Below are positions 1 to 64,000 of a stretch of DNA of 64,000 nt, in pieces. Positions within the stretch are counted from its first letter, which is position 1; the number at the start of each line of letters is the position of its first letter. Both the position numbers and the translations under genes were made by a program. A model generated the notes under the pieces. The model was not told the DNA's origin and did no database searches. It saw only the letters and a program-made list of their open reading frames with translations. The stretch lies in the NCBI RefSeq assembly GCF_900105175.1, contig NZ_LT629771.1, positions 558,001-622,000 on the forward strand, written 5' to 3'. This DNA comes from Jiangella sp. DSM 45060. GTDB lineage: Bacteria > Actinomycetota > Actinomycetes > Jiangellales > Jiangellaceae.

Positions 1-2547
1 CAGACCGTCACCAGCTTCAAGCTCGACTCCCGGTCGCTGCCCGACCTCCCCGACCCCAAGCCGAAGTACGAGATCTGGGTGTACTCGCCCCGGGTCGAGG
101 GCGTGCACCTGCGCTACGGCGCCGTCGCCCGCGGCGGGCTGCGCTGGTCCGACCGGCGCGAGGACTTCCGGACGGAGATCCTCGGCCTGGTCAAGGCGCA
201 GGCGGTGAAGAACTCCGTCATCGTCCCGGTCGGCGCGAAGGGCGGCTTCGTCGGCAAGCGGCTGCCCGACCCCGCCGTCGACCGCGAGGCGTGGCTGGCC
301 GAGGGCGTCGAGTGCTACAAGACGTTCATCCGGGCCATGCTCGACATCACCGACAACCGCGCCGCCGATCGCAGCGTCGTCCCGCCGCCGATGGTCGTCC
401 GCCACGACGGCGACGACCCGTACCTCGTGGTGGCGGCCGACAAGGGCACCGCGTCGTTCTCCGACATCGCCAACGACGTCTCCCACGAATACGGCTTCTG
501 GCTCGGCGACGCGTTCGCGTCCGGCGGGTCGGCCGGGTACGACCACAAGGCCATGGGCATCACCGCCCGCGGCGCCTGGGAGTCGGTGCGGCGGCACTTC
601 CGCCAGCTCGGCCGCGACACCCAGACCGAGGACTTCACCGTCGTCGGCATCGGAGACATGTCCGGCGACGTGTTCGGCAACGGCATGCTGCTGTCCGAGC
701 ACATCCGGCTGGTGGCCGCGTTCGACCACCGGCACATCTTCCTCGACCCCGACCCCGACCCGGCGGAGTCCTACGCCGAGCGCCGTCGCCTCTTCGAGCT
801 GCCGCGGTCCAGCTGGAACGACTACGAGCCCAAGCTGATCAGCGAGGGCGGCGGCGTCTACCCCCGCACGGCGAAGACGGTCAAGCTGTCGGCCGAGGTC
901 AAGCAGGCACTGGGCATCGACGCGTCGGTCGAGACCATGTCGCCGCCGGAGCTGATGCACGCCATCCTCGGCGCGCCCGTCGACCTGCTCTGGAACGGCG
1001 GCATCGGCACCTACGTGAAGGCGTCGACGGAGTCCAACGCCGAGGTCGGCGACAAGGCCAACGACGCCATCCGCATCGACGCCGCCGACCTCCGCGCGCA
1101 GGTCGTCGGCGAGGGCGGCAACCTCGGCCTGACCCAGCGCGGCCGCATCGAGTTCGCGCAGGCCGGAGGCAGGGTCAACACCGACGCCATCGACAACTCC
1201 GCCGGCGTCGACACCTCCGACCACGAGGTGAACATCAAGATCCTGCTCGACGGCGTCGTCCGGGCCGGCGACCTCACCGAGAAGCAGCGCAACGAGCTGC
1301 TGGCCGAGATGACCGACGAGATCGCCGACCTCGTGCTGGCGAACAACTACGGCCAGAACATCGCGCTGGCCAACGGCGTGTTCCAGGCACCGAACCTGGC
1401 CCACGTCCACCGCTCCTACCTCGCCAAGCTGGAGAGCCAGGGCAAGCTCGACCGCGCCATCGAGGCGCTGCCGACCGACCGCCAGCTGGCCGAGCGCATG
1501 GCCGCCGGCAAGGGCCTGACCAGCCCGGAGCTGTCCGTCGTCCTCGCGTACACGAAGAACCTCATGTACGAGGAGCTGCTGGCCGGCGGCATGCCCGACG
1601 ACCCGTACCTCGGCGCCGCGCTGCACGCGTACTTCCCGAGCGCGCTGCGCGACACCTACGGCGAGGTCATCGACAACCACCCGCTGCGCCGCGAGATCAT
1701 CTCGAACGTCGTGGTCAACGAGCTGGTGAACACCGCGGGCACGACGTTCGCGTACCGGCTGGGCATGGAGACCGGCGGCACCGTCGAGGACCTCGCGCGC
1801 GCGCACACCGTCGGCGGCGTCGTCTTCCGGATCCCCGACCTCATGGTCGCGATCAAGGAGCTCGACAACGTCGTGGCGTTCGACGTCCAGACGCGCATGC
1901 GGCTGGAGGCGCGGACGATCACCGAGCGGGCCACCCGCTGGCTCACCGTCAACCGCCGGCCACCCATCGACATCGCCTGGCAGATCGGGTTCTTCGAAGA
2001 GCCCATCGCCCGGCTGCTGGTGGCGCTGCCCGAGGTGCTGTCCGGCCGCGAGCTGGACCTCTACCACGAGCGGCTGGAGGCGCTGGCCGCCGACGGCGTG
2101 CCGGAGCCGCTGGCCAACCGGGTCGCGGTGCTGCCGCCGGCCTACGCCGGGCTCGGGATGGTCGAGAACTCGCTGGCCACCGGCACCGACCTGCTCGAGG
2201 TGGCGCGGGTGCACTTCACCCTCGGCGCGTTCCTCGAACTGGGCCGGCTGCTGGAGCGGATCATCTCGCTGCCGCGGCGCGACCGCTGGCAGACGATGGC
2301 CCGCGCCGCCCTGCGCGACGACCTCCACGCCGTCCAGGCGGCGCTGACGGCGCAGGTCATCCAGCACACGCACGAGGAGGCGGCGCCGCAGGACCGGGTC
2401 GAGGCGTGGGCGGCGCAGGACGACGTCGTCGTCGCCCGCACCCAGGGCATGCTGCGCGAGATCGTCGAGGGCGACAGCTTCGACCTCGCCCGCCTGTCGG
2501 TCGGCCTGCGCGCCGTCCGCGGCCTGCTCCGCCCCGACGCGACGTAG
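1..2547 (+). CDS. gdh: NAD-specific glutamate dehydrogenase, large type (3' part)
   Basis: The gene enters the window in frame at base 1, so only the C-terminal 848 residues are present; family members are about 1,600 aa. The enzyme interconverts glutamate with 2-oxoglutarate and ammonia using NAD in the cytoplasm. The visible part begins in the catalytic domain: a glycine-rich stretch with GGLRWSDRREDFRTEILGL is followed by KNSVIVPVGAKGGF, then the Rossmann region (VVGIGDMSGDVFGNGML) and the long helical C-terminal domain typical of the 180-kDa class (Bac_GDH). The protein ends at a normal TAG with no sign of truncation. It is followed at once by three hairpins and by a convergent MMPL gene. 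The promoter and N-terminal regulatory domains lie outside the window. Confidence 0.93.
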   Translation, partial: QTVTSFKLDSRSLPDLPDPKPKYEIWVYSPRVEGVHLRYGAVARGGLRWSDRREDFRTEILGLVKAQAVKNSVIVPVGAKGGFVGKRLPDPAVDREAWLAEGVECYKTFIRAMLDITDNRAADRSVVPPPMVVRHDGDDPYLVVAADKGTASFSDIANDVSHEYGFWLGDAFASGGSAGYDHKAMGITARGAWESVRRHFRQLGRDTQTEDFTVVGIGDMSGDVFGNGMLLSEHIRLVAAFDHRHIFLDPDPDPAESYAERRRLFELPRSSWNDYEPKLISEGGGVYPRTAKTVKLSAEVKQALGIDASVETMSPPELMHAILGAPVDLLWNGGIGTYVKASTESNAEVGDKANDAIRIDAADLRAQVVGEGGNLGLTQRGRIEFAQAGGRVNTDAIDNSAGVDTSDHEVNIKILLDGVVRAGDLTEKQRNELLAEMTDEIADLVLANNYGQNIALANGVFQAPNLAHVHRSYLAKLESQGKLDRAIEALPTDRQLAERMAAGKGLTSPELSVVLAYTKNLMYEELLAGGMPDDPYLGAALHAYFPSALRDTYGEVIDNHPLRREIISNVVVNELVNTAGTTFAYRLGMETGGTVEDLARAHTVGGVVFRIPDLMVAIKELDNVVAFDVQTRMRLEARTITERATRWLTVNRRPPIDIAWQIGFFEEPIARLLVALPEVLSGRELDLYHERLEALAADGVPEPLANRVAVLPPAYAGLGMVENSLATGTDLLEVARVHFTLGAFLELGRLLERIISLPRRDRWQTMARAALRDDLHAVQAALTAQVIQHTHEEAAPQDRVEAWAAQDDVVVARTQGMLREIVEGDSFDLARLSVGLRAVRGLLRPDAT

Positions 2548-2552
2548 CGCAC

Positions 2553-2587
2553 CGCCTGAACAGTGCGGGCGGCGCTCCGTTCAGGCG
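2553..2587 (+). terminator. Hairpin just after gdh
   Basis: CGCCTGAAC (2553-2561) pairs perfectly with GTTCAGGCG (2579-2587). It starts six bases after the gdh stop codon and is followed by GC-rich sequence and a short CCCCTTT run. It is probably the intrinsic terminator of gdh. Confidence 0.5.
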
Positions 2588-2616
2588 TGCCTCGGCGCCC
2601 CCCGCGTCTCGCCCCT

Positions 2617-2675
2617 TTGCAATGAGCACCGATACGCATCACCCAGCCGGCGATGCGTATCGGTGCTCATTGCAA
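2617..2675. terminator. Perfect 24-bp inverted repeat, bidirectional terminator
   Basis: Arms 2617-2640 and 2652-2675 are perfect reverse complements of 24 nt around an 11-nt loop. The left arm begins TTGCAATGAGCACC. It lies between convergent genes (gdh and an MMPL transporter), the expected place for a bidirectional terminator. Its length and perfection are unusual. Confidence 0.6.
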
Positions 2676-2692
2676 GCGGTGCGGGACGGGCG

Positions 2693-2740
2693 ATGGCTGG
2701 CGGTCTGCTGGTGTCAGGGCACCAGCAGACCGCCAGCCAT
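2693..2740. terminator. Perfect 21-bp inverted repeat next to the MMPL stop
   Basis: Arms 2693-2713 (ATGGCTGGCGG...) and 2720-2740 are perfect 21-nt reverse complements around a 6-nt loop TCAGGG. It ends 18 bases before the stop codon of the leftward MMPL gene, so it probably ends that transcript, and it may also block read-through from gdh. Confidence 0.6.
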
Positions 2741-2758
2741 GAGGGCCGCGGTGCCGTG

Positions 2759-5638
2759 TCAGCGAGTGGGAACGAGCTCCGGTGCGCCGGCGCCGCGGCC
2801 GTCCGTCTCGGCGGCCGCGTCCACCTCCGCGTCGGGCAGGTAGAGCTCGGGCCGGCCCTCGACGTGCAGCTGGGGCAGCCGGCGCTCCAGCCAGGACGGC
2901 AGCCACCAGTTGGCCCGTCCGAGCAGGTGCATGACGGCGGGGACCAGCAGCATCCGCACGACGGTGGCGTCGACGAGGATCGCCGCGGCCATGCCGACGC
3001 CGATGACCTTGAGGAACACCTCCGGGCTCGGGATGAACGCCGCGAACACCGCCACCATGATCGCCGCCGCGGCGGTGATGACCCGTCCCGTGCCGGCCAG
3101 CCCTTCGACGATGGCGCGGGCGTTGTCGCCGGTCCGCGTCCACGCCTCGCGCATTCGGCTGATCAGGAACACCTCGTAGTCCATCGACAACCCGAACAGC
3201 ACCGCGAAGACCAGCACCGGGATGAACGCCGGCATCGGCGTCTCGGTGTCGATGCCGATCAGCTGCCCGGCCCAGCCGCCCTCCAGGACCAGCGCGACCA
3301 CGCCGTACGCGGCGGCGACGGAGAGCAGGTTCATCAGCGCGGCCGTGATCGGGATGACGATGCTGCGGAACGACACCAGCAGCAGGACCATCGACAGCAG
3401 CACCACGCCGCCGATCAGCAGCGGCAGCCGCTCGGCCGTGTTCTCCGTCGAGTCGATCGACGTCGCCGTGACGCCGCCGACGTGCACCTCGACGCCGGCG
3501 CCCGGCAACACGTCGTCGCGCAAGGTGTGGACGAGGTCCTCCGTCGCGGCGTCCTGTGGACCGGTCGCCGGGAGGACGGTGAGCAGCGCGGCGTCGCCGG
3601 CCTCGTTGACGGCGGGCGGCATGACGGCGGCGACGCCCGGGGTCGCGGTGACGGCCTCGGCGAGCGCCGGCAGCGCGGCCTCGTCGCCCGGGCCGTCCAG
3701 GTCCGCGACCAGCAACAGCGGTCCGTTGGCGCCCGCGCCGAAGCCGTCGGACAGCAGGTCGTACGCCTGCCGCGACGAGCGGTCCTCCTCGTTGTTGCCC
3801 GCGTCGGGGAAGCCGAAGCGGACGCCGAGGAACGGCGCCGCGAGCGCCAGCAGCAGGCCGACGCCGACGACCGTCGCGATGATGCTGTGCCGGTCGACCA
3901 GCCGGCCCCAGCGCAGCCACATCCGCGACGGCTCGACGTGCCCGCCCGCGGCCAGTTGCGCCGTCGTCCGTCGCCGGCGGCCCAGCGGGAGGCGGAGGCG
4001 GTCGACCCAGCCGCCGAAGAAGCCGAGCAGCGCCGGGAACAGCGTCGCGGCCGCGGCCATGACGACGAGGACGGCGACGATCGTGACCAGCGCCGCGCCC
4101 TGCATGAACGAGAGGCCCATCGCGAACAGGCCGAACATGCTGACCATGACGGTGCTGCCGGCGACCATGACGGCCCGCCCGGCGGTGTCGAGCGTCGCGA
4201 CGGTGGCCGGTTCCGGGTCGAGGCCGGCGGCGCGCCATTCGCGGAACCGCGTCACCATGAGCAGCACGTAGTCGATGCCGAGCGCGATGCCCATCATCGT
4301 CGCCAGCGCCGTCGACCAGTCCGGCACGTCCACCAGCGCCGCGACGACACCGGTGAGCGCGCCGCTGAGTGCCAGCCCGGCGACCGCGACGATGAGCGGG
4401 AGCCCGGCCGCGACGACCGAGCCGAACGTGATGAGCAGGATCACCGCGGCGGCGGCCATGCCGATGGCCTCGGAGCCGATCTCGCCCTGCTCCGCCAGCG
4501 CGACGGTCTGCCCGCCGAGCGCGATCTCCAGCCCCGGCCGTTCGGCCGCGGCAGCCATGGCCAGGATCTCTTCGGTCTCCTCGACCGGCATGTCGTCCGG
4601 CAGCACGACGTCCAGATTCACCGTCGCGACGAGGATGTCGCCGTTCTGCGAGATGCCGCCAGGTGTCGTGTACGGGTCATCGACGGCGACCACGTGCGGC
4701 TGCGCCCGCAACTCGTCGAGCAACGCGGTGACGTCGGCCTGCACCTCGGGGTCGGTGACCCCCGTCTCGTCCGTCCTCACCACCACGTCGATGGTGTCGC
4801 CGGACTGCGCCGGGAAGCGCTGCTCCAGCAGGTCCTGGGCTTCGCGGGAGTCCGAGCCGGGCGCCGAGTAGTCGGCGGTGAAGTCGCCGGCGAACGCGGC
4901 GGACAGCCCGAACGCGGCCGCGATGGCCACCACCCACGCCACGACCACCCGGCCGCGGCGCCGGTACGAGGCGCCGGCCAACCGGCCGAGCACTCCAGGA
5001 CGCGGGGGAGCGGCGGGCGTGTCGGTCGGTGCGCCGCCGCGGCCGTTGCCGTTGCTCTCGCGGCCCGCGCTGCTGGGGCCGCCGTTGCCGCTGCGGCCCA
5101 CGTTGCTGCCGTTGCCAGCGAGGTCGTTGCGGTCGCGGTTGCCGCCGTTGTGATCGTGGTCGCTGTCGCCGCGGGTGCGGCCGTTCCCGTTGGACTCGCC
5201 GCGTTCGCCGGTCTGGGCGTCGTCGGTGCGCCAGCCCGCCGTCGTGGGCCGGTCCGCGTTTCTCGATCCGTTGGCCAACGTGCCCGCCTCCAGCGGGTCG
5301 GCTCCGGTGGCCTGCGCCGAGTTATGGCGGACCGTGGAATCGAGGTGGTCTGTCGAGTCTGAGCGGCCGGCGGAATCACGGCGGTCGACGTCAGGGTGGC
5401 CAGTCGACCCGGTGTGGTCGGACGGCCCCAACCGGTCGGCGGGGCCAAGCCGGTCGGCCGAGGCGATGTGGCCGTCGTTGGTGGCGGCGGTGGCATCAGC
5501 GGCGGCATCAGTGGCGGTGGTGGCGGCGAGGCGGTCGGCCGCGGACGTCGGGTCGGGCGGGGTGGGCCGGTCCGTCGCGCCGGCACCCGGAGGCGTCGTC
5601 GGCCGGTCGCCGTCGTCAGTGGTGGTGGGCTTGTTCAT
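2759..5638 (-). CDS. MMPL/RND-family transporter with long disordered N-terminus
   Basis: A 959-aa membrane protein of the MMPL branch of the RND superfamily, which exports lipids, drugs or other hydrophobic compounds by proton antiport. The transporter proper begins near residue 220 (SYRRRGRVVVAWVVAIAAA, TM1). It shows the two-fold pattern of TM1 plus an extracytoplasmic loop followed by TM bundles. The motifs GIDYVLLMVTRFREW and GLSMDYEVFLISRMREAW, characteristic of the two halves, are clear. The first ~215 residues are hydrophilic and rich in D, R, T, P, S, G and N, with short repeats such as DRLGPADRLGPSD; this is longer than in usual members. The ATG at 5638 is preceded by GAGGGGCAGGAC, a usable ribosome site. 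It is divergent from a TetR gene that probably represses it. The substrate is unknown. Confidence 0.9.
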   Translation of the reverse strand: MNKPTTTDDGDRPTTPPGAGATDRPTPPDPTSAADRLAATTATDAAADATAATNDGHIASADRLGPADRLGPSDHTGSTGHPDVDRRDSAGRSDSTDHLDSTVRHNSAQATGADPLEAGTLANGSRNADRPTTAGWRTDDAQTGERGESNGNGRTRGDSDHDHNGGNRDRNDLAGNGSNVGRSGNGGPSSAGRESNGNGRGGAPTDTPAAPPRPGVLGRLAGASYRRRGRVVVAWVVAIAAAFGLSAAFAGDFTADYSAPGSDSREAQDLLEQRFPAQSGDTIDVVVRTDETGVTDPEVQADVTALLDELRAQPHVVAVDDPYTTPGGISQNGDILVATVNLDVVLPDDMPVEETEEILAMAAAAERPGLEIALGGQTVALAEQGEIGSEAIGMAAAAVILLITFGSVVAAGLPLIVAVAGLALSGALTGVVAALVDVPDWSTALATMMGIALGIDYVLLMVTRFREWRAAGLDPEPATVATLDTAGRAVMVAGSTVMVSMFGLFAMGLSFMQGAALVTIVAVLVVMAAAATLFPALLGFFGGWVDRLRLPLGRRRRTTAQLAAGGHVEPSRMWLRWGRLVDRHSIIATVVGVGLLLALAAPFLGVRFGFPDAGNNEEDRSSRQAYDLLSDGFGAGANGPLLLVADLDGPGDEAALPALAEAVTATPGVAAVMPPAVNEAGDAALLTVLPATGPQDAATEDLVHTLRDDVLPGAGVEVHVGGVTATSIDSTENTAERLPLLIGGVVLLSMVLLLVSFRSIVIPITAALMNLLSVAAAYGVVALVLEGGWAGQLIGIDTETPMPAFIPVLVFAVLFGLSMDYEVFLISRMREAWTRTGDNARAIVEGLAGTGRVITAAAAIMVAVFAAFIPSPEVFLKVIGVGMAAAILVDATVVRMLLVPAVMHLLGRANWWLPSWLERRLPQLHVEGRPELYLPDAEVDAAAETDGRGAGAPELVPTR

Positions 5639-5655
5639 GTCCTGCCCCTCGAAGT

Positions 5656-5695
5656 GTTACGTGACGTAGCGTTAGAACTGTTACTCGACATAACA
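5656..5695. promoter_or_regulatory. Candidate TetR operator region
   Basis: The 147-bp divergent spacer is AT-rich compared with its surroundings. It holds TACGTGACGTA (palindrome around a central G, from 5658) and TGTTACTCGACATAACA (5679-5695, 5-bp arms TGTTA/TAACA), with GTTA-type half sites repeated between them. A further GTGAA/TTCAC repeat lies near 5735-5750. It is a plausible binding site for the neighbouring TetR protein; no site has been proven. Confidence 0.4.
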
Positions 5696-5785
5696 AACAC
5701 GACGCGGCTAAACTTGTCAAGAGGCTTCACATCTGTGAAAGTGCTTCACGCATTGCCGCCGCACGACACAAGGAGGTGGGCGCAG

Positions 5786-6607
5786 ATGGCAGGCGAGACC
5801 CCCCAGCCCGGCCGCGAGCCGGAGCGACCGCCGACCCGGCCGACGGAACAGTCGGAGCGGCTGGCTGAGAAGCCGCCGTCCCGGCGGGAGCGGGCTCGTG
5901 CGGCGACCATCGAGGAGATCAAGCAGACCGCGCTGGGCCTGATGCGCGAGCAGGGGACGACCGACTTCCGGTTCTCCGACATCGCCCGCCTCATGGGCAT
6001 GACGGCGCCGGCCCTGTACCGCTACTTCGCCGACCGCGACGAGCTGCTGACGGAGCTCATCGTGGACGCGTACAACGACCTGGGCGAGGCGGTCGCGGAG
6101 GCGCGCGACCGGATCCCCGTCGACGATCCGGGGGGCCGGTTCGGCGCGGTCGCGCAGTCGTACCGGCGCTGGGCGCGCGAGGAGCCGCAGCGGTTCGCGC
6201 TGATCCTCGGCATGCCGGTCCCCGGCTATCACGCCCCCGAGGAGGGCCCGACGACGGAGGCGGCCCGGCGCGCGATGGCGCAGCTCAAGTCGCTGTTCTT
6301 CGAGGCCGCCCAGGCCGGCGTCCTCGGTCCTCCCATGCTCGCCGACGCCGATGGCAGCATCGCCCGCATGCTCGCGGAGCACCACGACGAGAAGGAGCTG
6401 CCGATCGACGGCCCGCCGGTCGCGCCCGAGACGTTCCAGGCGATGCTGCACTGCTGGGCGAGCCTGCACGGCTTCGCGTGCCTCGAATCGTACGGCCACC
6501 TCGACTGGCTGCCGGGGGAACTGCGCGACGCCATCTTCGACTCCAGCATGCGGCTCGTCGCGAAGGTCGCCGGCCTCCCCGAACCGGGCATCGCTCCCGC
6601 GCCGTGA
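5786..6607 (+). CDS. TetR/AcrR-family transcriptional regulator
   Basis: A 273-aa regulator. The ATG at 5786 is preceded by AGGAGGTGG at a good distance; an in-frame upstream extension exists but has no ribosome site. An unstructured N-terminal ~45 residues precedes the TetR helix-turn-helix (residues ~50-95: IKQTALGLMREQ..., FRFSDIARLMGMTAPALYRYFADRDELL). The C-terminal domain contains a WHG-type segment (CWASLHGFACLE), as in TetR_C_13-like regulators. It is divergent from the MMPL exporter gene and is probably its ligand-responsive repressor. Its stop lies 3 bp from that of the convergent ferredoxin reductase gene. Confidence 0.88.
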   Translation: MAGETPQPGREPERPPTRPTEQSERLAEKPPSRRERARAATIEEIKQTALGLMREQGTTDFRFSDIARLMGMTAPALYRYFADRDELLTELIVDAYNDLGEAVAEARDRIPVDDPGGRFGAVAQSYRRWAREEPQRFALILGMPVPGYHAPEEGPTTEAARRAMAQLKSLFFEAAQAGVLGPPMLADADGSIARMLAEHHDEKELPIDGPPVAPETFQAMLHCWASLHGFACLESYGHLDWLPGELRDAIFDSSMRLVAKVAGLPEPGIAPAP

Positions 6608-6610
6608 CGG

Positions 6611-7798
6611 TCAGGCGGCGACGGCGTCCCGCCAGGGCACGGCGCCGGCGACCAGTGCGCGGGCCCGCAGCAGCTCGCGTGGCGAGCGCCAGCCCAGCAC
6701 GCCGACGACCCGCTCGCCACGCCCGTAGGCGGCGACGAACCGTCGGTCCTCCAACGATCCGCTGATGACGGCGAACCGCTCGGCCGCGGAGGTCTGGCCG
6801 TAGGCCTGGAGCTTCGTGTCGTACTGGTCGCTCCAGAAATACGGCACCGGCTCGTACGCCTGCCCCGCGCCCAGCATGGAGCGTGCGGCCGCCATCGCCT
6901 GCTCGGTCGCGTTGGTCCGGTGCTCGACCCGCAGGCTGGCGCCGTGGCCGCGATGGAACCAGCGGGCGACGTCGCCGGCGGCGAACACGTCCGGCGCGGC
7001 CTGGCAGTGCGCGTCGCACCCGACGCCGTCGGCGAGCTCCAGGCCGCTGCCGTCGAGCCAGCCGGTGGCCGGCATGGTCCCGATCGCGACGAGCACGCAC
7101 GGGCTGCGCACCGTCGTGCCGTCGCCGAGCCGCACGCCGGTGACGCGGCCGCCGTCCCGCTCGACGCCCCGCACCGTGACGCCGAGGCGCAGGTCGACGT
7201 CGTGCTCGGTGTGCAGGCCGGCAAGCAGCCGCGCCACCTCCGGACCGACCTGACGCAGCATCGGCGCCGCCGCCGGGTCGACGAGCGTGACGGGGATGCC
7301 CAGGCCGCGCAGGGTGGCGGCCGCCTCCGCGCCCAGGAACCCCGCGCCGATGACGACCACCCGCCCGGCAGCGTGCGCCGCCTCCTTGAACGCGACGGTG
7401 TCGTCGATGGTGCGCAGGACGTGCACACCGTGCAGCCCGTCCGTCCCCGGCCATCGACGCGGCTGGACGCCGGTGGCGATGAGCAGCCGGTCGAAGCCGA
7501 GGTCGGCTCCGTCGACGCGGACCGTCCGCCCGGCCACGTCCAGCGAGGTCGCGGCGGCGCCGAGCCGGCAACCTATCCCCAGCTCGTCGTACCGATCACG
7601 GGGCAGCAGGTGCAGCCGGTCCGCCTCCCACGCCCCGGAGAGCAGCTGCTTCGACAGCGGCGGACGGTCGTAACCGAGATGCGGCTCGGCGCCGACGACG
7701 GTGACCTCGCCGTCGAAGCCGTCGGCGCGCAGTGACTCCGCGGCCGTCAGGCCGGCCGCCGACGCCCCGATGACGACGATGCGACGCGGCGGCGTCAC
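6611..7798 (-). CDS. FAD-dependent ferredoxin reductase (P450 partner)
   Basis: A 395-aa flavoprotein of the rubredoxin/ferredoxin-NAD(P) reductase type. It passes electrons from NAD(P)H through FAD to a ferredoxin. The N-terminal FAD site is IVVIGASAAGLTAAESLR, and YDRPPLSK follows as in putidaredoxin reductase-like proteins. A second Rossmann motif (VVVIGAGFLGAEAAATLRGLG, cut here to the core) binds NAD(P)H, and VFAAGDVARW is the second FAD motif. The GTG at 7798 overlaps the ferredoxin stop as GTGA; a longer frame upstream runs through the ferredoxin gene and is not credible. It is the last gene of the P450 operon and supplies reducing power to it. Confidence 0.9.
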   Translation of the reverse strand: MTPPRRIVVIGASAAGLTAAESLRADGFDGEVTVVGAEPHLGYDRPPLSKQLLSGAWEADRLHLLPRDRYDELGIGCRLGAAATSLDVAGRTVRVDGADLGFDRLLIATGVQPRRWPGTDGLHGVHVLRTIDDTVAFKEAAHAAGRVVVIGAGFLGAEAAATLRGLGIPVTLVDPAAAPMLRQVGPEVARLLAGLHTEHDVDLRLGVTVRGVERDGGRVTGVRLGDGTTVRSPCVLVAIGTMPATGWLDGSGLELADGVGCDAHCQAAPDVFAAGDVARWFHRGHGASLRVEHRTNATEQAMAAARSMLGAGQAYEPVPYFWSDQYDTKLQAYGQTSAAERFAVISGSLEDRRFVAAYGRGERVVGVLGWRSPRELLRARALVAGAVPWRDAVAA

Positions 7799-7986
7799 GC
7801 CTCGACCAGGATCGCCCGCGCCGGGCACAGCCGGGCGGCGAGCTGGACGTCGTCGGACATGGACGCCGGGGGATCGTCGTCGAGCAGGACGGCGAGACCG
7901 TCGTCGTCCTGGTCGAAGACGTCGGGTGCGGCCATGACGCACTGGCCGCCGCCGACGCAGCGGTCGATCTCGACGATGATCTTCAC
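7795..7986 (-). CDS. 3Fe-4S type ferredoxin
   Basis: A 63-aa acidic electron carrier. It begins VKIIVEIDRCVGGGQCV, and the third cysteine is in LCPAR near the C-terminus. The C-x5-C ... CP pattern, lacking the second cysteine of a 4Fe-4S site, is that of the single 3Fe-4S ferredoxins that serve actinobacterial P450s. The GTG start overlaps the P450 stop by four bases (GTGA), and its own stop overlaps the reductase start in the same way. This implies translational coupling and a dedicated P450-ferredoxin-reductase chain. Confidence 0.92.
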   Translation of the reverse strand: MKIIVEIDRCVGGGQCVMAAPDVFDQDDDGLAVLLDDDPPASMSDDVQLAARLCPARAILVEA

Positions 7987-9197
7987 GGCTGCTCCTCCCA
8001 GGTCACCGGCAGCGCGGTGAGACTCAGGAACGCGTACTCCTTGACCGACAGCGAGTCCGCGTCCGTGGCCAGCCGCAGCGACGGGATGCGCCGCAGTACC
8101 GTCTCGAGCACCGTCTGCAGCTCGATGCGCGCGAGCGGCTGCCCGAGGCACTGGTGCACTCCGTAGCCGAACGCGACGTGGTGCCGCGCCTCGCGCCGCG
8201 GGTCGAACCGGTGCGCGTCGGCGAACGCGGTGTCGTCGCGGTTCGCCCCGGCGACGGCGGCGATGACGCCGTCGCCCGGCTCGATGACGTGACCGCCGAT
8301 CTCGATGCGCTCCGTCGCCACGCGCGTCGGCGAGATGTGGAAGATGCTGATGTAGCGCAGCAGCTCCTCGACGGCGTTGGGCACCAGCGACGGGTCGGCC
8401 CGCAGCTCGCGCAGCTGCTCCGGGTGGCGCAGCAGCGTGGCGATGCTCATCGAGATCATGTTGGCGGTGGTCTCGTGGCCGGCCGTGATGAGCAGCCGGA
8501 CCGCCGCGATCAGCTCGTCGCGGGTGACGGTGTCGCCGCCGAGCTGATCGGCGACGAGCGCGCTGACGAGGTCGTCGGCGGGTTCGCGCTGTTTGCGGGC
8601 GATCAGCGCGTCGGCGTAGCCGAGCATCTCCTCGGTCGCGCGCCGGACGTCCTCGGGCGACGTCGTCAGCGTGTTGCGCCGGTGGTCGAGCTCCTGGATG
8701 CGATGACGGTCCTCGAACGGCATCCCCAGCACCCGGCAGATCGTGCGGGCCGGCACCTCCAGCGCCAGCGCCGGCACGAGGTCGGCCGGCGGCCCGGCCG
8801 TCAGCAGGTCCGACACCAGCTCGTCGACGATCTCCTGGACCATCGGCCGGAGCGTCTCGATGCGCTTGACCGCGAAGTACCTGGTGAACACCCGGCGCAG
8901 CCGCCCGTGCTCGGGCGGGTCCATCTGGATGAACGTGCGGCCGGACCGTTCCAGCGCCTCGCGGCCGGCCGTCGGGAACGGGAAGCCCGGACGGGTCCGG
9001 TCGGCGCTGATGCGCGGATCCGCGAGCAGCGAGCGCACCTCGTCGTACCCGGTGACCAGCCAGGCCGCCCGGCCGTCGAAGAGCCGCACCCGCGCCAGGC
9101 CGCCGGCTGCGCGGACGGCGGCGTACTCCGCGGGCGGGTCGAACGGGGTCGGCCGCGGCATCGGGAACGCGGGCAGGTCCTCGGAGGTCTGGGTCAC
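7983..9197 (-). CDS. Cytochrome P450 monooxygenase
   Basis: A 404-aa soluble class I P450, similar in build to the CYP105/CYP107 type. It has the I-helix oxygen-binding motif AGHETT, the K-helix ExxR (EELLR) and the haem loop FGYGVHQCLG with the proximal ligand Cys350. All key residues are present and the length is normal. The GTG start overlaps the upstream dehydrogenase stop (GTGA). The downstream ferredoxin and reductase complete the three-part electron chain. The substrate is not evident. The neighbouring 2-hydroxyacid dehydrogenase suggests catabolism of a small organic molecule rather than a large natural-product cluster. Confidence 0.93.
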   Translation of the reverse strand: MTQTSEDLPAFPMPRPTPFDPPAEYAAVRAAGGLARVRLFDGRAAWLVTGYDEVRSLLADPRISADRTRPGFPFPTAGREALERSGRTFIQMDPPEHGRLRRVFTRYFAVKRIETLRPMVQEIVDELVSDLLTAGPPADLVPALALEVPARTICRVLGMPFEDRHRIQELDHRRNTLTTSPEDVRRATEEMLGYADALIARKQREPADDLVSALVADQLGGDTVTRDELIAAVRLLITAGHETTANMISMSIATLLRHPEQLRELRADPSLVPNAVEELLRYISIFHISPTRVATERIEIGGHVIEPGDGVIAAVAGANRDDTAFADAHRFDPRREARHHVAFGYGVHQCLGQPLARIELQTVLETVLRRIPSLRLATDADSLSVKEYAFLSLTALPVTWEEQP

Positions 9198-10186
9198 GGT
9201 GTCACCTCGCTGGTCGGGTTCGGCTCGCGGTGCGGGTTCAGGACGGGCGGACGGACGCCCCGCTGGACGAAGTCGAGGGCGATGCGGGCCGCCGACGCGC
9301 CCAGTTGCTGCTCAGAGCCCTGCGAGTACCAGGCGACGTGCGGCGTGACGACGACGTCGGCACGGCCGAGCAGGGCCGCGTGCCGCCCCACGTCGTGCTC
9401 GTCCTCCAGGACGTCGAGGCCGGCGGCCCGGACGACGCCGGTGTCGAGCGCCTCGACGAGCGCGGCGGTGTCGACGAGTCCGCCGCGTGCGGTGTTGACG
9501 ACGACCGGGGCCCGGCGCATGCGCGCGAACGCGGCGCGGCCGAGGAGGTGGTGGGTGTCCGCCGTCAGCGGCGCGTGCAGGCTGATGACGTCGCTGCCGG
9601 CCAGCAGCTCGTCGAAGGAGACGGGGGCGACGCCGGCCCGCGTGAAGGCGTCGGCGGCGACGTACGGGTCGTGGGCGACGACGTCCATGCCCAGCGCCCG
9701 CGCGCGTCCGGCCGTCGCCGTCCCGATGCGGCCCAGTCCGACGATGCCGAGACGGCTGCCGCGCAGCCGCATGACCGGCGGGCGGTCGACGGTGACCCAG
9801 TCGGCGCGCGTGGACGCCTGGAAGTGCGCGAGCCGGCGGACCGCGGCGAGCATCAGCAGGACGGCGTGGTCGGCGACCTCGTCGGTCGCGTAGTCCGGGA
9901 CGTTCGTGACCAGGACGCCGAGCTCGGTCGCCGCCTCGAGGTCCATGCGGTCGACGCCGACGCCGGCCCGCACGACCAGCCGCAGCCGGGGCAGCGACGA
10001 CAGCAGCGTCCGGGAGACCTCCGCGCCGCCGACGACCAGGGCTTCGGCGCCGGCGGCCCGGCCGAGACCGTCCGCGCCGGGCTCACCGGGGTCGTCCGGC
10101 AGGACGACGTAGGGGACGCCCGCGTGGTCCAGCGCCCGCAGCGCGGCGGGCAGGAAGGGGGACGCGGCCGCCCAGATCGCGATCAC
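9194..10186 (-). CDS. D-2-hydroxyacid dehydrogenase (SerA-like)
   Basis: About 330 aa, an NAD-dependent D-isomer specific 2-hydroxyacid dehydrogenase of the phosphoglycerate dehydrogenase/hydroxypyruvate reductase family. The Rossmann motif is [19 protein letters not shown]. The catalytic Arg is in [10 protein letters not shown], the Glu in LDVLEDE and the His in VTPHVAWYS. The start chosen is GTG at 10186 because an excellent ribosome site (AGGGAGG) lies seven bases before it. An in-frame ATG at 10222 is possible but has a poorer site. It is the first gene of the P450 operon and is coupled to the P450 by a 4-nt overlap. The exact substrate is unknown. Confidence 0.85.
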
Positions 10187-10433
10187 CGGCTCGCCTCCCT
10201 CACGCATGGCATGCCGTTCCATGACGGGAACCTACTGTCAGCTCCAGAGGCCGTCAAGGTCCCGGACGGCGTGCGCGCCGACCTGGTGGCGGCGTTGCCA
10301 GGGCCGCAACGGTGCACGTCACGCAACATGGAACGCCGTGCGATGTCGCGCTCAGTGGGGCGGCCGGACACGTTTCCGCCCAGGTCGCCGCCCGCGTCGG
10401 CCGTCGTCGTGCCGGGAATCTCAGCCGCAGCGC

Positions 10434-10439
10434 GTACCC
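10434..10439 (+). promoter_or_regulatory. Possible -10 element of prfB
   Basis: TACCCT lies nine bases before the chosen GTG start of prfB, and there is no ribosome site between them. This spacing fits a leaderless or nearly leaderless mRNA, common in actinobacteria. No clear -35 hexamer is visible. The rest of 10187-10448, between the divergent hydroxyacid dehydrogenase and prfB, holds no recognised gene. Confidence 0.3.
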
Positions 10440-10448
10440 TTGTGCGAC

Positions 10449-11567
10449 GTGGCAGCACGTGACGTAGACGCCGAGATCGCGGACCTCTCGCAGACCCTCG
10501 CCAGCATCGAGAATGTTCTCGAGCCGGAGAAGATGCGAGAGCGCATCACCGACCTCGAGGCGCACGCGGCCGCGCCGGACCTGTGGGACGACGTCGAGCA
10601 GGCGCAGCAGGTCACCAGCCAGCTGTCGTACCTGCAGGCCGAGTTGCGCAAGGTCACCGAGCTTCGCCAGCGCATCGAGGACCTCCCGGTCATGGTCGAG
10701 CTGGGCCGCGACGAAGGCGACGCCGACGCGATGGCCGAGGTCGAGCGCGAGATCGACGACCTCCGGAAGGTGATCTCCGACCTCGAGATCCGCACGCTGC
10801 TGTCCGGCGAGTACGACGAGCGCGAGGCCGTCGTCACGATCCGGTCCGGCGCCGGCGGGGTCGACGCCGCCGACTTCGCCGAGATGCTGCTGCGCATGTA
10901 CCTGCGCTGGGCCGAGCGGCACGGCTACAAGACCGAGGTCCTCGACACCTCCTACGCGGAGGAGGCCGGCCTCAAGTCGGCGACGTTCGAGGTCAAGGCG
11001 CCGTTCGCGTACGGCACGCTGTCCGTCGAGGCGGGCACGCACCGCCTCGTCCGCATCTCGCCGTTCGACAACCAGGGCCGCCGGCAGACGTCGTTCGCGG
11101 CGGTCGAGGTCATCCCGCTGATCGAGACCACCGACCACATCGACATCCCCGAGACCGACATCCGCATCGACGTGTTCCGGTCGTCCGGTCCCGGCGGGCA
11201 GAGCGTCAACACCACCGACTCCGCCGTCCGCATCACCCACCTCCCGACCGGCCTGGTGGTGTCGATGCAGAACGAGAAGTCGCAGATCCAGAACCGCGCC
11301 GCCGCCATGCGCGTCCTGCAGTCCCGACTCCTGCTGCTGCGCCGCGAGGAGGAGCAGGCGCAGAAGAAGGAGCTGGCCGGCGACGTCAAGGCGTCGTGGG
11401 GCGACCAGATGCGCTCCTACGTCGTCCACCCGTACCAGATGGTGAAGGACCTGCGCACCGAGCACGAGGTCGGCAACCCGCAGGCCGTGTTCGACGGGCA
11501 GATCGACGACTTCCTGGAGGCCGGCATCCGCTGGCGCAAGCAGCAGGAGCAGGCCGAGGCCCAGTGA
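10449..11567 (+). CDS. prfB: Peptide chain release factor 2
   Basis: A 372-aa class I release factor that ends translation at UGA and UAA. The SPF stop-codon recognition tripeptide is present in [11 protein letters not shown], and the catalytic GGQ is at residues 249-251 in [17 protein letters not shown]. There is no programmed frameshift: the frame is open throughout, as usual in actinobacteria. The start is set by homology ([13 protein letters not shown]); the longer upstream frame is not credible. It heads the conserved order prfB-ftsE-ftsX-M23-smpB. Confidence 0.96.
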
Positions 11568-11715
11568 GCACGATTCCCCTTTCGCATGCGCGACTCACCG
11601 TCCCTTCTCAGCGTGCGGTCACATCCGGACGTACACTCGCACACGAACCGGCAGACGAGCTTCAGGCGGTCAGGGCCATCGCAGGAGCGTCTGACATCCA
11701 CATCGGCGAGGCATC

Positions 11716-12405
11716 GTGATCCTTTTCGACAACGTCAGCAAGTTGTACCCGACGCAGAACCAGGCAGCGCTCGAGAGCCTGTCCCTGGAGATCGAGAAGG
11801 GCGAGTTCGTCTTCCTCGTCGGGCCGTCCGGGTCCGGCAAGTCGACCTTCCTGCGGCTGACGCTGCGCGAGGAGAAGCCGACCGCGGGCCGCATCCGCGT
11901 CGCCGGCAAGGACCTCCACCGGCTGTCGAACTGGAAGGTCCCGCACCTGCGCCGCCGCATCGGCACCGTCTTCCAGGACTTCCGGCTGCTGCCGAACAAG
12001 ACGGTGTTCGAGAACATCGCTTTCGCGCTGCAGGTCATCGGCAAGCCGCGCCGCCAGATCAACCGCGACGTCCCCGCCGTCCTCGAGCTCGTCGGGCTCG
12101 ACGGCAAGGAGGACCGGCTGCCCGACCAGCTCTCCGGTGGCGAGCAGCAGCGGGTCGCCGTCGCCCGCGCGTTCGTCAACCGCCCGCTGATCCTGCTGGC
12201 CGACGAGCCCACCGGAAACCTCGACCCGGGCACCAGCGTCGGCATCATGAAGCTGCTCGACCGCATCAACCGCACGGGCACCACCGTGGTCATGGCCACC
12301 CATGACCAGTCCATCGTCGACCAGATGCGCAAGCGCGTCATCGAGCTCGAGCACGGCAAGCTGGTCCGCGACCAGTCGCGCGGCGTCTACGGCTACACCC
12401 GCTGA
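11716..12405 (+). CDS. ftsE: Cell division ATP-binding protein FtsE
   Basis: A 229-aa ABC ATPase. Walker A is GPSGSGKST, the signature is LSGGEQQR and Walker B is [13 protein letters not shown]. With the membrane protein FtsX it forms a complex at the division site that does not transport but transmits ATP hydrolysis across the membrane to activate peptidoglycan hydrolases. The start is GTG at 11716. The 148-bp gap from prfB contains TACACT near 11630, a possible -10. ftsX follows after 40 bp. Confidence 0.95.
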
Positions 12406-12445
12406 CACCGCCCTTCGTCCCGAACCCGCCGACCCGGAAGAAACC

Positions 12446-13351
12446 ATGCGCTTCCAGTACGTCCTGTCCGAGATCACGACCGGCCTGCGCCGCAACCTGA
12501 CGATGACCATCGCGCTCGTCATCGTGGTGGCCATCTCCATCGCCATGCTGGGCGCCGGCCTGCTGATCCGATCCCAGGCCGAGACCACCAAGGGCTACTG
12601 GTACGACCGCATCGAGATCTCGGTGTTCATGTGCAACGAGTACTCGACCGGAGCCGGCTGCGCCGACGGCGCCGTCACCGACGCGCAGCGCGACACCATC
12701 CGGCAGACGCTGGAGTCGCACCCCGAGGTCGACGAGGTGTTCTACGAGAACCAGGAGCAGGCGTTCGAGCGGTTCAGCGAGCAGTTCGACGACTCCGACA
12801 TCGGCGGCATCATCACGCCCGACCAGCTCCCCGAGTCCTTCCGCGTCGCCCTGCAGGACCCCGAGCAGTACGACGGCGTCGTCTCGGCGGTGGCCGGTCT
12901 GCCCGGCGTGCAGGAGGTCACCGACCAGCGGCAGCTGCTCGAACCACTGTTCCGGACGCTCGACGGCTTCCAGCTGGTCGCGTTCGCCATCACCGTCATC
13001 CAGATCATCGCGGCGGTGCTGCTGATCGGTAACACCATCCGGCTGGCCGCGTTCAACCGGCGCCGCGAGACCGGCATCATGCGGCTGGTCGGCGCGTCGA
13101 ACTTCTACATCCAGCTCCCGTTCATCCTGGAGGCGGCGATCGCCGGCCTGCTCGGCTCGGTGCTCGGCGTCATCGCCCTCTTCGGCGGCGTCGAGCTGAT
13201 CGTCGGCCGGTTCATCGCGCCCAACCTCCAGTTCACGTCCTGGGTCGACAGCGCCGACGTGTGGGCGGCGACGCCCTGGCTGCTGGTGGCCGGCGTGCTG
13301 TTCTCGATGCTGGCCTCGTTCGTGACCCTCCGCCGCTACCTGCGCGTCTAG
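12446..13351 (+). CDS. ftsX: Cell division protein FtsX
   Basis: A 301-aa membrane partner of FtsE. TM1 is near residues 20-45 (NLTMTIALVIVVAISIAML). A large extracytoplasmic domain follows (residues ~50-170, with a Cys pair in FMCNEYSTGAGCAD). Three C-terminal TM segments carry the FtsX/MacB permease domain, including RRRETGIMRLVGASNFYIQ. The start is the ATG at 12446, with GGAAGAAACC before it; the upstream in-frame extension overlaps ftsE and is unlikely. In mycobacteria the extracytoplasmic domain activates an enzyme such as RipC. The M23 protein encoded next is the natural candidate here. Confidence 0.94.
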   Translation: MRFQYVLSEITTGLRRNLTMTIALVIVVAISIAMLGAGLLIRSQAETTKGYWYDRIEISVFMCNEYSTGAGCADGAVTDAQRDTIRQTLESHPEVDEVFYENQEQAFERFSEQFDDSDIGGIITPDQLPESFRVALQDPEQYDGVVSAVAGLPGVQEVTDQRQLLEPLFRTLDGFQLVAFAITVIQIIAAVLLIGNTIRLAAFNRRRETGIMRLVGASNFYIQLPFILEAAIAGLLGSVLGVIALFGGVELIVGRFIAPNLQFTSWVDSADVWAATPWLLVAGVLFSMLASFVTLRRYLRV

Positions 13352-13857
13352 CGGTTGGGCCGGCGCGAGGTCTGGCGCGCGGTCGGCGATCGGGCTGGTG
13401 AGCGGTCTGGTGCGCGCTGGGTCGCCGATGCGCGGACGTTGTCGCGCTGACGTTGTCGGTGCCCGCCCGTAGGGTGAGAGGCCCTCCCGGCCGGGAGGGG
13501 GCCGTACGTCGAGTCGGCCGTGTCTGGCGGTGCAGGGCGCCGGTCGCGTGCGGCCTCGGTCGGCCACCGCGCTGGCGCGGCCCGGGCACCCTGGAGGCCC
13601 TGCGCAGCCACCACTGAGCCCGGCGGCAGCCATCACTCGAGCCCGGCGGCAGCCACCACTCAGACCGCGGCCGGACCCTGACCCACCACCTCCCGACACG
13701 CCGAGGCGGCGAAATCCGGCGTCCGCGCCGATTCGCGTTACTTGCCCACCTTGTGCCCTCGCCTGCGGGAATGACAGCGATGTAGTTATCGCGGGCTGCT
13801 TCGCGGCCAGAGTGAATGGTGTTACGGTCATGCACGAGTGGTGCGAGGGAGGCCGCT
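13352..13857. other. 506-bp intergenic region between ftsX and the M23 gene
   Basis: No convincing gene is seen. The region holds a perfect 18-bp palindrome CCCTCCCGGCCGGGAGGG (13482-13499), a likely terminator stem. It also holds three imperfect ~22-bp tandem copies of GGCGGCAGCCACCACTC-type sequence (about 13602-13665). The last ~120 bp is less GC-rich (GCGATGTAGTTATCGCGG, GGTGTTACGGTCATGC) and probably carries the promoter of the M23 gene. A 115-codon frame through the region lacks any coding character. Confidence 0.5.
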
Positions 13858-15288
13858 GTGAAGGCTGTGACAACTGAGACGTCGTGGGCGCGGCGGGTGA
13901 CCGTGATCGTCGTCACCGTCGGCCTTCTCTGCACCGGTCTGAGCCAGGCATGGGCCACGTCCGACGCCGAGCGACGGTTGAAGGACGCGCAGAACAGCCT
14001 GGAGCACGCCCAGGATCAGCTGGCCCACTCCACGCAGGCGCTCGCCGACGCGACGGCCGCGTACCAGGCGGCGACGGCGCAGTTGCCGGCCGCCGAGGCG
14101 ACGCTGGCCGGCGCGCAGCAGGGCCTGGCCACCGCCGAGCACGAGCTCGAGGTCGCGCGCGGCGAGGTCGCCGCGGCACGGGCGGCCGACGAGGCGGCGG
14201 CGCAGAAGCTGGCCGACGCCGAGAAGAAGGTGAAGGACCAGATCGCCAAGATCGACGACGTCACGGAGCGGATCGACGGCAAGCGGGCGTCGATCAGCCA
14301 GGTCGCCGTCGAGGCGTACACCCGCGGCGTCGGCGCCGACCTCGCCAGCCTCACCATCCTCATGCAGGCCGACAGCATGGACGCGCTCGCCGCGCGCGCC
14401 GCCGCTTCCACGTCGGTGCTGACGGCCGAGAACACCATCCTCGGCGCCCTCAAGGACGACCGCGCCGAGCTGGCCAACGAGCGCGTCGTCCTCGAAGACC
14501 TGGAAGCGGCCGCCGAAGAAGCCCGTCAGCTGGCGGCCGCCACCCTGCAGGCGACCGAGGAGCGCGAGCAGGCCGCCGAGGCCGCGCGCGCCACCGCGCA
14601 GGCCGCCAGCGACGCCGCCGCGGCGGCGAAGGCCGAGGTCGACCAGCTCGTCTCCGCCCGCGACGGTGCGAGGACGGCGGCGCAGGCGGCCCAGGCCGCG
14701 GACCAGGCCCAGACGGCGGCGTGGTCGGCCGAGCGGGACCAGATCGAGGCCGAGATCGCCGAGATCCAGCGCCGGCAGCAGGAACAGGCCGAGCAGGAGC
14801 AGGCCGAGCAGGAAGCCGAAGAGGACAACGGCGGCTCCGGCGGAGGCGGCGGCGGTGGTGGCGGCGGAAACGGCGGTGGCGGCGGAGGCGGCGGCAGCTC
14901 CGTCACGCTGGCCTTCCCGACCGCGAACCCGTACGTCACCTCGCCCTACGGCATGCGCGTCCACCCGGTCACCGGCGTCTACAAGCTGCACGACGGCACC
15001 GACTTCCGGGCCTACTGCGGCACGCCGATCCGCGCGGCCGCCGCGGGCACCGTCGAGTGGGCCTACTACCGGGGCGCGTACGGCAACCAGGTCGCGGTCA
15101 GCCACCGGCGCATGGTGACGACGTACAGCCACCTGTCGCGGTTCGCCGTCAGCGACGGCGAGAGCGTGTCGCAGGGCGAGATCATCGGCTACTCCGGCAC
15201 GACCGGCAGCTCGACCGCCTGCCACCTGCACTTCATGCTCTACGTCGGCGGCGAGCGCGTGAACCCGATGAACTACCTCGGGCAATAA
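13858..15288 (+). CDS. Secreted coiled-coil M23 peptidoglycan hydrolase (FtsEX effector candidate)
   Basis: A 476-aa exported protein. A signal peptide ([21 protein letters not shown]) is followed by a long alanine-rich coiled coil (residues ~30-320), then a nearly pure glycine linker (~325-348) and a C-terminal M23 zinc endopeptidase domain. The zinc ligands are visible as HxGxD (H378, D382) and HLH (H456, H458). M23 enzymes cut peptidoglycan cross-links. The coiled coil plus M23 plan resembles EnvC/RipC-like proteins gated by FtsEX, and the gene directly follows ftsX. The GTG at 13858 was chosen because GAGGGAGG precedes it; an earlier in-frame start lacks a site. Confidence 0.9.
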
Positions 15289-15329
15289 CGCAGTCGTCTC
15301 GAGGGCACCGGAGGTGCGATCCTTGGGGC

Positions 15330-15803
15330 ATGGCACGAGAACGCGGACGCACCGTGGTGGCCCAGAACCGCAAGGCCCGCCACGACTACCACATCGACGA
15401 CACCTACGAGGCCGGCATCGTCCTGACCGGCACCGAGGTGAAGGCGCTGCGGGCCGGCAAGGCGTCGCTGGTCGACGGTTTCGCCGAGGTCCGCGACGGC
15501 GAGGTGTGGCTGCGCAACGTGCACATCCCCGAGTACGACCTCGGCACCTGGAACAACCACGCGCCGCGGCGCTCGCGCAAGCTGCTGCTGCGCAAGGACG
15601 AGATCAGCAAGCTCATCGGCAAGACCCGCGAGACCGGGTTCACGCTCGTCCCGCTGACGCTGTACTTCAAGGACGGCTACGCCAAGATCGAGCTGGCGCT
15701 GGCCCGCGGCAAGAAGGCCTACGACAAGCGGCATACGCTGGCCGAGCGCGAGGCGAAGCGCGAGGCCGAGCGCGCCATGGCCAACGCCCGCCGCAAGCGC
15801 TGA
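15330..15803 (+). CDS. smpB: SsrA-binding protein SmpB
   Basis: A 157-aa trans-translation factor. The OB-fold core carries [20 protein letters not shown] and [20 protein letters not shown], and the basic, helical C-terminal tail ends [19 protein letters not shown]. It binds the tRNA-like domain of tmRNA and helps rescue stalled ribosomes. The partner tmRNA gene lies on the same strand 4.6 kb downstream, at 20363-20731. The start ATG is at 15330. Confidence 0.97.
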
Positions 15804-15821
15804 GCCCGCGGTGAGCCCGCA

Positions 15822-16823
15822 GTGAGCCCGCGGCGGCTCCCGGCGGCGACGGCCCTGCTCCTGGCGGCGGTGCTGCTGGCCGGCTGCGGCGGCGGCTCCG
15901 CGGCCTCGACGCCGTCGCCGTCCGCCTCGACGCCCACCGCCACGGCCACGCCCACCCCCGCCCCGGCCTGGCCGCTGACCGGCCTGCCCGCGCCGTCGGC
16001 CGCCGACGCCGCGACGCCGGCGCTGGTCGTGAAGATCGACAACACGCCGTCATCGGCGCCGCAGCTGGGGCTGTCGAAGGCCGACCTCGTGGTCGAAGAG
16101 CTGGTCGAGGGCGGGCTGACCCGGCTGGCCGCGCTGTACCAGTCGGCGCTGCCGCCGGTCGCCGGGCCGGTGCGGTCGGTGCGCACCACCGACGCCGGCC
16201 TCGCGCTGCCGGCGGGCGGCGTGCTGGTCGCGTCCGGCGGCGCGGAGCGGGTGCTGAAGGCGCTGGACGAGGCCGGCGTCACCGTGCTGACCGGCGGCGG
16301 CAACGGCCTGTCCCGCGACCACAGCCGGCCGGCGCCGTACAACGTCATGCTCGACCCCGCGGCGGCGGTGGTCAGCCTGCCCGCCGGCGCCGGCGTCCCC
16401 ACCAGCCCCTACCTGCCGTGGGGGACGGCGCCCGCGGGCCGACCGGTCGGCGGCGCCGTCGTGACGTTCTCCGCCGCGCGCACCTCGACCTGGACGTGGT
16501 CCGACGGCGTCTGGGTGCTCGACGGCGACCACGCGGCCGACGGCGACCGGTTCGGCCCGGCGACGGTGCTGGTGCTGCGGGTCGAGCTGCGCGACGCCGG
16601 CTACGAGGACCCGGCCGGCAACCCGGTCCCCGAGACCGTCCTCGTCGGCTCCGGCGCCGCGACGCTGCTCACCGGCGGCGCGGCCGTCGAGGGCACGTGG
16701 AGCAAGGAGTCGCTGGCGGCGCCGCTGACGCTGGCCGGCGCCGCTGGGGCGCCGCTGCACGTGCCGCCGGGGCGGGTGTGGATCGAGCTGGTCCCCGACT
16801 CCGGCTCGGTGACGCTGCGCTGA
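15822..16823 (+). CDS. DUF3048 (YerB-like) lipoprotein
   Basis: A 333-aa lipoprotein starting at a GTG 18 bp after smpB. The signal peptide ends in a lipobox (LLLAGC, cysteine at about residue 25). A Ser/Thr/Pro spacer and then the DUF3048 domain follow: the N-terminal half has PALVVKIDNTPSSAPQLGL and ADLVVEELVEGGLTRLAALYQS, with PVRSVRTTDA after it. The C-terminal half ends VPPGRVWIELVPDSGSVTL. The family is surface-anchored and of unknown function. It probably shares a transcript with smpB and the TPR gene downstream. Confidence 0.88.
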   Translation: MSPRRLPAATALLLAAVLLAGCGGGSAASTPSPSASTPTATATPTPAPAWPLTGLPAPSAADAATPALVVKIDNTPSSAPQLGLSKADLVVEELVEGGLTRLAALYQSALPPVAGPVRSVRTTDAGLALPAGGVLVASGGAERVLKALDEAGVTVLTGGGNGLSRDHSRPAPYNVMLDPAAAVVSLPAGAGVPTSPYLPWGTAPAGRPVGGAVVTFSAARTSTWTWSDGVWVLDGDHAADGDRFGPATVLVLRVELRDAGYEDPAGNPVPETVLVGSGAATLLTGGAAVEGTWSKESLAAPLTLAGAAGAPLHVPPGRVWIELVPDSGSVTLR

Positions 16824-16846
16824 CCGCGCCGTGCGAGGCTGGCCCG

Positions 16847-17329
16847 ATGACCGACGACGCATGGGAAGGACGCATCGCCGCGGCGTGGGCGTCCATCGAC
16901 GAGTACGACGACGACGCGTTCCGGGCCGTCGTCGACGACCTGGCCGCCGAGCTGCCCGCCGGGCACCCCGTCGCGGCGTTCGAGCGGGCCTGCGCGTTCG
17001 ACTCGACCGGCCGCCCCGACCTCGCCGAGCCGCTCTACCGCGAGGCGCTGGCCGCCGAGCTGCCGGGCGAGCGGCGTCGCCGGGCGGTGATCCAGCTGGC
17101 CAGCACCGTCCGCAACCTCGGTCGTCCGGCCGAGAGCGTCGAGCTGCTCACCGCGGAGCAGGGCCGCGGCTCGGACCACCTGGACGACGCGGTCAGCTGC
17201 GTGCTCGCGCTGGCGCTCACCGACGCCGGGCGGGAGCGCGAGGCCGTCTCCGTCGCCGTCGGCGCGCTGGCCCGGCACCTGCCGCGCTACCAGCGCTCGA
17301 TGACCGCCTACGCCCGGGCGCTGGTCTAG
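16847..17329 (+). CDS. Tetratricopeptide repeat protein
   Basis: A 160-aa cytoplasmic protein of helical repeats. TPR-like units are seen in FERACAFDSTGRPDLAEPLY, in RRRAVIQLASTVRNLGRPAESVELL and in VSCVLALALTDAGREREAV (each repeat about 34 residues). Such small TPR proteins bind other proteins; no specific partner is evident. The ATG at 16847 follows the lipoprotein gene by 23 bp. Its TAG stop lies inside the left inverted repeat of a MITE-like element, apparently without change to the protein. Confidence 0.8.
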   Translation: MTDDAWEGRIAAAWASIDEYDDDAFRAVVDDLAAELPAGHPVAAFERACAFDSTGRPDLAEPLYREALAAELPGERRRRAVIQLASTVRNLGRPAESVELLTAEQGRGSDHLDDAVSCVLALALTDAGREREAVSVAVGALARHLPRYQRSMTAYARALV

Positions 17330-17493
17330 GGTGTGTCTGCCAAGTCCGTGGCCTACTGCGCGACGCCCAGGCGGCGCCTCGCTGCGTTCTCGTCAGTCGT
17401 CATAGAACCCCGCCATGACTCCTTCCTCGCACCTTGCGAGGCCTCCACCCGGACGCCGCTCGCTACGGCCGAGACATGGCAGACACACCCTAG
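17326..17493. mobile_element. MITE-like element with 17-bp perfect terminal inverted repeats
   Basis: CTAGGGTGTGTCTGCCA at 17326-17342 is repeated exactly inverted at 17477-17493, giving a 168-bp element with no transposase. CTAG at both ends may be a duplicated target site, since CTAG is its own reverse complement. The ends resemble those of IS5-family elements common in actinomycetes (inference). The interior carries no open frame of note. The insertion lies exactly on the stop codon of the TPR gene; removing one CTAG and the insert restores CTAG with the same TAG stop. Confidence 0.65.
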
Positions 17494-17524
17494 GCGGAGT
17501 GATGCGCACCGCACCCGCGAGACC

Positions 17525-17553
17525 TTGTCACCCCGCTTAAAAGAAGGGATATT
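17525..17553 (+). promoter_or_regulatory. Sigma-70 type promoter upstream of the MaoC unit
   Basis: TTGTCA (17525-17530), a 17-nt spacer and GATATT (17548-17553) match a housekeeping promoter. They lie in an unusually AT-rich stretch for this genome (CTTAAAAGAAGGGATATTCG). Transcription would start near 17560, about 30 bases before the small gene at 17590. Confidence 0.5.
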
Positions 17554-17589
17554 CGTTTTAGAAACTCGACCGACCCACGGAGGCATCCC

Positions 17590-17778
17590 GTGACACCACC
17601 GCCACGAGCGCAGGCAGGACGATCGCCGGTGAGGATGGAGCGGGTCGCCGGGCGATGGTGGTGGGTCCGGCGCGACTGCTACGGCCGGGTCGCCGCGATG
17701 GCGGCGGACCTCGACGGCGTCCGGATGCTCGACGTCGCCGTGGTCACCCGGCGCGACGGGGCGGGAGCCCGCCGATGA
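17590..17778 (+). CDS. Small hypothetical protein upstream of MaoC
   Basis: 62 residues, starting at GTG with GGAGG six bases upstream and ending in a 4-nt overlap (ATGA) with the MaoC gene. The signals for translation are good and the overlap argues for a real, coupled gene. The sequence is basic and contains RMERVAGRWWWVRRDCYGRV. I do not recognise a family. It occupies the place where related bacteria often have a first hydratase subunit gene, but it is too short to be one. It could be a degraded remnant or a leader that couples translation of MaoC. Confidence 0.45.
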   Translation: MTPPPRAQAGRSPVRMERVAGRWWWVRRDCYGRVAAMAADLDGVRMLDVAVVTRRDGAGARR

Positions 17779-18200
17779 CGTCGTCCGTCGTGGAGGCGGG
17801 CCCGGCGGCCGGGACCGTCGTGGCGAGCGCCGAGTACCGCATCAGCCGCGCGGACCTGGTCCGCTACGCCGGCGCGTCGCACGACTTCAACCCGCTGCAC
17901 TGGAGCCCGCGGATCGCGGCCGCGGCCGGGCTGCCCGGCGTGATCGCGCACGGCACCCTTCTCCTCGGCCTGGTGACGCGGCTGCTGAACGGCTGGCTGG
18001 GCGACCCGGGGCGGCTCGACGAGCTCACCTTCCGCTTCCTCCGCCCCGTCGTGGTGCCCGACGACGACGTCTCCGTCGCGATGAGGGCCCAGGTCGCGGA
18101 GCGTCATCCGGACGGCCGGGTCGCCGTGACGGTGGTCGGGTCGGTCGAGGGCACCGGCACCGTGGGCCGGGGCCGCGCGATCGTCCGGCCGCCGGACTAG
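17775..18200 (+). CDS. MaoC-type (R)-hydratase / dehydratase
   Basis: A 141-aa single hot-dog-fold protein. The hydratase 2 motif is clear: YAGASHDFNPLHW carries the catalytic Asp and His, and GLPGVIAHGTLLLGLVTRLL completes the site. Proteins of this type dehydrate (3R)-hydroxyacyl-ACP or hydrate enoyl-CoA, like mycobacterial HadB. It starts at an ATGA overlap with the 62-aa gene. It converges on the acyl-CoA dehydrogenase gene, and the two stop codons share the palindrome CTAG (18197-18200). Confidence 0.87.
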   Translation: MTSSVVEAGPAAGTVVASAEYRISRADLVRYAGASHDFNPLHWSPRIAAAAGLPGVIAHGTLLLGLVTRLLNGWLGDPGRLDELTFRFLRPVVVPDDDVSVAMRAQVAERHPDGRVAVTVVGSVEGTGTVGRGRAIVRPPD

Positions 18201-20095
18201 ACGGCGCGGCGCGCGACGTTCTCGGCCGGCGGGCCGCTCGCCGGTGCGGCGATCCAGGGGCCGGTGCCCTCGCTCTGGTCCAGCACGTCAGCCTCGAACC
18301 AGGTGTGCTCGCCGGCCAGCACGGCCTTCGCCAGCGCTTCGTCGGCGCCGTCGGTGTTGCGCCAGAGCCCGTCGAACAGCCGCTCGACCCGCAGCCGCGC
18401 CTGCCGCGCGAACACGTCGGCCAGCTGGACGGAGCCGGAGTCGGGCAGCATGCGCGCCCGCACGCAGGACGCCGCGATGGCGAACAGCTCGGCGCCGATG
18501 TCGACGACCCGGCCGAGGAAGCCCTGCTTGCGCTCGAGGCCGCCCTGCCAGCGGGCCATGCCGTAGAACGTCGACCGCGCCAGCCGCCGCGACGCGCGCT
18601 CGACGTAGCGCAGGTGCGGCGCCAGCACGCCGAAGTCCTGGTACGACGTCGGCAGCTGGCCGGCCCCGGTGACCAGCTGCGGCAGCCACTTCGCGTAGAA
18701 CCCGGTCGCCTTGACCGCCGCCTTGGCCTTGCCGGGCAGCGCGACGTCGGGGTCGACGATATCGCCGGCGGCCTGCAGGTGGGCGTCGACGGCCTCGCGG
18801 GCGATGAGCAGGTGCATGATCTCCGTGGAGCCCTCGAAGATGCGGTTGATGCGCAGGTCGCGCAGGATCTGCTCGGCCGGTACGGCGCGCTCGCCGCGGG
18901 CCCGCAGCGAGTCGGCGGTCTCGTAGCCGCGGCCGCCGCGGATCTGCACCAGCTCGTCGGCCACCTGCCAGGCCGTCTCGCTGCACCAGAGCTTCGCCAG
19001 CGCCGCCTCGATGCGGATGTCGCGCCGTCCCTCGTCGGCCAGGTGAGCGGAGAGGTCGAGGACGGCCTCCTGTGCGTACGCCGTGGCCGCGATGTAGGAC
19101 AGCTTGTGTGCGACGGCGGCGTGCCGGCCGACCGGGCGGCCCCACTGGACCCGCTCGGCGGACCACTCGCGGGCGATCTTCAGGCACCACTTCGACGCCG
19201 CCGTGCACAGCGCCGGAATCGACAGCCGTCCGGTGTTCAGCGTGGTCAGCGCGATCTTCAGGCCCTCGCCCTCGCGGCCGACGCGGTTCGCGGCCGGGAC
19301 CTTCACCCGGTCGAGCCGGGTGACGCCGTTCTCGATGCCCTTGAGCCCCATGAACGCGTTGCGATGCTCGACGGTGATGCCGGGGGAGTCGGCCTCGACG
19401 ACGAACGCCGTGACGCCGCCGCGGCCGCCGTCGTGCTCGGGGACCCGCGCCATGACGATCAGCAGCTCGGCGATGACGCCGTTGGTGGTCCACAGCTTGG
19501 TGCCGCTGAGCTCGTAGGCCGCGCCGCCGTCGACCGGGACGGCTTCCGCCGCGAGGCGGGCGGGGTCGGAGCCGACGTCGGGCTCGGTGAGCAGGAACGC
19601 GCTGATGGCGCCGCCGGCGCAGCGGGGCAGGAACGCCCGCTTCTGCTCGTCGGTGCCGAACAGCTTCACCGGCTCGGGGACGCCGATGGACTGGTGCGCC
19701 GACACCAGCGCGCCGATGGATGGGTGCACGCCGCCGAGCAGCATGAGCGCGCGGTTGTAGCCGACCTGCGTGAGCCCGGCGCCGCCGTATTCGCGCGGGA
19801 TCTTCATGCCGAACACCCCGGCCCGCGCCATGGCCTTGACGTACTCGTCGGGGATGCGCGCCTCGCGCTCGATGACCGCGCCGTCGAGCTCGTCGCAGAC
19901 GCCGCGCAGCCGGTGGAGGAACGCCGTCGTGGCCGCCTCGTCCTCGGGGCGCTGCGCCGGGTGCGGATGGATGAGGTCGAGCCGGAACCGGCCGAGGTAC
20001 AGCTCCTTCGCGAACGACGGCTTCTCCCACCGCGTCTCGCGCGCCGCCTCGGCGACCCGCCTGGCTTCTCGCTCGTCGACCTGCTGGGTGGTCAT
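18197..20095 (-). CDS. Large acyl-CoA dehydrogenase, FadE10-like
   Basis: A 632-aa flavoenzyme of fatty acyl-CoA beta-oxidation, longer than the usual ~380 aa because of a C-terminal helical extension. Motifs include AGVFGMKIPREYGGAGLTQV near the N-terminus, FLLTEPDVGSDPAR, KLWTTNGVIAELLIVMARVP and QIRGGRGYETA. The closest recalled relative is M. tuberculosis FadE10, with similar sequence along the whole length (KPSFAKELYLGRF at the N-terminus, LDQSEGTGPWIA near the end). The ATG at 20095 has GGAGG before it; the longer frame has no site. It stands alone, convergent with MaoC. Confidence 0.92.
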   Translation of the reverse strand: MTTQQVDEREARRVAEAARETRWEKPSFAKELYLGRFRLDLIHPHPAQRPEDEAATTAFLHRLRGVCDELDGAVIEREARIPDEYVKAMARAGVFGMKIPREYGGAGLTQVGYNRALMLLGGVHPSIGALVSAHQSIGVPEPVKLFGTDEQKRAFLPRCAGGAISAFLLTEPDVGSDPARLAAEAVPVDGGAAYELSGTKLWTTNGVIAELLIVMARVPEHDGGRGGVTAFVVEADSPGITVEHRNAFMGLKGIENGVTRLDRVKVPAANRVGREGEGLKIALTTLNTGRLSIPALCTAASKWCLKIAREWSAERVQWGRPVGRHAAVAHKLSYIAATAYAQEAVLDLSAHLADEGRRDIRIEAALAKLWCSETAWQVADELVQIRGGRGYETADSLRARGERAVPAEQILRDLRINRIFEGSTEIMHLLIAREAVDAHLQAAGDIVDPDVALPGKAKAAVKATGFYAKWLPQLVTGAGQLPTSYQDFGVLAPHLRYVERASRRLARSTFYGMARWQGGLERKQGFLGRVVDIGAELFAIAASCVRARMLPDSGSVQLADVFARQARLRVERLFDGLWRNTDGADEALAKAVLAGEHTWFEADVLDQSEGTGPWIAAPASGPPAENVARRAV

Positions 20096-20179
20096 CCGCG
20101 CCTCCTCCGTCGGTGGCGTCGTACCCAATGTTACCCGCAGGTAGCCATAGTCGCGATGCACAAATAGTCTGGTCGCCGG

Positions 20180-20308
20180 CCGGCCGCAGCTGGTCGCGCC
20201 CTGGGGCGGCGCCGGGTGGGCAAGACGTTCCTGCTCACGCACTTCGCCCAGGGGCGGCCGGCCGACGTCCTGGCCGACGGGGAATCTCAGTGGCCCGGTC
20301 GGCGTTGA
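20180..20308 (+). pseudogene. Fragment of a P-loop ATPase gene
   Basis: One frame here reads ...GRALGRRRVGKTFLLTHFAQ with Walker A GRRRVGKT at 20204-20227, and stops at 20308. This is the N-terminal signature of actinobacterial archaeal-type/AAA ATPases (GRRRVGKTxLL). No start codon with a ribosome site and no remaining domain are present, so it is a decayed fragment of about 40 codons. It lies between fadE and ssrA, a place prone to insertion and deletion. Confidence 0.4.
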
Positions 20309-20362
20309 ACGTTGTAACCTTGGCGAACCTTCGGGTGCGCCCGGGGGATTGACAACTCCAGA

Positions 20363-20731
20363 GGGGCTGAGCGGTTTCGACTTCGTTCGTCGAACCAGGG
20401 GAAGCGGGCCGAGGAGGCCGCGTTATCTCGTTAACGCTCGCGGCAAACGTTACAAGTGCCAACGCTAAGCGCACTGACTTCGCCCTCGCCGCCTGACGGC
20501 AGGTACTGAAGTCTGTCGACCCGGGGATGTCTCCGCCCCGGTGTTCGGCATCATCTAGGAGACTCACCGACCGGTACGGTCACGGGACCGGTAGGGACAC
20601 TCACGTGGCTGGGCTCGTCACGGTGAACTCGCCTGTGTGATCACCGGAGCCGAGTAGAGGCATGACAGGCTGCGCCCGGAGAAGCCCTGGAGAAGCGTCG
20701 AAGGACCCGGGTTCGATTCCCGGCAGCTCCA
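20363..20731 (+). ncRNA. ssrA: Transfer-messenger RNA (tmRNA)
   Basis: The 5' end GGGGCTGAGCGGTTTCGACT and the 3' TPsiC-like arm GGGTTCGATTCCCGGCAGCT are diagnostic. GGGGCTG pairs with CAGCTCC to form the acceptor stem, with A20731 as discriminator. CCA is not encoded (CAA follows) and must be added. The tag frame starts at GCA 20443 and encodes ANVTSANAKRTDFALAA with a TGA stop at 20494-20496; the hydrophobic ALAA end marks tagged proteins for proteolysis. It works with SmpB (15330-15803) to free stalled ribosomes. The upstream promoter is not clear. Confidence 0.96.
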
Positions 20732-20739
20732 CAACAGCC

Positions 20740-20777
20740 GAAGCGGCTGGTCAGAAGCGATTCTGGCCAGCCGCTTC
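20740..20777 (+). terminator. Terminator of ssrA
   Basis: A 17-bp stem (GAAGCGGCTGGTCAGAA with TTCTGGCCAGCCGCTTC, one G-U pair) around the tetraloop GCGA, followed by GTCGTG. It starts nine bases after the tmRNA 3' end. Confidence 0.8.
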
Positions 20778-20996
20778 GTCGTGCGACGACCACGTGACGA
20801 CCACAGTGCGGATGCGCAGCGCGCCGGTTACGGCAGTGCCGGATGCGGCCGCCGGTCGGCCAGCACGGCGTGACCTCGCCGAGGCCGGCCAGGACCACGG
20901 GCTCCGAGGCAACCGAGCGCGCCGCGGGAGCGTCATGGCTATGTGAGGGGCGCCACATTCGCGCCCGCATCGCATTCTCGACCTCGGGAGAGCGGC

Positions 20997-21929
20997 ATGA
21001 AAGTGACCGCAACAGCTGTCGGAGTCATCGTCGCGGCCATCGTGAGCAGCGGTGTCACCTCCAGCGCCACCGCACCCTCGAGCACCTCTGCGGTGCGCGC
21101 AGCAGCACCAGCGGCCGTCTGCCAGACACACCTCGGCACGTTCGACCACAGCGGCACCTACCGCAAGGTGAACGTGTCCAGCGACCTCACCATCGTCATC
21201 GGCGAGGGCGGCAACCTTCCTGGCGCGGCCGACCTCCGAACCCTGGGCACGGGCAGCATCGACTACGGAGACCACGCCGAACCACAGCCGTTCCACGACA
21301 ACTGGCACCTCGCGACGTCCTCGGCCGCGCTGTACCTGATCCGCGCCCAGAGCAATTCCTCGACCGGTGAGCACGACAGCGTCACCGCCGAACTGGTGGC
21401 GCCGCGGTGGGGCGGTTTCCGTCACCTGGTGCAAGCCGGCCAGCCAGGTGAATCAGTGCCCAATCTGATCTACGGCCTGCACGACAACGGCACCTTGTAC
21501 CGGTATCAACTCAGCTGGGGCGGAGGAACACCCGGTGTCAGCTCCTACGGCAGCGTGGCCGGATTCGGCGACCTCCGAACCATGACGTTGATCAGCCGCA
21601 GGCCCGGCTACGACACGCTGCTGGCCACGACGACCACTGGGCAGCTGACCTCGATCAGAATCCCCACGACGGCCACCATGACCGCGACCCGCTCGGTGAT
21701 CCGAACGCGCACATGGGGAGCGCTCGACCAGCTCGCCATCGGGGTGTGCGACTCCGGCACGATGCTCGTCGCCATCAACAGCGCGACCGACCTGGCCTAC
21801 GCCTACCACCTCGGCGTTCTCAACGGCACGAGCACCCCGATCACGAGCTGGGGGCAGCTCCGGGGCCAGTGGGCCTACCGGCTCGTCACCAGCAGCTTTC
21901 CCTTCGACACCATGCCACGTGGAGCGTGA
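20997..21929 (+). CDS. Secreted protein, paralogue 1 of a tandem pair (propeller-like)
   Basis: 310 aa with a signal peptide (MKVTATAVGVIVAAIVSSGV). The ATG has GGGAG before it. The mature part contains repeated beta-rich units ending in hydrophobic-Gly/Asn turns, such as LIYGLHDNGTLYRYQLS and LLATTTTGQLTSIRIP, reminiscent of tachylectin-like beta-propellers; this is a resemblance, not a firm assignment. There are two cysteines in the mature protein (AVCQTHLG and VCDSGTML), perhaps a disulphide. The next gene encodes a clear paralogue of equal length, and the two form an operon of their own downstream of ssrA. Function unknown. Confidence 0.75.
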   Translation: MKVTATAVGVIVAAIVSSGVTSSATAPSSTSAVRAAAPAAVCQTHLGTFDHSGTYRKVNVSSDLTIVIGEGGNLPGAADLRTLGTGSIDYGDHAEPQPFHDNWHLATSSAALYLIRAQSNSSTGEHDSVTAELVAPRWGGFRHLVQAGQPGESVPNLIYGLHDNGTLYRYQLSWGGGTPGVSSYGSVAGFGDLRTMTLISRRPGYDTLLATTTTGQLTSIRIPTTATMTATRSVIRTRTWGALDQLAIGVCDSGTMLVAINSATDLAYAYHLGVLNGTSTPITSWGQLRGQWAYRLVTSSFPFDTMPRGA

Positions 21930-21933
21930 TCAA

Positions 21934-22866
21934 GTGAGACCACGATTCGCCATCATCGCCGCCGGCCTCTTCGTCGGCGCGACCCTCGCCGCGGCGCCGG
22001 CCGCGAGCTCGACGCCGGGCACCCCCGACCTCCCCGTGGTCCGCGCCGCCGCGTCGTCGACCCTGCCCTGCAGCATCGAAATGTCGATCATCGGCGCCGG
22101 AAGGTACCGAGAAATCCGCGTGAGCGACACGACCAGCCCGCGCACCATCACCGAGATCGGCGAGGTGCCCGGCGGAAGGTCGGTCCGCTCGTTGGCCACC
22201 GGCCACTTCCACGCCGACTTCGGCTTCAAGCTCCGTCACCACCTGGGCAACACCTCGACCTCGCTGTTCAGCCTCTCCGCCCGCGACGACCAGGACAGCA
22301 AGGAGATCACCGTCACCTCCATGGGTCGCGGCTGGGGCGGCTTCCGGCGCCTGGTGTCCTCCGGAGAGGCGACGGAATCCGTCAGCCCCGTCAGCCTCTA
22401 CGGTCTGCACGACAACGGAAGGATCTACCGCTATCGGGTCGCCGCCCGCGAAGGCGGACAGCGCGTGGTCACCGGCGCCGGATCCGTCGCCGGATTCTCC
22501 GACCTGAAGACCATCGCGTTGATCAGTGTCACCTCGAGTTACCACGCACTCCTGGCCAACACCACCTCTGGCCAGCTCGTCGTGATCAAGATCCCGACGT
22601 CGTCCACGATGACCGCCACCCGGACCGTGATCAGGACCCGCACCTGGCAAGGGTTCGAGCACCTCGCTGTGGCGGACTGCAACGAGGGCTCGACCAACGT
22701 CCTGGTCGGCATCGACCACGACACGTCATCGGCCTACGCCTACTCGATGGCATTCCTGAAGAACACCACCAGCTCGATCCTGGGCCACGGGCAGGTCGCC
22801 GGCTCCTGGCCGTGGCTGGTCTTCACCAGCCTCCACGAGGCCGAGAACCCGCCTCAGGGCGCATAA
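21934..22866 (+). CDS. Secreted protein, paralogue 2 of a tandem pair (propeller-like)
   Basis: 310 aa with a signal peptide (VRPRFAIIAAGLFVGATLAA). The GTG at 21934 has GGAG nine bases before it; an in-frame GTG at 21919 overlapping the preceding stop is an alternative. It matches paralogue 1 throughout: SLYGLHDNGRIYRYRV, AGFSDLKTIALIS and TATRTVIRTRTWQGFEHLAV all have direct counterparts there. Again two cysteines occur in the mature protein (TLPCSIEM and VADCNEGS). It arose by tandem duplication with wide divergence. A strong terminator follows. Confidence 0.75.
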   Translation: MRPRFAIIAAGLFVGATLAAAPAASSTPGTPDLPVVRAAASSTLPCSIEMSIIGAGRYREIRVSDTTSPRTITEIGEVPGGRSVRSLATGHFHADFGFKLRHHLGNTSTSLFSLSARDDQDSKEITVTSMGRGWGGFRRLVSSGEATESVSPVSLYGLHDNGRIYRYRVAAREGGQRVVTGAGSVAGFSDLKTIALISVTSSYHALLANTTSGQLVVIKIPTSSTMTATRTVIRTRTWQGFEHLAVADCNEGSTNVLVGIDHDTSSAYAYSMAFLKNTTSSILGHGQVAGSWPWLVFTSLHEAENPPQGA

Positions 22867-22880
22867 GGCAGTACGGCGGT

Positions 22881-22915
22881 GAGTGGGTCGCGACGACGTG
22901 CGTCGTGACCCGCTC
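22881..22915 (+). terminator. Terminator after the paralogue pair
   Basis: A 15-bp stem GAGTGGGTCGCGACG / CGTCGTGACCCGCTC with two G-U pairs and a 5-nt loop, 14 bases after the stop codon of paralogue 2. Confidence 0.65.
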
Positions 22916-23087
22916 ATGTCGCCTGTCGCCCGCTCGGTGCAGCCGATGGGTTCTGGGCCGGCACGGTCGAGTGCGGGCCGAGTAGACCGCCGATCCGCGT
23001 CGGCCGGTCGTCAGGGGCGGACAGGGTAGAATCAGGACATCGGCGCACGGTACTGAGCCCGGTCGGGGCTCCGGCGGCGCCGGCATC

Positions 23088-23381
23088 ATGAAGCTCGGCC
23101 GCAGAGGCCGGAGACGGGCCGCGATCATGGCATCGCCCGCATCAGCAGTCGCCTCCGCGCGAGAGACGGCGCGCACCGCGTTCACGTCCCTGCCGGACCG
23201 GCACCGCGTCCTCGACGGCGGCTGGTGGCCCAGGTCCCGCGACCTCGTCGCCGAGTTGCCTGGCGTCATGCCTGCCGCCGGCGACGCGGAGTCGGCCGGG
23301 CGGGCGTTTGCTCACGTGCTCCGCGGGCACGGTCACGATGAGGCGAGCGCGACGCTCGCCGACACGAACTCGAGGAGTTGA
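23088..23381 (+). CDS. Small DUF5994-like protein, probably shortened
   Basis: 97 aa. The core HRVLDGGWWPRSRDLVAELP is the hallmark of the actinobacterial DUF5994 family, but the central part of that family is missing, so this looks like an internally shortened or decaying copy. The start is uncertain: the frame has no good ribosome site at 23088. TAGAAT at 23027-23032 could be a -10. It ends one base before the ATG of the desaturase, whose ribosome site AGGAG lies within it. The function of the family is not known. Confidence 0.45.
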   Translation: MKLGRRGRRRAAIMASPASAVASARETARTAFTSLPDRHRVLDGGWWPRSRDLVAELPGVMPAAGDAESAGRAFAHVLRGHGHDEASATLADTNSRS

Positions 23382-23382
23382 C

Positions 23383-24516
23383 ATGACCACTGAACAACCG
23401 CTCAGACAGCGACGAGCCCATCCGCAGACCCGAGGTGGTGCCGGTCCACCGGTCGCGACCAAGGACCGGGTCCCGGCTCCCGTCCGTCACGTCAGCACGT
23501 ACACCGAGCTGGCTCGGCAGATCCGCGAGGCCGGGCTGTTGCGGCGGCGCTACGGCTACTACTGGACCCGGATCGCCGTGGCCGTGACGGCGTTCGCGGG
23601 GATCTGGGTGGGGTTCGCGTTCCTCGGTGACTCCTGGTTCCAGTTGCTCCTCGCCGCCGCGCTCGCGGTCGTGCTGGTCCAGTTCGGGTACCTCGGGCAC
23701 GACAGCGCCCATCGCCAGATCTTCGCCTCGCACCGGTGGAACGACTGGACCTCGCGGGTCTTCTCCGGGCTGTTCACCGGGCTCAGCTACGGCTGGTGGC
23801 AGTCCAAGCACAGCCGGCACCACGCCAACCCGAACAAAGAGGGCTCGGACCCCGATGTCGGGCCCGGCGTGCTGGCGTTCACCCCGGCCGTCGCCCAGGC
23901 CCGGCGCGGCCTGGCCGCTCGCCTGACGCCCCGTCAGGGCTACTTCTTCTTCCCGCTGCTGCTGCTCGAAGGGCTCGCGCTGCACGTCGCGAGCATCCAG
24001 ACGATCATGCGGCGGCAGCCGCTGAAACACCGCTGGTGGGAGGCGTCGTTCGTCGCCGTCAGGCTCGGCGGGTACCTCACCGTGCTGCTGCTGGTGCTGC
24101 CGCCCGGGAAGGCGGCCGCCTTCTTCGGCGTGCAGATGGCGCTGTTCGGACTGCTCCTCGGAGCTTCCTTCGCACCGAACCACATCGGCATGCCCATCGT
24201 CGCGCCGGACGAGAAGGTCGACTTCCTGCGGCGTCAGGTGCTGACGTCGCGCAACATCCGCGGTGGCCGGCCGATCGACTTCTTCATGGGCGGGCTCAAC
24301 TACCAGGTCGAGCACCACCTGTTCCCGAGCATGCCCCGGCCGAATCTTCGCCGGGCCCAGCCGATCGTGCGGGAGTACTGTGCCCGGCACCTGGTCGGCT
24401 ACACCGAGACCAGCCTCTTCGGCGCCTACCGCGTCATCGTCGGCTACCTCAACCGGGTGGGGCTGCGCGGCCGGTACGCCTATCGGTGCCCGATGGCCGC
24501 GCAGTTCCGCGTCTGA
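23383..24516 (+). CDS. Membrane fatty acid desaturase
   Basis: A 377-aa integral membrane di-iron desaturase. The three histidine boxes are present: HDSAH, HSRHH and QVEHH. The QxxHH third box is that of the front-end/linoleoyl-CoA and DesA3-type acyl desaturases, but no cytochrome b5 domain is fused. Hydrophobic segments lie at about residues 60-105 and 195-275. It introduces a double bond into acyl chains of membrane lipids and so tunes fluidity; the regiospecificity cannot be told. The ATG at 23383 has AGGAG six bases upstream. No redox partner gene is adjacent. Confidence 0.9.
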   Translation: MTTEQPLRQRRAHPQTRGGAGPPVATKDRVPAPVRHVSTYTELARQIREAGLLRRRYGYYWTRIAVAVTAFAGIWVGFAFLGDSWFQLLLAAALAVVLVQFGYLGHDSAHRQIFASHRWNDWTSRVFSGLFTGLSYGWWQSKHSRHHANPNKEGSDPDVGPGVLAFTPAVAQARRGLAARLTPRQGYFFFPLLLLEGLALHVASIQTIMRRQPLKHRWWEASFVAVRLGGYLTVLLLVLPPGKAAAFFGVQMALFGLLLGASFAPNHIGMPIVAPDEKVDFLRRQVLTSRNIRGGRPIDFFMGGLNYQVEHHLFPSMPRPNLRRAQPIVREYCARHLVGYTETSLFGAYRVIVGYLNRVGLRGRYAYRCPMAAQFRV

Positions 24517-24530
24517 GGATCCGACCCTGG

Positions 24531-24859
24531 TCAGCCGGGCCGGCGGGACAGCTGCCGCCGCAGCCGGATGATCCGGACGCTGCCGATGACCGCCACCACG
24601 AAGCCCGCGCTCGCTGCGGCGATGAGCAGCGCCAGCGCCAGCGGAACGCTGCCCTCCAGCCACAGGAAGGTGACGTCGACCCGACCCGTGTTCTGCAGGA
24701 TGAACACCATCAGGATCGCGAGACGGACGCCGCGACGCAACTGCCCACCCAGGTGGCGCCGGTGCGACTGCGCGGGACCGGCGGTGTCGGCGCCGGTGCT
24801 CCCACGTCGGTATCGGCCGACGGCTCCGGACCGTCGCCGTTGCGGCGGAACAGAGGCAT
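24531..24859 (-). pseudogene. LapA-domain (DUF1049) membrane protein, frameshifted
   Basis: The frame starting at ATG 24859 (ribosome site GAAGGA) gives MPLFRRNGDGPEPSADTD and a Pro-rich linker, then TGATWVGSCVAASV, and hits TGA at about 24709. The next frame, starting about there, continues as LAILMVFILQNTGRV, then a second hydrophobic segment and basic tail RIIRLRRQLSRRP. Together they make the standard plan of actinobacterial LapA-domain proteins. A single-base change near 24715-24730 therefore splits the gene. Either it is a true pseudogene, or a sequencing error, or the C-terminal part is made alone from a TTG at 24740. Confidence 0.65.
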
Positions 24860-25024
24860 GACATTCCTTCGTCGAGATGGTCGGGCCGGCATGACTGGCA
24901 CCTCGAAGATGGGATGTCGCGGTTCCCGGATACCTTCACCCTACGCCGTTCCGGTTGACCGGGCCGGGCGGGCTCGTGACCCGCTGACCTGCGTGCGACG
25001 TCCGGAACTGGGTACAGGTCCACC

Positions 25025-25201
25025 ATGCTCGTTCTCGTCGTCGTCCTGCTGGCCATCTGGCTGGTGCTGTCGATCGTGGGATTCGCGATCGAGGGCATCC
25101 TCTGGCTCGGTGTCATCGGGGTGGTGCTGTTCGTGGCCACTGCTATCGTCGGCTGGCTGAGGCGATCGGCCCATCGAAGGGCGAACCCCGGCGGCGCCTG
25201 A
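25025..25201 (+). CDS. 58-aa hydrophobic membrane peptide
   Basis: An open frame of 58 codons beginning MLVLVVVLLAIWLVLSIVGF, then a second hydrophobic segment (WLGVIGVVLFVATAIVGWL) and a basic tail RRSAHRRANPGGA. Two short TM helices with a cytoplasmic basic end match small actinobacterial hydrophobic proteins (DUF6131-like). No good ribosome site precedes the ATG, so it may be leaderless. Function unknown. Confidence 0.6.
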   Translation: MLVLVVVLLAIWLVLSIVGFAIEGILWLGVIGVVLFVATAIVGWLRRSAHRRANPGGA

Positions 25202-25283
25202 TCGCCCCCGGCTGCGACCAAGATCGCCGGTGCGGTCTTGAGGAGAGCGGTGGATCCTCCGCCGTGCAGGCAAGGGGTGACGC

Positions 25284-26561
25284 GTGACGATCTATCGCGG
25301 GGCGGTGCTCGACACCCCCGAGAGCCCGTTCGCCGGGGGGAAGCTGCGGTCGTCCTCGGACGAGGGCATCGTGGTGCGCGACGGCGTCATCGTGGCGCGC
25401 GGGCCGTTCGCCGCGCTGCGCCGGGAGCACCCGGACGAGGACCTCGTCGCGCTGGACGGCGGGCTGCTGCTCCCGGGGTTCGTCGACACGCACGTGCACT
25501 TCCCGCAGGTGCGCGTCATCGGCGGTATCGGCCTGCCGCTGCTGGACTGGCTCGAGCGCCGCGCCCTGCCGGAGGAGGGCCGCCTGGCGGACGCGGCGTA
25601 CGCGGCGCAGGTGGCGGCGGACTTCGTGTCCGGCCTCGTGACCGCTGGCACCACCGCCGCCATGGTGTTCGGATCGCACTTCCCGGCCGCGGTCGAGGCA
25701 CTCTTCGAGTCGGCCGCCGCTGCCGGGCCGCGCGTGACCAGCGGGCTCGTCGTCAGCGACCGCAACCTGCCCGCTGAGCTGCTCAGCTCACCCGGGCGCG
25801 CGTACGAGGAGAGCGTCGGGCTGGCCCGCCGCTGGCACGGCACCGGGCGCGCCCGGTACGCGGTGACGCCGCGCTTCTCGCTGTCCAGCACCGACGCGCT
25901 CCTCGCGACCTGCGCGGCCGTGCTCGACGACGTCCCCGGCGCGTTCGTCACGTCGCACGTGAACGAGAACGTCGAGGAGATCGAGCAGGTGAAGAGCCTG
26001 TTCCGGACCGACAGCTACGTCGCGACGTACGACCGGCACGGGCTGCTCGGCCGGCACAGCGTGCTCGCGCACAACGTCCACCCGGGCGACGACGAGCTCG
26101 AGACGCTGGCCGCGCGGGGATCGTCGGTCGCACACTGCCCGACGAGCAACGCCGCGCTGGGGAGCGGGCTGTTCCCGCTGGCCCGGCACCTGCGCCACGG
26201 CGTCGCGGTGGCGCTGGGGTCGGACGTCGGAGCGGGCTCGGGATTCTCGCTGCTCAAGGAGGGCCTGCAGGCGTACTTCACACAGCAGCAGCTCGGCCCG
26301 GACGGCTACGCGCTCACACCCGCCCACCTGCTCCACCTGGCGACGGCGGCCGGCGCCGCCGCCCTCGACCTCCCCGACGTGGGGCACCTCTCCGTCGGGC
26401 AGCGGTTCGACGCGCAGTGGCTCCGCCCGGCGCCCGGTTCGACGTACGACGCGGCGCTGCGCAACGCGGCCGGCCCGGACGACGCGCTGGGCATAACGTT
26501 CACGCTCGGCACGGCGACCGACGTCGCCGCGGTGTGGATCGACGGCGTGGCGGTTCGTTGA
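25284..26561 (+). CDS. guaD: Guanine deaminase
   Basis: A 425-aa amidohydrolase that converts guanine to xanthine and ammonia in the cytoplasm, feeding the purine catabolic genes that follow. The zinc site motif PGFVDTHVHFPQ is the guanine deaminase signature. TSHVNENVEEI, HNVHPGDDELE, HCPTSNAALGSG and LGSDVGAGSGFS complete the metal and substrate site. The length is typical. The start is the GTG at 25284. It lies 179 bp before the xanthine dehydrogenase genes on the same strand. Confidence 0.93.
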   Translation: MTIYRGAVLDTPESPFAGGKLRSSSDEGIVVRDGVIVARGPFAALRREHPDEDLVALDGGLLLPGFVDTHVHFPQVRVIGGIGLPLLDWLERRALPEEGRLADAAYAAQVAADFVSGLVTAGTTAAMVFGSHFPAAVEALFESAAAAGPRVTSGLVVSDRNLPAELLSSPGRAYEESVGLARRWHGTGRARYAVTPRFSLSSTDALLATCAAVLDDVPGAFVTSHVNENVEEIEQVKSLFRTDSYVATYDRHGLLGRHSVLAHNVHPGDDELETLAARGSSVAHCPTSNAALGSGLFPLARHLRHGVAVALGSDVGAGSGFSLLKEGLQAYFTQQQLGPDGYALTPAHLLHLATAAGAAALDLPDVGHLSVGQRFDAQWLRPAPGSTYDAALRNAAGPDDALGITFTLGTATDVAAVWIDGVAVR

Positions 26562-26699
26562 CCGGCCGCGACGCACGGGCTAGCGTGGATGGATGCGGAT
26601 CTCCACGGTTCCGGGCGACGTGCGCCGACGGGTGCACTCGACCGCGTGGACCCGGGGCCGAGTCGCCCACGGCGCCTAGCCGACCTCCAGCAGTCCTCG

Positions 26700-26719
26700 A
26701 CCCCATCGACTGATGGGGT
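26700..26719. promoter_or_regulatory. 20-bp palindrome before the xdh operon
   Basis: ACCCCATCGACTGATGGGGT has perfect 8-bp arms around GACT and lies 21 bases before the xdhA start, ahead of GGAGGTG. It may be a repressor operator for the purine operon, an RNA hairpin in the leader, or the terminator of guaD. The rest of the 179-bp gap shows no clear gene; a 28-codon frame at 26593-26679 is not supported. Confidence 0.4.
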
Positions 26720-26740
26720 GATCCGACTTGGAGGTGCTGG

Positions 26741-28158
26741 ATGGCCGACATCGTCGTCAATGGCCAGCCGCGTGATCTGACCGGTGTTCCACCCCACACG
26801 AACGTCCTCGACTTCCTGCGCGCCTGCGGGCTGACCGGCGCCAAGGAAGGATGCGCCGAGGGCGAGTGCGGCGCCTGCGCGGTGATGGTCGCGCGGCCCG
26901 CCGCCGACGGCTCCGCGACCGCCGAGTGGACGGCGATCAACTCCTGCCTCCCACCGGCGGCGGCGCTGGACGGCCAGGAGATCGTCACCGCGGAGGGCCT
27001 CGGCACGCCGGACTCGCTGCACCCGGTGCAGCAGGAGCTGGCGGTGCGCGGGGGCTCGCAGTGCGGCTACTGCACGCCCGGCTTCGTCTGCTCCATGGGC
27101 GCGGAGTACTACCGGGCCGATCGCGCGCCGACCGGCGACGGCGACCGCTACCACGGCGCGAACGGCTTCGACCTGCACGCGGTCAGCGGCAACCTGTGCC
27201 GCTGCACGGGCTACCGGCCGATCAAGGACGCCGCCTTCGCGCTCGGGTTCCCGGCGGCCGACGACGCCATCGCGCGGCGGCGGGGGAGCGCCGCGCCGCC
27301 GGTGGTGGCCACGACGCTGCGCGACGACGAGGCGACGTACGTCCGTCCGTCCGGCCTGACCGAGGCGCTGGACCTGCTCCGGGAGCACCCGGACGCCGTG
27401 ATCGTCGCTGGCAGCACGGACTGGGGCGTCGACGTGAACCTGCGCGGCCGGCGGGCCGGGCTGGTGGTGGCGGTCGACCGGCTGCCCGAGCTGCGCGGCT
27501 TCGCTGTGACCGATGCCGAGCTGCGCATCGGCGCGGCTCTGACGTTGACGGAGGTCGACCGGCGGCTGGCCGGGCGGGTCCCGCTGGTGTCCGCGATGAT
27601 CGCGCAGTTCGCGTCGCCGCTGATCCGCAACGGCGCCACGCTCGGCGGCAACCTCGGCACCGGCTCGCCCATCGGCGACGCGCCGCCGGCGCTGCTCGCC
27701 CTGGAAGCGTCCGTGGTGCTGGCCTCGGCCGACGGGTCGCGGACGCTGCCGCTCGCGGAGTACTTCACCGGCTACCGGACGTCGAAGCGCCGTCCGGACG
27801 AGCTGATCACCGAGGTGGTGGTGCCCCGGCCGGTGAGCGGGCTGACGGCGTTCCACAAGATCGCCAAACGACCGTTCGACGACATCTCCTCGGTGGCGGC
27901 CGGCTACGCCCTCGACGTCGTCGACGGGGTGGTGCGGCGGGCGCGCATCGGGCTCGGCGGCGTGGCCGCGACGCCGATCAGGGCGCTCGCCACCGAGGCG
28001 GCCCTGGAAGGTCGCCCGTGGACCGCCGACAGCGTCGACGCGGCCGCCGCGGTGCTGGCGGCCGAGGGCACGCCGATCTCGGACCAGCGGGCCAGCGCCG
28101 CCTACCGGTCGGCGATGCTCGGCGAATCGATCCGAAAGCTGTTCGCGGAGGCGACACC

Positions 28159-28162
<4 letters not shown>
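26741..28162 (+). CDS. xdhA: Xanthine dehydrogenase small subunit (2Fe-2S and FAD)
   Basis: 473 aa. The N-terminal plant-type 2Fe-2S domain has CGLTGAKEGCAEGECGACAV (residues ~28-47). The second 2Fe-2S helical domain has CGYCTPGFVCSM and GNLCRCTGYRPI. A FAD-binding domain of the CO dehydrogenase flavoprotein type starts near residue 200 (ATYVRPSGLTEALDLL, VAGSTDWG). It takes electrons from the molybdenum subunit and passes them to NAD. The ATG at 26741 has GGAGGTG before it. It overlaps xdhB by four bases. Confidence 0.94.
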
Positions 28163-30437
<2,275 letters not shown>

Positions 30438-30441
<4 letters not shown>

Positions 30442-31259
30442 CGACCTGGTTCGCCGGGGTGGCCGCGCTGCGGGCGGCGCGGGAGCCCGGGGTGCTCGTC
30501 ACCATCACGGATGTGCGCGGCCACGCGCCGCGGGAGGCGGGCGCCAAGATGGTGGTCTCCGCGGCCACGACCTGGGCGTCGATCGGCGGCGGCAATCTGG
30601 AGGCCGACGCCGTGACACGGGCCCGTGCGCTGCTGTCGGCCGGGGGCGCCAGGCCCGAGTCGTACCCCGTGCGCCTGTCGGACAAGGCGCCCGGCCCGCA
30701 CGGCGTCCAGTGCTGCGGTGGTGAGGTGACGGTGCTGCTGGAGCCGCTGCCGGTCGTGCCCGCCGTCGCGATCTTCGGGGTGGGCCACGTCGGACTGGAG
30801 CTGGCCAGGATCCTGGCGCGGCACGACCTCGACCTGCACCTGGTCGACTCGCGCGAGGAGTCGCTGTCCGACGCGGCTCTCGCCCCGCTGGCCGACGCGG
30901 TCGCCGGCGTGCACGTTCACCACATCCCGGTGATCCCCGAGCTGGTCCTGGCCGAGTTGCCGCCCGGCACCCGCGTGCTGGTGCTGACGCACGACCACGC
31001 CGAGGACTTCGCGATCGTCGACGCCGCGCTGCGCTGCGACCACCTCGGTGCGATCGGCCTGATCGGGTCGTCGGCGAAGTGGGCGCGGTTCCGGTCCCGG
31101 CTGGTCGAGTCGCTGCCCGCGGAGGTCGTCGACCGGGTCGAGACGCCGATCGGGCTGGCCGGCCTCTCCACGAGCAAGGACCCGGCGGCCATCGCGGTGT
31201 CGGCGGCCGCCGCACTGCTGGCCGCGATCGAGCGTGAGGAGACCCATGCCGGACGGTGA
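30438..31259 (+). CDS. xdhC: XdhC, molybdenum cofactor insertion chaperone
   Basis: 273 aa. The XdhC/CoxI N-terminal domain has VTITDVRGHAPREAGAKM and SIGGGNLEADAV, plus CCGGEVTVLLEP. The C-terminal Rossmann domain has AIFGVGHVGLELARIL and LTHDHAEDFAIVDAAL. XdhC binds and sulfurates the molybdenum cofactor and delivers it to XdhB; it is not part of the final enzyme. It overlaps xdhB by four bases, and its last 14 bases overlap the start of the next gene. Confidence 0.94.
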
Positions 31260-32469
31260 GGTCGACGACCTGGCGAAGTCGCTGCTCGGCGAGCTGGACG
31301 CGCGGCTGGCGGTGGCGGACGCGGCGCTGGCCAGGGCGTACCCCGGCGACCGGCCGGGTCGGCAGCCGATCCACACGGTATACGTCCCGGCCGACCGCCA
31401 CACCGCGGGGCTGGTGCCGGCCTACGGCGCAGCGGCGCTGGACCTGCTGGACGAGCACGCCGACCGGTTCGCCGCGATCGTGCGCGACCCCGACGTCGTG
31501 GCGCGGGTGCGGGCCAAGCTGGCCGCCGAACCCGTCGAGGACCTCCGGGTCGACTTCGAGGACGGCTACACCGGCCGGACCGACGCGGAGGAGGACGCCG
31601 ACGTCGTCCGGTCCGCCACGGCCCTGGCCGAGAGCCGGGCGAAGGGCGAGGCGGCGCCGTTCGGGGGCATCCGGATCAAGAGCCTGGAGGCGCCGACCCG
31701 GGCGCGCAGCGTCCGGACTCTCACGTCCTACGTCTCGGCGCTGGCCGGAGCCGGGATGGACCTCGGCCGCTGGGTCGTCACGCTGCCCAAGGTGACCAGC
31801 GTCGACCAGGTCGAGGCGATGGTGCACGCCTGCGACGTGCTGGAGTCCGGGCTGGGACTCGCGCCGGGAGCGCTGGCGTTCGAGGCGCAGATCGAGACGC
31901 CGCAGTCGATCCTCGGACCCGACGGCACGGCGCTGGTCGCGCGCATGGTCCAGGCCGCCGGGCCCCGGCTGACCGGGCTGCACTATGGCACCTACGACTA
32001 CTCCGCGTACTGCGGGATCGCCGCCGGGCAGCAGTCGCTGGAGCACCCGGTGGCCGATCACGCGAAGCTGGTGATGCAGGCGGCCGCGGCCGGCACCGGG
32101 GTGCGGCTGTCCGACGGCTCCACCAACCTGCTCCCGGTCGGCAGCGCCGACGACGTCGAGGCGGCCTGGGCCAACCACCACCGCCTCGTCCGCCGATCGC
32201 TGGAGCGCGGCTTCTACCAGGGCTGGGACCTGCATCCGGGGCAGCTGCCGACGAGGTACGCCGCCACCTACGCCTTCTACCGCGACGGGCTGGCCCGCGC
32301 GACCGCCCGGCTGGCCGACTACACGCGCCACACCATGACCGGCATCGCCGACGAGCCCGCGACCGCCCGGGCGCTGGCGGCGTTCCTGCTGCGCGCGGTC
32401 GACTGCGGCGCCGTCGACGAGACCGAGGTCGCCGACCCGGACCTCCTCCACACGCTGGCCAATCCTTAG
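31246..32469 (+). CDS. DUF6986 protein, aldolase/citrate lyase-like
   Basis: 407 aa. It shows the TIM-barrel plan of the HpcH/HpaI/CitE superfamily: LRVDFEDGYTGRT, then WVVTLPKVTSVDQVEAMV, FEAQIETPQSILG carrying the metal-binding Glu, and GLHYGTYDYSAYCGI. Proteins of this family (DUF6986) are encoded among purine and ureide genes of other actinomycetes. It may act on glyoxylate or another end product of allantoin breakdown, but the reaction is not known. The ATG at 31246 has GAGGAG before it, and the gene overlaps xdhC by 14 bp. Urate oxidase follows after 9 bp, so it is embedded in the operon. Confidence 0.8.
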   Translation: MPDGEVDDLAKSLLGELDARLAVADAALARAYPGDRPGRQPIHTVYVPADRHTAGLVPAYGAAALDLLDEHADRFAAIVRDPDVVARVRAKLAAEPVEDLRVDFEDGYTGRTDAEEDADVVRSATALAESRAKGEAAPFGGIRIKSLEAPTRARSVRTLTSYVSALAGAGMDLGRWVVTLPKVTSVDQVEAMVHACDVLESGLGLAPGALAFEAQIETPQSILGPDGTALVARMVQAAGPRLTGLHYGTYDYSAYCGIAAGQQSLEHPVADHAKLVMQAAAAGTGVRLSDGSTNLLPVGSADDVEAAWANHHRLVRRSLERGFYQGWDLHPGQLPTRYAATYAFYRDGLARATARLADYTRHTMTGIADEPATARALAAFLLRAVDCGAVDETEVADPDLLHTLANP

Positions 32470-32478
32470 GAGCAGCCG

Positions 32479-33366
32479 ATGGCCCACACGCTGGGCGTCA
32501 ACCAGTACGGCAAGGCGGAGTCCCGCGTCGTCCGGATCGTCCGCGACACCGACCGGCACGAGATCCGCGACCTCAACGTGTCGACATCGCTGCGGGGCGA
32601 CTTCGAGGCGGCGCACGTCACCGGCGACCAGTCCGCGGTGCTGCCGACGGACACGCAGAAGAACACCGCGTTCGCCTACGCGAAACTGCGCGGCGTCACG
32701 TCGCCCGAGGACTACGCGCTCGCGCTGGGCGCGCGGCTGCTCGACGCGTGTCCGGCCGCCGAGTCGGCGCAGGTGCGGGTCGAGGAGTACGGCTGGGACC
32801 GCATCGGCGACCACTCGTTCGTCCGCCGCGGCGGCAGCGTCCGCACGGCCGCGGTGACGGTCGGGCGCGACGCCACCCACGTGCTGTCGGGCGTCTCCGG
32901 CCTCGCGCTGCTCAACACGACGGACTCGGAGTTCCGGGGCTTCCTGAAGGACGAGTTCACAACGCTGGCCGAGACCGGCGACCGCGTCCTCGCCACGTCG
33001 CTCGTCGCGCGGTGGCGGCACACGGGCGCCGACGGCGTCGACTGGAACGCGTCCCACGAGGCCGTGACCGCCACACTGCTGCGCACCTTCGCCGGCACCT
33101 ACTCGCGCGCCCTGCAGGAGACGCTGTACGCCATGGGCGGCGCCGTGCTCCACGAGCAGCCGGGGCTGGCCGAGATCAGGTTCTCGGCGCCCAACCTGCA
33201 TCACTTCCTCGTCGACTTCAGCGGCTTCGAGGTCGACGGGCTGAGCAACGACGGCGAGGTGTTCGTCGCCGCGGACCGGCCGTACGGGCTGATCGAGGCG
33301 CAGGTGACCCGCGACGACGTTCCACCCGCGGACGACGCGTGGCCGGCCGTGGCGGGGTTCTGCTGA
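32479..33366 (+). CDS. uox: Urate oxidase (uricase)
   Basis: A 295-aa cofactor-free enzyme that oxidises urate to 5-hydroxyisourate with O2, giving H2O2. Two T-fold domains are visible. The active-site Thr region is VLPTDTQKNTAFAYAK; the N-terminal GKAESRVVRIVRD carries the catalytic lysine, and LHHFLVDFSGF lies in the second domain. The length is normal. AGGAGCAG precedes the ATG. The stop overlaps the next start (TGATG). Confidence 0.95.
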   Translation: MAHTLGVNQYGKAESRVVRIVRDTDRHEIRDLNVSTSLRGDFEAAHVTGDQSAVLPTDTQKNTAFAYAKLRGVTSPEDYALALGARLLDACPAAESAQVRVEEYGWDRIGDHSFVRRGGSVRTAAVTVGRDATHVLSGVSGLALLNTTDSEFRGFLKDEFTTLAETGDRVLATSLVARWRHTGADGVDWNASHEAVTATLLRTFAGTYSRALQETLYAMGGAVLHEQPGLAEIRFSAPNLHHFLVDFSGFEVDGLSNDGEVFVAADRPYGLIEAQVTRDDVPPADDAWPAVAGFC

Positions 33367-33806
33367 TGTCCGGCGTGGTGACGACCCGAGCGACGCTGCT
33401 CGGCTGCCTCTCGGTGCCGCGCTGGGCCGACGACGTACTGGCCGGCCAGCCGTACTCGGACCGCGACGCCTTGCTGCGGGCCGCGTCCGCGGCCGCGGGT
33501 GAGCTGACGGACGAGGAGCTCGACCAGGCGCTGGCCGGCCACCCGCGGATCGGTGAGCGCGGGGGCGCGCAGTCGCAGCGCGAGCAGTCCGGGGTCCGCG
33601 ACACCGCCGGGCGGCTGGCCGCCGGCAACGCGGCGTACGAGCGGCGGTTCGGCCGGGTGTTCCTGATCCGCGCAGCCGGCCGCGATGCCGACGAGATCCT
33701 CGCCGAGCTGGACCGGCGGCTGCGCAACGACGACGCCGCCGAACGGGCCGAGACCGTCGGCAACCTGCGCGAGATCGCGCTGCTGCGCTTGGAGGCGACG
33801 CTGTGA
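33366..33806 (+). CDS. OHCU decarboxylase
   Basis: A 146-aa all-helical enzyme that decarboxylates 2-oxo-4-hydroxy-4-carboxy-5-ureidoimidazoline to S-allantoin. The signature HPRIGERG carries the catalytic His, followed by a Gln/Ser-rich turn and a Glu (SQREQSGV). NAAYERRFGRVFLI and RLRNDDAAERAETVGNLREI are also typical. It starts at TGATG with urate oxidase and overlaps the HIU hydrolase by four bases. It is slightly shorter than many homologues but complete. Confidence 0.93.
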   Translation: MSGVVTTRATLLGCLSVPRWADDVLAGQPYSDRDALLRAASAAAGELTDEELDQALAGHPRIGERGGAQSQREQSGVRDTAGRLAAGNAAYERRFGRVFLIRAAGRDADEILAELDRRLRNDDAAERAETVGNLREIALLRLEATL

Positions 33807-34105
33807 GCACCCTGTCCACGCACGTCCTCGACACCGCCGCCGGCCGTCCGGCCGAGGGCATCCGCGTCACGCTCGAGACCCGCGGGGGCGAACCCCTCGG
33901 CGAGGGCGTGACGAACGCCGACGGCAGGGTCTCCGCGCTCGGCCCGGACCGGCTCGACCCCGGCGACTACGTGCTCCGCTTCGACACGTCGGGCCCCTTC
34001 CACCCGGAGGTGGTCGTCGTCTTCACCGTCGCCGACCCCGAGGCGCACTACCACGTGCCGCTGCTGCTCAGTCCCTACGGCTACACGACCTACCGTGGCA
34101 GCTGA
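33803..34105 (+). CDS. 5-Hydroxyisourate hydrolase (transthyretin-like)
   Basis: 100 aa, a tetrameric transthyretin-related protein that hydrolyses 5-hydroxyisourate to OHCU. The N-terminal LSTHVLDTAAGRPA and the C-terminal tetrapeptide YRGS are diagnostic; HYHVPLLLSPYGYTTYRGS includes the active-site His. The GTG start overlaps the previous stop by four bases, and the C-terminus overlaps allantoinase by 11 bases. Confidence 0.95.
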   Translation: MSTLSTHVLDTAAGRPAEGIRVTLETRGGEPLGEGVTNADGRVSALGPDRLDPGDYVLRFDTSGPFHPEVVVVFTVADPEAHYHVPLLLSPYGYTTYRGS

Positions 34106-35420
34106 GCTCGACGTCGTCGTCCGCGCCCGGCGGGCCGTCGTCGACGGCGCCGAGGTGCCCGCCGCCGTGGGCATCGCGGGCGGCCGGATCGCCGTCGTCA
34201 CGACGTTCGACGACGCGCCGCCGGCCGCGCGGACCGTCACACTCGACGACGACGAGGTGCTGCTGCCCGGGCTGGTCGACACCCACGTGCACGTCAACGA
34301 GCCGGGCCGGGCCGAGTGGGAGGGGTTCGCCACCGCGACCCGCGCGGCCGCCGCCGGCGGCGTCACCACCCTCGTCGACATGCCGCTGAACTCCGTCCCG
34401 CCGACCACCACGCTCGCCGCGCTGGAGCTGAAGCGGCGGACGGCCGCCGGCCAGGTCTGGGTGGACGTCGGCTTCTGGGGTGGCGCGGTGCCGGGCAACG
34501 GACCCGACCGCGAGCCGTTGCACCACGCCGGGGTGTTCGGCTTCAAGTGCTTCCTGCTCGACTCCGGCGTCGACGAGTTCGGCCACCTCGAGCCGGACGA
34601 ATTCGCGTCGGCGATGCGGGAGTGCGCGGGGCTGGGCGCGCTGCTGATCGTCCACGCCGAGGACGGACGGCTCGTCGACGCGACCGCGCTCGACGGGCCG
34701 CACTACACCGGCTTCCTCGCCTCCCACCCCGAGTCGGCCGAGCGAGCCGCCGTCGAGCTCGTCATCGCGCAGGCCCGGGCGACCGGCGGCCGCGCGCATG
34801 TCGTCCACCTCAGCAGTGCCGGCGCCGTCCCGGCGCTGCGTGCGGCCCGCGCGGCCGGCGTCGACGTGAGCGTCGAGACCTGCCCGCACTACCTGACCTT
34901 CGAGGCCGAGCAGATCGCCGACGGCGCCACCGAGCTCAAGTGCTGCCCGCCGATCCGCGACGCCGCCAACCGCGAGGCGCTCTGGGCGGCGCTGGCCGCG
35001 GGAGACGTCGACTTCGTCGTGTCCGACCACTCGCCGTGCACCGCGGAGCTCAAGGCGGGCGACTTCGCGACCGCGTGGGGCGGCATCGCGTCGGTCCAGC
35101 TCGGGCTGCCCGTCGTGTGGACCGGCGCCCGGGCCCGGGGCCACTCGCCGGCCGACGTGGTGCGGTGGATGGCCACCGCGCCGGCGGACCGCGTCGGGCT
35201 GCGCCACAAGGGCCGCATCGCGCCCGGCGCCGACGCCGACCTGGTGCGGTTCGCGCCCGACGAGGAGTTCGTCGTCGACGTCGCCGCGCTGCTGCACCGG
35301 AACCCGATCTCGGCCTACGCCGGGCGCCGGCTGACGGGGGTGGTCCGCGAGACGTGGCTGCGCGGGCGGCCCGTCGCCGGCACACCGCGGGGTCGACTGC
35401 TGCGAAGGGGCGAGCGATGA
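34095..35420 (+). CDS. allB: Allantoinase
   Basis: A 441-aa cyclic amidohydrolase that opens allantoin to allantoate using a binuclear metal centre. The metal ligands are in GLVDTHVHVNEPGRAEWEG, the carboxylated Lys is in GVFGFKCFL, and the later ligands in LLIVHAED, AHVVHLSSA and VSDHSPC. The start is the GTG at 34095, overlapping the HIU hydrolase. The next gene overlaps it by four bases. Confidence 0.94.
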   Translation: MAAELDVVVRARRAVVDGAEVPAAVGIAGGRIAVVTTFDDAPPAARTVTLDDDEVLLPGLVDTHVHVNEPGRAEWEGFATATRAAAAGGVTTLVDMPLNSVPPTTTLAALELKRRTAAGQVWVDVGFWGGAVPGNGPDREPLHHAGVFGFKCFLLDSGVDEFGHLEPDEFASAMRECAGLGALLIVHAEDGRLVDATALDGPHYTGFLASHPESAERAAVELVIAQARATGGRAHVVHLSSAGAVPALRAARAAGVDVSVETCPHYLTFEAEQIADGATELKCCPPIRDAANREALWAALAAGDVDFVVSDHSPCTAELKAGDFATAWGGIASVQLGLPVVWTGARARGHSPADVVRWMATAPADRVGLRHKGRIAPGADADLVRFAPDEEFVVDVAALLHRNPISAYAGRRLTGVVRETWLRGRPVAGTPRGRLLRRGER

Positions 35421-36229
35421 ATCCCTACCACGTGCCGAGGGGCGGGCTGCCGCCGCAGACCGCGCTGACCACGGACCGCGCGCGTTTCACGGAGGCGTAC
35501 GCCGTCATCCCGGCCCGCACGCTCAGCGACATCACCGCCTCGTTCCTGCCCGGGTGGGCGCACACCCGCCTCTGGGTGCTGGCCCGGCCGCTGTCGGGCT
35601 TCGCCGAGACGTTCAGCCAGTACGTCGTCGAGGTCGCCGCCGGGGGCGGATCGGACCGGCCCGAGCCGGACCCGTCGGCGGAGGCGGTGCTGTTCGTGGT
35701 GGACGGGTCGCTCACCCTCGCGGTGGACGGCGGTGTGCACGCGCTGGAGCCGGGGTCGTACGCGTTCCTCCCGCCCGGCGCTTCGTGGTCGCTGGTGAAC
35801 GAGGCCGAGACGACCGCGACGTTCCACTGGATCCGCAAGACCTACCAGCGCGTCGACGGTCTCGACGTCCCGCCCGCCTTCGTCACCCGCGAGCAGGACG
35901 TCACGCCCGTCGACATGCCCGGAACCGGCGGCGCCTGGTCGACGACCCGCTTCGTCGACATCGCGGACCTGCGCCACGACATGCACGTCAACATCGTGAA
36001 CTTCCGCCCCGGCGCGTCGATCCCGTTCCCGGAGACGCACGTGATGGAGCACGGCCTCTACGTCCTGGAGGGCAAGGCGGTCTACCTGCTCAACCAGGAC
36101 TGGGTCGAGGTCGAGGCCGGCGACTTCATGTGGCTGCGCGCCTTCTGCCCGCAGGCCTGCTACGCCGGCGGGCCCGGCCCGTTCCGCTACCTCCTCTACA
36201 AGGACGTCAACCGGCACGTCCCCCTCTGA
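35417..36229 (+). CDS. allE: (S)-ureidoglycine aminohydrolase, bicupin
   Basis: A 270-aa manganese enzyme that removes ammonia from (S)-ureidoglycine to give (S)-ureidoglycolate. Two cupin domains are present: the first has VVDGSLTLAVDGGVHALEPGS (cut by one), the second VNFRPGASIPFPETHVMEHG with the metal ligands E, H and Q-type residues, and MWLRAFCPQACYAGGPGPF. It is the last gene of the purine/ureide operon. Its substrate requires allantoate amidohydrolase, which is not encoded in this window. Confidence 0.9.
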   Translation: MNPYHVPRGGLPPQTALTTDRARFTEAYAVIPARTLSDITASFLPGWAHTRLWVLARPLSGFAETFSQYVVEVAAGGGSDRPEPDPSAEAVLFVVDGSLTLAVDGGVHALEPGSYAFLPPGASWSLVNEAETTATFHWIRKTYQRVDGLDVPPAFVTREQDVTPVDMPGTGGAWSTTRFVDIADLRHDMHVNIVNFRPGASIPFPETHVMEHGLYVLEGKAVYLLNQDWVEVEAGDFMWLRAFCPQACYAGGPGPFRYLLYKDVNRHVPL

Positions 36230-36313
36230 CGAGTCCCGCTGTCGCGTTCCTTCAAGACGGGTGCCGGGACACCGGCCATGCTGCGGGTGTCACCGACTCC
36301 GAGAGGACCTCCG

Positions 36314-36709
36314 ATGCAGCTCCGCTACACCATCCTGTATGTCGACGACGTGGCCGCCGCGGTCGACTTCTACGCCACCGCGTTCGGGCTCGACCGCGGC
36401 TTCGTCCACGACAGCGGCGACTACGGCGAGCTCGCGACCGGAGCCACCAAGCTCGCGTTCTCGTCGACCGCGCTGATGCGGCAGCTCGGCAAGGACCCGC
36501 GGCCGCCGTCCATCACCGGGCCGACGTTCGAGATCGCGTTCGAGACCGACGACGTCCCCGCGGCGTTCCAGCGCGCCGTGGCCGCGGGCGCCGCCGTGGT
36601 GCAGCCGGTCCGGGACGAGTCGTGGGGCCAGACGACGTCCTACGTGAGCGATCCGCACGGCTACCTCGTCGAGATCTGCTCGCCGATCCAGTTGCCCAGC
36701 CCCGGCTGA
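36314..36709 (+). CDS. VOC (glyoxalase/bleomycin resistance) family protein
   Basis: A 131-aa vicinal oxygen chelate fold with two beta-alpha-beta-beta-beta units: LRYTILYVDDVAAAVDFYAT and FEIAFETDDVPAAFQRAVAA. The C-terminal SDPHGYLVEICSP carries the usual metal-binding Glu. Such proteins include metalloenzymes and binding proteins, and the substrate is open. The ATG at 36314 was chosen because GAGAGGACC precedes it. Its last 49 bases overlap the convergent regulator gene. Confidence 0.85.
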   Translation: MQLRYTILYVDDVAAAVDFYATAFGLDRGFVHDSGDYGELATGATKLAFSSTALMRQLGKDPRPPSITGPTFEIAFETDDVPAAFQRAVAAGAAVVQPVRDESWGQTTSYVSDPHGYLVEICSPIQLPSPG

Positions 36710-37317
36710 GCGATCGTCGCGAGGACCGACGGTGCCCGCCGCAGCTCCGCCGGCGTCCGGCCGAACCACCGTACGGTCTCGCGGGTCAGATGAGCCTGGT
36801 CGCTGAAGTCGCACGCGGCGGCGACCTCGCCTAGCGGCAACCGCGTCGGCAGCGCCAACGCGGCCCGGCGGGCCCGCGACAGCAGCCGCCAGAAGCCCGG
36901 CGGCGGCAGGCCCGCCGCCGCGAAGCGGCGCTGCAGGCCGCGCTTGCTCACCCCGAGGTGCGTCGCCGCCTCCGCCACGCCGCGCGTTCCCAGCGTGCCG
37001 ATGGCCTCGTCGAGCTCGCCGTCCACCACGACGTCACCGTCGATGATCTCGCCGGCCCGCAGCGGCTCGGCCTCGATCCGGGCCAGCACCCGCGGCTCCA
37101 CCTGTGCTCCGGGCCGCAGCCGATACCCCGTCACCCGCGTGCCCCGCGCGAGCTCGACCACCCGCAGGCCCGCGTCCCACGCCGTCAGCGCCACGAACCC
37201 ACCACCGGCCGACTCCACCACCACGACGTCGCGGCACCCGTCCGGCGCGACCTCGACGCGACGGGCCGCGAGATGGTCGTGGCGCCACCGGAGGTAACGA
37301 CGACCGCTCGCGAGCAT
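36661..37317 (-). CDS. AraC-family transcriptional regulator
   Basis: 218 aa. The C-terminal double helix-turn-helix has RGVAEAATHLGVSKRGLQRRF and PLGEVAAACDFSDQAHLTRE, followed by WFGRTPAELRRAPS, the AraC/XylS hallmark. The N-terminal part (WRHDHLAARRVEVAPDGCRD) matches the DUF6597-type sensor found in many actinobacterial AraC proteins. It converges with the VOC gene with a 49-bp overlap. It lies 24 bp after the dehydrogenase gene at 37342, so it may be co-transcribed with the sugar genes. The target is unknown. Confidence 0.87.
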   Translation of the reverse strand: MLASGRRYLRWRHDHLAARRVEVAPDGCRDVVVVESAGGGFVALTAWDAGLRVVELARGTRVTGYRLRPGAQVEPRVLARIEAEPLRAGEIIDGDVVVDGELDEAIGTLGTRGVAEAATHLGVSKRGLQRRFAAAGLPPPGFWRLLSRARRAALALPTRLPLGEVAAACDFSDQAHLTRETVRWFGRTPAELRRAPSVLATIAQPGLGNWIGEQISTR

Positions 37318-37341
37318 GGGCCGAACCTACCTCGCGGCGGG

Positions 37342-38355
37342 TCACGATCGCTGCGGGTGCACCACCGCCTTGAGGATCGACGGATCCTCGCGCGGCGCCT
37401 CGAGGGCACGGCGCACGTCACCCAGCCCGAACTCGGTGGTGACGAACCGGTCGAGGTCGATCCGGCCGCTCGCCACCAGCCCGATCGCCGCGGGATACGT
37501 GTGCGCGTAGCGGAACGTGCCCGTGATCGTGAGCTCCCGCCCCTGGACGGCCGCCGCGGGGATCCGCAGCTCCCGTCCCACTGGCATGCCCACGAGCACC
37601 GCACGCCCGGCCGGCGCGAGGGCGTCGAGACCGTCGTACACGGCCGCCGCGGCGCCGGAGCACTCGATCAGGGCAGTGGGCTGCCAGGAAGCCGCGGGCA
37701 GCCGACCGGGCATCGTCGCCTCGAACCCGTGCTCACGCGCCCGATCGAGTCGTTCGGGGACGACATCGACCACGACCACCGACGCGGCGCCCCGGACCTG
37801 AGCGACGGTCGCGGCGAGCAGCCCGACGGGACCCGCCCCGGTCACGAGGACGTGGTCGCCGGGACCGGTGCGCGCCTTGTCGTGGGCCCACAGCGCCACG
37901 GAGAGCGGCTCCATCAGGGCGCCCGCGTTGTCCGAGACGTGGTCGGGAATCGGGTGCAGGAACGGCTCGGGGACCGAGAGCACCTCGGTGAAGGCGCCGT
38001 CGACCGGTGGTGTCGCGAGGAACCGGACGTCCGGGCAGAGGTTGTACCGGCCCGTCCGGCACGGCGCGCAGTCGCCATAGGAGACGCCCGGTTCGATGGC
38101 GACCCGATCGCCGGGCCGCAGCGTCCGGACGTCCGCGCCGACCGCGAGCACGCGTCCGCTCGCCTCGTGGCCGAGGACCAGCGGCGCCGTCACCACGAAG
38201 TCGCCGATCCGCCCCTCAGTGAAGTAGTGCAGGTCGGATCCGCACACCCCGACCGCGAGCACTTCGACGAGGGCGTCGCCCGCTGCCGGCTGGGGCGTGT
38301 CCCGCTCCTGGAGCTCGATCACGCCGGGCTCGATCAGTACGGCCGCACGGTTCAC
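37342..38355 (-). CDS. Zinc-dependent polyol dehydrogenase (sorbitol dehydrogenase-like MDR)
   Basis: 337 aa, NAD-dependent medium-chain dehydrogenase. Catalytic zinc ligands are in GVCGSDLHYFTEG and LGHEASGRV. In the structural zinc loop the usual first cysteine is replaced by Tyr (SYGDCAPCRTGRYNLC), leaving three of four ligands, as in some sorbitol dehydrogenases. The Rossmann motif is VTGAGPVGLLAATVAQ. The GTG at 38355 lies just after the SDR stop. It probably oxidises a sugar alcohol or aldose derived from the glycosidase products of this locus. Confidence 0.88.
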   Translation of the reverse strand: MNRAAVLIEPGVIELQERDTPQPAAGDALVEVLAVGVCGSDLHYFTEGRIGDFVVTAPLVLGHEASGRVLAVGADVRTLRPGDRVAIEPGVSYGDCAPCRTGRYNLCPDVRFLATPPVDGAFTEVLSVPEPFLHPIPDHVSDNAGALMEPLSVALWAHDKARTGPGDHVLVTGAGPVGLLAATVAQVRGAASVVVVDVVPERLDRAREHGFEATMPGRLPAASWQPTALIECSGAAAAVYDGLDALAPAGRAVLVGMPVGRELRIPAAAVQGRELTITGTFRYAHTYPAAIGLVASGRIDLDRFVTTEFGLGDVRRALEAPREDPSILKAVVHPQRS

Positions 38356-38357
38356 CG

Positions 38358-39113
38358 TCAGCTCCCTTCCGCCATGCTCCAGCTCGCCCAGAGCGTGGTG
38401 CGCATGCGGCGCGGCTGGCGGAGCACGGTGACGATCTGGAGGGCGACGTCCTCGGGCGCCAGCAGGTCGGCCAGGCCCGGATCTCCGGCGACGCGGCCGG
38501 TGCCCAGCGCGAACTCCGTGTTGGTCCCGGCCGGGGCGATCGCGGTGACCCGGATTCCTTCGGGGCGAAGCTGCCGGTCGATCGCGCCGGCGAGCCCGAT
38601 CTGGGCGAACTTCGTGGCCGCGTAGACCGCCTCGTGGGCGCCGCCGCGGAGCCCGGCGACGCTCGCGACGATGACGATGTCGCCACCACGGTTGCGGCGG
38701 AACTCCGGTAGCACCTCCCGCACGCCCCACACGGTGCCGAGCACGTTGGTGTCGACCATGCGCCGGATCTCGGTGTCGTCGTGATCCTCGACGCCGCCAT
38801 AGAGGCCGATGCCCGCGGCGAGGACGATCGAATCGACCCGGCCGAAGCGCGCGACTCCCGCCGCGACGAGCCCGCGGACGGCTTCCTCGCTGCGCACATC
38901 GGCGGGGACCGCCAGAGCGGCCGCGCCGAGCTCGTCGCCGAAACGCGTGAGCCGCTCGCTGGCGCGGGCGCCGAGGACGACGTTCGCTCCAGCGGCGACC
39001 AGTTCTCGCGCGGTGGCCAGGCCGATCCCGGAGCTCGCTCCGGTGATGACGATCGTCTCACCGGCCAGGGAACGCTCGGCCGGGCGGCGGTGTGGTGGGG
39101 GTGGTGGGGTCAC
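38358..39113 (-). CDS. Short-chain dehydrogenase/reductase (SDR)
   Basis: A 251-aa classical SDR. The cofactor motif is VITGASSGIGLATA. NAG is replaced by LAAGIG, the catalytic Ser lies in VIVASVAGLRG, and the Tyr and Lys in VYAATKF. The GTG start overlaps the upstream gene's stop (GTGA), and the polyol dehydrogenase follows 2 bp later, so these are one operon. The substrate is probably a sugar or sugar lactone intermediate (inferred from context). Confidence 0.88.
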   Translation of the reverse strand: MTPPPPPHRRPAERSLAGETIVITGASSGIGLATARELVAAGANVVLGARASERLTRFGDELGAAALAVPADVRSEEAVRGLVAAGVARFGRVDSIVLAAGIGLYGGVEDHDDTEIRRMVDTNVLGTVWGVREVLPEFRRNRGGDIVIVASVAGLRGGAHEAVYAATKFAQIGLAGAIDRQLRPEGIRVTAIAPAGTNTEFALGTGRVAGDPGLADLLAPEDVALQIVTVLRQPRRMRTTLWASWSMAEGS

Positions 39114-40912
39114 GTGCGTGTCCTCTCGTGACGATCGGCAAGGGTGCGCAGGGCGAGCAGGTTCAGTGCGGTCTCCCACGGCCGCCGCCGGCTCCCGTCC
39201 GGCTGGTCCCCGCGGAAGCGCTCCGGCCACCCGGCGTCGCGGTCGAACCGGCCGACGGCCTGTCGCAAGAGCAGGGGAACGTGCGGATCGTCGTCGGGGA
39301 GCGCCATCAGGCACATGCCGACGTCGTGTCCGTTCGACCGCGCGCTGGGATCGAGGAGAACCCCGGCCGCCACGTGCGCCGCGTCGACCAGGGTCTGGTC
39401 CGGAACCGGCGGGCCGGGGAGCAACGCCGGCAGCAGCTGCGCGGTGGGCACACCGATCTCGCGCCAGGCCGCAGGCGGCAGGTCCGCGTCGAGACACCGC
39501 ACGCACACGAAGCGCCCGCCGGTGTTCCGCACGAGCCAGGTCGGGTAGTCGTGGCAGGCCTCGCAGACACCGTGTCGTTCCTCGACGGTCTCGGCGACGC
39601 GGGCGGCGGTGAGCCAGCCCGCGGGGCCGGCGAACCGCTCCGCGAAGCCCGACGCGGTCCGCTCGACGACCGCGCGCACCGCCGCTGCCCGCAGCGCGTC
39701 ACGTGGCGCGAGGAACTCCGCGTAGCGCTCACCACTGCGGATCATGACCAGGGTCGACTCGAAGGAGCCGTACCGGAGGAAGGAACGGTCCAGGAAGCCG
39801 CCCGCGACGTAGGTCTCGTCACCGTTGAACGGGACGGCCCCGTCGCGAAGTGACGCCAGCTGCGCCCGCCAGCACCAGTCCAGCATGTCGCCGAGACCGT
39901 CGACGGCGTCGTCCGCCAGCGCCTCCAGTGCCTGCAGCATCGCGTAGCCCGGTGCCTCGGCGCCGTCGTTCTCGTGCCGATGCCGGATCCGGTCGTGTCC
40001 GATGCTCTCGGCGTTCGCGAGGTCGCCGAAGCGCTGCCACTTGGCGACCCGGAACCGGGCCAGGGCGGCGGCACGTTCGGTCAATCCGAGATCGAGCAGG
40101 GCTCGGGAGACGCCGTAGGAGTCGCGCAGGTAGGCGAGCGGGAACTCGGGGCCGGCGATGAACGCGCCGTCGGCGGACTGCTGGGCCGTGATCAGGTACG
40201 CGCTCGCCTCGATCAGCTGCGCGCCCGGCAGCGGGGACTCGACCCCGTGCGCACGCAGCAACGCGTCCAGGCGCTCTCCGTCCGGGAGGGCGCCGTTCAC
40301 CGTACGCCGATAGTGCTCCGTCGCGCAGGCGCCGGCCGACCGGGCGGATCCAGGCAGCGGAGCCAGCACCTCGCTCAGCCGGCGTCCGAGGCGCACCTGC
40401 CAGGTGTAGGACCCCGGGGCGAGCATGAGCGTGACGCTGCCGCCGTCGTGCCTCAGCTCGATCGGCGCCGAGCCGGACAGGTGGACGCCGGCGAACGCCT
40501 CGGCGCCCGTCGGGTACACGAAGACCGGGCCGAAGCGATCGACCCGGACCAGCACGCTCACGCCGTCAGCCGTCCGCGTCGGGACGACCCGATCGGCGTG
40601 GGGGAAATCGAGCCGGAGCTCCAGGGGTTCGGTGAGGTCGACGTCGGCGAGATAACAGGGCGACGATGGCGCGACGGTGTCGTGGACGGTGCCCAGCGGA
40701 TGTGGCCCGTCGGCGAGCGACGAGTACCACTCCATCGTCCCTGGGGCACGGGTGGAGCTACTGGTCAGCGGGCCGCCATCGCGCAATCCGTACCTGGCGG
40801 AGAGCGCCGTCGGCATCGTGAACTCGGGCCCCACGCACCAGGTGAGCTGGGCGCCGTCGAGGTGCGCCACGATCGCGCCGTTACCGAGCACTCGCATGCC
40901 GCTGGTCTGCAT
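39110..40912 (-). CDS. (alpha/alpha)-barrel glycosidase-like protein with zinc-ribbon motif
   Basis: A 600-aa cytoplasmic protein (no signal peptide). The first ~200 residues look like a beta-sandwich domain (LELRLDFPHADRVVPTR, SGSAPIELRHDGGSVTLML). The rest is helical, with repeats like those of six-hairpin glycosidases (ASAYLITAQQSADGAF, PLAYLRDSYGVSRALLDLGL, FLRYGSFESTLVMIRSGE). Unusually, a CX2C-X16-CX2C motif (Cys450, 453, 470, 473) sits in the helical domain, like a zinc ribbon. I cannot give a GH family. It is the first gene of the leftward unit and is divergent from the GH127-like gene across a shared promoter with a LacI-type site. Confidence 0.65.
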   Translation of the reverse strand: MQTSGMRVLGNGAIVAHLDGAQLTWCVGPEFTMPTALSARYGLRDGGPLTSSSTRAPGTMEWYSSLADGPHPLGTVHDTVAPSSPCYLADVDLTEPLELRLDFPHADRVVPTRTADGVSVLVRVDRFGPVFVYPTGAEAFAGVHLSGSAPIELRHDGGSVTLMLAPGSYTWQVRLGRRLSEVLAPLPGSARSAGACATEHYRRTVNGALPDGERLDALLRAHGVESPLPGAQLIEASAYLITAQQSADGAFIAGPEFPLAYLRDSYGVSRALLDLGLTERAAALARFRVAKWQRFGDLANAESIGHDRIRHRHENDGAEAPGYAMLQALEALADDAVDGLGDMLDWCWRAQLASLRDGAVPFNGDETYVAGGFLDRSFLRYGSFESTLVMIRSGERYAEFLAPRDALRAAAVRAVVERTASGFAERFAGPAGWLTAARVAETVEERHGVCEACHDYPTWLVRNTGGRFVCVRCLDADLPPAAWREIGVPTAQLLPALLPGPPVPDQTLVDAAHVAAGVLLDPSARSNGHDVGMCLMALPDDDPHVPLLLRQAVGRFDRDAGWPERFRGDQPDGSRRRPWETALNLLALRTLADRHERTRT

Positions 40913-40954
40913 GGCGATCCCTGCCTTCGTCGTGAGGAGGTCGTCGAGGAGCTC

Positions 40955-41008
40955 TTGACATCGGTCAACCGCGCGGCGATGCTACCGACTGGTGAAACGT
41001 TCAATCAA
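40955..41008. promoter_or_regulatory. Divergent promoters with LacI-type operator
   Basis: Rightward: TTGACA (40955-40960), 17 nt, GATGCT (40978-40983). Leftward: TTGATT (complement of 41003-41008), 18 nt, TAGCAT (complement of 40979-40984). The operator-like palindrome TGGTGAAACGTTCAATCA (40990-41007) overlaps the leftward -35 and spacer and the rightward start point, so one bound repressor would shut both genes. Three related sites occur at 47116, 47195 and 48559. Confidence 0.6.
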
Positions 41009-41065
41009 GTCCGGCAGACGCCCGCTGACGGCTGCTGTCATCTGACCCGACCCACGGAACGGCGC

Positions 41066-42799
41066 ATGCTGCAGACGGAATTTCTCCCGCATCTCCGAGT
41101 TCGCGGAGAACTCGGCAAGCGGCTGGAGTTGACGGCTCGACAGTTCACGAGCCGCGAGGTGTACTCCGCCGAGTTGATCACGCAGGACCTGGTCCTCCAC
41201 CCGGATCGCCGGCGCACGGCCGACGACTACTCGGGGGACCTGTCGGGCCGCTACCTCGAGGCGGTCGCGCTCGCCGCCCAGCTCGGATTCGCTCCGGACT
41301 GGGACCTACTACGCGACGTGATCGAGGTGCTGCTGTCCACCCAGCGCGCGGACGGCTCGTTCGGCGCTTCGGACGCCGCGCTGGGCGGTTTCGACCACGG
41401 AGTGGTCTGGGGCAACGCGTTCCTGCTCACCGGGTTGATGGAGCTCGCCCCGCTGCTCGACGACCCGTCCTGTCCGCTCGGGGCGCACGCGCCCGAGGTC
41501 CGGGCTGCGACGGCGCGGCTCGCCGACTCGCTGGTGCTGTCGGCGCCGCGGTGGCTGCGCTGGTTCACCCATTCGCGGGAGCGTGAGCACAAGTTCGCAC
41601 TCGACTTCTTCGCGATGCTGCTGCCCCTGACCCGGTGGGCGGAGCACACGGGCGACTCGCGTACGGTGCAGGCCGCCCAGTCGCTGGCCGACGCCGTACC
41701 CCTGCCGGACGGCCCTTGGCACCTGCACGGATACCTCACGGCGCTGCGAGGGAAGCTCCGCTTCGCCGAGCGGTTCGGGACCGATCCGGCGGCGGCCCAG
41801 GAGGTGATGGACGCGTGGAACCTCGTGCGGCGGCGGTACGTGCTCGCGCACGGTGGCGTCCGCGAGAGCATGCGCGAGCCGATGGACCTCAACACCGAGG
41901 GCTGCGGCATCGCCGACTGGATCATGCTCTCGATCGACCTCGGCCGCCATTTCCGCGACGACGAGCTGTTCGACGCGGCGGAGATCGCGCTGCACAACGC
42001 CCTGCCGCACGTCCAGGCCCCGAGCGGTCACTTCGGCTGCGAGACCCTCGCCGCCGACCCGGGCCTGCTCACCGCGGACTACGTCCCGGAGGCGTGGTGG
42101 TGCTGCACGTTCCACGGCTTCCGGGCGATGTACCACGTGGCCACGAACGCCGTCCGGCTCGAGCGCGACGCCGACGGCGAGCGGGTGCGGGTCGATCTCC
42201 CGGTTCCGGTCGTCACCCAGGTCACCACCGCCGCGGGCACCGCCACCGTGGAGGTGACCACGGACTATCCGGCCCGCGAGTTCGAGCTCCTGGTGCGGTC
42301 GGAGCCGGAGCTCCCGTGGTCCGTGCGCGCGTCGCGGTTCTGGTCGGCCGGCAACGTCGAGGTGAGCGGCGGGACCGTGCGTCCCGGTGGCTCCGAACGG
42401 ATCGTGGGCCGCGCGCTGACCTGGATCGACGCTGCCGGCGTCCCCGTCCACTCGCTCCAGCTGAACAACACCGATGAGCAGGCCACCTGGCTCGGGCAGG
42501 GCGTCTCCGTCTTCGTCGGTCCGGTGATCCAGGTCCTGGCCGCACCGCACACCGGCGCCGGCAACGTGGTCGCCGCCCGTACGCTGCACGTCGCGCCAGA
42601 CGGGCAGCGCATCGAGCACGTCGCCGCCGACGGTCTGGCCCACCTGACGGGCCTGGTCCGGGAGTTCCGCGCGCCGTGGTCGACGCTGCGCGACCACACG
42701 TGGCACCCGGTCGACGCCGACGACACCGTCGTCAGGTTCCGCTTCGCGGCCCTGGACGTCACCCCATTCACTCCGGCTCGAGCAGCCGGCCACGACTAG
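41066..42799 (+). CDS. GH127-like glycoside hydrolase (beta-L-arabinofuranosidase type)
   Basis: A 577-aa cytoplasmic enzyme with an (alpha/alpha)6 barrel and a C-terminal beta-sandwich. In GH127 enzymes a zinc ion is held by Glu, Cys and a Cys-Cys pair, one Cys being the nucleophile. Matching residues are visible here: E278-x-C280 in NTEGCGIADW and C346-C347 in EAWWCCTFHGF. The spacing is close to that of HypBA1. The sequence is divergent, so the true substrate may be another furanoside or a uronic or deoxy sugar. The ATG at 41066 follows the divergent promoter. The ABC importer genes follow on the same strand. Confidence 0.75.
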   Translation: MLQTEFLPHLRVRGELGKRLELTARQFTSREVYSAELITQDLVLHPDRRRTADDYSGDLSGRYLEAVALAAQLGFAPDWDLLRDVIEVLLSTQRADGSFGASDAALGGFDHGVVWGNAFLLTGLMELAPLLDDPSCPLGAHAPEVRAATARLADSLVLSAPRWLRWFTHSREREHKFALDFFAMLLPLTRWAEHTGDSRTVQAAQSLADAVPLPDGPWHLHGYLTALRGKLRFAERFGTDPAAAQEVMDAWNLVRRRYVLAHGGVRESMREPMDLNTEGCGIADWIMLSIDLGRHFRDDELFDAAEIALHNALPHVQAPSGHFGCETLAADPGLLTADYVPEAWWCCTFHGFRAMYHVATNAVRLERDADGERVRVDLPVPVVTQVTTAAGTATVEVTTDYPAREFELLVRSEPELPWSVRASRFWSAGNVEVSGGTVRPGGSERIVGRALTWIDAAGVPVHSLQLNNTDEQATWLGQGVSVFVGPVIQVLAAPHTGAGNVVAARTLHVAPDGQRIEHVAADGLAHLTGLVREFRAPWSTLRDHTWHPVDADDTVVRFRFAALDVTPFTPARAAGHD

Positions 42800-42811
42800 C
42801 AAGGGGAGCGG

Positions 42812-44176
42812 ATGAGAACTCTACGGTCAGTGAGGATCGCCGGTGTCGCGCTCACGATGATCACCATGGCGGGCGTCAGCGCGTGCTCGCAGGGGAGCGG
42901 CACCGAGGAGGAGGCCTCGTGGGCCGGCGCCGACCCGTCCGAGGCGAGCGGCACCGTGACGTTCTGGTCTTGGGGCGACGCGCCCGACATCGTGAACGCC
43001 GCCGTCGCGGAGTTCAACGAGGTCTACCCGGACATCGAGGTGTCCGCCAAGGTCGTCAGCTACAAGGACTACGTCTCCGCGCTCGGCGCCGCGCTGGCCT
43101 CGGGCGAAGGGCCGGACACGTTCAACCTGGAGCCGGCCATGGCGCAGCAGTTCACCGACTTCACCGAGGATCTCGTCCCCTTGTACGAGGCGCAGGTCGG
43201 CGCGGACTGGCGGTCCAGCGTCTCGACGGTGGCGGTGGACGAGCTGACGGTGGACGACCGGCTCGTGGCGGCGCCGAACTCGCTCAGCGTCGCGGGAACG
43301 CTCCAGCTCAACGTCGGCCTGCTCGACGAGCTGGGCCTGGAGTTCCCCACCGGTTCCGTCGCTCCCGATGAGCTCGCCCGGTTCTGCGAGTCGGTGCGGC
43401 AGGCCGGCAAGGCGTGTATCAGCATCGGCGCCAAGGACGGGTGGGTGTCGCAGGACGTCTTCCAGGCCGTCGCGAGCAGCGTGGCGCCGGGCGCGTTCGC
43501 CGCCGCCGTCGAGGGTGGCGACTGGACCGCACCCGGGCTGGAGGCCAGCCTCGACATCTGGCAGTCGTTCTTCACCGACGGCGTCTTCCAGGACGGCGCC
43601 CTGGGCGTGAGCCAGTACCCGGACGCGTGGAACGCGTGGCTGCGAGGTGAGGCGGTGGCGACGCCCGTCGGCTCGTGGGGCGCCACCGACTTCATCACCG
43701 CGACGAATCTCAACAACCAGTCCGGTGCCGGGGTGAGCGATCCGACGCCGCTCCAGACGGTGCTCGTGCCGTTCCCCGCCGTCGGCGGCGATCCGACCAC
43801 GCTGGCCGCCTCGGTCGGCAGCGGCACCGCCATCAACGTCGACAGCGAGAACAAGGCCGCGGCCGCTGCGTGGGTGAACTGGTACTCGACCGACCCGGCC
43901 GGCTACCAGAAGTTCGGCGCGGACACCCTGGTGGGCCCGGCCAGCATCACCGGGGTGGAGGCGACGCCCGGCGACGTCGCGTATCCCGAGCTGGTCGAGG
44001 ACTCGCTCGCGCTGCTGGCGTCGACCGCCGCGCAGGAGGCCGAGCCGCGCGCCATCCCGTATCCGGAGGTGGTCACCGCCCTCGCGGCGGCGCTGCAGTC
44101 CTCGGCGACCGGGGAGTCGTCGTCGACGGTGCTCGAGACCCTGCAGGCGGCGTCGGACGGCATCACCCGAGGCTGA
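42812..44176 (+). CDS. ABC sugar importer, extracellular solute-binding lipoprotein
   Basis: A 454-aa lipoprotein of the family 1 (MalE/UgpB-like) binding proteins. The lipobox GVSAC gives a lipidated cysteine near residue 25. ASGTVTFWSWGDAPDIVNAA is the usual opening strand of the family, and EGPDTFNLEP and GSGTAINVDSENKAAAAAWV also fit. It captures an oligosaccharide or glycoside outside the cell and hands it to the two permeases that follow. AAGGGGAGCGG precedes the ATG, 12 bp after the GH127-like gene. Confidence 0.92.
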   Translation: MRTLRSVRIAGVALTMITMAGVSACSQGSGTEEEASWAGADPSEASGTVTFWSWGDAPDIVNAAVAEFNEVYPDIEVSAKVVSYKDYVSALGAALASGEGPDTFNLEPAMAQQFTDFTEDLVPLYEAQVGADWRSSVSTVAVDELTVDDRLVAAPNSLSVAGTLQLNVGLLDELGLEFPTGSVAPDELARFCESVRQAGKACISIGAKDGWVSQDVFQAVASSVAPGAFAAAVEGGDWTAPGLEASLDIWQSFFTDGVFQDGALGVSQYPDAWNAWLRGEAVATPVGSWGATDFITATNLNNQSGAGVSDPTPLQTVLVPFPAVGGDPTTLAASVGSGTAINVDSENKAAAAAWVNWYSTDPAGYQKFGADTLVGPASITGVEATPGDVAYPELVEDSLALLASTAAQEAEPRAIPYPEVVTALAAALQSSATGESSSTVLETLQAASDGITRG

Positions 44177-44228
44177 GGACCCGGGGGTGGGCCGTCTCGC
44201 CGGTCCACCCCCGAGCGGAAGGTGTCAT

Positions 44229-45173
44229 ATGCGGACCACGTCCATCGCACCGGCGATCGCGCCCGTCACGCGCGACGGTGCGCCCGAGGGCCGGCGGCAC
44301 GACGGGCGGCGGCGGTTCACCCGCCTGAGCAACTACCTCTTCGTCCTGCCCGCGGTCGTGCTCATGGCGGCGATCGTGTACTACAGCATCGCCTACACCG
44401 TCTCGTTGAGCACCTACGAGACCAACGGGATCAGCCCGCGCCGCACGTTCGTCGGCGTGGAGAACTACCTCAGAGCGTTCGACGATCCGGGCTTCTGGTC
44501 GTCCCTGCGCAACATCGGGCTCTTCCTGCTGCTGGTCCCGGTGCAGATGGCGATCGGGTTCGCCTTCGCCGTCGTGATCTCGTCGGGCATCCGTGCCGCG
44601 ATCTGGTACAAGATCGTCCTGTTCCTTCCGGTCGTGCTCGCGCCGGCCATCATGGCTCCGGTCTTCGTGCAGATGTTCGCGCCGGGTGGACCGGTGAACG
44701 ACCTCCTCACGGGCGTCGGGCTCGGCGGGTTCGCCAAGGCGTGGCTCGCCGACCCGGACACCGCCATCGGCGTCCTCGGGCTGATCTTCATCTGGGGTGG
44801 GACGGGCTTCAGTTTCGTCATCTACCTGGCCGGCCTCAGCCAGATCGATCGCCAGGTCATCGAGGCCGCACGCATCGACGGCGCGGGCAACCTGCGGGTG
44901 CTGGGCTCGGTCGTGCTGCCGATGCTGAAGGGATCAAGTGTGACGCTCGTCGTGCTCGGCACGATCGGCACCATCAAGACGTTCGACATCCCGCAGATCA
45001 TCACGCAGGGCGGGCCGGCCAACTCCACGCAGTTCCTCGCCACGTACATCTACCAGCAGAGCGTCAAGAACTACGCGGCCGGCTACGGAGCCGCGATGAC
45101 GGTGCTGCTGGTCGTGGCCTGCCTGTTCCTCGCCGCCGCCCAGCTGCGGCTCGCCCGTCGAGGTGACACATGA
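44229..45173 (+). CDS. ABC sugar importer permease (MalF-type)
   Basis: 314 aa with six predicted TM helices. The first is YLFVLPAVVLMAAIVYYSIA; the EAA cytoplasmic loop that docks the ATPase is EAARIDGAGNLRVLGSVVLP. It is the partner of the next gene's product. The ATG at 44229 lies 52 bp after the binding-protein gene, with GAAGGTGTC before it. It overlaps the second permease by four bases. Confidence 0.93.
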   Translation: MRTTSIAPAIAPVTRDGAPEGRRHDGRRRFTRLSNYLFVLPAVVLMAAIVYYSIAYTVSLSTYETNGISPRRTFVGVENYLRAFDDPGFWSSLRNIGLFLLLVPVQMAIGFAFAVVISSGIRAAIWYKIVLFLPVVLAPAIMAPVFVQMFAPGGPVNDLLTGVGLGGFAKAWLADPDTAIGVLGLIFIWGGTGFSFVIYLAGLSQIDRQVIEAARIDGAGNLRVLGSVVLPMLKGSSVTLVVLGTIGTIKTFDIPQIITQGGPANSTQFLATYIYQQSVKNYAAGYGAAMTVLLVVACLFLAAAQLRLARRGDT

Positions 45174-45961
45174 TCGAGCTTCGCCGCACCGGCGCCCGGG
45201 CCGTACTCCAGGCCGTGACGACGTTCGCCATCGTGCCGTTCCTGGCGCCGTTCGTCGTCATGCTCGGGGTGGCGAGCTCCGGCGAGGGCGCCGTCGCGAA
45301 CTTCGGGGCCGTGCTCGATCGTCCCGAGCTGACCCGGTTCGCGCTGAACAGCGCCGTGATCGCGGTGCTCGTCGTGGTGATCACCTACGTGTGCACGATG
45401 ACGGCCGCCTACGCCCTCGCGAAGCTCCGCATCCGCGCGCGGGAACCCATCTTCTACTTCCTCGTCGCCGCCCTGACGCTGCCGACGGCCGCGTTGACGG
45501 TGCCGCTGTTCATCACCGTGCGCTCGCTCGGGCTCTACAACAACCCGCTCTCGGTGATCCTGCCGCTCGCGGCCCTGCAGATCTCGTTCAACGTCCTGCT
45601 GGCCCGGCAGTTCATCCGCGGCATCCCGGACGAGCTGCTCGAGGCGGCCGACCTCGACGGCGCGTCGGCGTTCGGCGCGTTCCGGCACATCATCCTGCCG
45701 CTGTCACGGCCGATCACGGCCGTGATCCTCATCTGGTCGTTCGTCGGCGCGTGGAACGAGTACCTGCTCCCGCTGATCTTCCTCCAGGACACGAACCAGC
45801 AGACCCTGACGCTGCTGCCGTCCTATTTCGCGTCGCAGTTCTCCGCCGATCAGACGAAGATCTTCGCGGCGTCGTGCCTCATCGCCCTGCCCACGGTGAT
45901 CTGCTACATCGCGTTCCAGCGGTACTTCGAGCGCGGACTGACGGCGGGTGCGCTGAAGTGA
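45170..45961 (+). CDS. ABC sugar importer permease (MalG-type)
   Basis: 263 aa with six predicted TM helices. The EAA loop is EAADLDGASAFGAFRHIILP, and FVGAWNEYLLPLIFL is typical of MalG-type subunits. It starts at ATGA overlapping the first permease. No ATP-binding subunit is encoded nearby, so the importer must share a general ATPase such as an MsiK-type protein encoded elsewhere, as is common in actinomycetes. Confidence 0.93.
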   Translation: MIELRRTGARAVLQAVTTFAIVPFLAPFVVMLGVASSGEGAVANFGAVLDRPELTRFALNSAVIAVLVVVITYVCTMTAAYALAKLRIRAREPIFYFLVAALTLPTAALTVPLFITVRSLGLYNNPLSVILPLAALQISFNVLLARQFIRGIPDELLEAADLDGASAFGAFRHIILPLSRPITAVILIWSFVGAWNEYLLPLIFLQDTNQQTLTLLPSYFASQFSADQTKIFAASCLIALPTVICYIAFQRYFERGLTAGALK

Positions 45962-46037
45962 CGGCCGCCAACGGCTGTCCGGGCCGGATCGGTGATCCCG
46001 AACGGCTATCGTTCTCTGCACGAGGAGGGGCTCGACC

Positions 46038-47054
46038 ATGACCCGCACCACCGACACGGACCCGCCCGGGCTGAGAGAGGTCGCCGCTGCGGCGGGCGTC
46101 TCGGTCACCACCGTGTCGAACGTGCTCAACTCCACCGGGCGCTACTCGGAACGGACCCGGGAACGGGTGGAGGAGGCGATCAGCTCCCTCGGCTTCGTGC
46201 GCAACCGGTCCGCCTTCGAGCTGCGCACCAAGGCGCGGACGATCATCGGCCTCCTGGTGCCCGACCTCTCGAACTCCTTCTTCGCCCGGCTGTCGCGCGG
46301 GGTGATCCAGAGCGCCGCCGAGAAGAACCGGCTCGTCGTCGTGTCCGACAGCGCCAACGACGCGCAGCGTCAGGTCGAGAACCTCGACTCGCTGTCCGAG
46401 CTGCAGGTGAACGACCTCATCGTGCTGCCCGTCGACGGCGCCGACGACCTCCTGGAACGCTGGCGCCCGCATCCGCTCACCGCCGCCGTCCTGGTCGCGA
46501 ACGCGGCCCCCGCCGACTTCTGCTCGGTGGCCGTCGACGACGAGCAAGGCGGGTATCTCGCCGCCCGGCACCTCATCGACCAAGGACGGCGCCGGCTCGT
46601 CTTCGTGGCCCCCCGCACGCGGTCGTCGGTCCTCTCGGCCCGCTTCCGTGGCGCGAGCCAAGCGGCGGTGCATTTCGACGCATCCGTCGAGTGGCGCGAG
46701 ATCGCCCGTCCGGACGTTCAGGCGGGCGTCGCCGCGGCGAGGCTGCTGGTCGACGAGGGTGTGGAGTTCGACGGCGTCCTGGGAGTGAACGACCTGGTCG
46801 CCATCGGCATGCTGCGGGCCTTCCGAGAACACTCGGTGGCCGTGCCCGACCAGGTCTCGGTCGTCGGCTACGACGACCTCGAGCGCGCCCAGGACCTGCC
46901 GATACCACTGACCTCGGTGCGCCAGCCGACGCTCGAGATCGGCAGGCTCGCGCTGCGGATGCTGCTGGACGAACGCACGGAGACCAAGCACGAGCACCGT
47001 CATCACCGGCTCGCGCCCGAGCTCGTCGCACGAGCCTCCACGGTCGCCGCATGA
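46038..47054 (+). CDS. LacI-family transcriptional regulator
   Basis: 338 aa. The N-terminal helix-turn-helix and hinge are LREVAAAAGVSVTTVSNVLN and RTRERVEEAISSLGFVRN. The C-terminal periplasmic-binding-like domain binds an effector sugar (IGLLVPDLSNSFFARLSRGV, VLGVNDLVAIGMLRAF, LTSVRQPTLEIGRLALRML). The ATG at 46038 has GAGGAGGGG before it. It is placed between the importer and the secreted enzyme genes. Four 18-bp palindromes with central AACGTT in this locus are its likely operators. Confidence 0.92.
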   Translation: MTRTTDTDPPGLREVAAAAGVSVTTVSNVLNSTGRYSERTRERVEEAISSLGFVRNRSAFELRTKARTIIGLLVPDLSNSFFARLSRGVIQSAAEKNRLVVVSDSANDAQRQVENLDSLSELQVNDLIVLPVDGADDLLERWRPHPLTAAVLVANAAPADFCSVAVDDEQGGYLAARHLIDQGRRRLVFVAPRTRSSVLSARFRGASQAAVHFDASVEWREIARPDVQAGVAAARLLVDEGVEFDGVLGVNDLVAIGMLRAFREHSVAVPDQVSVVGYDDLERAQDLPIPLTSVRQPTLEIGRLALRMLLDERTETKHEHRHHRLAPELVARASTVAA

Positions 47055-47115
47055 GCCCGCTCGCGGTCGCGAGGCGTTGACAACGACAGGTCGTTCGGCA
47101 ACACTTCCACCAGTT

Positions 47116-47133
47116 TGATTAAACGTTACATCA
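47116..47133. promoter_or_regulatory. LacI-type operator upstream of the phosphodiesterase gene
   Basis: TGATTAAACGTTACATCA, an 18-bp near-palindrome with the CG-centred core AACGTT, 54 bases before the ATG at 47187. It is the best of four related sites in this locus. Confidence 0.6.
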
Positions 47134-47186
47134 CGGCCGCATCCCATCCTCGGACCCGACGAGAGTCGACGAAGGAGTCGAGCCGA

Positions 47187-48515
47187 ATGCGCACTGATCA
47201 AACGTTCCATCACCGGTTCTCCGCGCGCGGACCCCGGCGGGGCCGGCGCGCCATGGGCGCGGTCGGCGTGCTCATCGTGATGGTGGCCGCGTTCGTGGGC
47301 GCGGCCCCGGCGCGAGCCGCGGAGATCGTGGTCGTCGACACCTGGGACCACCCAGCCGACCTGCACGACCCGGCGACGACCTCGCTCGGCCAGACCTTCG
47401 ACGTCCCGGCCGGCGCCGCGGCGGTCGACACCGTGGGTGGCGTGTTCGCCACCTACGGCGGCACGACGTCCGGAGTCACGCTGACGCTCCGGGCGTCGGG
47501 GCCGGCCGGAGCGGTCGTCGGCACGGAGGTGTTCACGAACCTCCGCGACAACGCCTGGGTCGAGCTCGTCCTCGACGCGCCGCTCGAGCCCGGCAGCTAC
47601 TACCTCGAGGCCAGCGACCCGGTGGGGCTGGTCGCTTGGTGGAGCAACACGGCCGACCTGTACGCGGCGGGATCCGCCCAGCTCAACGGTGCCGCGGTCG
47701 CCGGGGATCGCACGATCCTCGTCCGCAAGACCATGCCGGCGCCGCCGCTCTCCGCCGTCGTCGACATCGCCCACCGCGGCGCGTCCGCCGCGGCGCCGGA
47801 GAACACCGTCGCGGCGGTCGAGCGCGCGGTGGAGCAGCGCGCCGGCTTCGTCGAGGTCGACGTGCAGCGCACCGCCGACGGCGAGCTGGTGATCCTGCAC
47901 GACACCACGCTGGCCCGGACGACGAACGTGGAGGCGGTCTTCCCGGACCGTGCGCCGTGGAACGTCGCCGACTTCACGCTGGCCGAGATCGAGCAACTCG
48001 ACGCCGGCTCGTGGTTCTCGCCGGACTTCGCCGGCGAGCCGATCCCGACCCTGCGCGAGGTCGTCGTCGCGCTCGGCCCGCGTACCGGCCTGCTGCTCGA
48101 GCTCAAGCGTCCCGATCTCTACCCGGGCATCGAGGCGCGGATCCACGCGGAGCTGTCCGCCGTGCGCGGCTACCTGAACCGGTCGCTGCGCACCGGCCGG
48201 CTGGTGGTCCAGTCCTTCGACGCCGGCTCGATGCGCACGTACCACGAGCTGGCTCCGGAGGTGCCGATCGGCCTTCTCTACAGCTCGCCGCCCACGCAGG
48301 ACGAGTTGCTCGAGGCGAGCACCTGGGTCGACCAGGTCAACATGGCCTTCACGGTGACCGACCGGCGGCTGGTGGACCGGATCCACGCGCTCGGGATGAC
48401 CATCAGCGTCTGGACCCTCGACACCGAGCAGCTCATGCGGCAGTTCCTCGGCCTCGGGGCCGACGGCATCATCACGGACCACCCGGACCTGCTCCGGGAG
48501 ATCTTGAACCGCTAG
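47187..48515 (+). CDS. Secreted glycerophosphodiester phosphodiesterase with N-terminal accessory module
   Basis: 442 aa. The signal peptide (VGVLIVMVAAFVGAAPARA) is preceded by a basic leader. Residues ~50-185 form a beta-rich module shared with the next gene's product. The GDPD TIM barrel covers ~190-442 with IAHRGASAAAPENT, GFVEVDVQRTADGELVILHD and VWTLDTEQL, which carry the catalytic His, Glu, Asp and His. It hydrolyses glycerophosphodiesters or similar phosphodiesters outside the cell, perhaps teichoic-acid-like polymers. The ATG at 47187 has GAAGGAG. Operator-like palindromes lie both upstream and within the first codons. Confidence 0.88.
   Translation: MRTDQTFHHRFSARGPRRGRRAMGAVGVLIVMVAAFVGAAPARAAEIVVVDTWDHPADLHDPATTSLGQTFDVPAGAAAVDTVGGVFATYGGTTSGVTLTLRASGPAGAVVGTEVFTNLRDNAWVELVLDAPLEPGSYYLEASDPVGLVAWWSNTADLYAAGSAQLNGAAVAGDRTILVRKTMPAPPLSAVVDIAHRGASAAAPENTVAAVERAVEQRAGFVEVDVQRTADGELVILHDTTLARTTNVEAVFPDRAPWNVADFTLAEIEQLDAGSWFSPDFAGEPIPTLREVVVALGPRTGLLLELKRPDLYPGIEARIHAELSAVRGYLNRSLRTGRLVVQSFDAGSMRTYHELAPEVPIGLLYSSPPTQDELLEASTWVDQVNMAFTVTDRRLVDRIHALGMTISVWTLDTEQLMRQFLGLGADGIITDHPDLLREILNR
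47195..47212. promoter_or_regulatory. LacI-type operator within the start of the phosphodiesterase gene
   Basis: TGATCAAACGTTCCATCA, 18-bp near-palindrome covering codons 4-9 (DQTFHH region). It lies 62 bp from the site at 47116, about six helical turns, which would allow paired binding. Confidence 0.5.
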
Positions 48516-48550
48516 GGACAACCCGCGAATCGACGAAGGAGACGAATCGC

Positions 48551-51106
48551 ATGCGCCATGCTCGAACGTTACATCATCCGTCCGTGAGACGAGCCCGGGG
48601 TGGCCGGCGGCACGGTGCGGGCCGGGTCGCCGCGCTCGCCGCGGGTGTGCTCCTGGCCATGAGCGCCCTGGTCGCCGGCACGGCGCCGGCACAGGCCGGA
48701 GAGGTGATCAGGGTCGGCAGCTGGGACTACCCCGCCGACCTGCACGACCTGGCGACCGAGTCGCTGGGCCAGACCTTCGAGCTCCCGGCCGGCGCCGAGC
48801 TCGTCGACACGGTGGGCGGCGTCTTCGCCAACTACGGTCAGAGCGGATCGGGGCTCACGCTGACGCTCCGGGCCGCCGGGCCGGGCGGGACCGTCCTCGA
48901 CACCGAGGTGTTCACGAACATCCGCGACAACGCCTGGGTCGAGCTCAGCCTCGACACGCCGCTGGGCCCGGGCACCTACTACCTCGAGGCCACCGACGCG
49001 GTGGGCCTCGTCGCGTGGTGGAGCAACGCCCCGAACGTGTACCCGGGCGGAACCGCCTACAAGGACGGCGCCCCGGTGGCCGGCGACCGCACCGTCGTCG
49101 CGCGCAACACCGTCCCGGTGCCGGTCGACCCACCGGTCGCCCAGCCCGGCTTCACTGACGGTGTGGCGAACGGGATGGCCTTCGAGTCCGAGGGCTTCAC
49201 GCTGCGCCGCGACGACCTCAGCGGGTTCTCCTACGACTACGCGCCATCGGTGATCGTGGAGGACGGCGTCGAGAAGATGTGGTGGTGCGGCCACAACGTC
49301 AACGGTGACGGGGTCTACTACTCGCAGCGCGACCAGCCGGACGGGGAGTGGTCCGAGCCCGACCTCGTGCTCGCGGCGGACCGCGCGTGGGAGGTCGTCC
49401 ACGTCTGCGATCCCAGCGTGATCCGCGGGTCCTTCTCCGTCGACGGCGCCGCCTACTCGTACCTGATGTACTACGGCGCGGCCGACCTCTCCGGGCAGAA
49501 CACGAAGCTCGGCGTCGCCTACAGCAACGACGGCGTGACCTGGGTGAAGCACTCGGACGAGGCGCTGCTGGAAGAGCCCGGCATGATCTTCGACTACGGC
49601 GTCGGCATGCCGGCCCTGTTCACGATGGACGGCGACGTGTACGTGGCGTACTACGACACCGGCCGGAACAGCGCGCCGATCGTGCGGGCGGTCAACGCCG
49701 ACGGCACGCTCGGCGCCGACCTGTTCATGCTGCCGCTGTCCGGCGGCGACACGTTCGCCGATCTCGCCTTCTCGCCTGCCGAGCAGGTCTGGTACGCCAC
49801 GACGAAGGCGCAGCTTCCCGGACTCAGCGACGAGGAGACCTACGTCTACCGGTCCCGCACCGCCGATCTGCGCACGACCGACTGGGTCTTCCTCGGAATG
49901 GCGGGCGAGTGGCTGACCGGCTTCCCGCGTAACCACAACGCCGGCTGGTACCGCACCGCGGACGGCAGCCTCTACGAGCCCGGCGGCGTCAAGCGGCTCG
50001 TCGTCGGCGCACAGGACGGTGGCCAGGGCACGACTGATCCGGACAAGTGGGACCTCGCGACCGTCGCGGTCTCCGGCACGCCCGACGCCGCGCCCGCACC
50101 CGGTGCGCTCACGCTCAGCACGCCGGCCGACGCGTCGCTGGTCGATCCGCTCGACGTGAACGGCTTCTCGTGGTCCGCGTCCGAGGGCGCGACCAGCTAC
50201 GTGGTGAAGGTCGGGCCGGACCCCTCCCTCGGCAGCGACACCGTCGAGCTGAGCACGACCGTCCACGCCACGTCCGTCGACGGCCTCAGGTCGCAGTTCG
50301 CCACCGGCAGCATGACCCAGCGGATGAGCCTCCAGCCGGGCACGACCTACTACTGGAGCGTCACCGCGGTCTCGCCGGGCGGCGTCACCGAGGCCACCGA
50401 CGGGCCGTTCAGCTTCCGCACCACGCCCTCCTACGCCCTCGACCTGGACGCCGGGAGCTACGTGCACTGGAGCACGCTCGGGGACGCCCGGTTCACGCCG
50501 GGGCCCGTGGCGTCGCTGGCGCTGCCGACCGCGGAGAGCGGACTGCGCACCGGCGCCGACTACAACCCCCTGCGGGCGGACCTGTCCGGGCTGGACGGGT
50601 TCGAGTTCACCTTCGCCGAGGGCTCGGACCCGGGCGCCCTGGGGAGCCTGGTGCTGACGTACAAGCTGCAGTCCGATGCCCGGGACGAGCCGGCCCACAC
50701 GGTGACGGCGGACATCGCCGCCGGGCTCGACGGCGACGTTCTCACCCTCGACATGACCGGACAACCCGGCTGGGGCGTGGCCGGTGAGCGCATCGCGCTG
50801 CTCACCCTCCAGTCGACCTCGCCCGGCACCCTGCAGATCGCGGGGCTGCGCCTCACCGCCGCCTGCGAAGGCGGTCCGGCCACGATCGTCTTCGGCGACC
50901 AGGACTCCGGCGTGCCGAACTACGACCGCGGCGACAGCTGCACCTTCACGGGCCTCGTCACCGCGGGCGGGCCGTATGCCGAGCACGGTGCGCTCGTCCG
51001 TGCTGTCCGGGACCTGACCCAGGCGTGGCGCGCCGAAGGGCTGCTCACCCGCGCCGAGGCACAGCGCGTCCAGGTGGCGGTCAGCCGGTCGAACCTCGGC
51101 GGCTGA
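48551..51106 (+). CDS. Large secreted GH43-like (five-bladed propeller) protein
   Basis: 851 aa. The signal peptide (VAALAAGVLLAMSALVAGTA) is followed by a ~135-residue module closely matching that of the phosphodiesterase upstream. Residues ~210-515 form a beta-propeller of the GH43/GH32 or sialidase-like kind (YDYAPSVIVEDGVEKMWWCG, DPSVIRGSF, LMYYGAADLSGQNTKLGVAY, YVAYYDTGRNSAPIV). A fibronectin III-like domain is at ~530-625 and a beta-sandwich follows. The last ~50 residues are helical and resemble FIMAH-type ends. It probably acts on a glycan outside the cell, but catalytic residues cannot be assigned with confidence. The ATG has GAAGGAGACG before it. Confidence 0.75.
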   Translation: MRHARTLHHPSVRRARGGRRHGAGRVAALAAGVLLAMSALVAGTAPAQAGEVIRVGSWDYPADLHDLATESLGQTFELPAGAELVDTVGGVFANYGQSGSGLTLTLRAAGPGGTVLDTEVFTNIRDNAWVELSLDTPLGPGTYYLEATDAVGLVAWWSNAPNVYPGGTAYKDGAPVAGDRTVVARNTVPVPVDPPVAQPGFTDGVANGMAFESEGFTLRRDDLSGFSYDYAPSVIVEDGVEKMWWCGHNVNGDGVYYSQRDQPDGEWSEPDLVLAADRAWEVVHVCDPSVIRGSFSVDGAAYSYLMYYGAADLSGQNTKLGVAYSNDGVTWVKHSDEALLEEPGMIFDYGVGMPALFTMDGDVYVAYYDTGRNSAPIVRAVNADGTLGADLFMLPLSGGDTFADLAFSPAEQVWYATTKAQLPGLSDEETYVYRSRTADLRTTDWVFLGMAGEWLTGFPRNHNAGWYRTADGSLYEPGGVKRLVVGAQDGGQGTTDPDKWDLATVAVSGTPDAAPAPGALTLSTPADASLVDPLDVNGFSWSASEGATSYVVKVGPDPSLGSDTVELSTTVHATSVDGLRSQFATGSMTQRMSLQPGTTYYWSVTAVSPGGVTEATDGPFSFRTTPSYALDLDAGSYVHWSTLGDARFTPGPVASLALPTAESGLRTGADYNPLRADLSGLDGFEFTFAEGSDPGALGSLVLTYKLQSDARDEPAHTVTADIAAGLDGDVLTLDMTGQPGWGVAGERIALLTLQSTSPGTLQIAGLRLTAACEGGPATIVFGDQDSGVPNYDRGDSCTFTGLVTAGGPYAEHGALVRAVRDLTQAWRAEGLLTRAEAQRVQVAVSRSNLGG
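48559..48576. promoter_or_regulatory. LacI-type operator at the start of the GH43-like gene
   Basis: TGCTCGAACGTTACATCA, sharing the right half site exactly with the copy at 47116. It covers codons 3-9 of the GH43-like gene. Confidence 0.45.
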
Positions 51107-51126
51107 TCGCTGGCGGCACGCCGTTT

Positions 51127-51165
51127 GGCCGCTCCGGCCTCGGGTACGCGGAGGCCGGAGCGGCC
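51127..51165 (+). terminator. Terminator of the carbohydrate locus
   Basis: Perfect 15-bp stem GGCCGCTCCGGCCTC (51127-51141) with its complement at 51151-51165 and a 9-nt loop, 21 bases after the GH43-like gene. Confidence 0.75.
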
Positions 51166-51182
51166 GCGGGAGAGGAGTCACG

Positions 51183-51458
51183 ATGATGCAGGCAGAACAC
51201 TGGACCGTCGAGCTCGTCATCGACGAGCACCAGGAGGATCGGACGACTCATGCCGAGGCGCGGCTGCAGGCGCCGCGACGGCCGGCGCTGGCCGGTGTCG
51301 GGCGGGCGCGGCGCAACCCGGACGACCCGGAGGTGCCGCGCATCGGCGACGAGCTGGCCGTCGCGCGCGCTCTGGCCGACCTCGCGCACCAACTCCTCGA
51401 GGTCGCGGCCGGCGACATCGAGGTGGCGAACCGGCAGGAGGCTCGACCTCAAGCGTGA
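51183..51458 (+). CDS. DUF1876 protein
   Basis: A 91-aa protein. The family pattern is clear: WTVELVIDEHQEDRTTHAEA, then GVGRARRNPDDPEVPRIGDE and LAVARALADLAHQLLEVAA. DUF1876 proteins have a dsRBD-like fold and are widespread in actinomycetes, often many per genome; their role is unknown. The ATG has GAGAGGAG before it, just after the terminator of the upstream locus. Confidence 0.88.
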   Translation: MMQAEHWTVELVIDEHQEDRTTHAEARLQAPRRPALAGVGRARRNPDDPEVPRIGDELAVARALADLAHQLLEVAAGDIEVANRQEARPQA

Positions 51459-51493
51459 CCGATCATGGGACCTTCCGATCGAACGAGGTGACG

Positions 51494-52285
51494 ATGGACC
51501 CGGAAGGTCTCATCAGCAGGATCCGCCAGGTGCTGCACGACGATCCGCGGGTGCTGGCCGCGTGGCTGAGCGGCAGCCGAGGACGGGGGACGGCCGACCG
51601 CCACAGCGACACGGATGTGTGGCTGGTGGTGTCCGCCGGCGACGTGCCGGGGTTCGTGCAGGACTGGCCGCAGACCTGCGAGCGCATCTCGCCGACGGTG
51701 TTGTGCCAGCAGGTCGGCGGCGGGCCGGTGTTCACCGCCATCACGCCGGAGTGGCTGCGCTTCGACGTCGCGATCGGCACGCCGGAGGACGTCGCCGGGC
51801 GCAGCCGGATGACGCTCGAGCCGCTGTTCGACCGTGCGGGACTGTCCGAGCGGCTGCAGCCCGCCGGCCGGCCGCTGCCGCCCGATCCGGGCCGGGTGAG
51901 CGGCCTGACCACCGAGTTCCTCCGCGTCCTGGGACTGCTGCCGGTCGTGCTCGGACGGCAGGAGTACGTGGTCGCCGCTTCGGGCGCCGGGCTGCTGCGG
52001 CAGTTGCTGATCCAGCTCATGCTGGAGGACGTCGCCGTCGAGGACCGTGGCGGGGCGCTGCGGCTGGCCGGGCTGCTGCCGCCCGACCGCCTGCGGGCAC
52101 TCGCCGCGCTGCCGCCGACCGAGGCGACCAGGGCGTCCGCCGTCGCCGTCCACCTCGAGTGCGCCCGCGCGTTCCTGCCGCTCGCCAGGGACCTGCACGA
52201 CCGGTGCGGCCTGACCTGGCCCGCCGACCTGGACGACGCGCTGCGACGGCACCTGCGCGCCGAGCTCGGCCTGGAACTCGTCTAG
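51494..52285 (+). CDS. Nucleotidyltransferase-domain protein
   Basis: 263 aa. The N-terminal domain has AAWLSGSRGRGTADRHSDTD, the GS...SDxD metal-binding core of the DNA polymerase beta-like nucleotidyltransferases. A third carboxylate may be in LRFDVAIGT. A helical C-terminal domain follows. It resembles streptomycin/aminoglycoside adenylyltransferase-like proteins of unknown substrate. The ATG at 51494 has GAGGTGAC before it; the larger upstream frame is not credible. Confidence 0.8.
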   Translation: MDPEGLISRIRQVLHDDPRVLAAWLSGSRGRGTADRHSDTDVWLVVSAGDVPGFVQDWPQTCERISPTVLCQQVGGGPVFTAITPEWLRFDVAIGTPEDVAGRSRMTLEPLFDRAGLSERLQPAGRPLPPDPGRVSGLTTEFLRVLGLLPVVLGRQEYVVAASGAGLLRQLLIQLMLEDVAVEDRGGALRLAGLLPPDRLRALAALPPTEATRASAVAVHLECARAFLPLARDLHDRCGLTWPADLDDALRRHLRAELGLELV

Positions 52286-52358
52286 GGTGAGCAACCGCAG
52301 ACATCCGATGTCTCAGCGGCTTCTCGGCCAGGATGAACGACCAGGAGAGGATCGGCCC

Positions 52359-52685
52359 ATGCAACGGATCGCCCTGCATACGGTGCTCCAGCCCGGGAAG
52401 GAAGAGGAGTACGAACGCATCCACGCCGTGATCCCGGCCGAGCTCGACGCCGCGTTGCGAGCGGCCGGCGTGCACAGCTGGAGCATCTGGCGCGAGGGCC
52501 GCGACCTGTTCCACGTGGTCGAGTGCGACGACTACCAGGCGATGCGGGCGGCCCTGCGCGACCACCCCGCGAACGTCGTCTGGCAGGAGCGGGTCGGCCC
52601 GCTGCACGCCGTCGCGGACGACTACTCGGGCGGCGACACCGGACTCCGGCACGTCTGGGACCTCCCGGCCCGGCCGGCGCACTGA
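52359..52685 (+). CDS. L-rhamnose mutarotase family protein
   Basis: 108 aa, a dimeric alpha/beta ferredoxin-like fold (RhaM/DUF718). The motifs are ALHTVLQPGKEEEYERIHAV, GVHSWSIWREGRDLFHVVEC and a C-terminal HVWDLP. The enzyme interconverts alpha and beta anomers of L-rhamnose or a related sugar. AGGAGAGG precedes the ATG at 52359. No other rhamnose gene is near; it may serve the sugar locus upstream. Confidence 0.88.
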   Translation: MQRIALHTVLQPGKEEEYERIHAVIPAELDAALRAAGVHSWSIWREGRDLFHVVECDDYQAMRAALRDHPANVVWQERVGPLHAVADDYSGGDTGLRHVWDLPARPAH

Positions 52686-52788
52686 GCGTTCGTCGGCGTC
52701 GTCCTCGTCGTCGCGCCGTACCTGCCCCGCCGCACCGTCCAGCTGGCACGCATAGCGAATTGACCTGCGAAAATGCCATGCTGACGGT

Positions 52789-53685
52789 ATGACTGCGTAT
52801 GTCGGGTCCGGCCCGTACTGCTATGCCAGCACGCTCGCCACGGTCGCCGGGAGGGGGTGGCCGGCGGCGGTGGTCGAGACGCTGACGGGGTCGGCGTTCG
52901 GGTACCAGCTGTTCGACGGCCTGCCGTACTTCGACCCGGCCGGCTGGGACCCGGACCTCGGCGTCGACCAGGCGCTGGAGCTGCTCGGCTGGACGAGCGA
53001 GCGGCGCACGTACGACGACGGCGAGACGGCGTACGGGGAACTTGGAGAGCTGGCGGCGGACGGGCCGGTGTTCGCCGGGCCGCTGGAGCTGGGGCTGCTG
53101 CTGCACCAGCCCGGCTCCGACCGCCCGCTCGGCGCCGACCACTTCGTGACGGTGCTGGCGGCCGACGCCGAGGGGGTGCTCATGCACGATCCCGAGGGGT
53201 TTCCGTACGCGTGGCTGCCGAAGGACGCGTTCATCGCCGCGTGGGCGAGCCCTGTCGCCTACTGCGTGGGGCGGTTCCCGCTGCGCACGGCCGTCCGCCC
53301 GGCCGCCGACGTCGGCACGGACGCCGCGCTGGCCGCGTCGCTCCCGCGCGCCGCGGCGTGGGCGGCGGCGCCCGAGAACGCGGCCGGCCTGCGCGAGCTG
53401 GCCGCACGGGCGGCGGCCGGTCTCGACGACGAGACCACCACGGTGCTCGCCGACTTCTCGCTGCGCCTGGCCGGCCGCCGCCGCGTCGACGCCGCCGTGG
53501 CGCTGCGGCCGCTCGACGCGACCCTGGCCGGCCACCTGGACCGGCAGGCGCGGCTGCTCGGGCGGGCCCAGTACGCGGCCGTCCAGCGCGAACCGGCCCA
53601 CCTCGCCGGACTGTTCGAGCAGGTCGCCGACGTGCACGACGAGCTGGCCGGGCACCTCGCGCCGCTGGCCGGCCGTCCTGCCTAG
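52789..53685 (+). CDS. BtrH/C39-like cysteine protein
   Basis: 298 aa. The N-terminal half carries a papain-like arrangement: Cys in GSGPYCYASTLATV, His in LGADHFVTVLA and Asp in LMHDPEGFPYAW. This is the layout of the butirosin-H N-terminal/C39-like family, whose members are acyltransferases or peptidases. The C-terminal half is alanine-rich and helical (RAAAWAAAPENAAGLRELAA). It stands alone, so a biosynthetic role is not supported; the function is open. Confidence 0.6.
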   Translation: MTAYVGSGPYCYASTLATVAGRGWPAAVVETLTGSAFGYQLFDGLPYFDPAGWDPDLGVDQALELLGWTSERRTYDDGETAYGELGELAADGPVFAGPLELGLLLHQPGSDRPLGADHFVTVLAADAEGVLMHDPEGFPYAWLPKDAFIAAWASPVAYCVGRFPLRTAVRPAADVGTDAALAASLPRAAAWAAAPENAAGLRELAARAAAGLDDETTTVLADFSLRLAGRRRVDAAVALRPLDATLAGHLDRQARLLGRAQYAAVQREPAHLAGLFEQVADVHDELAGHLAPLAGRPA

Positions 53686-53694
53686 TCTGGCCGC

Positions 53695-54252
53695 ATGAGC
53701 GCGGACATCATCATCCTCACCGGCCCGCCGGGGGCGGGAAAGTCGACGACGGCCCGGGCGCTCGCCTCGACATACCCGCGTTCGGTGCACCTGCACACCG
53801 ACGACTTCTGGCGCGCCATCGTCTCCGGCGCCATCCCGCCCTACCTTCCTGAGTCCGGTGAGCAGAACCACCTGGTGATGCGGGTCATCCAGGGCGCGGC
53901 TGCCACGTATGCGGCCGGCGGGTTCGTGACCGTCGTCGACGGCGTCATCGGCCCGTGGATGCTGCACCACTTCCAGCTCCCTGGCGGCGCCGCCGCGCGC
54001 CTGCACTATGTGGTGCTGCGCCCGTCCCGGGCCGAGACGCTGCGCCGGGCCCAGAGCCGAACCGCGCCCGACGCGCTGGTCGCCGAAGAGCCGCTCGTCT
54101 CGCTCTGGGACGAGTTCGCAAGCCTCGGGCGGCTGGAAGGGCACGTCATCGACACCACGAGTCACGAGCCGGCCGCGACACTGGCCGCGGTGCGCGAGGC
54201 GGTCGCCGGCGACGCCTTCGTCCTGACGGCGGGTGACGGCGCGGTGAGCTGA
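53695..54252 (+). CDS. P-loop kinase-like ATPase
   Basis: 185 aa. Walker A is TGPPGAGKSTTARAL. HLHTDDFWRAI has the D-D pair seen in small-molecule kinases and zeta-toxin-like or chloramphenicol phosphotransferase-like proteins, and the lid region has RRAQSRTAPDALV. It probably phosphorylates a small molecule. TAGTCT (53683-53688) seven bases before the ATG suggests leaderless expression. A strong terminator follows. Confidence 0.78.
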   Translation: MSADIIILTGPPGAGKSTTARALASTYPRSVHLHTDDFWRAIVSGAIPPYLPESGEQNHLVMRVIQGAAATYAAGGFVTVVDGVIGPWMLHHFQLPGGAAARLHYVVLRPSRAETLRRAQSRTAPDALVAEEPLVSLWDEFASLGRLEGHVIDTTSHEPAATLAAVREAVAGDAFVLTAGDGAVS

Positions 54253-54255
54253 ACG

Positions 54256-54291
54256 GACGGGCACCGCCGCGCGCTCGCGGCGGTGCCCGTC
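54256..54291. terminator. Bidirectional terminator
   Basis: A perfect 15-bp stem GACGGGCACCGCCGC / GCGGCGGTGCCCGTC with loop GCGCTC, in the 54-bp gap between the convergent kinase and GH5-like genes. Confidence 0.8.
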
Positions 54292-54306
54292 GTGGTGGAG
54301 CGGACG

Positions 54307-56481
54307 TCAGCGCGTGGCCGTCCGCCCACGGGTGCGGGTCACCAGCATGCCGCCGGCGGCCAGCAGCAGGACCGCCCCGAGCAGCACGCCGGCACCGGGG
54401 CCACCGGTGTCGGGCAGGTCCTCGCCGCTGCCGTCCTCGGCCGCGCCGCCGGCGTCGCCGGACTCGCCCGACGCGTCGCCCGAGGCGTCACCCGACCCGC
54501 CCGAGGCGTCCCCGCCGTCACCCGAGGAGCCGCCGTCGCCCGACGACTCGACGGTGACGGTGACGGAGGCGTCCGAGTCGAGCAGCTCGGGGTCGCCGCC
54601 GTCGCCGGCCGAGGCGGTCGCCGTCAGGGTGTAGTCGCCGGCCGCCAGTTCGGCCGCCGGGGTGAACGTCCAGTCGCCGTCCTCGTCGCGGTCCAGCGCG
54701 CCCTCGACGGCGGCCCGGCCGGCGTCGTCCGTCAACGTCACGTCCAGCTCCGCCGACGGGTACGAGCCGCCGCTGAAGACCTGGCCCGCGTCCCGCGACG
54801 GCTCGTCGATGGTCACGCCCGGCGCCGGGACGCCCAGGTCCGCGACGACGACGTCCTGGTAGTCGAGGCGGACCACCTGGGTGAGCAGCGCGTCGAAGCG
54901 GACGCCGATCGGCAGGTCCGCGTCCGGCGCGACCGACCAGCGGCCGTCGTCGGCGACGATGGCCGAGCCGAGCTCCTCGTCGTCGACGGTGAGGGTGACG
55001 GTGCCGCCGGGCTGGCCCGTCCCGGCGAACTCGACGTCGCCGGTCTGGCCGTCCTCCGGCGACTCCACCGCCAGCGGCGCGACCACCGGTGCCTCGTGCA
55101 GGCACGGGTCGGGCCGGTTGACGGGGGAGAGCTGCCGGTCGATGACGCCGCCGTCCTCGTTGCCGCGGAAGAACAGCCGCTGGACGTCGTCCTCGTCGGT
55201 GTCCCAGGTCCAGAACAGCCAGCCGGTGAGCTCGAACGCGCAGCTCTGGACCTGGTGGTGACGCATCGCCTCGGCGGCGCGGCCGATGTCGTCGCCGTAG
55301 CGGTCGCGCTGGGCGCCGAACTCGCCGTTGATCACGACGCCCTCGACCTGCGGCCACTCGACCGAGTTCAGCGCCTCCTCGAGGGTGTACTGCGGCGTCG
55401 GGTAGGTGTGGATGTCGAAGAAGTCCAGCGCCGACTCGCGGGTCAGCGTCGACACCCGGGCCGGGTAGCGGAAGTCGCCCTCGCAGGCGTCGCCGGCGCA
55501 GTGCGTGGCGAAGCCGTCGTAGCCGGGCTTGCCGACGGCCCGGTTGGTGAACGCGCCCATCGTCACCATGAGGTCGGGGTCCACGTCCTTGGCGGCGGCG
55601 GTGGCCGCGTCGGCGTAGGCGACGATGGTGTCGTCGGCGGCGGCCTGGCGCTGCTCGGGCACGGACATGTCGTAGGCGGTGCCGTCCGGCGCGGTGAAGG
55701 TGCCCGACGCCTGCGCGAACGGCGCCTCGTCGGCGGCGAACGTGGCCTCGTTGTCCAGCTGGAGCGCCAGGAACGTGCTCATCAGGGGGCCGAGCCGGTC
55801 CGTCATCTCGGTGGTGAAGTTGGCGAGGTACGCCTCCTTCGCCGCGACGAAGCCCTCGTACATGTAGTTCGTGTTGCGGCCCGAGACGTTCTCCGGCGGC
55901 GCGCTCTGCGCCACGATGTCGAAGTAGTACGCGTTCTGCGGGAACGCGTCCATCGACGGCAGCACGTACATGCCGTTGGCGGCCGCCCGGCGGACGAAGT
56001 CGGCGAGGTTGTCCAGGTACTCCGGGTTGCCGGTGCTGGTGTCGTCGTCGCCGTGGCCCAGGCCGTGCGGCGTGCCGTTGAGGTTGTCCTGGCCGTGGCC
56101 GGGGTCGACGAACACCCGGACGGTGTTGTAGCCCGCGGCGCTCTGTTCGGCCAGCGCGGCGCCGGCCCGCTCGCCGTCGTACTGTCCCGGCTCGAAGGTC
56201 GAGTGGTAGGGCTCCTCTGGGTTCCACGGCTGCGGCGCCAGGCGGACGTAGTTGTAGCCGCGCGGGATGAACGGCCGGCCGGTCTCGGTGTCGATGAGCT
56301 GACGGTTCTCGCCGGCGGCGATGCGCGGCAGCGGCTCGGCCGGGTCCTCCCGCGTCTCGGCCGCCGACGCGACCAGGCCGCCCAGCAGGCTCGTGACGAG
56401 CGTCAGCGCGGCCACACCGCCCAGCGCAGATCGGCTGCGCAGGCTTTTCCGTATCACGTAGATCTCCAGGATTGTGTTCAC
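54307..56481 (-). CDS. Cell-wall-anchored GH5-like glycoside hydrolase
   Basis: A 724-aa surface protein. A signal peptide spans residues ~10-41. The (beta/alpha)8 catalytic domain (~50-440) is of GH5/mannanase-cellulase type: FIPRGYNYVRL at its start, likely acid/base Glu245 (LQLDNEATF) and nucleophile Glu387 (VVINGEFGA). Two Ig-like beta domains follow (~465-645), then a Ser/Gly/Asp-rich spacer. The sortase signal is LPDTG at 689, followed by a hydrophobic segment and basic tail RTRGRTATR. It is displayed on the cell wall to cut a beta-glycan. It is convergent with the kinase gene and ends next to their shared terminator. Confidence 0.87.
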   Translation of the reverse strand: MNTILEIYVIRKSLRSRSALGGVAALTLVTSLLGGLVASAAETREDPAEPLPRIAAGENRQLIDTETGRPFIPRGYNYVRLAPQPWNPEEPYHSTFEPGQYDGERAGAALAEQSAAGYNTVRVFVDPGHGQDNLNGTPHGLGHGDDDTSTGNPEYLDNLADFVRRAAANGMYVLPSMDAFPQNAYYFDIVAQSAPPENVSGRNTNYMYEGFVAAKEAYLANFTTEMTDRLGPLMSTFLALQLDNEATFAADEAPFAQASGTFTAPDGTAYDMSVPEQRQAAADDTIVAYADAATAAAKDVDPDLMVTMGAFTNRAVGKPGYDGFATHCAGDACEGDFRYPARVSTLTRESALDFFDIHTYPTPQYTLEEALNSVEWPQVEGVVINGEFGAQRDRYGDDIGRAAEAMRHHQVQSCAFELTGWLFWTWDTDEDDVQRLFFRGNEDGGVIDRQLSPVNRPDPCLHEAPVVAPLAVESPEDGQTGDVEFAGTGQPGGTVTLTVDDEELGSAIVADDGRWSVAPDADLPIGVRFDALLTQVVRLDYQDVVVADLGVPAPGVTIDEPSRDAGQVFSGGSYPSAELDVTLTDDAGRAAVEGALDRDEDGDWTFTPAAELAAGDYTLTATASAGDGGDPELLDSDASVTVTVESSGDGGSSGDGGDASGGSGDASGDASGESGDAGGAAEDGSGEDLPDTGGPGAGVLLGAVLLLAAGGMLVTRTRGRTATR

Positions 56482-56614
56482 GTGTGGGACGACGGCGTCA
56501 GCGGCGCGAGCGCGCAGATGACACCAGTCGGGACCGTAGGCGTGCGCACGGCAGAGCTGGAGAGCCGGAACGGGGCCGGCGTCCCCGGTCGGTCACGGAC
56601 CGGTAACGACGGCG

Positions 56615-57511
56615 TCAGCCAAGGCCGGGGACCCGGGTCAGCTTGTCCGGATTGCGCACACCGTCGATCGCGGTGATGCGGCCCCCGTCGACGGTGAACG
56701 CCATGACCGTCAGCACGCCGTCGTCGTGGCGGACGGCGACGCCGGGCGCGCCGTTGACGTCGGCGACGTGGACCTCGAACACGGACAACCGGCTGTAGTG
56801 CACCAGCGCGTGCGCGACGCGGTCGGCGCCGTAGAGGATCTTCGGCAGCGTCGAGACCTTGCCGCCGCCGTCGCTGCGCAGGACGACGTCGGGATCGAGC
56901 AGCGCGATCAGCCCGGGGAGGTCGCCCCGGCTGCAGGCGGCCATGAACGCGTCGACCAGCTCGCGCTGCTCGGCGCCGGTGGCCGGGAGCCGCGGCCGGG
57001 TGCCCTCCACGTGCCGGCGAGCCCGCGAGGCCAGCTGCCGCACGGCCGCCGGCGACCGCCCGACCACGTCGGCGACCTCGGGGAAGGGCATGCTGAACAC
57101 GTCGTGCAGGACGAATGCCGTGCGCTCGGCGGGGGAGAGCTGCTCGAGGACCACCAGCAGCGCCATGCTCACCGACTCGTCCAGCGTGACGCGGTCGGCG
57201 GGGTCGAGCTCGCGGGTCTCGACCAGCGGCTCGGGCAGCCACGTCCCGACGTACTGCTCGCGGCGGGCCCGCGCGCTGCCGAGGGCGTCGAGCGCCAGCC
57301 GGCTGACGGTGGTGGTCAGCCAGGCGGCGAGGTCGCGGACGGTGCCGGGGTCGTCGAGCCCGCGCAGCCGCAGCCACGCCTCCTGGACGCAGTCCTCGGC
57401 GTCGGCCAGCGAGCCCGTCATGGTGTAGGCGACCCGCAGCAGCCGCGGCCGGTTCGCCTCGAACGAGCGAGCCAGCTGGTCGTCGGCGTCTCGTGCGTTC
57501 ATCGCTCCCAT
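56615..57511 (-). CDS. ECF41-family RNA polymerase sigma factor
   Basis: 298 aa. Sigma region 2 is at the N-terminus (RVAYTMTGSLADAEDCVQEA) and region 4 follows (LSPAERTAFVLHDVFSMPF, EVADVVGRSPAAVRQLASRA). A SnoaL-like C-terminal domain replaces an anti-sigma factor: DGGGK and NPDKL are the two motifs that define ECF41. The C-terminal domain tunes the activity of the sigma factor. The ATG at 57511 fits a leaderless mRNA from the ECF41 promoter in front; ATG 57502, with GGGAG before it, is an alternative. It is divergent from an MMPL transporter with the same promoter type. Confidence 0.93.
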   Translation of the reverse strand: MGAMNARDADDQLARSFEANRPRLLRVAYTMTGSLADAEDCVQEAWLRLRGLDDPGTVRDLAAWLTTTVSRLALDALGSARARREQYVGTWLPEPLVETRELDPADRVTLDESVSMALLVVLEQLSPAERTAFVLHDVFSMPFPEVADVVGRSPAAVRQLASRARRHVEGTRPRLPATGAEQRELVDAFMAACSRGDLPGLIALLDPDVVLRSDGGGKVSTLPKILYGADRVAHALVHYSRLSVFEVHVADVNGAPGVAVRHDDGVLTVMAFTVDGGRITAIDGVRNPDKLTRVPGLG

Positions 57512-57519
57512 GCCTGGTT

Positions 57520-57579
57520 GACGACACAGCCGTCACCACTGTGACACGTCGATGTCACACCTCGCCGGGCTGCGTCGTC
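57520..57579. promoter_or_regulatory. Back-to-back ECF41 promoters
   Basis: Rightward: TGTCACA (57553-57559), 16 nt, CGTC (57576-57579), seven bases before the GTG of the MMPL gene. Leftward: TGTCACA (complement of 57540-57546), 16 nt, CGTC (complement of 57520-57523), eight bases before the sigma gene ATG. TGTCACA-N16-CGTC is the known ECF41 promoter form. The two -35 elements face away from a shared 20-bp inverted repeat (57540-57559). Confidence 0.85.
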
Positions 57580-57586
57580 ACCACAC

Positions 57587-59767
57587 GTGACCACGCCACA
57601 GTTGAACCGCGAAGAAGAAGCCACGCAGCCACCCGCGCGGTCCGGGGTGTTCGTCCGCATCGCCGGGTTCGCGTACCGCCGCAAGTGGATCGCCCTGATC
57701 CTGTGGGTGGCGGTCCTGATCGGCGTGTGGGGCGTCGCCACCGCCGTGGGCGACGCGTACAAGAACGACACCTCGCTCCCGGGCACGGAGGCACAGGCCG
57801 CCGCCGACCTGCTGAAGGAGCATGGAGCGGAGCGCGCCGGGGACACCATCGACATCGTCCTGCACGACGAGGGCGGGCTGACCGGTGTGCGGGAGCGGGT
57901 CGAGCCGATGCTCGCGGAGGTCGCCGAGCTGCCCAACGTCGGCGACGTCCTGAGCGTCTACGACAACCCGACCGCCGTCTCCGAGGACGGCACCATCGGC
58001 TACGCCACCGTGCAGCTCGAGGTGCCGTCCGACGACATGCCGACCGAGGACACCGAACGCATCCTCGACGTCGCGCAGGCGATCGAGGGCGACGGACTCC
58101 AGGTCGAACTGGGCGGTGACGCCGTCCGGCTGATCGCGGAGGCCGAGACCGGCGTCGGGGAGACGGCCGGCCTGGTGGCCGCGATGGTGATCCTGGTGCT
58201 GATGTTCGGCACGTTCATCGCCGCCGGCCTGCCCATCATGATCGCCCTCTTCGCGGTCGGCTCGACGGTCGGCATCATCGTCCTGGCGTCGCACGTCTTC
58301 ACCATCGCGTCCTGGACGCCGCCGATCATGTTCCTCGTCGGCCTCGGCGTCGGCATCGACTACGCGTTGCTGATCTTCGCCCGCTACCGCGCGGAACTGG
58401 TGCGCGGCGTCGAGCCGGAACGGGCCACCGTCACGGCCATGGACGCCGCGGGCCGCTCGGTGTTCTTCGCCGGCTGCACCGTCATCCTGGCGCTGCTCGG
58501 CCTCACCGCCCTCGGCCTCGGCTCGATCCAGGGCATGGCGCTGTCCGTGGCGCTGACGGTGCTGATGACGATGCTCGCCTCGCTGACGCTGCTGCCCGCG
58601 CTGCTCGGCATCTTCGGCAAGCGCTTCGCCCGCCAGTTCCTCGCGCGGGCCGAGAAGCGCCGGGCCAAGGGCAAGACCGAGGACGGCGACGGCTGGCGCA
58701 AGCTCGCGGCGGCGGTGCAGAAGCGCCCGCTGGCGACGCTGGTGGCGGCGGCGGTGCTGCTCGGCGCGCTCGCCTTCCCGGCGCTGAGCATCCGGCTCGG
58801 CTTCAACGACGCGGGCAACGACCCCAGCGACTCCACCAGCCGGCAGGCCTACGACCTGCTCTCCGACGGCTTCGGCCCCGGGTTCAACGGGCCGCTGCTG
58901 GTCGTGACCGACGGCGGCGCCGGCAGCGCCGACGAGGCCGCCGCCGCGGCGGTGCGGGCGCTGGGCGAGACCGAGGGCGTCGCGGCCACCGCGGACCCGA
59001 TCCCCACGCCGGACGGCGAGGCCGCGACCGTCCTCGTCTACCCCACCACCTCGCCGCAGGACGGGGAGACCACGGAGCTGGTCCGCACCCTGCGCGAGGA
59101 CGTGCTGCCGGGGCTGACGGCGGACAACGGCGCGGAGTACCTCGTGGGCGGGGCCACGGCCGCGTCCGAGGACTACGCGGGCAAGCTCGCCGACCGGATG
59201 CCGCTGTTCATCCTCATCGTCGTGGGGCTCGCGATAGTCCTGCTGATGGCGGTGTTCCGGTCGGTCCTCATCCCGCTGAAGGCCGCGTTCCTGAACCTGC
59301 TCAGCATCGGTGCCGCGCTCGGCGCGATGAAGCTGGTCTTCCAGGACGGCGCGCTCGGCTTCGAGGGCGGGCCGATCGAGGCGTACGTGCCGGTGATGGT
59401 CTTCGCCATCGTCTTCGGCCTCTCGATGGACTACGAGATCTTCCTGATCTCCCGCATGCACGAGGAATGGGTCCGCTCCGGCAAACGGAACCCGGCGCAT
59501 GCCGTGCGGGAGGGCCTGGCCCACACCGGCACCGTGATCACGGCGGCGGGCTCGATCATGATCGTGATCTTCGCGGCCTTCGTTCTCAGCCCGCAACGGC
59601 TGCTGCAACAGGCGGGCCTGGCCTTCGCGGTGGCGATCTTCGTCGACGCGGTCATCATCCGGTGCATGGTGGTGCCGGCGGCGATGCAGCTGATGGGACG
59701 GCGCGCCTGGTGGATGCCGGCGCCACTGGCCCGGCTGCTGCCGAAGGTCGAGCTGGAGCGCACCTGA
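57587..59767 (+). CDS. MMPL/RND-family transporter under ECF41 control
   Basis: A 726-aa membrane protein. TM1 is near residue 30 (WIALILWVAVLIGVWGVATA). Two halves each carry an extracytoplasmic domain and a five-helix bundle. The hallmark motifs are GIDYALLIFARYRAEL and GLSMDYEIFLISRMHEEW. It is of normal length, unlike the longer homologue at 2759. The start GTG is at 57587, seven bases after the -10 motif, so the mRNA is probably leaderless. It likely exports a lipid or toxic compound in response to the signal sensed through ECF41. Confidence 0.92.
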   Translation: MTTPQLNREEEATQPPARSGVFVRIAGFAYRRKWIALILWVAVLIGVWGVATAVGDAYKNDTSLPGTEAQAAADLLKEHGAERAGDTIDIVLHDEGGLTGVRERVEPMLAEVAELPNVGDVLSVYDNPTAVSEDGTIGYATVQLEVPSDDMPTEDTERILDVAQAIEGDGLQVELGGDAVRLIAEAETGVGETAGLVAAMVILVLMFGTFIAAGLPIMIALFAVGSTVGIIVLASHVFTIASWTPPIMFLVGLGVGIDYALLIFARYRAELVRGVEPERATVTAMDAAGRSVFFAGCTVILALLGLTALGLGSIQGMALSVALTVLMTMLASLTLLPALLGIFGKRFARQFLARAEKRRAKGKTEDGDGWRKLAAAVQKRPLATLVAAAVLLGALAFPALSIRLGFNDAGNDPSDSTSRQAYDLLSDGFGPGFNGPLLVVTDGGAGSADEAAAAAVRALGETEGVAATADPIPTPDGEAATVLVYPTTSPQDGETTELVRTLREDVLPGLTADNGAEYLVGGATAASEDYAGKLADRMPLFILIVVGLAIVLLMAVFRSVLIPLKAAFLNLLSIGAALGAMKLVFQDGALGFEGGPIEAYVPVMVFAIVFGLSMDYEIFLISRMHEEWVRSGKRNPAHAVREGLAHTGTVITAAGSIMIVIFAAFVLSPQRLLQQAGLAFAVAIFVDAVIIRCMVVPAAMQLMGRRAWWMPAPLARLLPKVELERT

Positions 59768-59785
59768 GCGGCGGCTCCGGCCGCT
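59767..59785. terminator. Short hairpin between convergent genes
   Basis: AGCGGC / GCCGCT arms around GGCTCCG, overlapping the MMPL stop codon and the end of the convergent small gene. Confidence 0.4.
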
Positions 59786-60008
59786 ACGGCAGGTCGTCGC
59801 CGTCGCCGCTGTGGTTGCCGGCGCCGGCGGCGGCGGGCGGTTCCGTCGCGTCGGTCACGAAGCTGCCCATGCTGGGCCAGGTGGCGACCAGCCCGCGCTC
59901 GCGCGGGACCACCATCGCGCGGCCGGCGTGGATCTGCGCGGTCAGGTAGTCGGCGAGCCGGAGATACGTGTAGCCGGGGAGGTTCGGGTCCGGGTCGAAG
60001 TCGGGCAC
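59784..60008 (-). CDS. Small GntR-like N-terminal fragment
   Basis: 74 aa beginning (GTG) PDFDPDPNLPGYTYLRLADY, then LTAQIHAGRAMVVPRERGL. This matches the opening of GntR regulators (Y-x-x-LADYLxxxIxxG...PxER), but the recognition helix and effector domain are absent and the C-terminus is Ala/Gly/Asp-rich. Either it is a truncated remnant or a stand-alone small protein. The ribosome site is weak (GAGGTTCCAGGGCC). Confidence 0.45.
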   Translation of the reverse strand: MPDFDPDPNLPGYTYLRLADYLTAQIHAGRAMVVPRERGLVATWPSMGSFVTDATEPPAAAGAGNHSGDGDDLP

Positions 60009-60087
60009 GGCCCTGGAACCTCAGGGCGGCCCCGAACGCCCGTCGTCGATGGGACGCGGCCCACCACGGTGTGGAGCACTGCCTAGC

Positions 60088-60729
60088 TCAGGGCTGCAGC
60101 CGGCCGGCCGTCCACTCGGCGTCGTGGGCGGGGCGGGTGTAGCGCAGCCGGCGGTGCAGCCGGGTCGGGCTGCCGTACCAGAACTCCACCTCGCGCGGCA
60201 CCAGCCGGTACGCCGTCCAGGCGTCGGGCCGGGGGATCGGCCGGGCCGACGCGAGCAGGGCGCGGGCCCGAGCGTGCAGGTCGGCTTCGTCGGCCAGCGG
60301 CGCGCTCTGCCGCGACACCGCGCTGGCGGCCTGGGCGTCGCGGGGACGCTCGGCGAACAGCTGGTCGGCCAGCTCCGCGGGCAGCCGCTCGACCTCGCCG
60401 GCGGCGGTGACCTGCTGCAGCGTCTCGCGCCAGTAGAAGGTGACCGACGCCCAGGGTTGGTGGGCGAGGTGGCGGCCCTTGCGGCCGTCGGCGGCGCTGG
60501 TGAAGACGAGCCCGCGGTCGTCGACCTCCTTGAGCAGCAGTACCCGGCTGGACGGGCGGCCCGCCTCGTCGGCCGTCGCCAGCACGACGGCCGCCGGCTC
60601 GCGCACCCCGTGCTCGGCGGCGGCCGCCAGCCAGGACCGCAGCAGGCCCAGCGGCTCGGCCGGCGGGTGGTCGAACTCGGGCAGCTCGAGGTCCGTCGCG
60701 CCGCTGAGGGTCTGGGTCCGATCCGTCAC
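60088..60729 (-). CDS. pdxH: Pyridoxamine 5'-phosphate oxidase family (PdxH-like)
   Basis: A 213-aa FMN enzyme of vitamin B6 metabolism, oxidising pyridoxine or pyridoxamine 5'-phosphate to PLP. FMN and substrate motifs: PSSRVLLLKEVDDRGLVF, TSAADGRKGRHLAHQPWASV, FYWRETLQQV and the C-terminal EVEFWYGSPTRLHRRLRY. The usual C-terminal RLAP is RLQP here. Its start lies 10 bp after the ABC permease stop, so it could be co-transcribed with the importer. A PhzG-like relative acting on another substrate is less likely but possible. Confidence 0.85.
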   Translation of the reverse strand: MTDRTQTLSGATDLELPEFDHPPAEPLGLLRSWLAAAAEHGVREPAAVVLATADEAGRPSSRVLLLKEVDDRGLVFTSAADGRKGRHLAHQPWASVTFYWRETLQQVTAAGEVERLPAELADQLFAERPRDAQAASAVSRQSAPLADEADLHARARALLASARPIPRPDAWTAYRLVPREVEFWYGSPTRLHRRLRYTRPAHDAEWTAGRLQP

Positions 60730-60738
60730 CCGGCCAGG

Positions 60739-61797
60739 CTATCCGCCCGTCTCCGACCGGCGCCGGGCGGCGAGGACGCGCTGGAGGATGACGAAGACCA
60801 GCAGGATGCCGCCGGTGATGATGGTCGTCATCTCCGGGCGGATGCCGCCGTCGCGGGTGATGAGGACGTTCATCAGGCCGAGCACCAGCGCGCCCACCAC
60901 CGAGCCGAGCACGTACCCGGTCCCGCCGGTGAGCAGCGTGCCGCCGATGACGACCGCCGCGATCGCGTCGAGCTCCCAGCCGATGCCGGTGATGTTCTGC
61001 GCGCTGCCCAGCCGCGACGTGTAGACGACGGCGGCGATGCCGGCGAGCGTGCCGCTGATGACGTAGATGCCCAGCTTCGTCGCCGGGACCGGCAGGCCCA
61101 TCAGCGTGGCCGACTGCTCCGAGCCGCCGATCGCGTACACGGTGCGGCCGAACCGGGTCCGGTGCAGCACGAGGAACCCGAGCACGACGATGACGATGGC
61201 GGCGACCACGCCCGGCGTGATGACCAGGTCGTTCACCTTGTCGCCGTCGATGATCTTCAGCTGGGTGGCCAGGTCGCGGATCGCGGAGTCGTCGGCCAGC
61301 CGCTCGGGGACGGTGCTCAGCATCGACGCGAGCCCGCGGGCGAGGAACATCGTCGCCAGCGTCGCGATGAACGGTTGCACCCCGAAGTACTGGATCAGCA
61401 CGCCCGAGATCAGTCCCAGCACCGAGCCGATCAGCACCATGACGAGCACGGCGGCCACCGGGTGCCAGCCCGCGTTGGACAGCATGACCCCGGCGACGCT
61501 GCTGAACGCGATGACGGCGCCGACGGACAGGTCGATGCCGCCGGTGAGGATGACGAACGTGAGCCCGACCGCGAGGATGATCAGGTGCGAGTTGTTGACC
61601 AGCAGGTTCGACAGCGTGTTGAACTGGACGATGCGGCCGTACGCCATCTCGCCGTAGATGATCATGCCGACGAAGATGAGCAGGGCGGCCACGGTGGGCA
61701 GGGCCGAGAGCCGCGCCCCCAGGCGGTCCGAGAGCGAGGGGCGCGACGGCGCCGGGCCGGGCGCGGACCCGGTCGGCGGTCGAGTCGTGACGGTCAT
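60739..61797 (-). CDS. Sugar ABC permease (YjfF/RbsC-like)
   Basis: 352 aa with about nine TM helices, BPD_transp_2 family. LTFVILTGGIDLSVGAVIAF and GVQPFIATLATMFLARGL are characteristic, and GGTLLTGGTGYVLGSVVGAL is the late conserved loop. It pairs with the permease encoded just upstream (ATGA overlap). YtfT-YjfF-type pairs import galactofuranose or related sugars in other bacteria; the substrate here is inferred only from family. Confidence 0.9.
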   Translation of the reverse strand: MTVTTRPPTGSAPGPAPSRPSLSDRLGARLSALPTVAALLIFVGMIIYGEMAYGRIVQFNTLSNLLVNNSHLIILAVGLTFVILTGGIDLSVGAVIAFSSVAGVMLSNAGWHPVAAVLVMVLIGSVLGLISGVLIQYFGVQPFIATLATMFLARGLASMLSTVPERLADDSAIRDLATQLKIIDGDKVNDLVITPGVVAAIVIVVLGFLVLHRTRFGRTVYAIGGSEQSATLMGLPVPATKLGIYVISGTLAGIAAVVYTSRLGSAQNITGIGWELDAIAAVVIGGTLLTGGTGYVLGSVVGALVLGLMNVLITRDGGIRPEMTTIITGGILLVFVILQRVLAARRRSETGG

Positions 61798-62858
61798 GCG
61801 GCGACGGCCTCCTTCTGCGACTGCGCCCGGAGGGCACGGCGGTGCCGGAACAGCGACCGGACGCGCTCGGACTGCAGCAGGCAGAGCACGACGATCACGA
61901 TGGCCTTGAACGCGGGCGTGGCCGAGGCCGGGATGCCGAGGAACACGACGGTCTTGTCGAGGGTCGCGATCAGCAGCCCGCCGATCACGGCGCCGCCGAT
62001 GGAGAACTTGCCGCCGGCCAGCGACGTCCCGCCTATGACGACGGCGAGGATCGCGTCCAGTTCCAGCTGGTAGCCGGTGCGCGACACGTCCACCGTCATG
62101 ACGCTGGCGGTCGCGAACACGCCGGCGATGCCGGCCAGCAGCCCGCTCGCCGAGTAGACGGTCAGCAGCAGGGTGCGCCGCTTGACGCCGGCGAGCCGGC
62201 TGGCCCGCGAGTCCATCCCGATCGCCTCCAGCATGAGGCCGAGCGCGCTGCGCCGCACCAGCAGCCACACCAGCGCGACGATCGCCATGGCCAGCAGGAA
62301 CACCACCGGGATCCCGACGACGTAGCCGTTGGCCAGCCACGCGAACGAATCGTTGTCGGCGGTGGTGTTCTGCCCGCCGGTGATGACCTTCGCGATGCCG
62401 CGTCCGGCCAGCATCATCACCAGCGTGCTGATGAACGGCTGCAGCCCGACGACGGAGACGAGGACGCCGTTCACGGCGCCCAGCACGGTCGCGATGCCGA
62501 GCGCGACGGCCAGCGTCACCGCCGCGTTGCCGGCCGTGCCGTCCATGCCGCTCAGCAGTTCCATCGACACCGCGCCGGCGACGACCATGATCGAGCCGAC
62601 GGACAGGTCGATGCCGCTGGTGGCGACGACGAGGCACATGCCGACGGCGATCATCAGGATCGGCGCGGCCGCGCGCAGGATGTCGATGAGGTTGCCGGAC
62701 AGCCGCCCGGTCTCGTCGTTGTAGCCGATGGAGAGATAGCTCGGGTCCTTGGCGACGTTGATCGCCAGCAGCGCCACGATCGCGATGACGCCCCAGAACG
62801 CCTGGTTGCGCACGATCGCCCCGCGCCCGGCGGCCAGCCGCGCGGCCACGTCCCTCAT
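61794..62858 (-). CDS. Sugar ABC permease (YtfT/RbsC-like)
   Basis: 354 aa, a paralogue of the next gene's product. Conserved segments are CLVVATSGIDLSVGSIMVVA, GLQPFISTLVMMLAGRGIAK and GGTSLAGGKFSIGGAVIGGL. It starts at an ATGA overlap with the ATPase gene and overlaps the second permease the same way, so all three are coupled. Confidence 0.9.
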   Translation of the reverse strand: MRDVAARLAAGRGAIVRNQAFWGVIAIVALLAINVAKDPSYLSIGYNDETGRLSGNLIDILRAAAPILMIAVGMCLVVATSGIDLSVGSIMVVAGAVSMELLSGMDGTAGNAAVTLAVALGIATVLGAVNGVLVSVVGLQPFISTLVMMLAGRGIAKVITGGQNTTADNDSFAWLANGYVVGIPVVFLLAMAIVALVWLLVRRSALGLMLEAIGMDSRASRLAGVKRRTLLLTVYSASGLLAGIAGVFATASVMTVDVSRTGYQLELDAILAVVIGGTSLAGGKFSIGGAVIGGLLIATLDKTVVFLGIPASATPAFKAIVIVVLCLLQSERVRSLFRHRRALRAQSQKEAVAA

Positions 62859-64000
62859 GCGGAGTCACCTTCCTCGTCGTCGCCCTCGTCGGCGATGACG
62901 GCGACGATGGTCTCCGCCGTCACGTGCGGGCCGTTCTCCAGCTCGGCGAGCTTGCGGTGGTCCTTCATGACGATGATGCGATCGCTGAGCCGGACCACCT
63001 CCTCGAGCTCGGAGGAGATGAACACGACGGCCACGCCCTTGGCGGCCAGCGCGGCGACGGCGGCCTGGATCTCCGCCTTGGCGCCGACGTCGATGCCGCG
63101 GGTGGGCTCGTCGAGGATGAGCAGGTCCGGCTCGGTCGCCAGCCACCGCCCGAGCAGCACCTTCTGCTGGTTGCCGCCGGACAGGAACTTGATCGGCCGC
63201 TCCGGGTCGGCCGGCTTGACGTTCAGCTCGGCCAGGTACTTGCGGGTGAGCGCGTCCTGCTCCTTGCGCGACAGCGGCCGGAACCAGCCGCGCTTGGCCT
63301 GGACGGCGAGCACCAGGTTCTCGCGGACGGTGAGGTCGCGGATGATGCCTTCGTCGCGCCGGTTCTCGCTGGAGAACGCGATGCGGTGGGCGAGCGCGGC
63401 GGTCGGCGTGTGGATGTCGGTCTTCTTGCCGCGCAGCCACACCGTCCCGCTGTCCGGCCGGTCGGCGCCGTAGAGCAGCCGGGCCAGCTCGGTCCGGCCG
63501 GAGCCGAGCAGCCCGGCCAGGCCCAGCACCTCGCCCTGGTGCAGTTCCAGGTCGGTCGGCTCGGACGAGCCCTTGCGGCCGAGGTTCTCGGCCTTGAGCA
63601 GGGGCTCGCCGCGCGGCTCGTAGTGGTGTGTCGCCCGTTCGCTGCCCAGCGAGCGCAGCGTCGCGAAATCCTTGCCGATCATCTTCGAGATCAGCGTCGT
63701 GCGGTCCAGCTCACGAGTCGGGTACTCGCCGACGAAGCCGCCGTTGCGCAGGACGGTGATGCGGTCGCTGATCGCGTAGACCTGGTCGAGGAAGTGCGTG
63801 ACGAACAGGATCGCGACGCCCTGGTCGCGCAGCTTGCGGATGACCGTGAAGAGGCTGGCCACCTCGTTGGCGTCCAGGCTGGAGGTGGGCTCGTCGAGGA
63901 TGAGCACCTTCGGCTTGGTCACCATGGCCCGGCTGATCGCGACCAGCTGCTGGACCGCCAGCGAGAGCGTGCCGAGCGGGCGGCGCAGGTCCAGCTGGTC
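62855..64000 (-). CDS. Sugar ABC importer ATP-binding protein (3' part)
   Basis: The frame is open to the window edge, so the start lies beyond 64000 and about 381 C-terminal residues are visible. This is a double-ABC protein of the RbsA/MglA/YtfR type. The first domain shows LSLAVQQLVAISRAMVTKP and Walker B VLILDEPTSSLD. The second shows GLAGLLGSGRTELARLLYG as its Walker A and LSGGNQQKVLLGRWLATEP with LLILDEPTRGIDVG. It powers the two permeases encoded after it. The binding-protein gene, if present, should lie outside the window. Confidence 0.93.
   Translation of the reverse strand, partial: DQLDLRRPLGTLSLAVQQLVAISRAMVTKPKVLILDEPTSSLDANEVASLFTVIRKLRDQGVAILFVTHFLDQVYAISDRITVLRNGGFVGEYPTRELDRTTLISKMIGKDFATLRSLGSERATHHYEPRGEPLLKAENLGRKGSSEPTDLELHQGEVLGLAGLLGSGRTELARLLYGADRPDSGTVWLRGKKTDIHTPTAALAHRIAFSSENRRDEGIIRDLTVRENLVLAVQAKRGWFRPLSRKEQDALTRKYLAELNVKPADPERPIKFLSGGNQQKVLLGRWLATEPDLLILDEPTRGIDVGAKAEIQAAVAALAAKGVAVVFISSELEEVVRLSDRIIVMKDHRKLAELENGPHVTAETIVAVIADEGDDEEGDSA

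Follow-up and report, generated by a model that had tools for sequence, protein, structure and literature searches.

A divergent ECF41 sigma factor and MMPL transporter gene pair with mirror-image ECF41-type promoters in Jiangella and other actinobacteria

The 64-kb stretch of Jiangella DNA analysed here (the window) holds a divergent pair of genes, one for an ECF41 sigma factor and one for an MMPL transporter, with an exact ECF41-type promoter in front of each. Comparison with sequences from other actinobacteria establishes the pairing, the promoters, a fixed distance from promoter to sigma start codon and the common descent of the pair, and by this comparison the ECF41-MMPL unit is a real conserved module. 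We read it as a two-gene divergent unit in which the ECF41 factor would drive both its own gene and the MMPL gene, with its SnoaL_2-like domain serving as ligand sensor; the probability that we attach to this reading is roughly 0.7.

The gene pair and its promoters

The features to which the text refers, in window coordinates, are:

56615..57511, minus strand: ECF41 sigma factor gene, 298 aa, ATG at 57511 (NF007214, Pfam and 5xe7 matches; start place shared with relatives)
56681..56956, minus strand: C-terminal SnoaL_2/NTF2-like extension, residues 186-277, presumed regulatory domain (PF12680 and model fold matches)
57227..57241, minus strand: WLPEP linker motif, residues 91-95, between sigma2 and sigma4 (YVGTWLPEPL in the window protein)
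57511, minus strand: predicted sigma transcription start at the A of ATG, leaderless (9th base past CGTC, by analogy with the S. meliloti spacing)
57520..57546, minus strand: ECF41 promoter of the sigma gene (-35 TGTCACA 57546-57540, -10 CGTC 57523-57520; at most one mismatch in 17 of 20 divergent pairs)
57540..57559, no strand: inverted repeat from both -35 boxes, 6 bp apart (TGTGACA-N6-TGTCACA)
57553..57579, plus strand: ECF41 promoter of the MMPL gene (-35 TGTCACA 57553-57559, -10 CGTC 57576-57579; at most one mismatch in 20 of 20 divergent pairs)
57587, plus strand: predicted MMPL transcription start at the G of GTG, within 1 nt, leaderless in this species (8th base past CGTC, by analogy, assuming the same spacing)
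57587..59767, plus strand: MMPL transporter gene, 726 aa (PF03176, E 3e-90; MmpL3 structures, E 1e-62)

A gap of 75 bp separates the ECF41 gene (minus, 57511-56615) from the MMPL gene (plus, 57587-59767), and each of its strands carries one exact copy of TGTCACA-N16-CGTC (minus 57546-57520; plus 57553-57579), the promoter form known for ECF41. The initial annotation had reported this form with equal spacing on both strands, its -35 boxes back to back in a 20-bp inverted repeat and its -10 boxes 7-8 bases from the start codons, and had assigned matched ECF41 promoters to the two genes. All of this was borne out, with the repeat at 57540-57559 and CGTC ending 8 nt before the sigma start and 7 nt before the MMPL start. 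The repeat consists of two 7-bp arms; symmetry is absent from its central 6 bp. That motifs and neighbourhood are mere chance in a GC-rich genome has practically no probability: some core motif matches elsewhere (5408486, 6795227, 2758526) may be chance, but the whole window has two matches against 0.05 expected, and 100,000 dinucleotide shuffles of the 75-bp gap gave 192 with any match and none with a match on both strands, so that chance is excluded for the promoter pair; conservation in 20 pairs (below) refutes a chance origin.

The sigma factor scores 350.9 bits against NCBIfam NF007214 (SigJ; cut-off 271). As expected of ECF41, its core has only the sigma2 and sigma4 domains (Pfam Sigma70_r2, 58 bits; Sigma70_r4_2, 50.8 bits) and is followed by a SnoaL-like (NTF2-like) C-terminal extension of about 100 aa (residues 186-277); PF12680 (SnoaL_2) matches this extension with E 1.9e-5 and 25.6 bits, slightly below its gathering score of 27. 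The closest solved relative is Mycobacterium tuberculosis SigJ (PDB 5xe7; phmmer E 2e-58), and the AlphaFold model finds its best fold matches in the same SigJ (TM 0.66-0.69) and in S. tsukubaensis SigG1. We know of no MMPL partner for sigJ. The model has a mean pLDDT of 75.6 and a middling pTM of 0.53, so its domain arrangement is unsure. Further fold matches on the extension are to ketosteroid isomerases, an LEH-like epoxide hydrolase and designed proteins sharing that fold; the natural ones among them are enzymes whose pockets take hydrophobic small molecules. The linker contains WLPEP, described as an ECF41 hallmark (PMC3426412), and the C-terminal region contains RNPDKL, which includes the NPDKL motif of ECF41 named in PMC7730460. 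SigJ-likeness, the two motifs and the SnoaL_2-like extension together support the earlier assignment of this gene product to ECF41.

No anti-sigma gene lies beside the sigma gene, whose neighbours are the MMPL gene and a GH5-like gene. The latter (54307-56481, downstream of the sigma gene) encodes a protein with a bacterial Ig-like domain and, by eye, a C-terminal LPDTG motif. The COE partner that is typical of ECF41 is missing, its place being taken by the MMPL gene; about 30% of ECF41 genes are described as having no COE partner (PMC3426412).

The MMPL protein is covered by PF03176 in two stretches (303 bits), as expected of a two-repeat transporter, and its nearest solved relatives are MmpL3 structures. 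In MMPL proteins (RND superfamily) paired Asp-Tyr residues in two transmembrane helices belong to the proton path; here D258-Y259 and D615-Y616 align with the DY pairs of MmpL3 and are invariant in 14 aligned sequences. The protein is not a member of the MmpL3 equivalog family (NF052608), scoring 233 bits against a cut-off of 1400.

Relatives of the MMPL were sought with two candidates scored per genome, which gave 44 matches, and the vicinity was inspected for ECF41 genes in 31 of these (30 loci with flanks of about 1.5 kb, nine also in longer stretches, and the paralog of the own genome in L170). Six had a divergent ECF41 gene and 24 had none nearby; in the remaining one, the own-genome paralog, an ECF41-like gene lies beyond a TetR-like gene. 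This second ECF41-MMPL pair of the same genome (MMPL 3155709-3157859; ECF41-like 3158678-3159514) was rejected as a further copy of the unit: the intervening TetR-like gene (by eye) stands divergent to this second MMPL, and the closest motif has two mismatches. Within L170:1162-5422, a glyoxalase-domain gene and the ECF41-like gene stand in tandem beside the TetR-like gene that is divergent to the second MMPL, with no exact ECF41 motif.

Conservation and descent of the pair

Species genomes were scanned for relatives of the sigma factor and the best 80 of 109 were kept; the scan seeks close peptide patterns and therefore favours close relatives, the nearest named ones being Jiangella species (93% for J. 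muralis). Among these best 80 of 109, 17 have a divergent MMPL gene and 3 a tandem one. With the window and two further genomes of the genus, the divergent pairs number 20 (6 Jiangella, 10 Actinomadura, 1 Actinophytocola, 3 Streptomyces), a count that leaves out L016 and the three tandem loci. The MMPL-side promoter is present in all 20 (16 exact, 4 with C for T at the first base) and the sigma-side promoter in 17 (16 exact, one with one mismatch). The initial annotation had proposed searching related genomes for such pairs, and had set beforehand, as a test, that close relatives with the gene pair should also keep the motif; the search yielded the pairs, and the motif passed on both sides to the extent just given. 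In the three Streptomyces pairs the sigma-side promoter is degenerate (15-bp spacer, 1-2 mismatches), and autoregulation is therefore not universal. The constant presence of the MMPL-side promoter argues that the transporter is the genuine target.

Among 22 genomes of the family, the double promoter occurs in 6 of the 12 of the genus (own included) and in none of the 10 others. Back-to-back ECF41 promoters were found in 13 of 393 genomes of the class, six of them being the ECF41-MMPL module, by a search that allowed gaps of 5-35 bp and would miss a pair like that of L021 (47 bp). The seven double-promoter loci outside Jiangella include six with an ECF41-like gene opposite a CMD-, SDR-, NmrA- or DoxX-like gene (partners assigned by eye, two checked by Pfam); these six resemble the module in being divergent but differ in that the partner is not an MMPL and the -35 boxes are 24-34 bp apart. 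At L133, back-to-back ECF41 promoters stand between NmrA-like and pyridine-nucleotide-oxidoreductase-like genes, and by eye neither neighbour is an ECF41 gene. A survey of 15 genomes around G298, meant for Actinomadura but not necessarily of that genus, gave 0 of 15 matches at E <= 1e-100 and carries no weight.

In the 14 of 20 pairs compared, with ORFs filtered by codon-position GC, no third gene was shared by more than three loci. The one cross-genus ORF group (window, L010, L024) is an ABC-type ATPase (62855-63925 in the window), which in L024 flanks the pair on the opposite side. In the window, a PNPOx-like gene (60088-60729) scores above the cut-off for PhzG, a phenazine biosynthesis oxidase (288.9 against 270 bits).

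Trees were made from 71 sigma proteins (L063-L088 and one paralog, 2743838, left out) and 41 MMPLs (L156, L158-L162 and L164 left out). The divergent sigma factors together with that of L016 form one clade (support 100/99) and the divergent MMPLs form another (100/100). Neighbours of the divergent sigma clade include NmrA/epimerase-linked ECF41 genes and three tandem ECF41-MMPL loci. In these tandem loci, in Actinomadura (L031-L033), the two genes are true neighbours and the sigma gene is preceded by an ECF41-like promoter; they were rejected as members of the divergent module because their sigma factors fall in the sister clade. Sigma and MMPL distances are correlated (Mantel r 0.52, as high in 0 of 2000 permutations), and the two trees agree in part only: three Streptomyces loci (L017, L019, L026) are mosaic, with the MMPL nested in Jiangella and the sigma factor among Actinomadura. 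The simplest reading of these trees is that the pair was transferred as a unit, with some later recombination. In L016 (4000-4840), an exact ECF41 promoter is followed by SnoaL-like and DoxX-like genes where the MMPL gene would otherwise stand, and the promoters between the sigma gene and the SnoaL-like gene are of the module type.

Start-codon distance and promoter spacing

The initial annotation took both genes to be leaderless. For the sigma gene this geometry holds well beyond the window: the start codon lies exactly 8 nt past CGTC in all 17 pairs with a good sigma-side promoter (14 ATG, 3 GTG). The transcription start mapped for ECF41 in S. meliloti is 9 nt downstream of the motif (PMC3616915), and by this spacing +1 would fall on the A of the sigma ATG. 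A second in-frame ATG at 57502 directly follows GGGAG, so a short leader on the window's sigma mRNA is possible; the position 8 nt past CGTC is common to all 17 pairs, unlike the 57502 ATG. For the MMPL gene the claim stands within a narrower circle, a start codon 7-8 nt past the promoter being confined to five Jiangella pairs (window, L009, L010, L127, L128). The other 15, J. asiatica included, have a leader of 37-200 nt to the likely MMPL start, mostly with an AG-rich stretch before the ATG; a few of them have a nearer in-frame start codon, e.g., at 12 nt in L025 and 27 nt in L011. The leaderless MMPL arrangement appears to be derived, one Jiangella subclade having lost the leader.

The 8-nt distance was counted for 52 distinct actinobacterial promoters in the L009-L088 loci, with promoters truncated by the end of a locus or sharing the same 40 nt downstream removed, and with ATG or GTG accepted without a frame check: 32 have ATG or GTG at offset 8, and any other offset from 0 to 40 has at most five. 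An ORF of at least 100 aa is opened by 28 of the 32. Outside the 20 pairs an offset-8 start codon occurs in 15 of 20 such promoters, versus 1 of 17 in other phyla; as judged from these counts, the leaderless geometry therefore belongs to this actinobacterial branch of ECF41 and is not peculiar to the MMPL pair. A start-codon distance so fixed offers a sharp and cheap test of leaderless transcription from actinobacterial ECF41 promoters.

The tight inverted repeat fared as the MMPL leader did: it is present in the window, and its 6-bp gap between -35 boxes is found only in the same five Jiangella pairs, the 12 others with two good promoters having gaps of 11-47 bp. With the gap so variable, the repeat is no conserved element. 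Within each promoter the 16-bp spacer is fixed while the distance between promoters ranges from 6 to 47 bp. These distances bear on whether TGTGACA-N6-TGTCACA might instead be an operator for a dimeric regulator of the CRP/FNR or TetR kind, its likeness to -35 boxes being incidental. A 20-bp region with 7-bp inverted arms midway between divergent genes would suit an operator, and the related MMPL of the same genome does have a divergent TetR-like gene (by eye). An operator would keep its spacing, however, and the distance between half-sites varies (6, 11, 12, 13, 20, 23, 24, 47 bp), whereas that from each half-site to its own CGTC is a constant 16 bp (17 of 20 pairs on the sigma side, 20 of 20 on the MMPL side). 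A CRP site has the form TGTGA-N6-TCACA, which is unmatched here, the corresponding interval being N10. The operator is thus very unlikely and close to refuted, and we keep to the reading of two ECF41 promoters. Their predicted starts in the window are 76 bp apart, and it is doubtful that two polymerases could be bound at once on the form with the 6-bp gap.

Proposed regulation and related systems

We examined if the promoters are particular to this pair within the genome. The core motif has 9 exact matches in the own genome versus 1 for a reversed control, and 63 versus 34 when one mismatch is allowed. By eye, two of the nine are those of the module, two lie before ECF41 paralogs, and one before an epimerase-like gene that is divergent to an ECF41 paralog. 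Another (7352689-7352715; L104) precedes a lone SnoaL_3-domain gene (146 aa, 48 nt to the ATG), which on this sequence evidence is a possible extra target of an ECF41 factor. The last three lie, by eye, before FAD-oxidoreductase-like, J-domain-like and glutamate-dehydrogenase-like genes, and may be chance. Both module promoters share further bases around the -10 box, with the consensus GGCTGCGTCGTCAAC; spacer positions 10 and 11 are G and C in 17 of 17 sigma-side promoters and in 20 and 19, respectively, of the 20 MMPL-side promoters. The longer form TGTCACA-N8-GGCTGCGTCGTCAAC, which was derived from these sites and related ones, matches only the two module sites in the 7.49-Mb genome when up to three mismatches are allowed (control 0), and the SnoaL-like gene at 7352689 has no match to it. 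In five other genomes of four genera TGTCACA-N14-GTCGTC has 11 sites, nine of them the module's own (control 0).

The own genome encodes 16 ECF41-like proteins, the window's included (E <= 1e-48), and a motif with no more than one mismatch lies within 1 kb of seven of the other 15 genes; among the aligned paralogs, 9 of 14 have W(L/I/F)PEP. The recognition-helix sequences of the paralogous factors look similar (by eye), and with motifs near their genes as well, another sigma factor could drive the module promoters. The promoters might then be of the real ECF41 type but be driven mainly by other ECF41-like factors, the unit being part of a shared network, for which the number of such genes, the motifs beside seven of them and the alike helices all speak. 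We consider this unlikely: the longer motif is matched in the own genome by the two module promoters only, the module likewise accounts for 9 of the 11 sites in the five other genomes, and relatives from four families have kept the sigma gene linked to the MMPL gene. The earlier description of the MMPL as the sole target, in a self-contained unit, was nonetheless overstated, since it rests on motif searches in a genome with 16 ECF41-like genes, 7 of the 15 others with a nearby motif; a self-contained ECF41-MMPL unit is plausible. So many ECF41-like genes in one genome, seven of the paralogs with near-exact motifs, raise the matter of cross-talk versus insulation.

In the reading that we prefer, the ECF41 factor would transcribe its own gene and the MMPL gene from the two matched promoters, giving positive autoregulation plus one main structural target, the MMPL, and in the window both mRNAs would be leaderless. 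The fused SnoaL_2-like domain would substitute for an anti-sigma factor: it would most likely bind a small cytoplasmic molecule, probably a hydrophobic one, and so free the sigma factor, which would turn on the exporter; the molecule would be removed and the switch reset. We infer in this scheme the direct recognition of the promoters by this sigma factor, the sensing of a ligand, the identity of ligand and cargo, the feedback and the leaderless mRNAs. Work on SigJ suggests that its extension may aid promoter binding, besides inhibiting (PMC7730460). A bolder form of the scheme, which we hold tentatively and rate as rather improbable, would make the sigma factor a one-protein chemical sensor for an efflux pump and have the SnoaL_2-like domain bind the very cargo of the MMPL, in a two-gene loop of sensing, RNA polymerase recruitment and export that is mobile between actinobacterial families; in Jiangella the promoters would be so close that one polymerase binds at a time, with expression of sigma factor and pump competing.

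It is possible, if not the outcome we would expect, that the sigma factor answers some other cue (envelope or redox stress) and that the MMPL, like MmpL3, deals with a lipid or a component of the envelope, with no feedback loop. The closest MMPL structures are indeed those of MmpL3, the trehalose monomycolate exporter, and ECF41 partners elsewhere are described as redox-type enzymes (PMC3426412). Against it, no gene of any kind recurs next to the pair in most of the 14 loci that were compared, and the MMPL falls far below the MmpL3 equivalog cut-off (233 versus 1400 bits).

In terms of known systems, the unit that we propose, with an ECF41 factor driving itself and a transporter, is nearest to ecf41-ydfG of B. 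licheniformis and RSP_0606-RSP_0607 of R. sphaeroides (PMC3426412), which also have a fused C-terminal domain, one neighbouring target, no anti-sigma gene, a TGTCACA -35 box and a CGTC or TGTT -10 box; their target, however, is a carboxymuconolactone decarboxylase with a 22/23-nt leader, whereas the neighbour here encodes an MMPL and has leaderless geometry. PMC3426412 describes the ECF41 promoter and divergent loci that often have both promoters, so mirror-image ECF41 promoters before both genes are, going by its Table 4, already known with other genes (divergent <ECF41< >COE> loci, 55/373). As partners the paper gives carboxymuconolactone decarboxylases, oxidoreductases or epimerases, and it describes Bacillus subtilis as having no ECF41 factor. 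The ECF41-MMPL pairing was not found in the literature searched, a search incomplete for key papers, which makes priority uncertain; within that scope the initial view of the MMPL as an unusual partner is supported, and the transporter looks like a new partner for a known ECF41 class. The authors of PMC3426412 state that no inducing condition for ECF41-dependent expression is known, and the substrates of the redox-type partners are unclear, which makes a transporter partner useful: with an assayable cargo, it offers a direct route to the signal of the fused SnoaL_2-like domain.

The actinobacterial MMPL genes linked to CrtR (PMC5401885) are similar in that a regulator gene is divergent to a putative MMPL efflux gene or to an operon that contains one; they differ in that the regulator is a MarR-type repressor in a carotenoid gene context, its regulation being called isoprenoid pyrophosphate-dependent in the title of that paper. 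A further group is made up of related MMPLs (50-66% identity) whose genes have a regulator gene next to them or at most a few kb away (L172, L174-L179, L170); unlike the unit described here, the regulator is a HisKA_3 kinase/LuxR-type response regulator, PadR or TetR, and there is no sigma factor (identified by Pfam for L172, L174 and L176-L179, by eye for the L170 TetR and for L175). The MMPL relatives of L172, L174, L176, L178 and L179 have HisKA_3 kinase and/or LuxR-type response regulator genes in their vicinity, and one related MMPL lies near a PadR gene; with several relatives so placed, this kind of exporter seems to be coupled to varied regulators.
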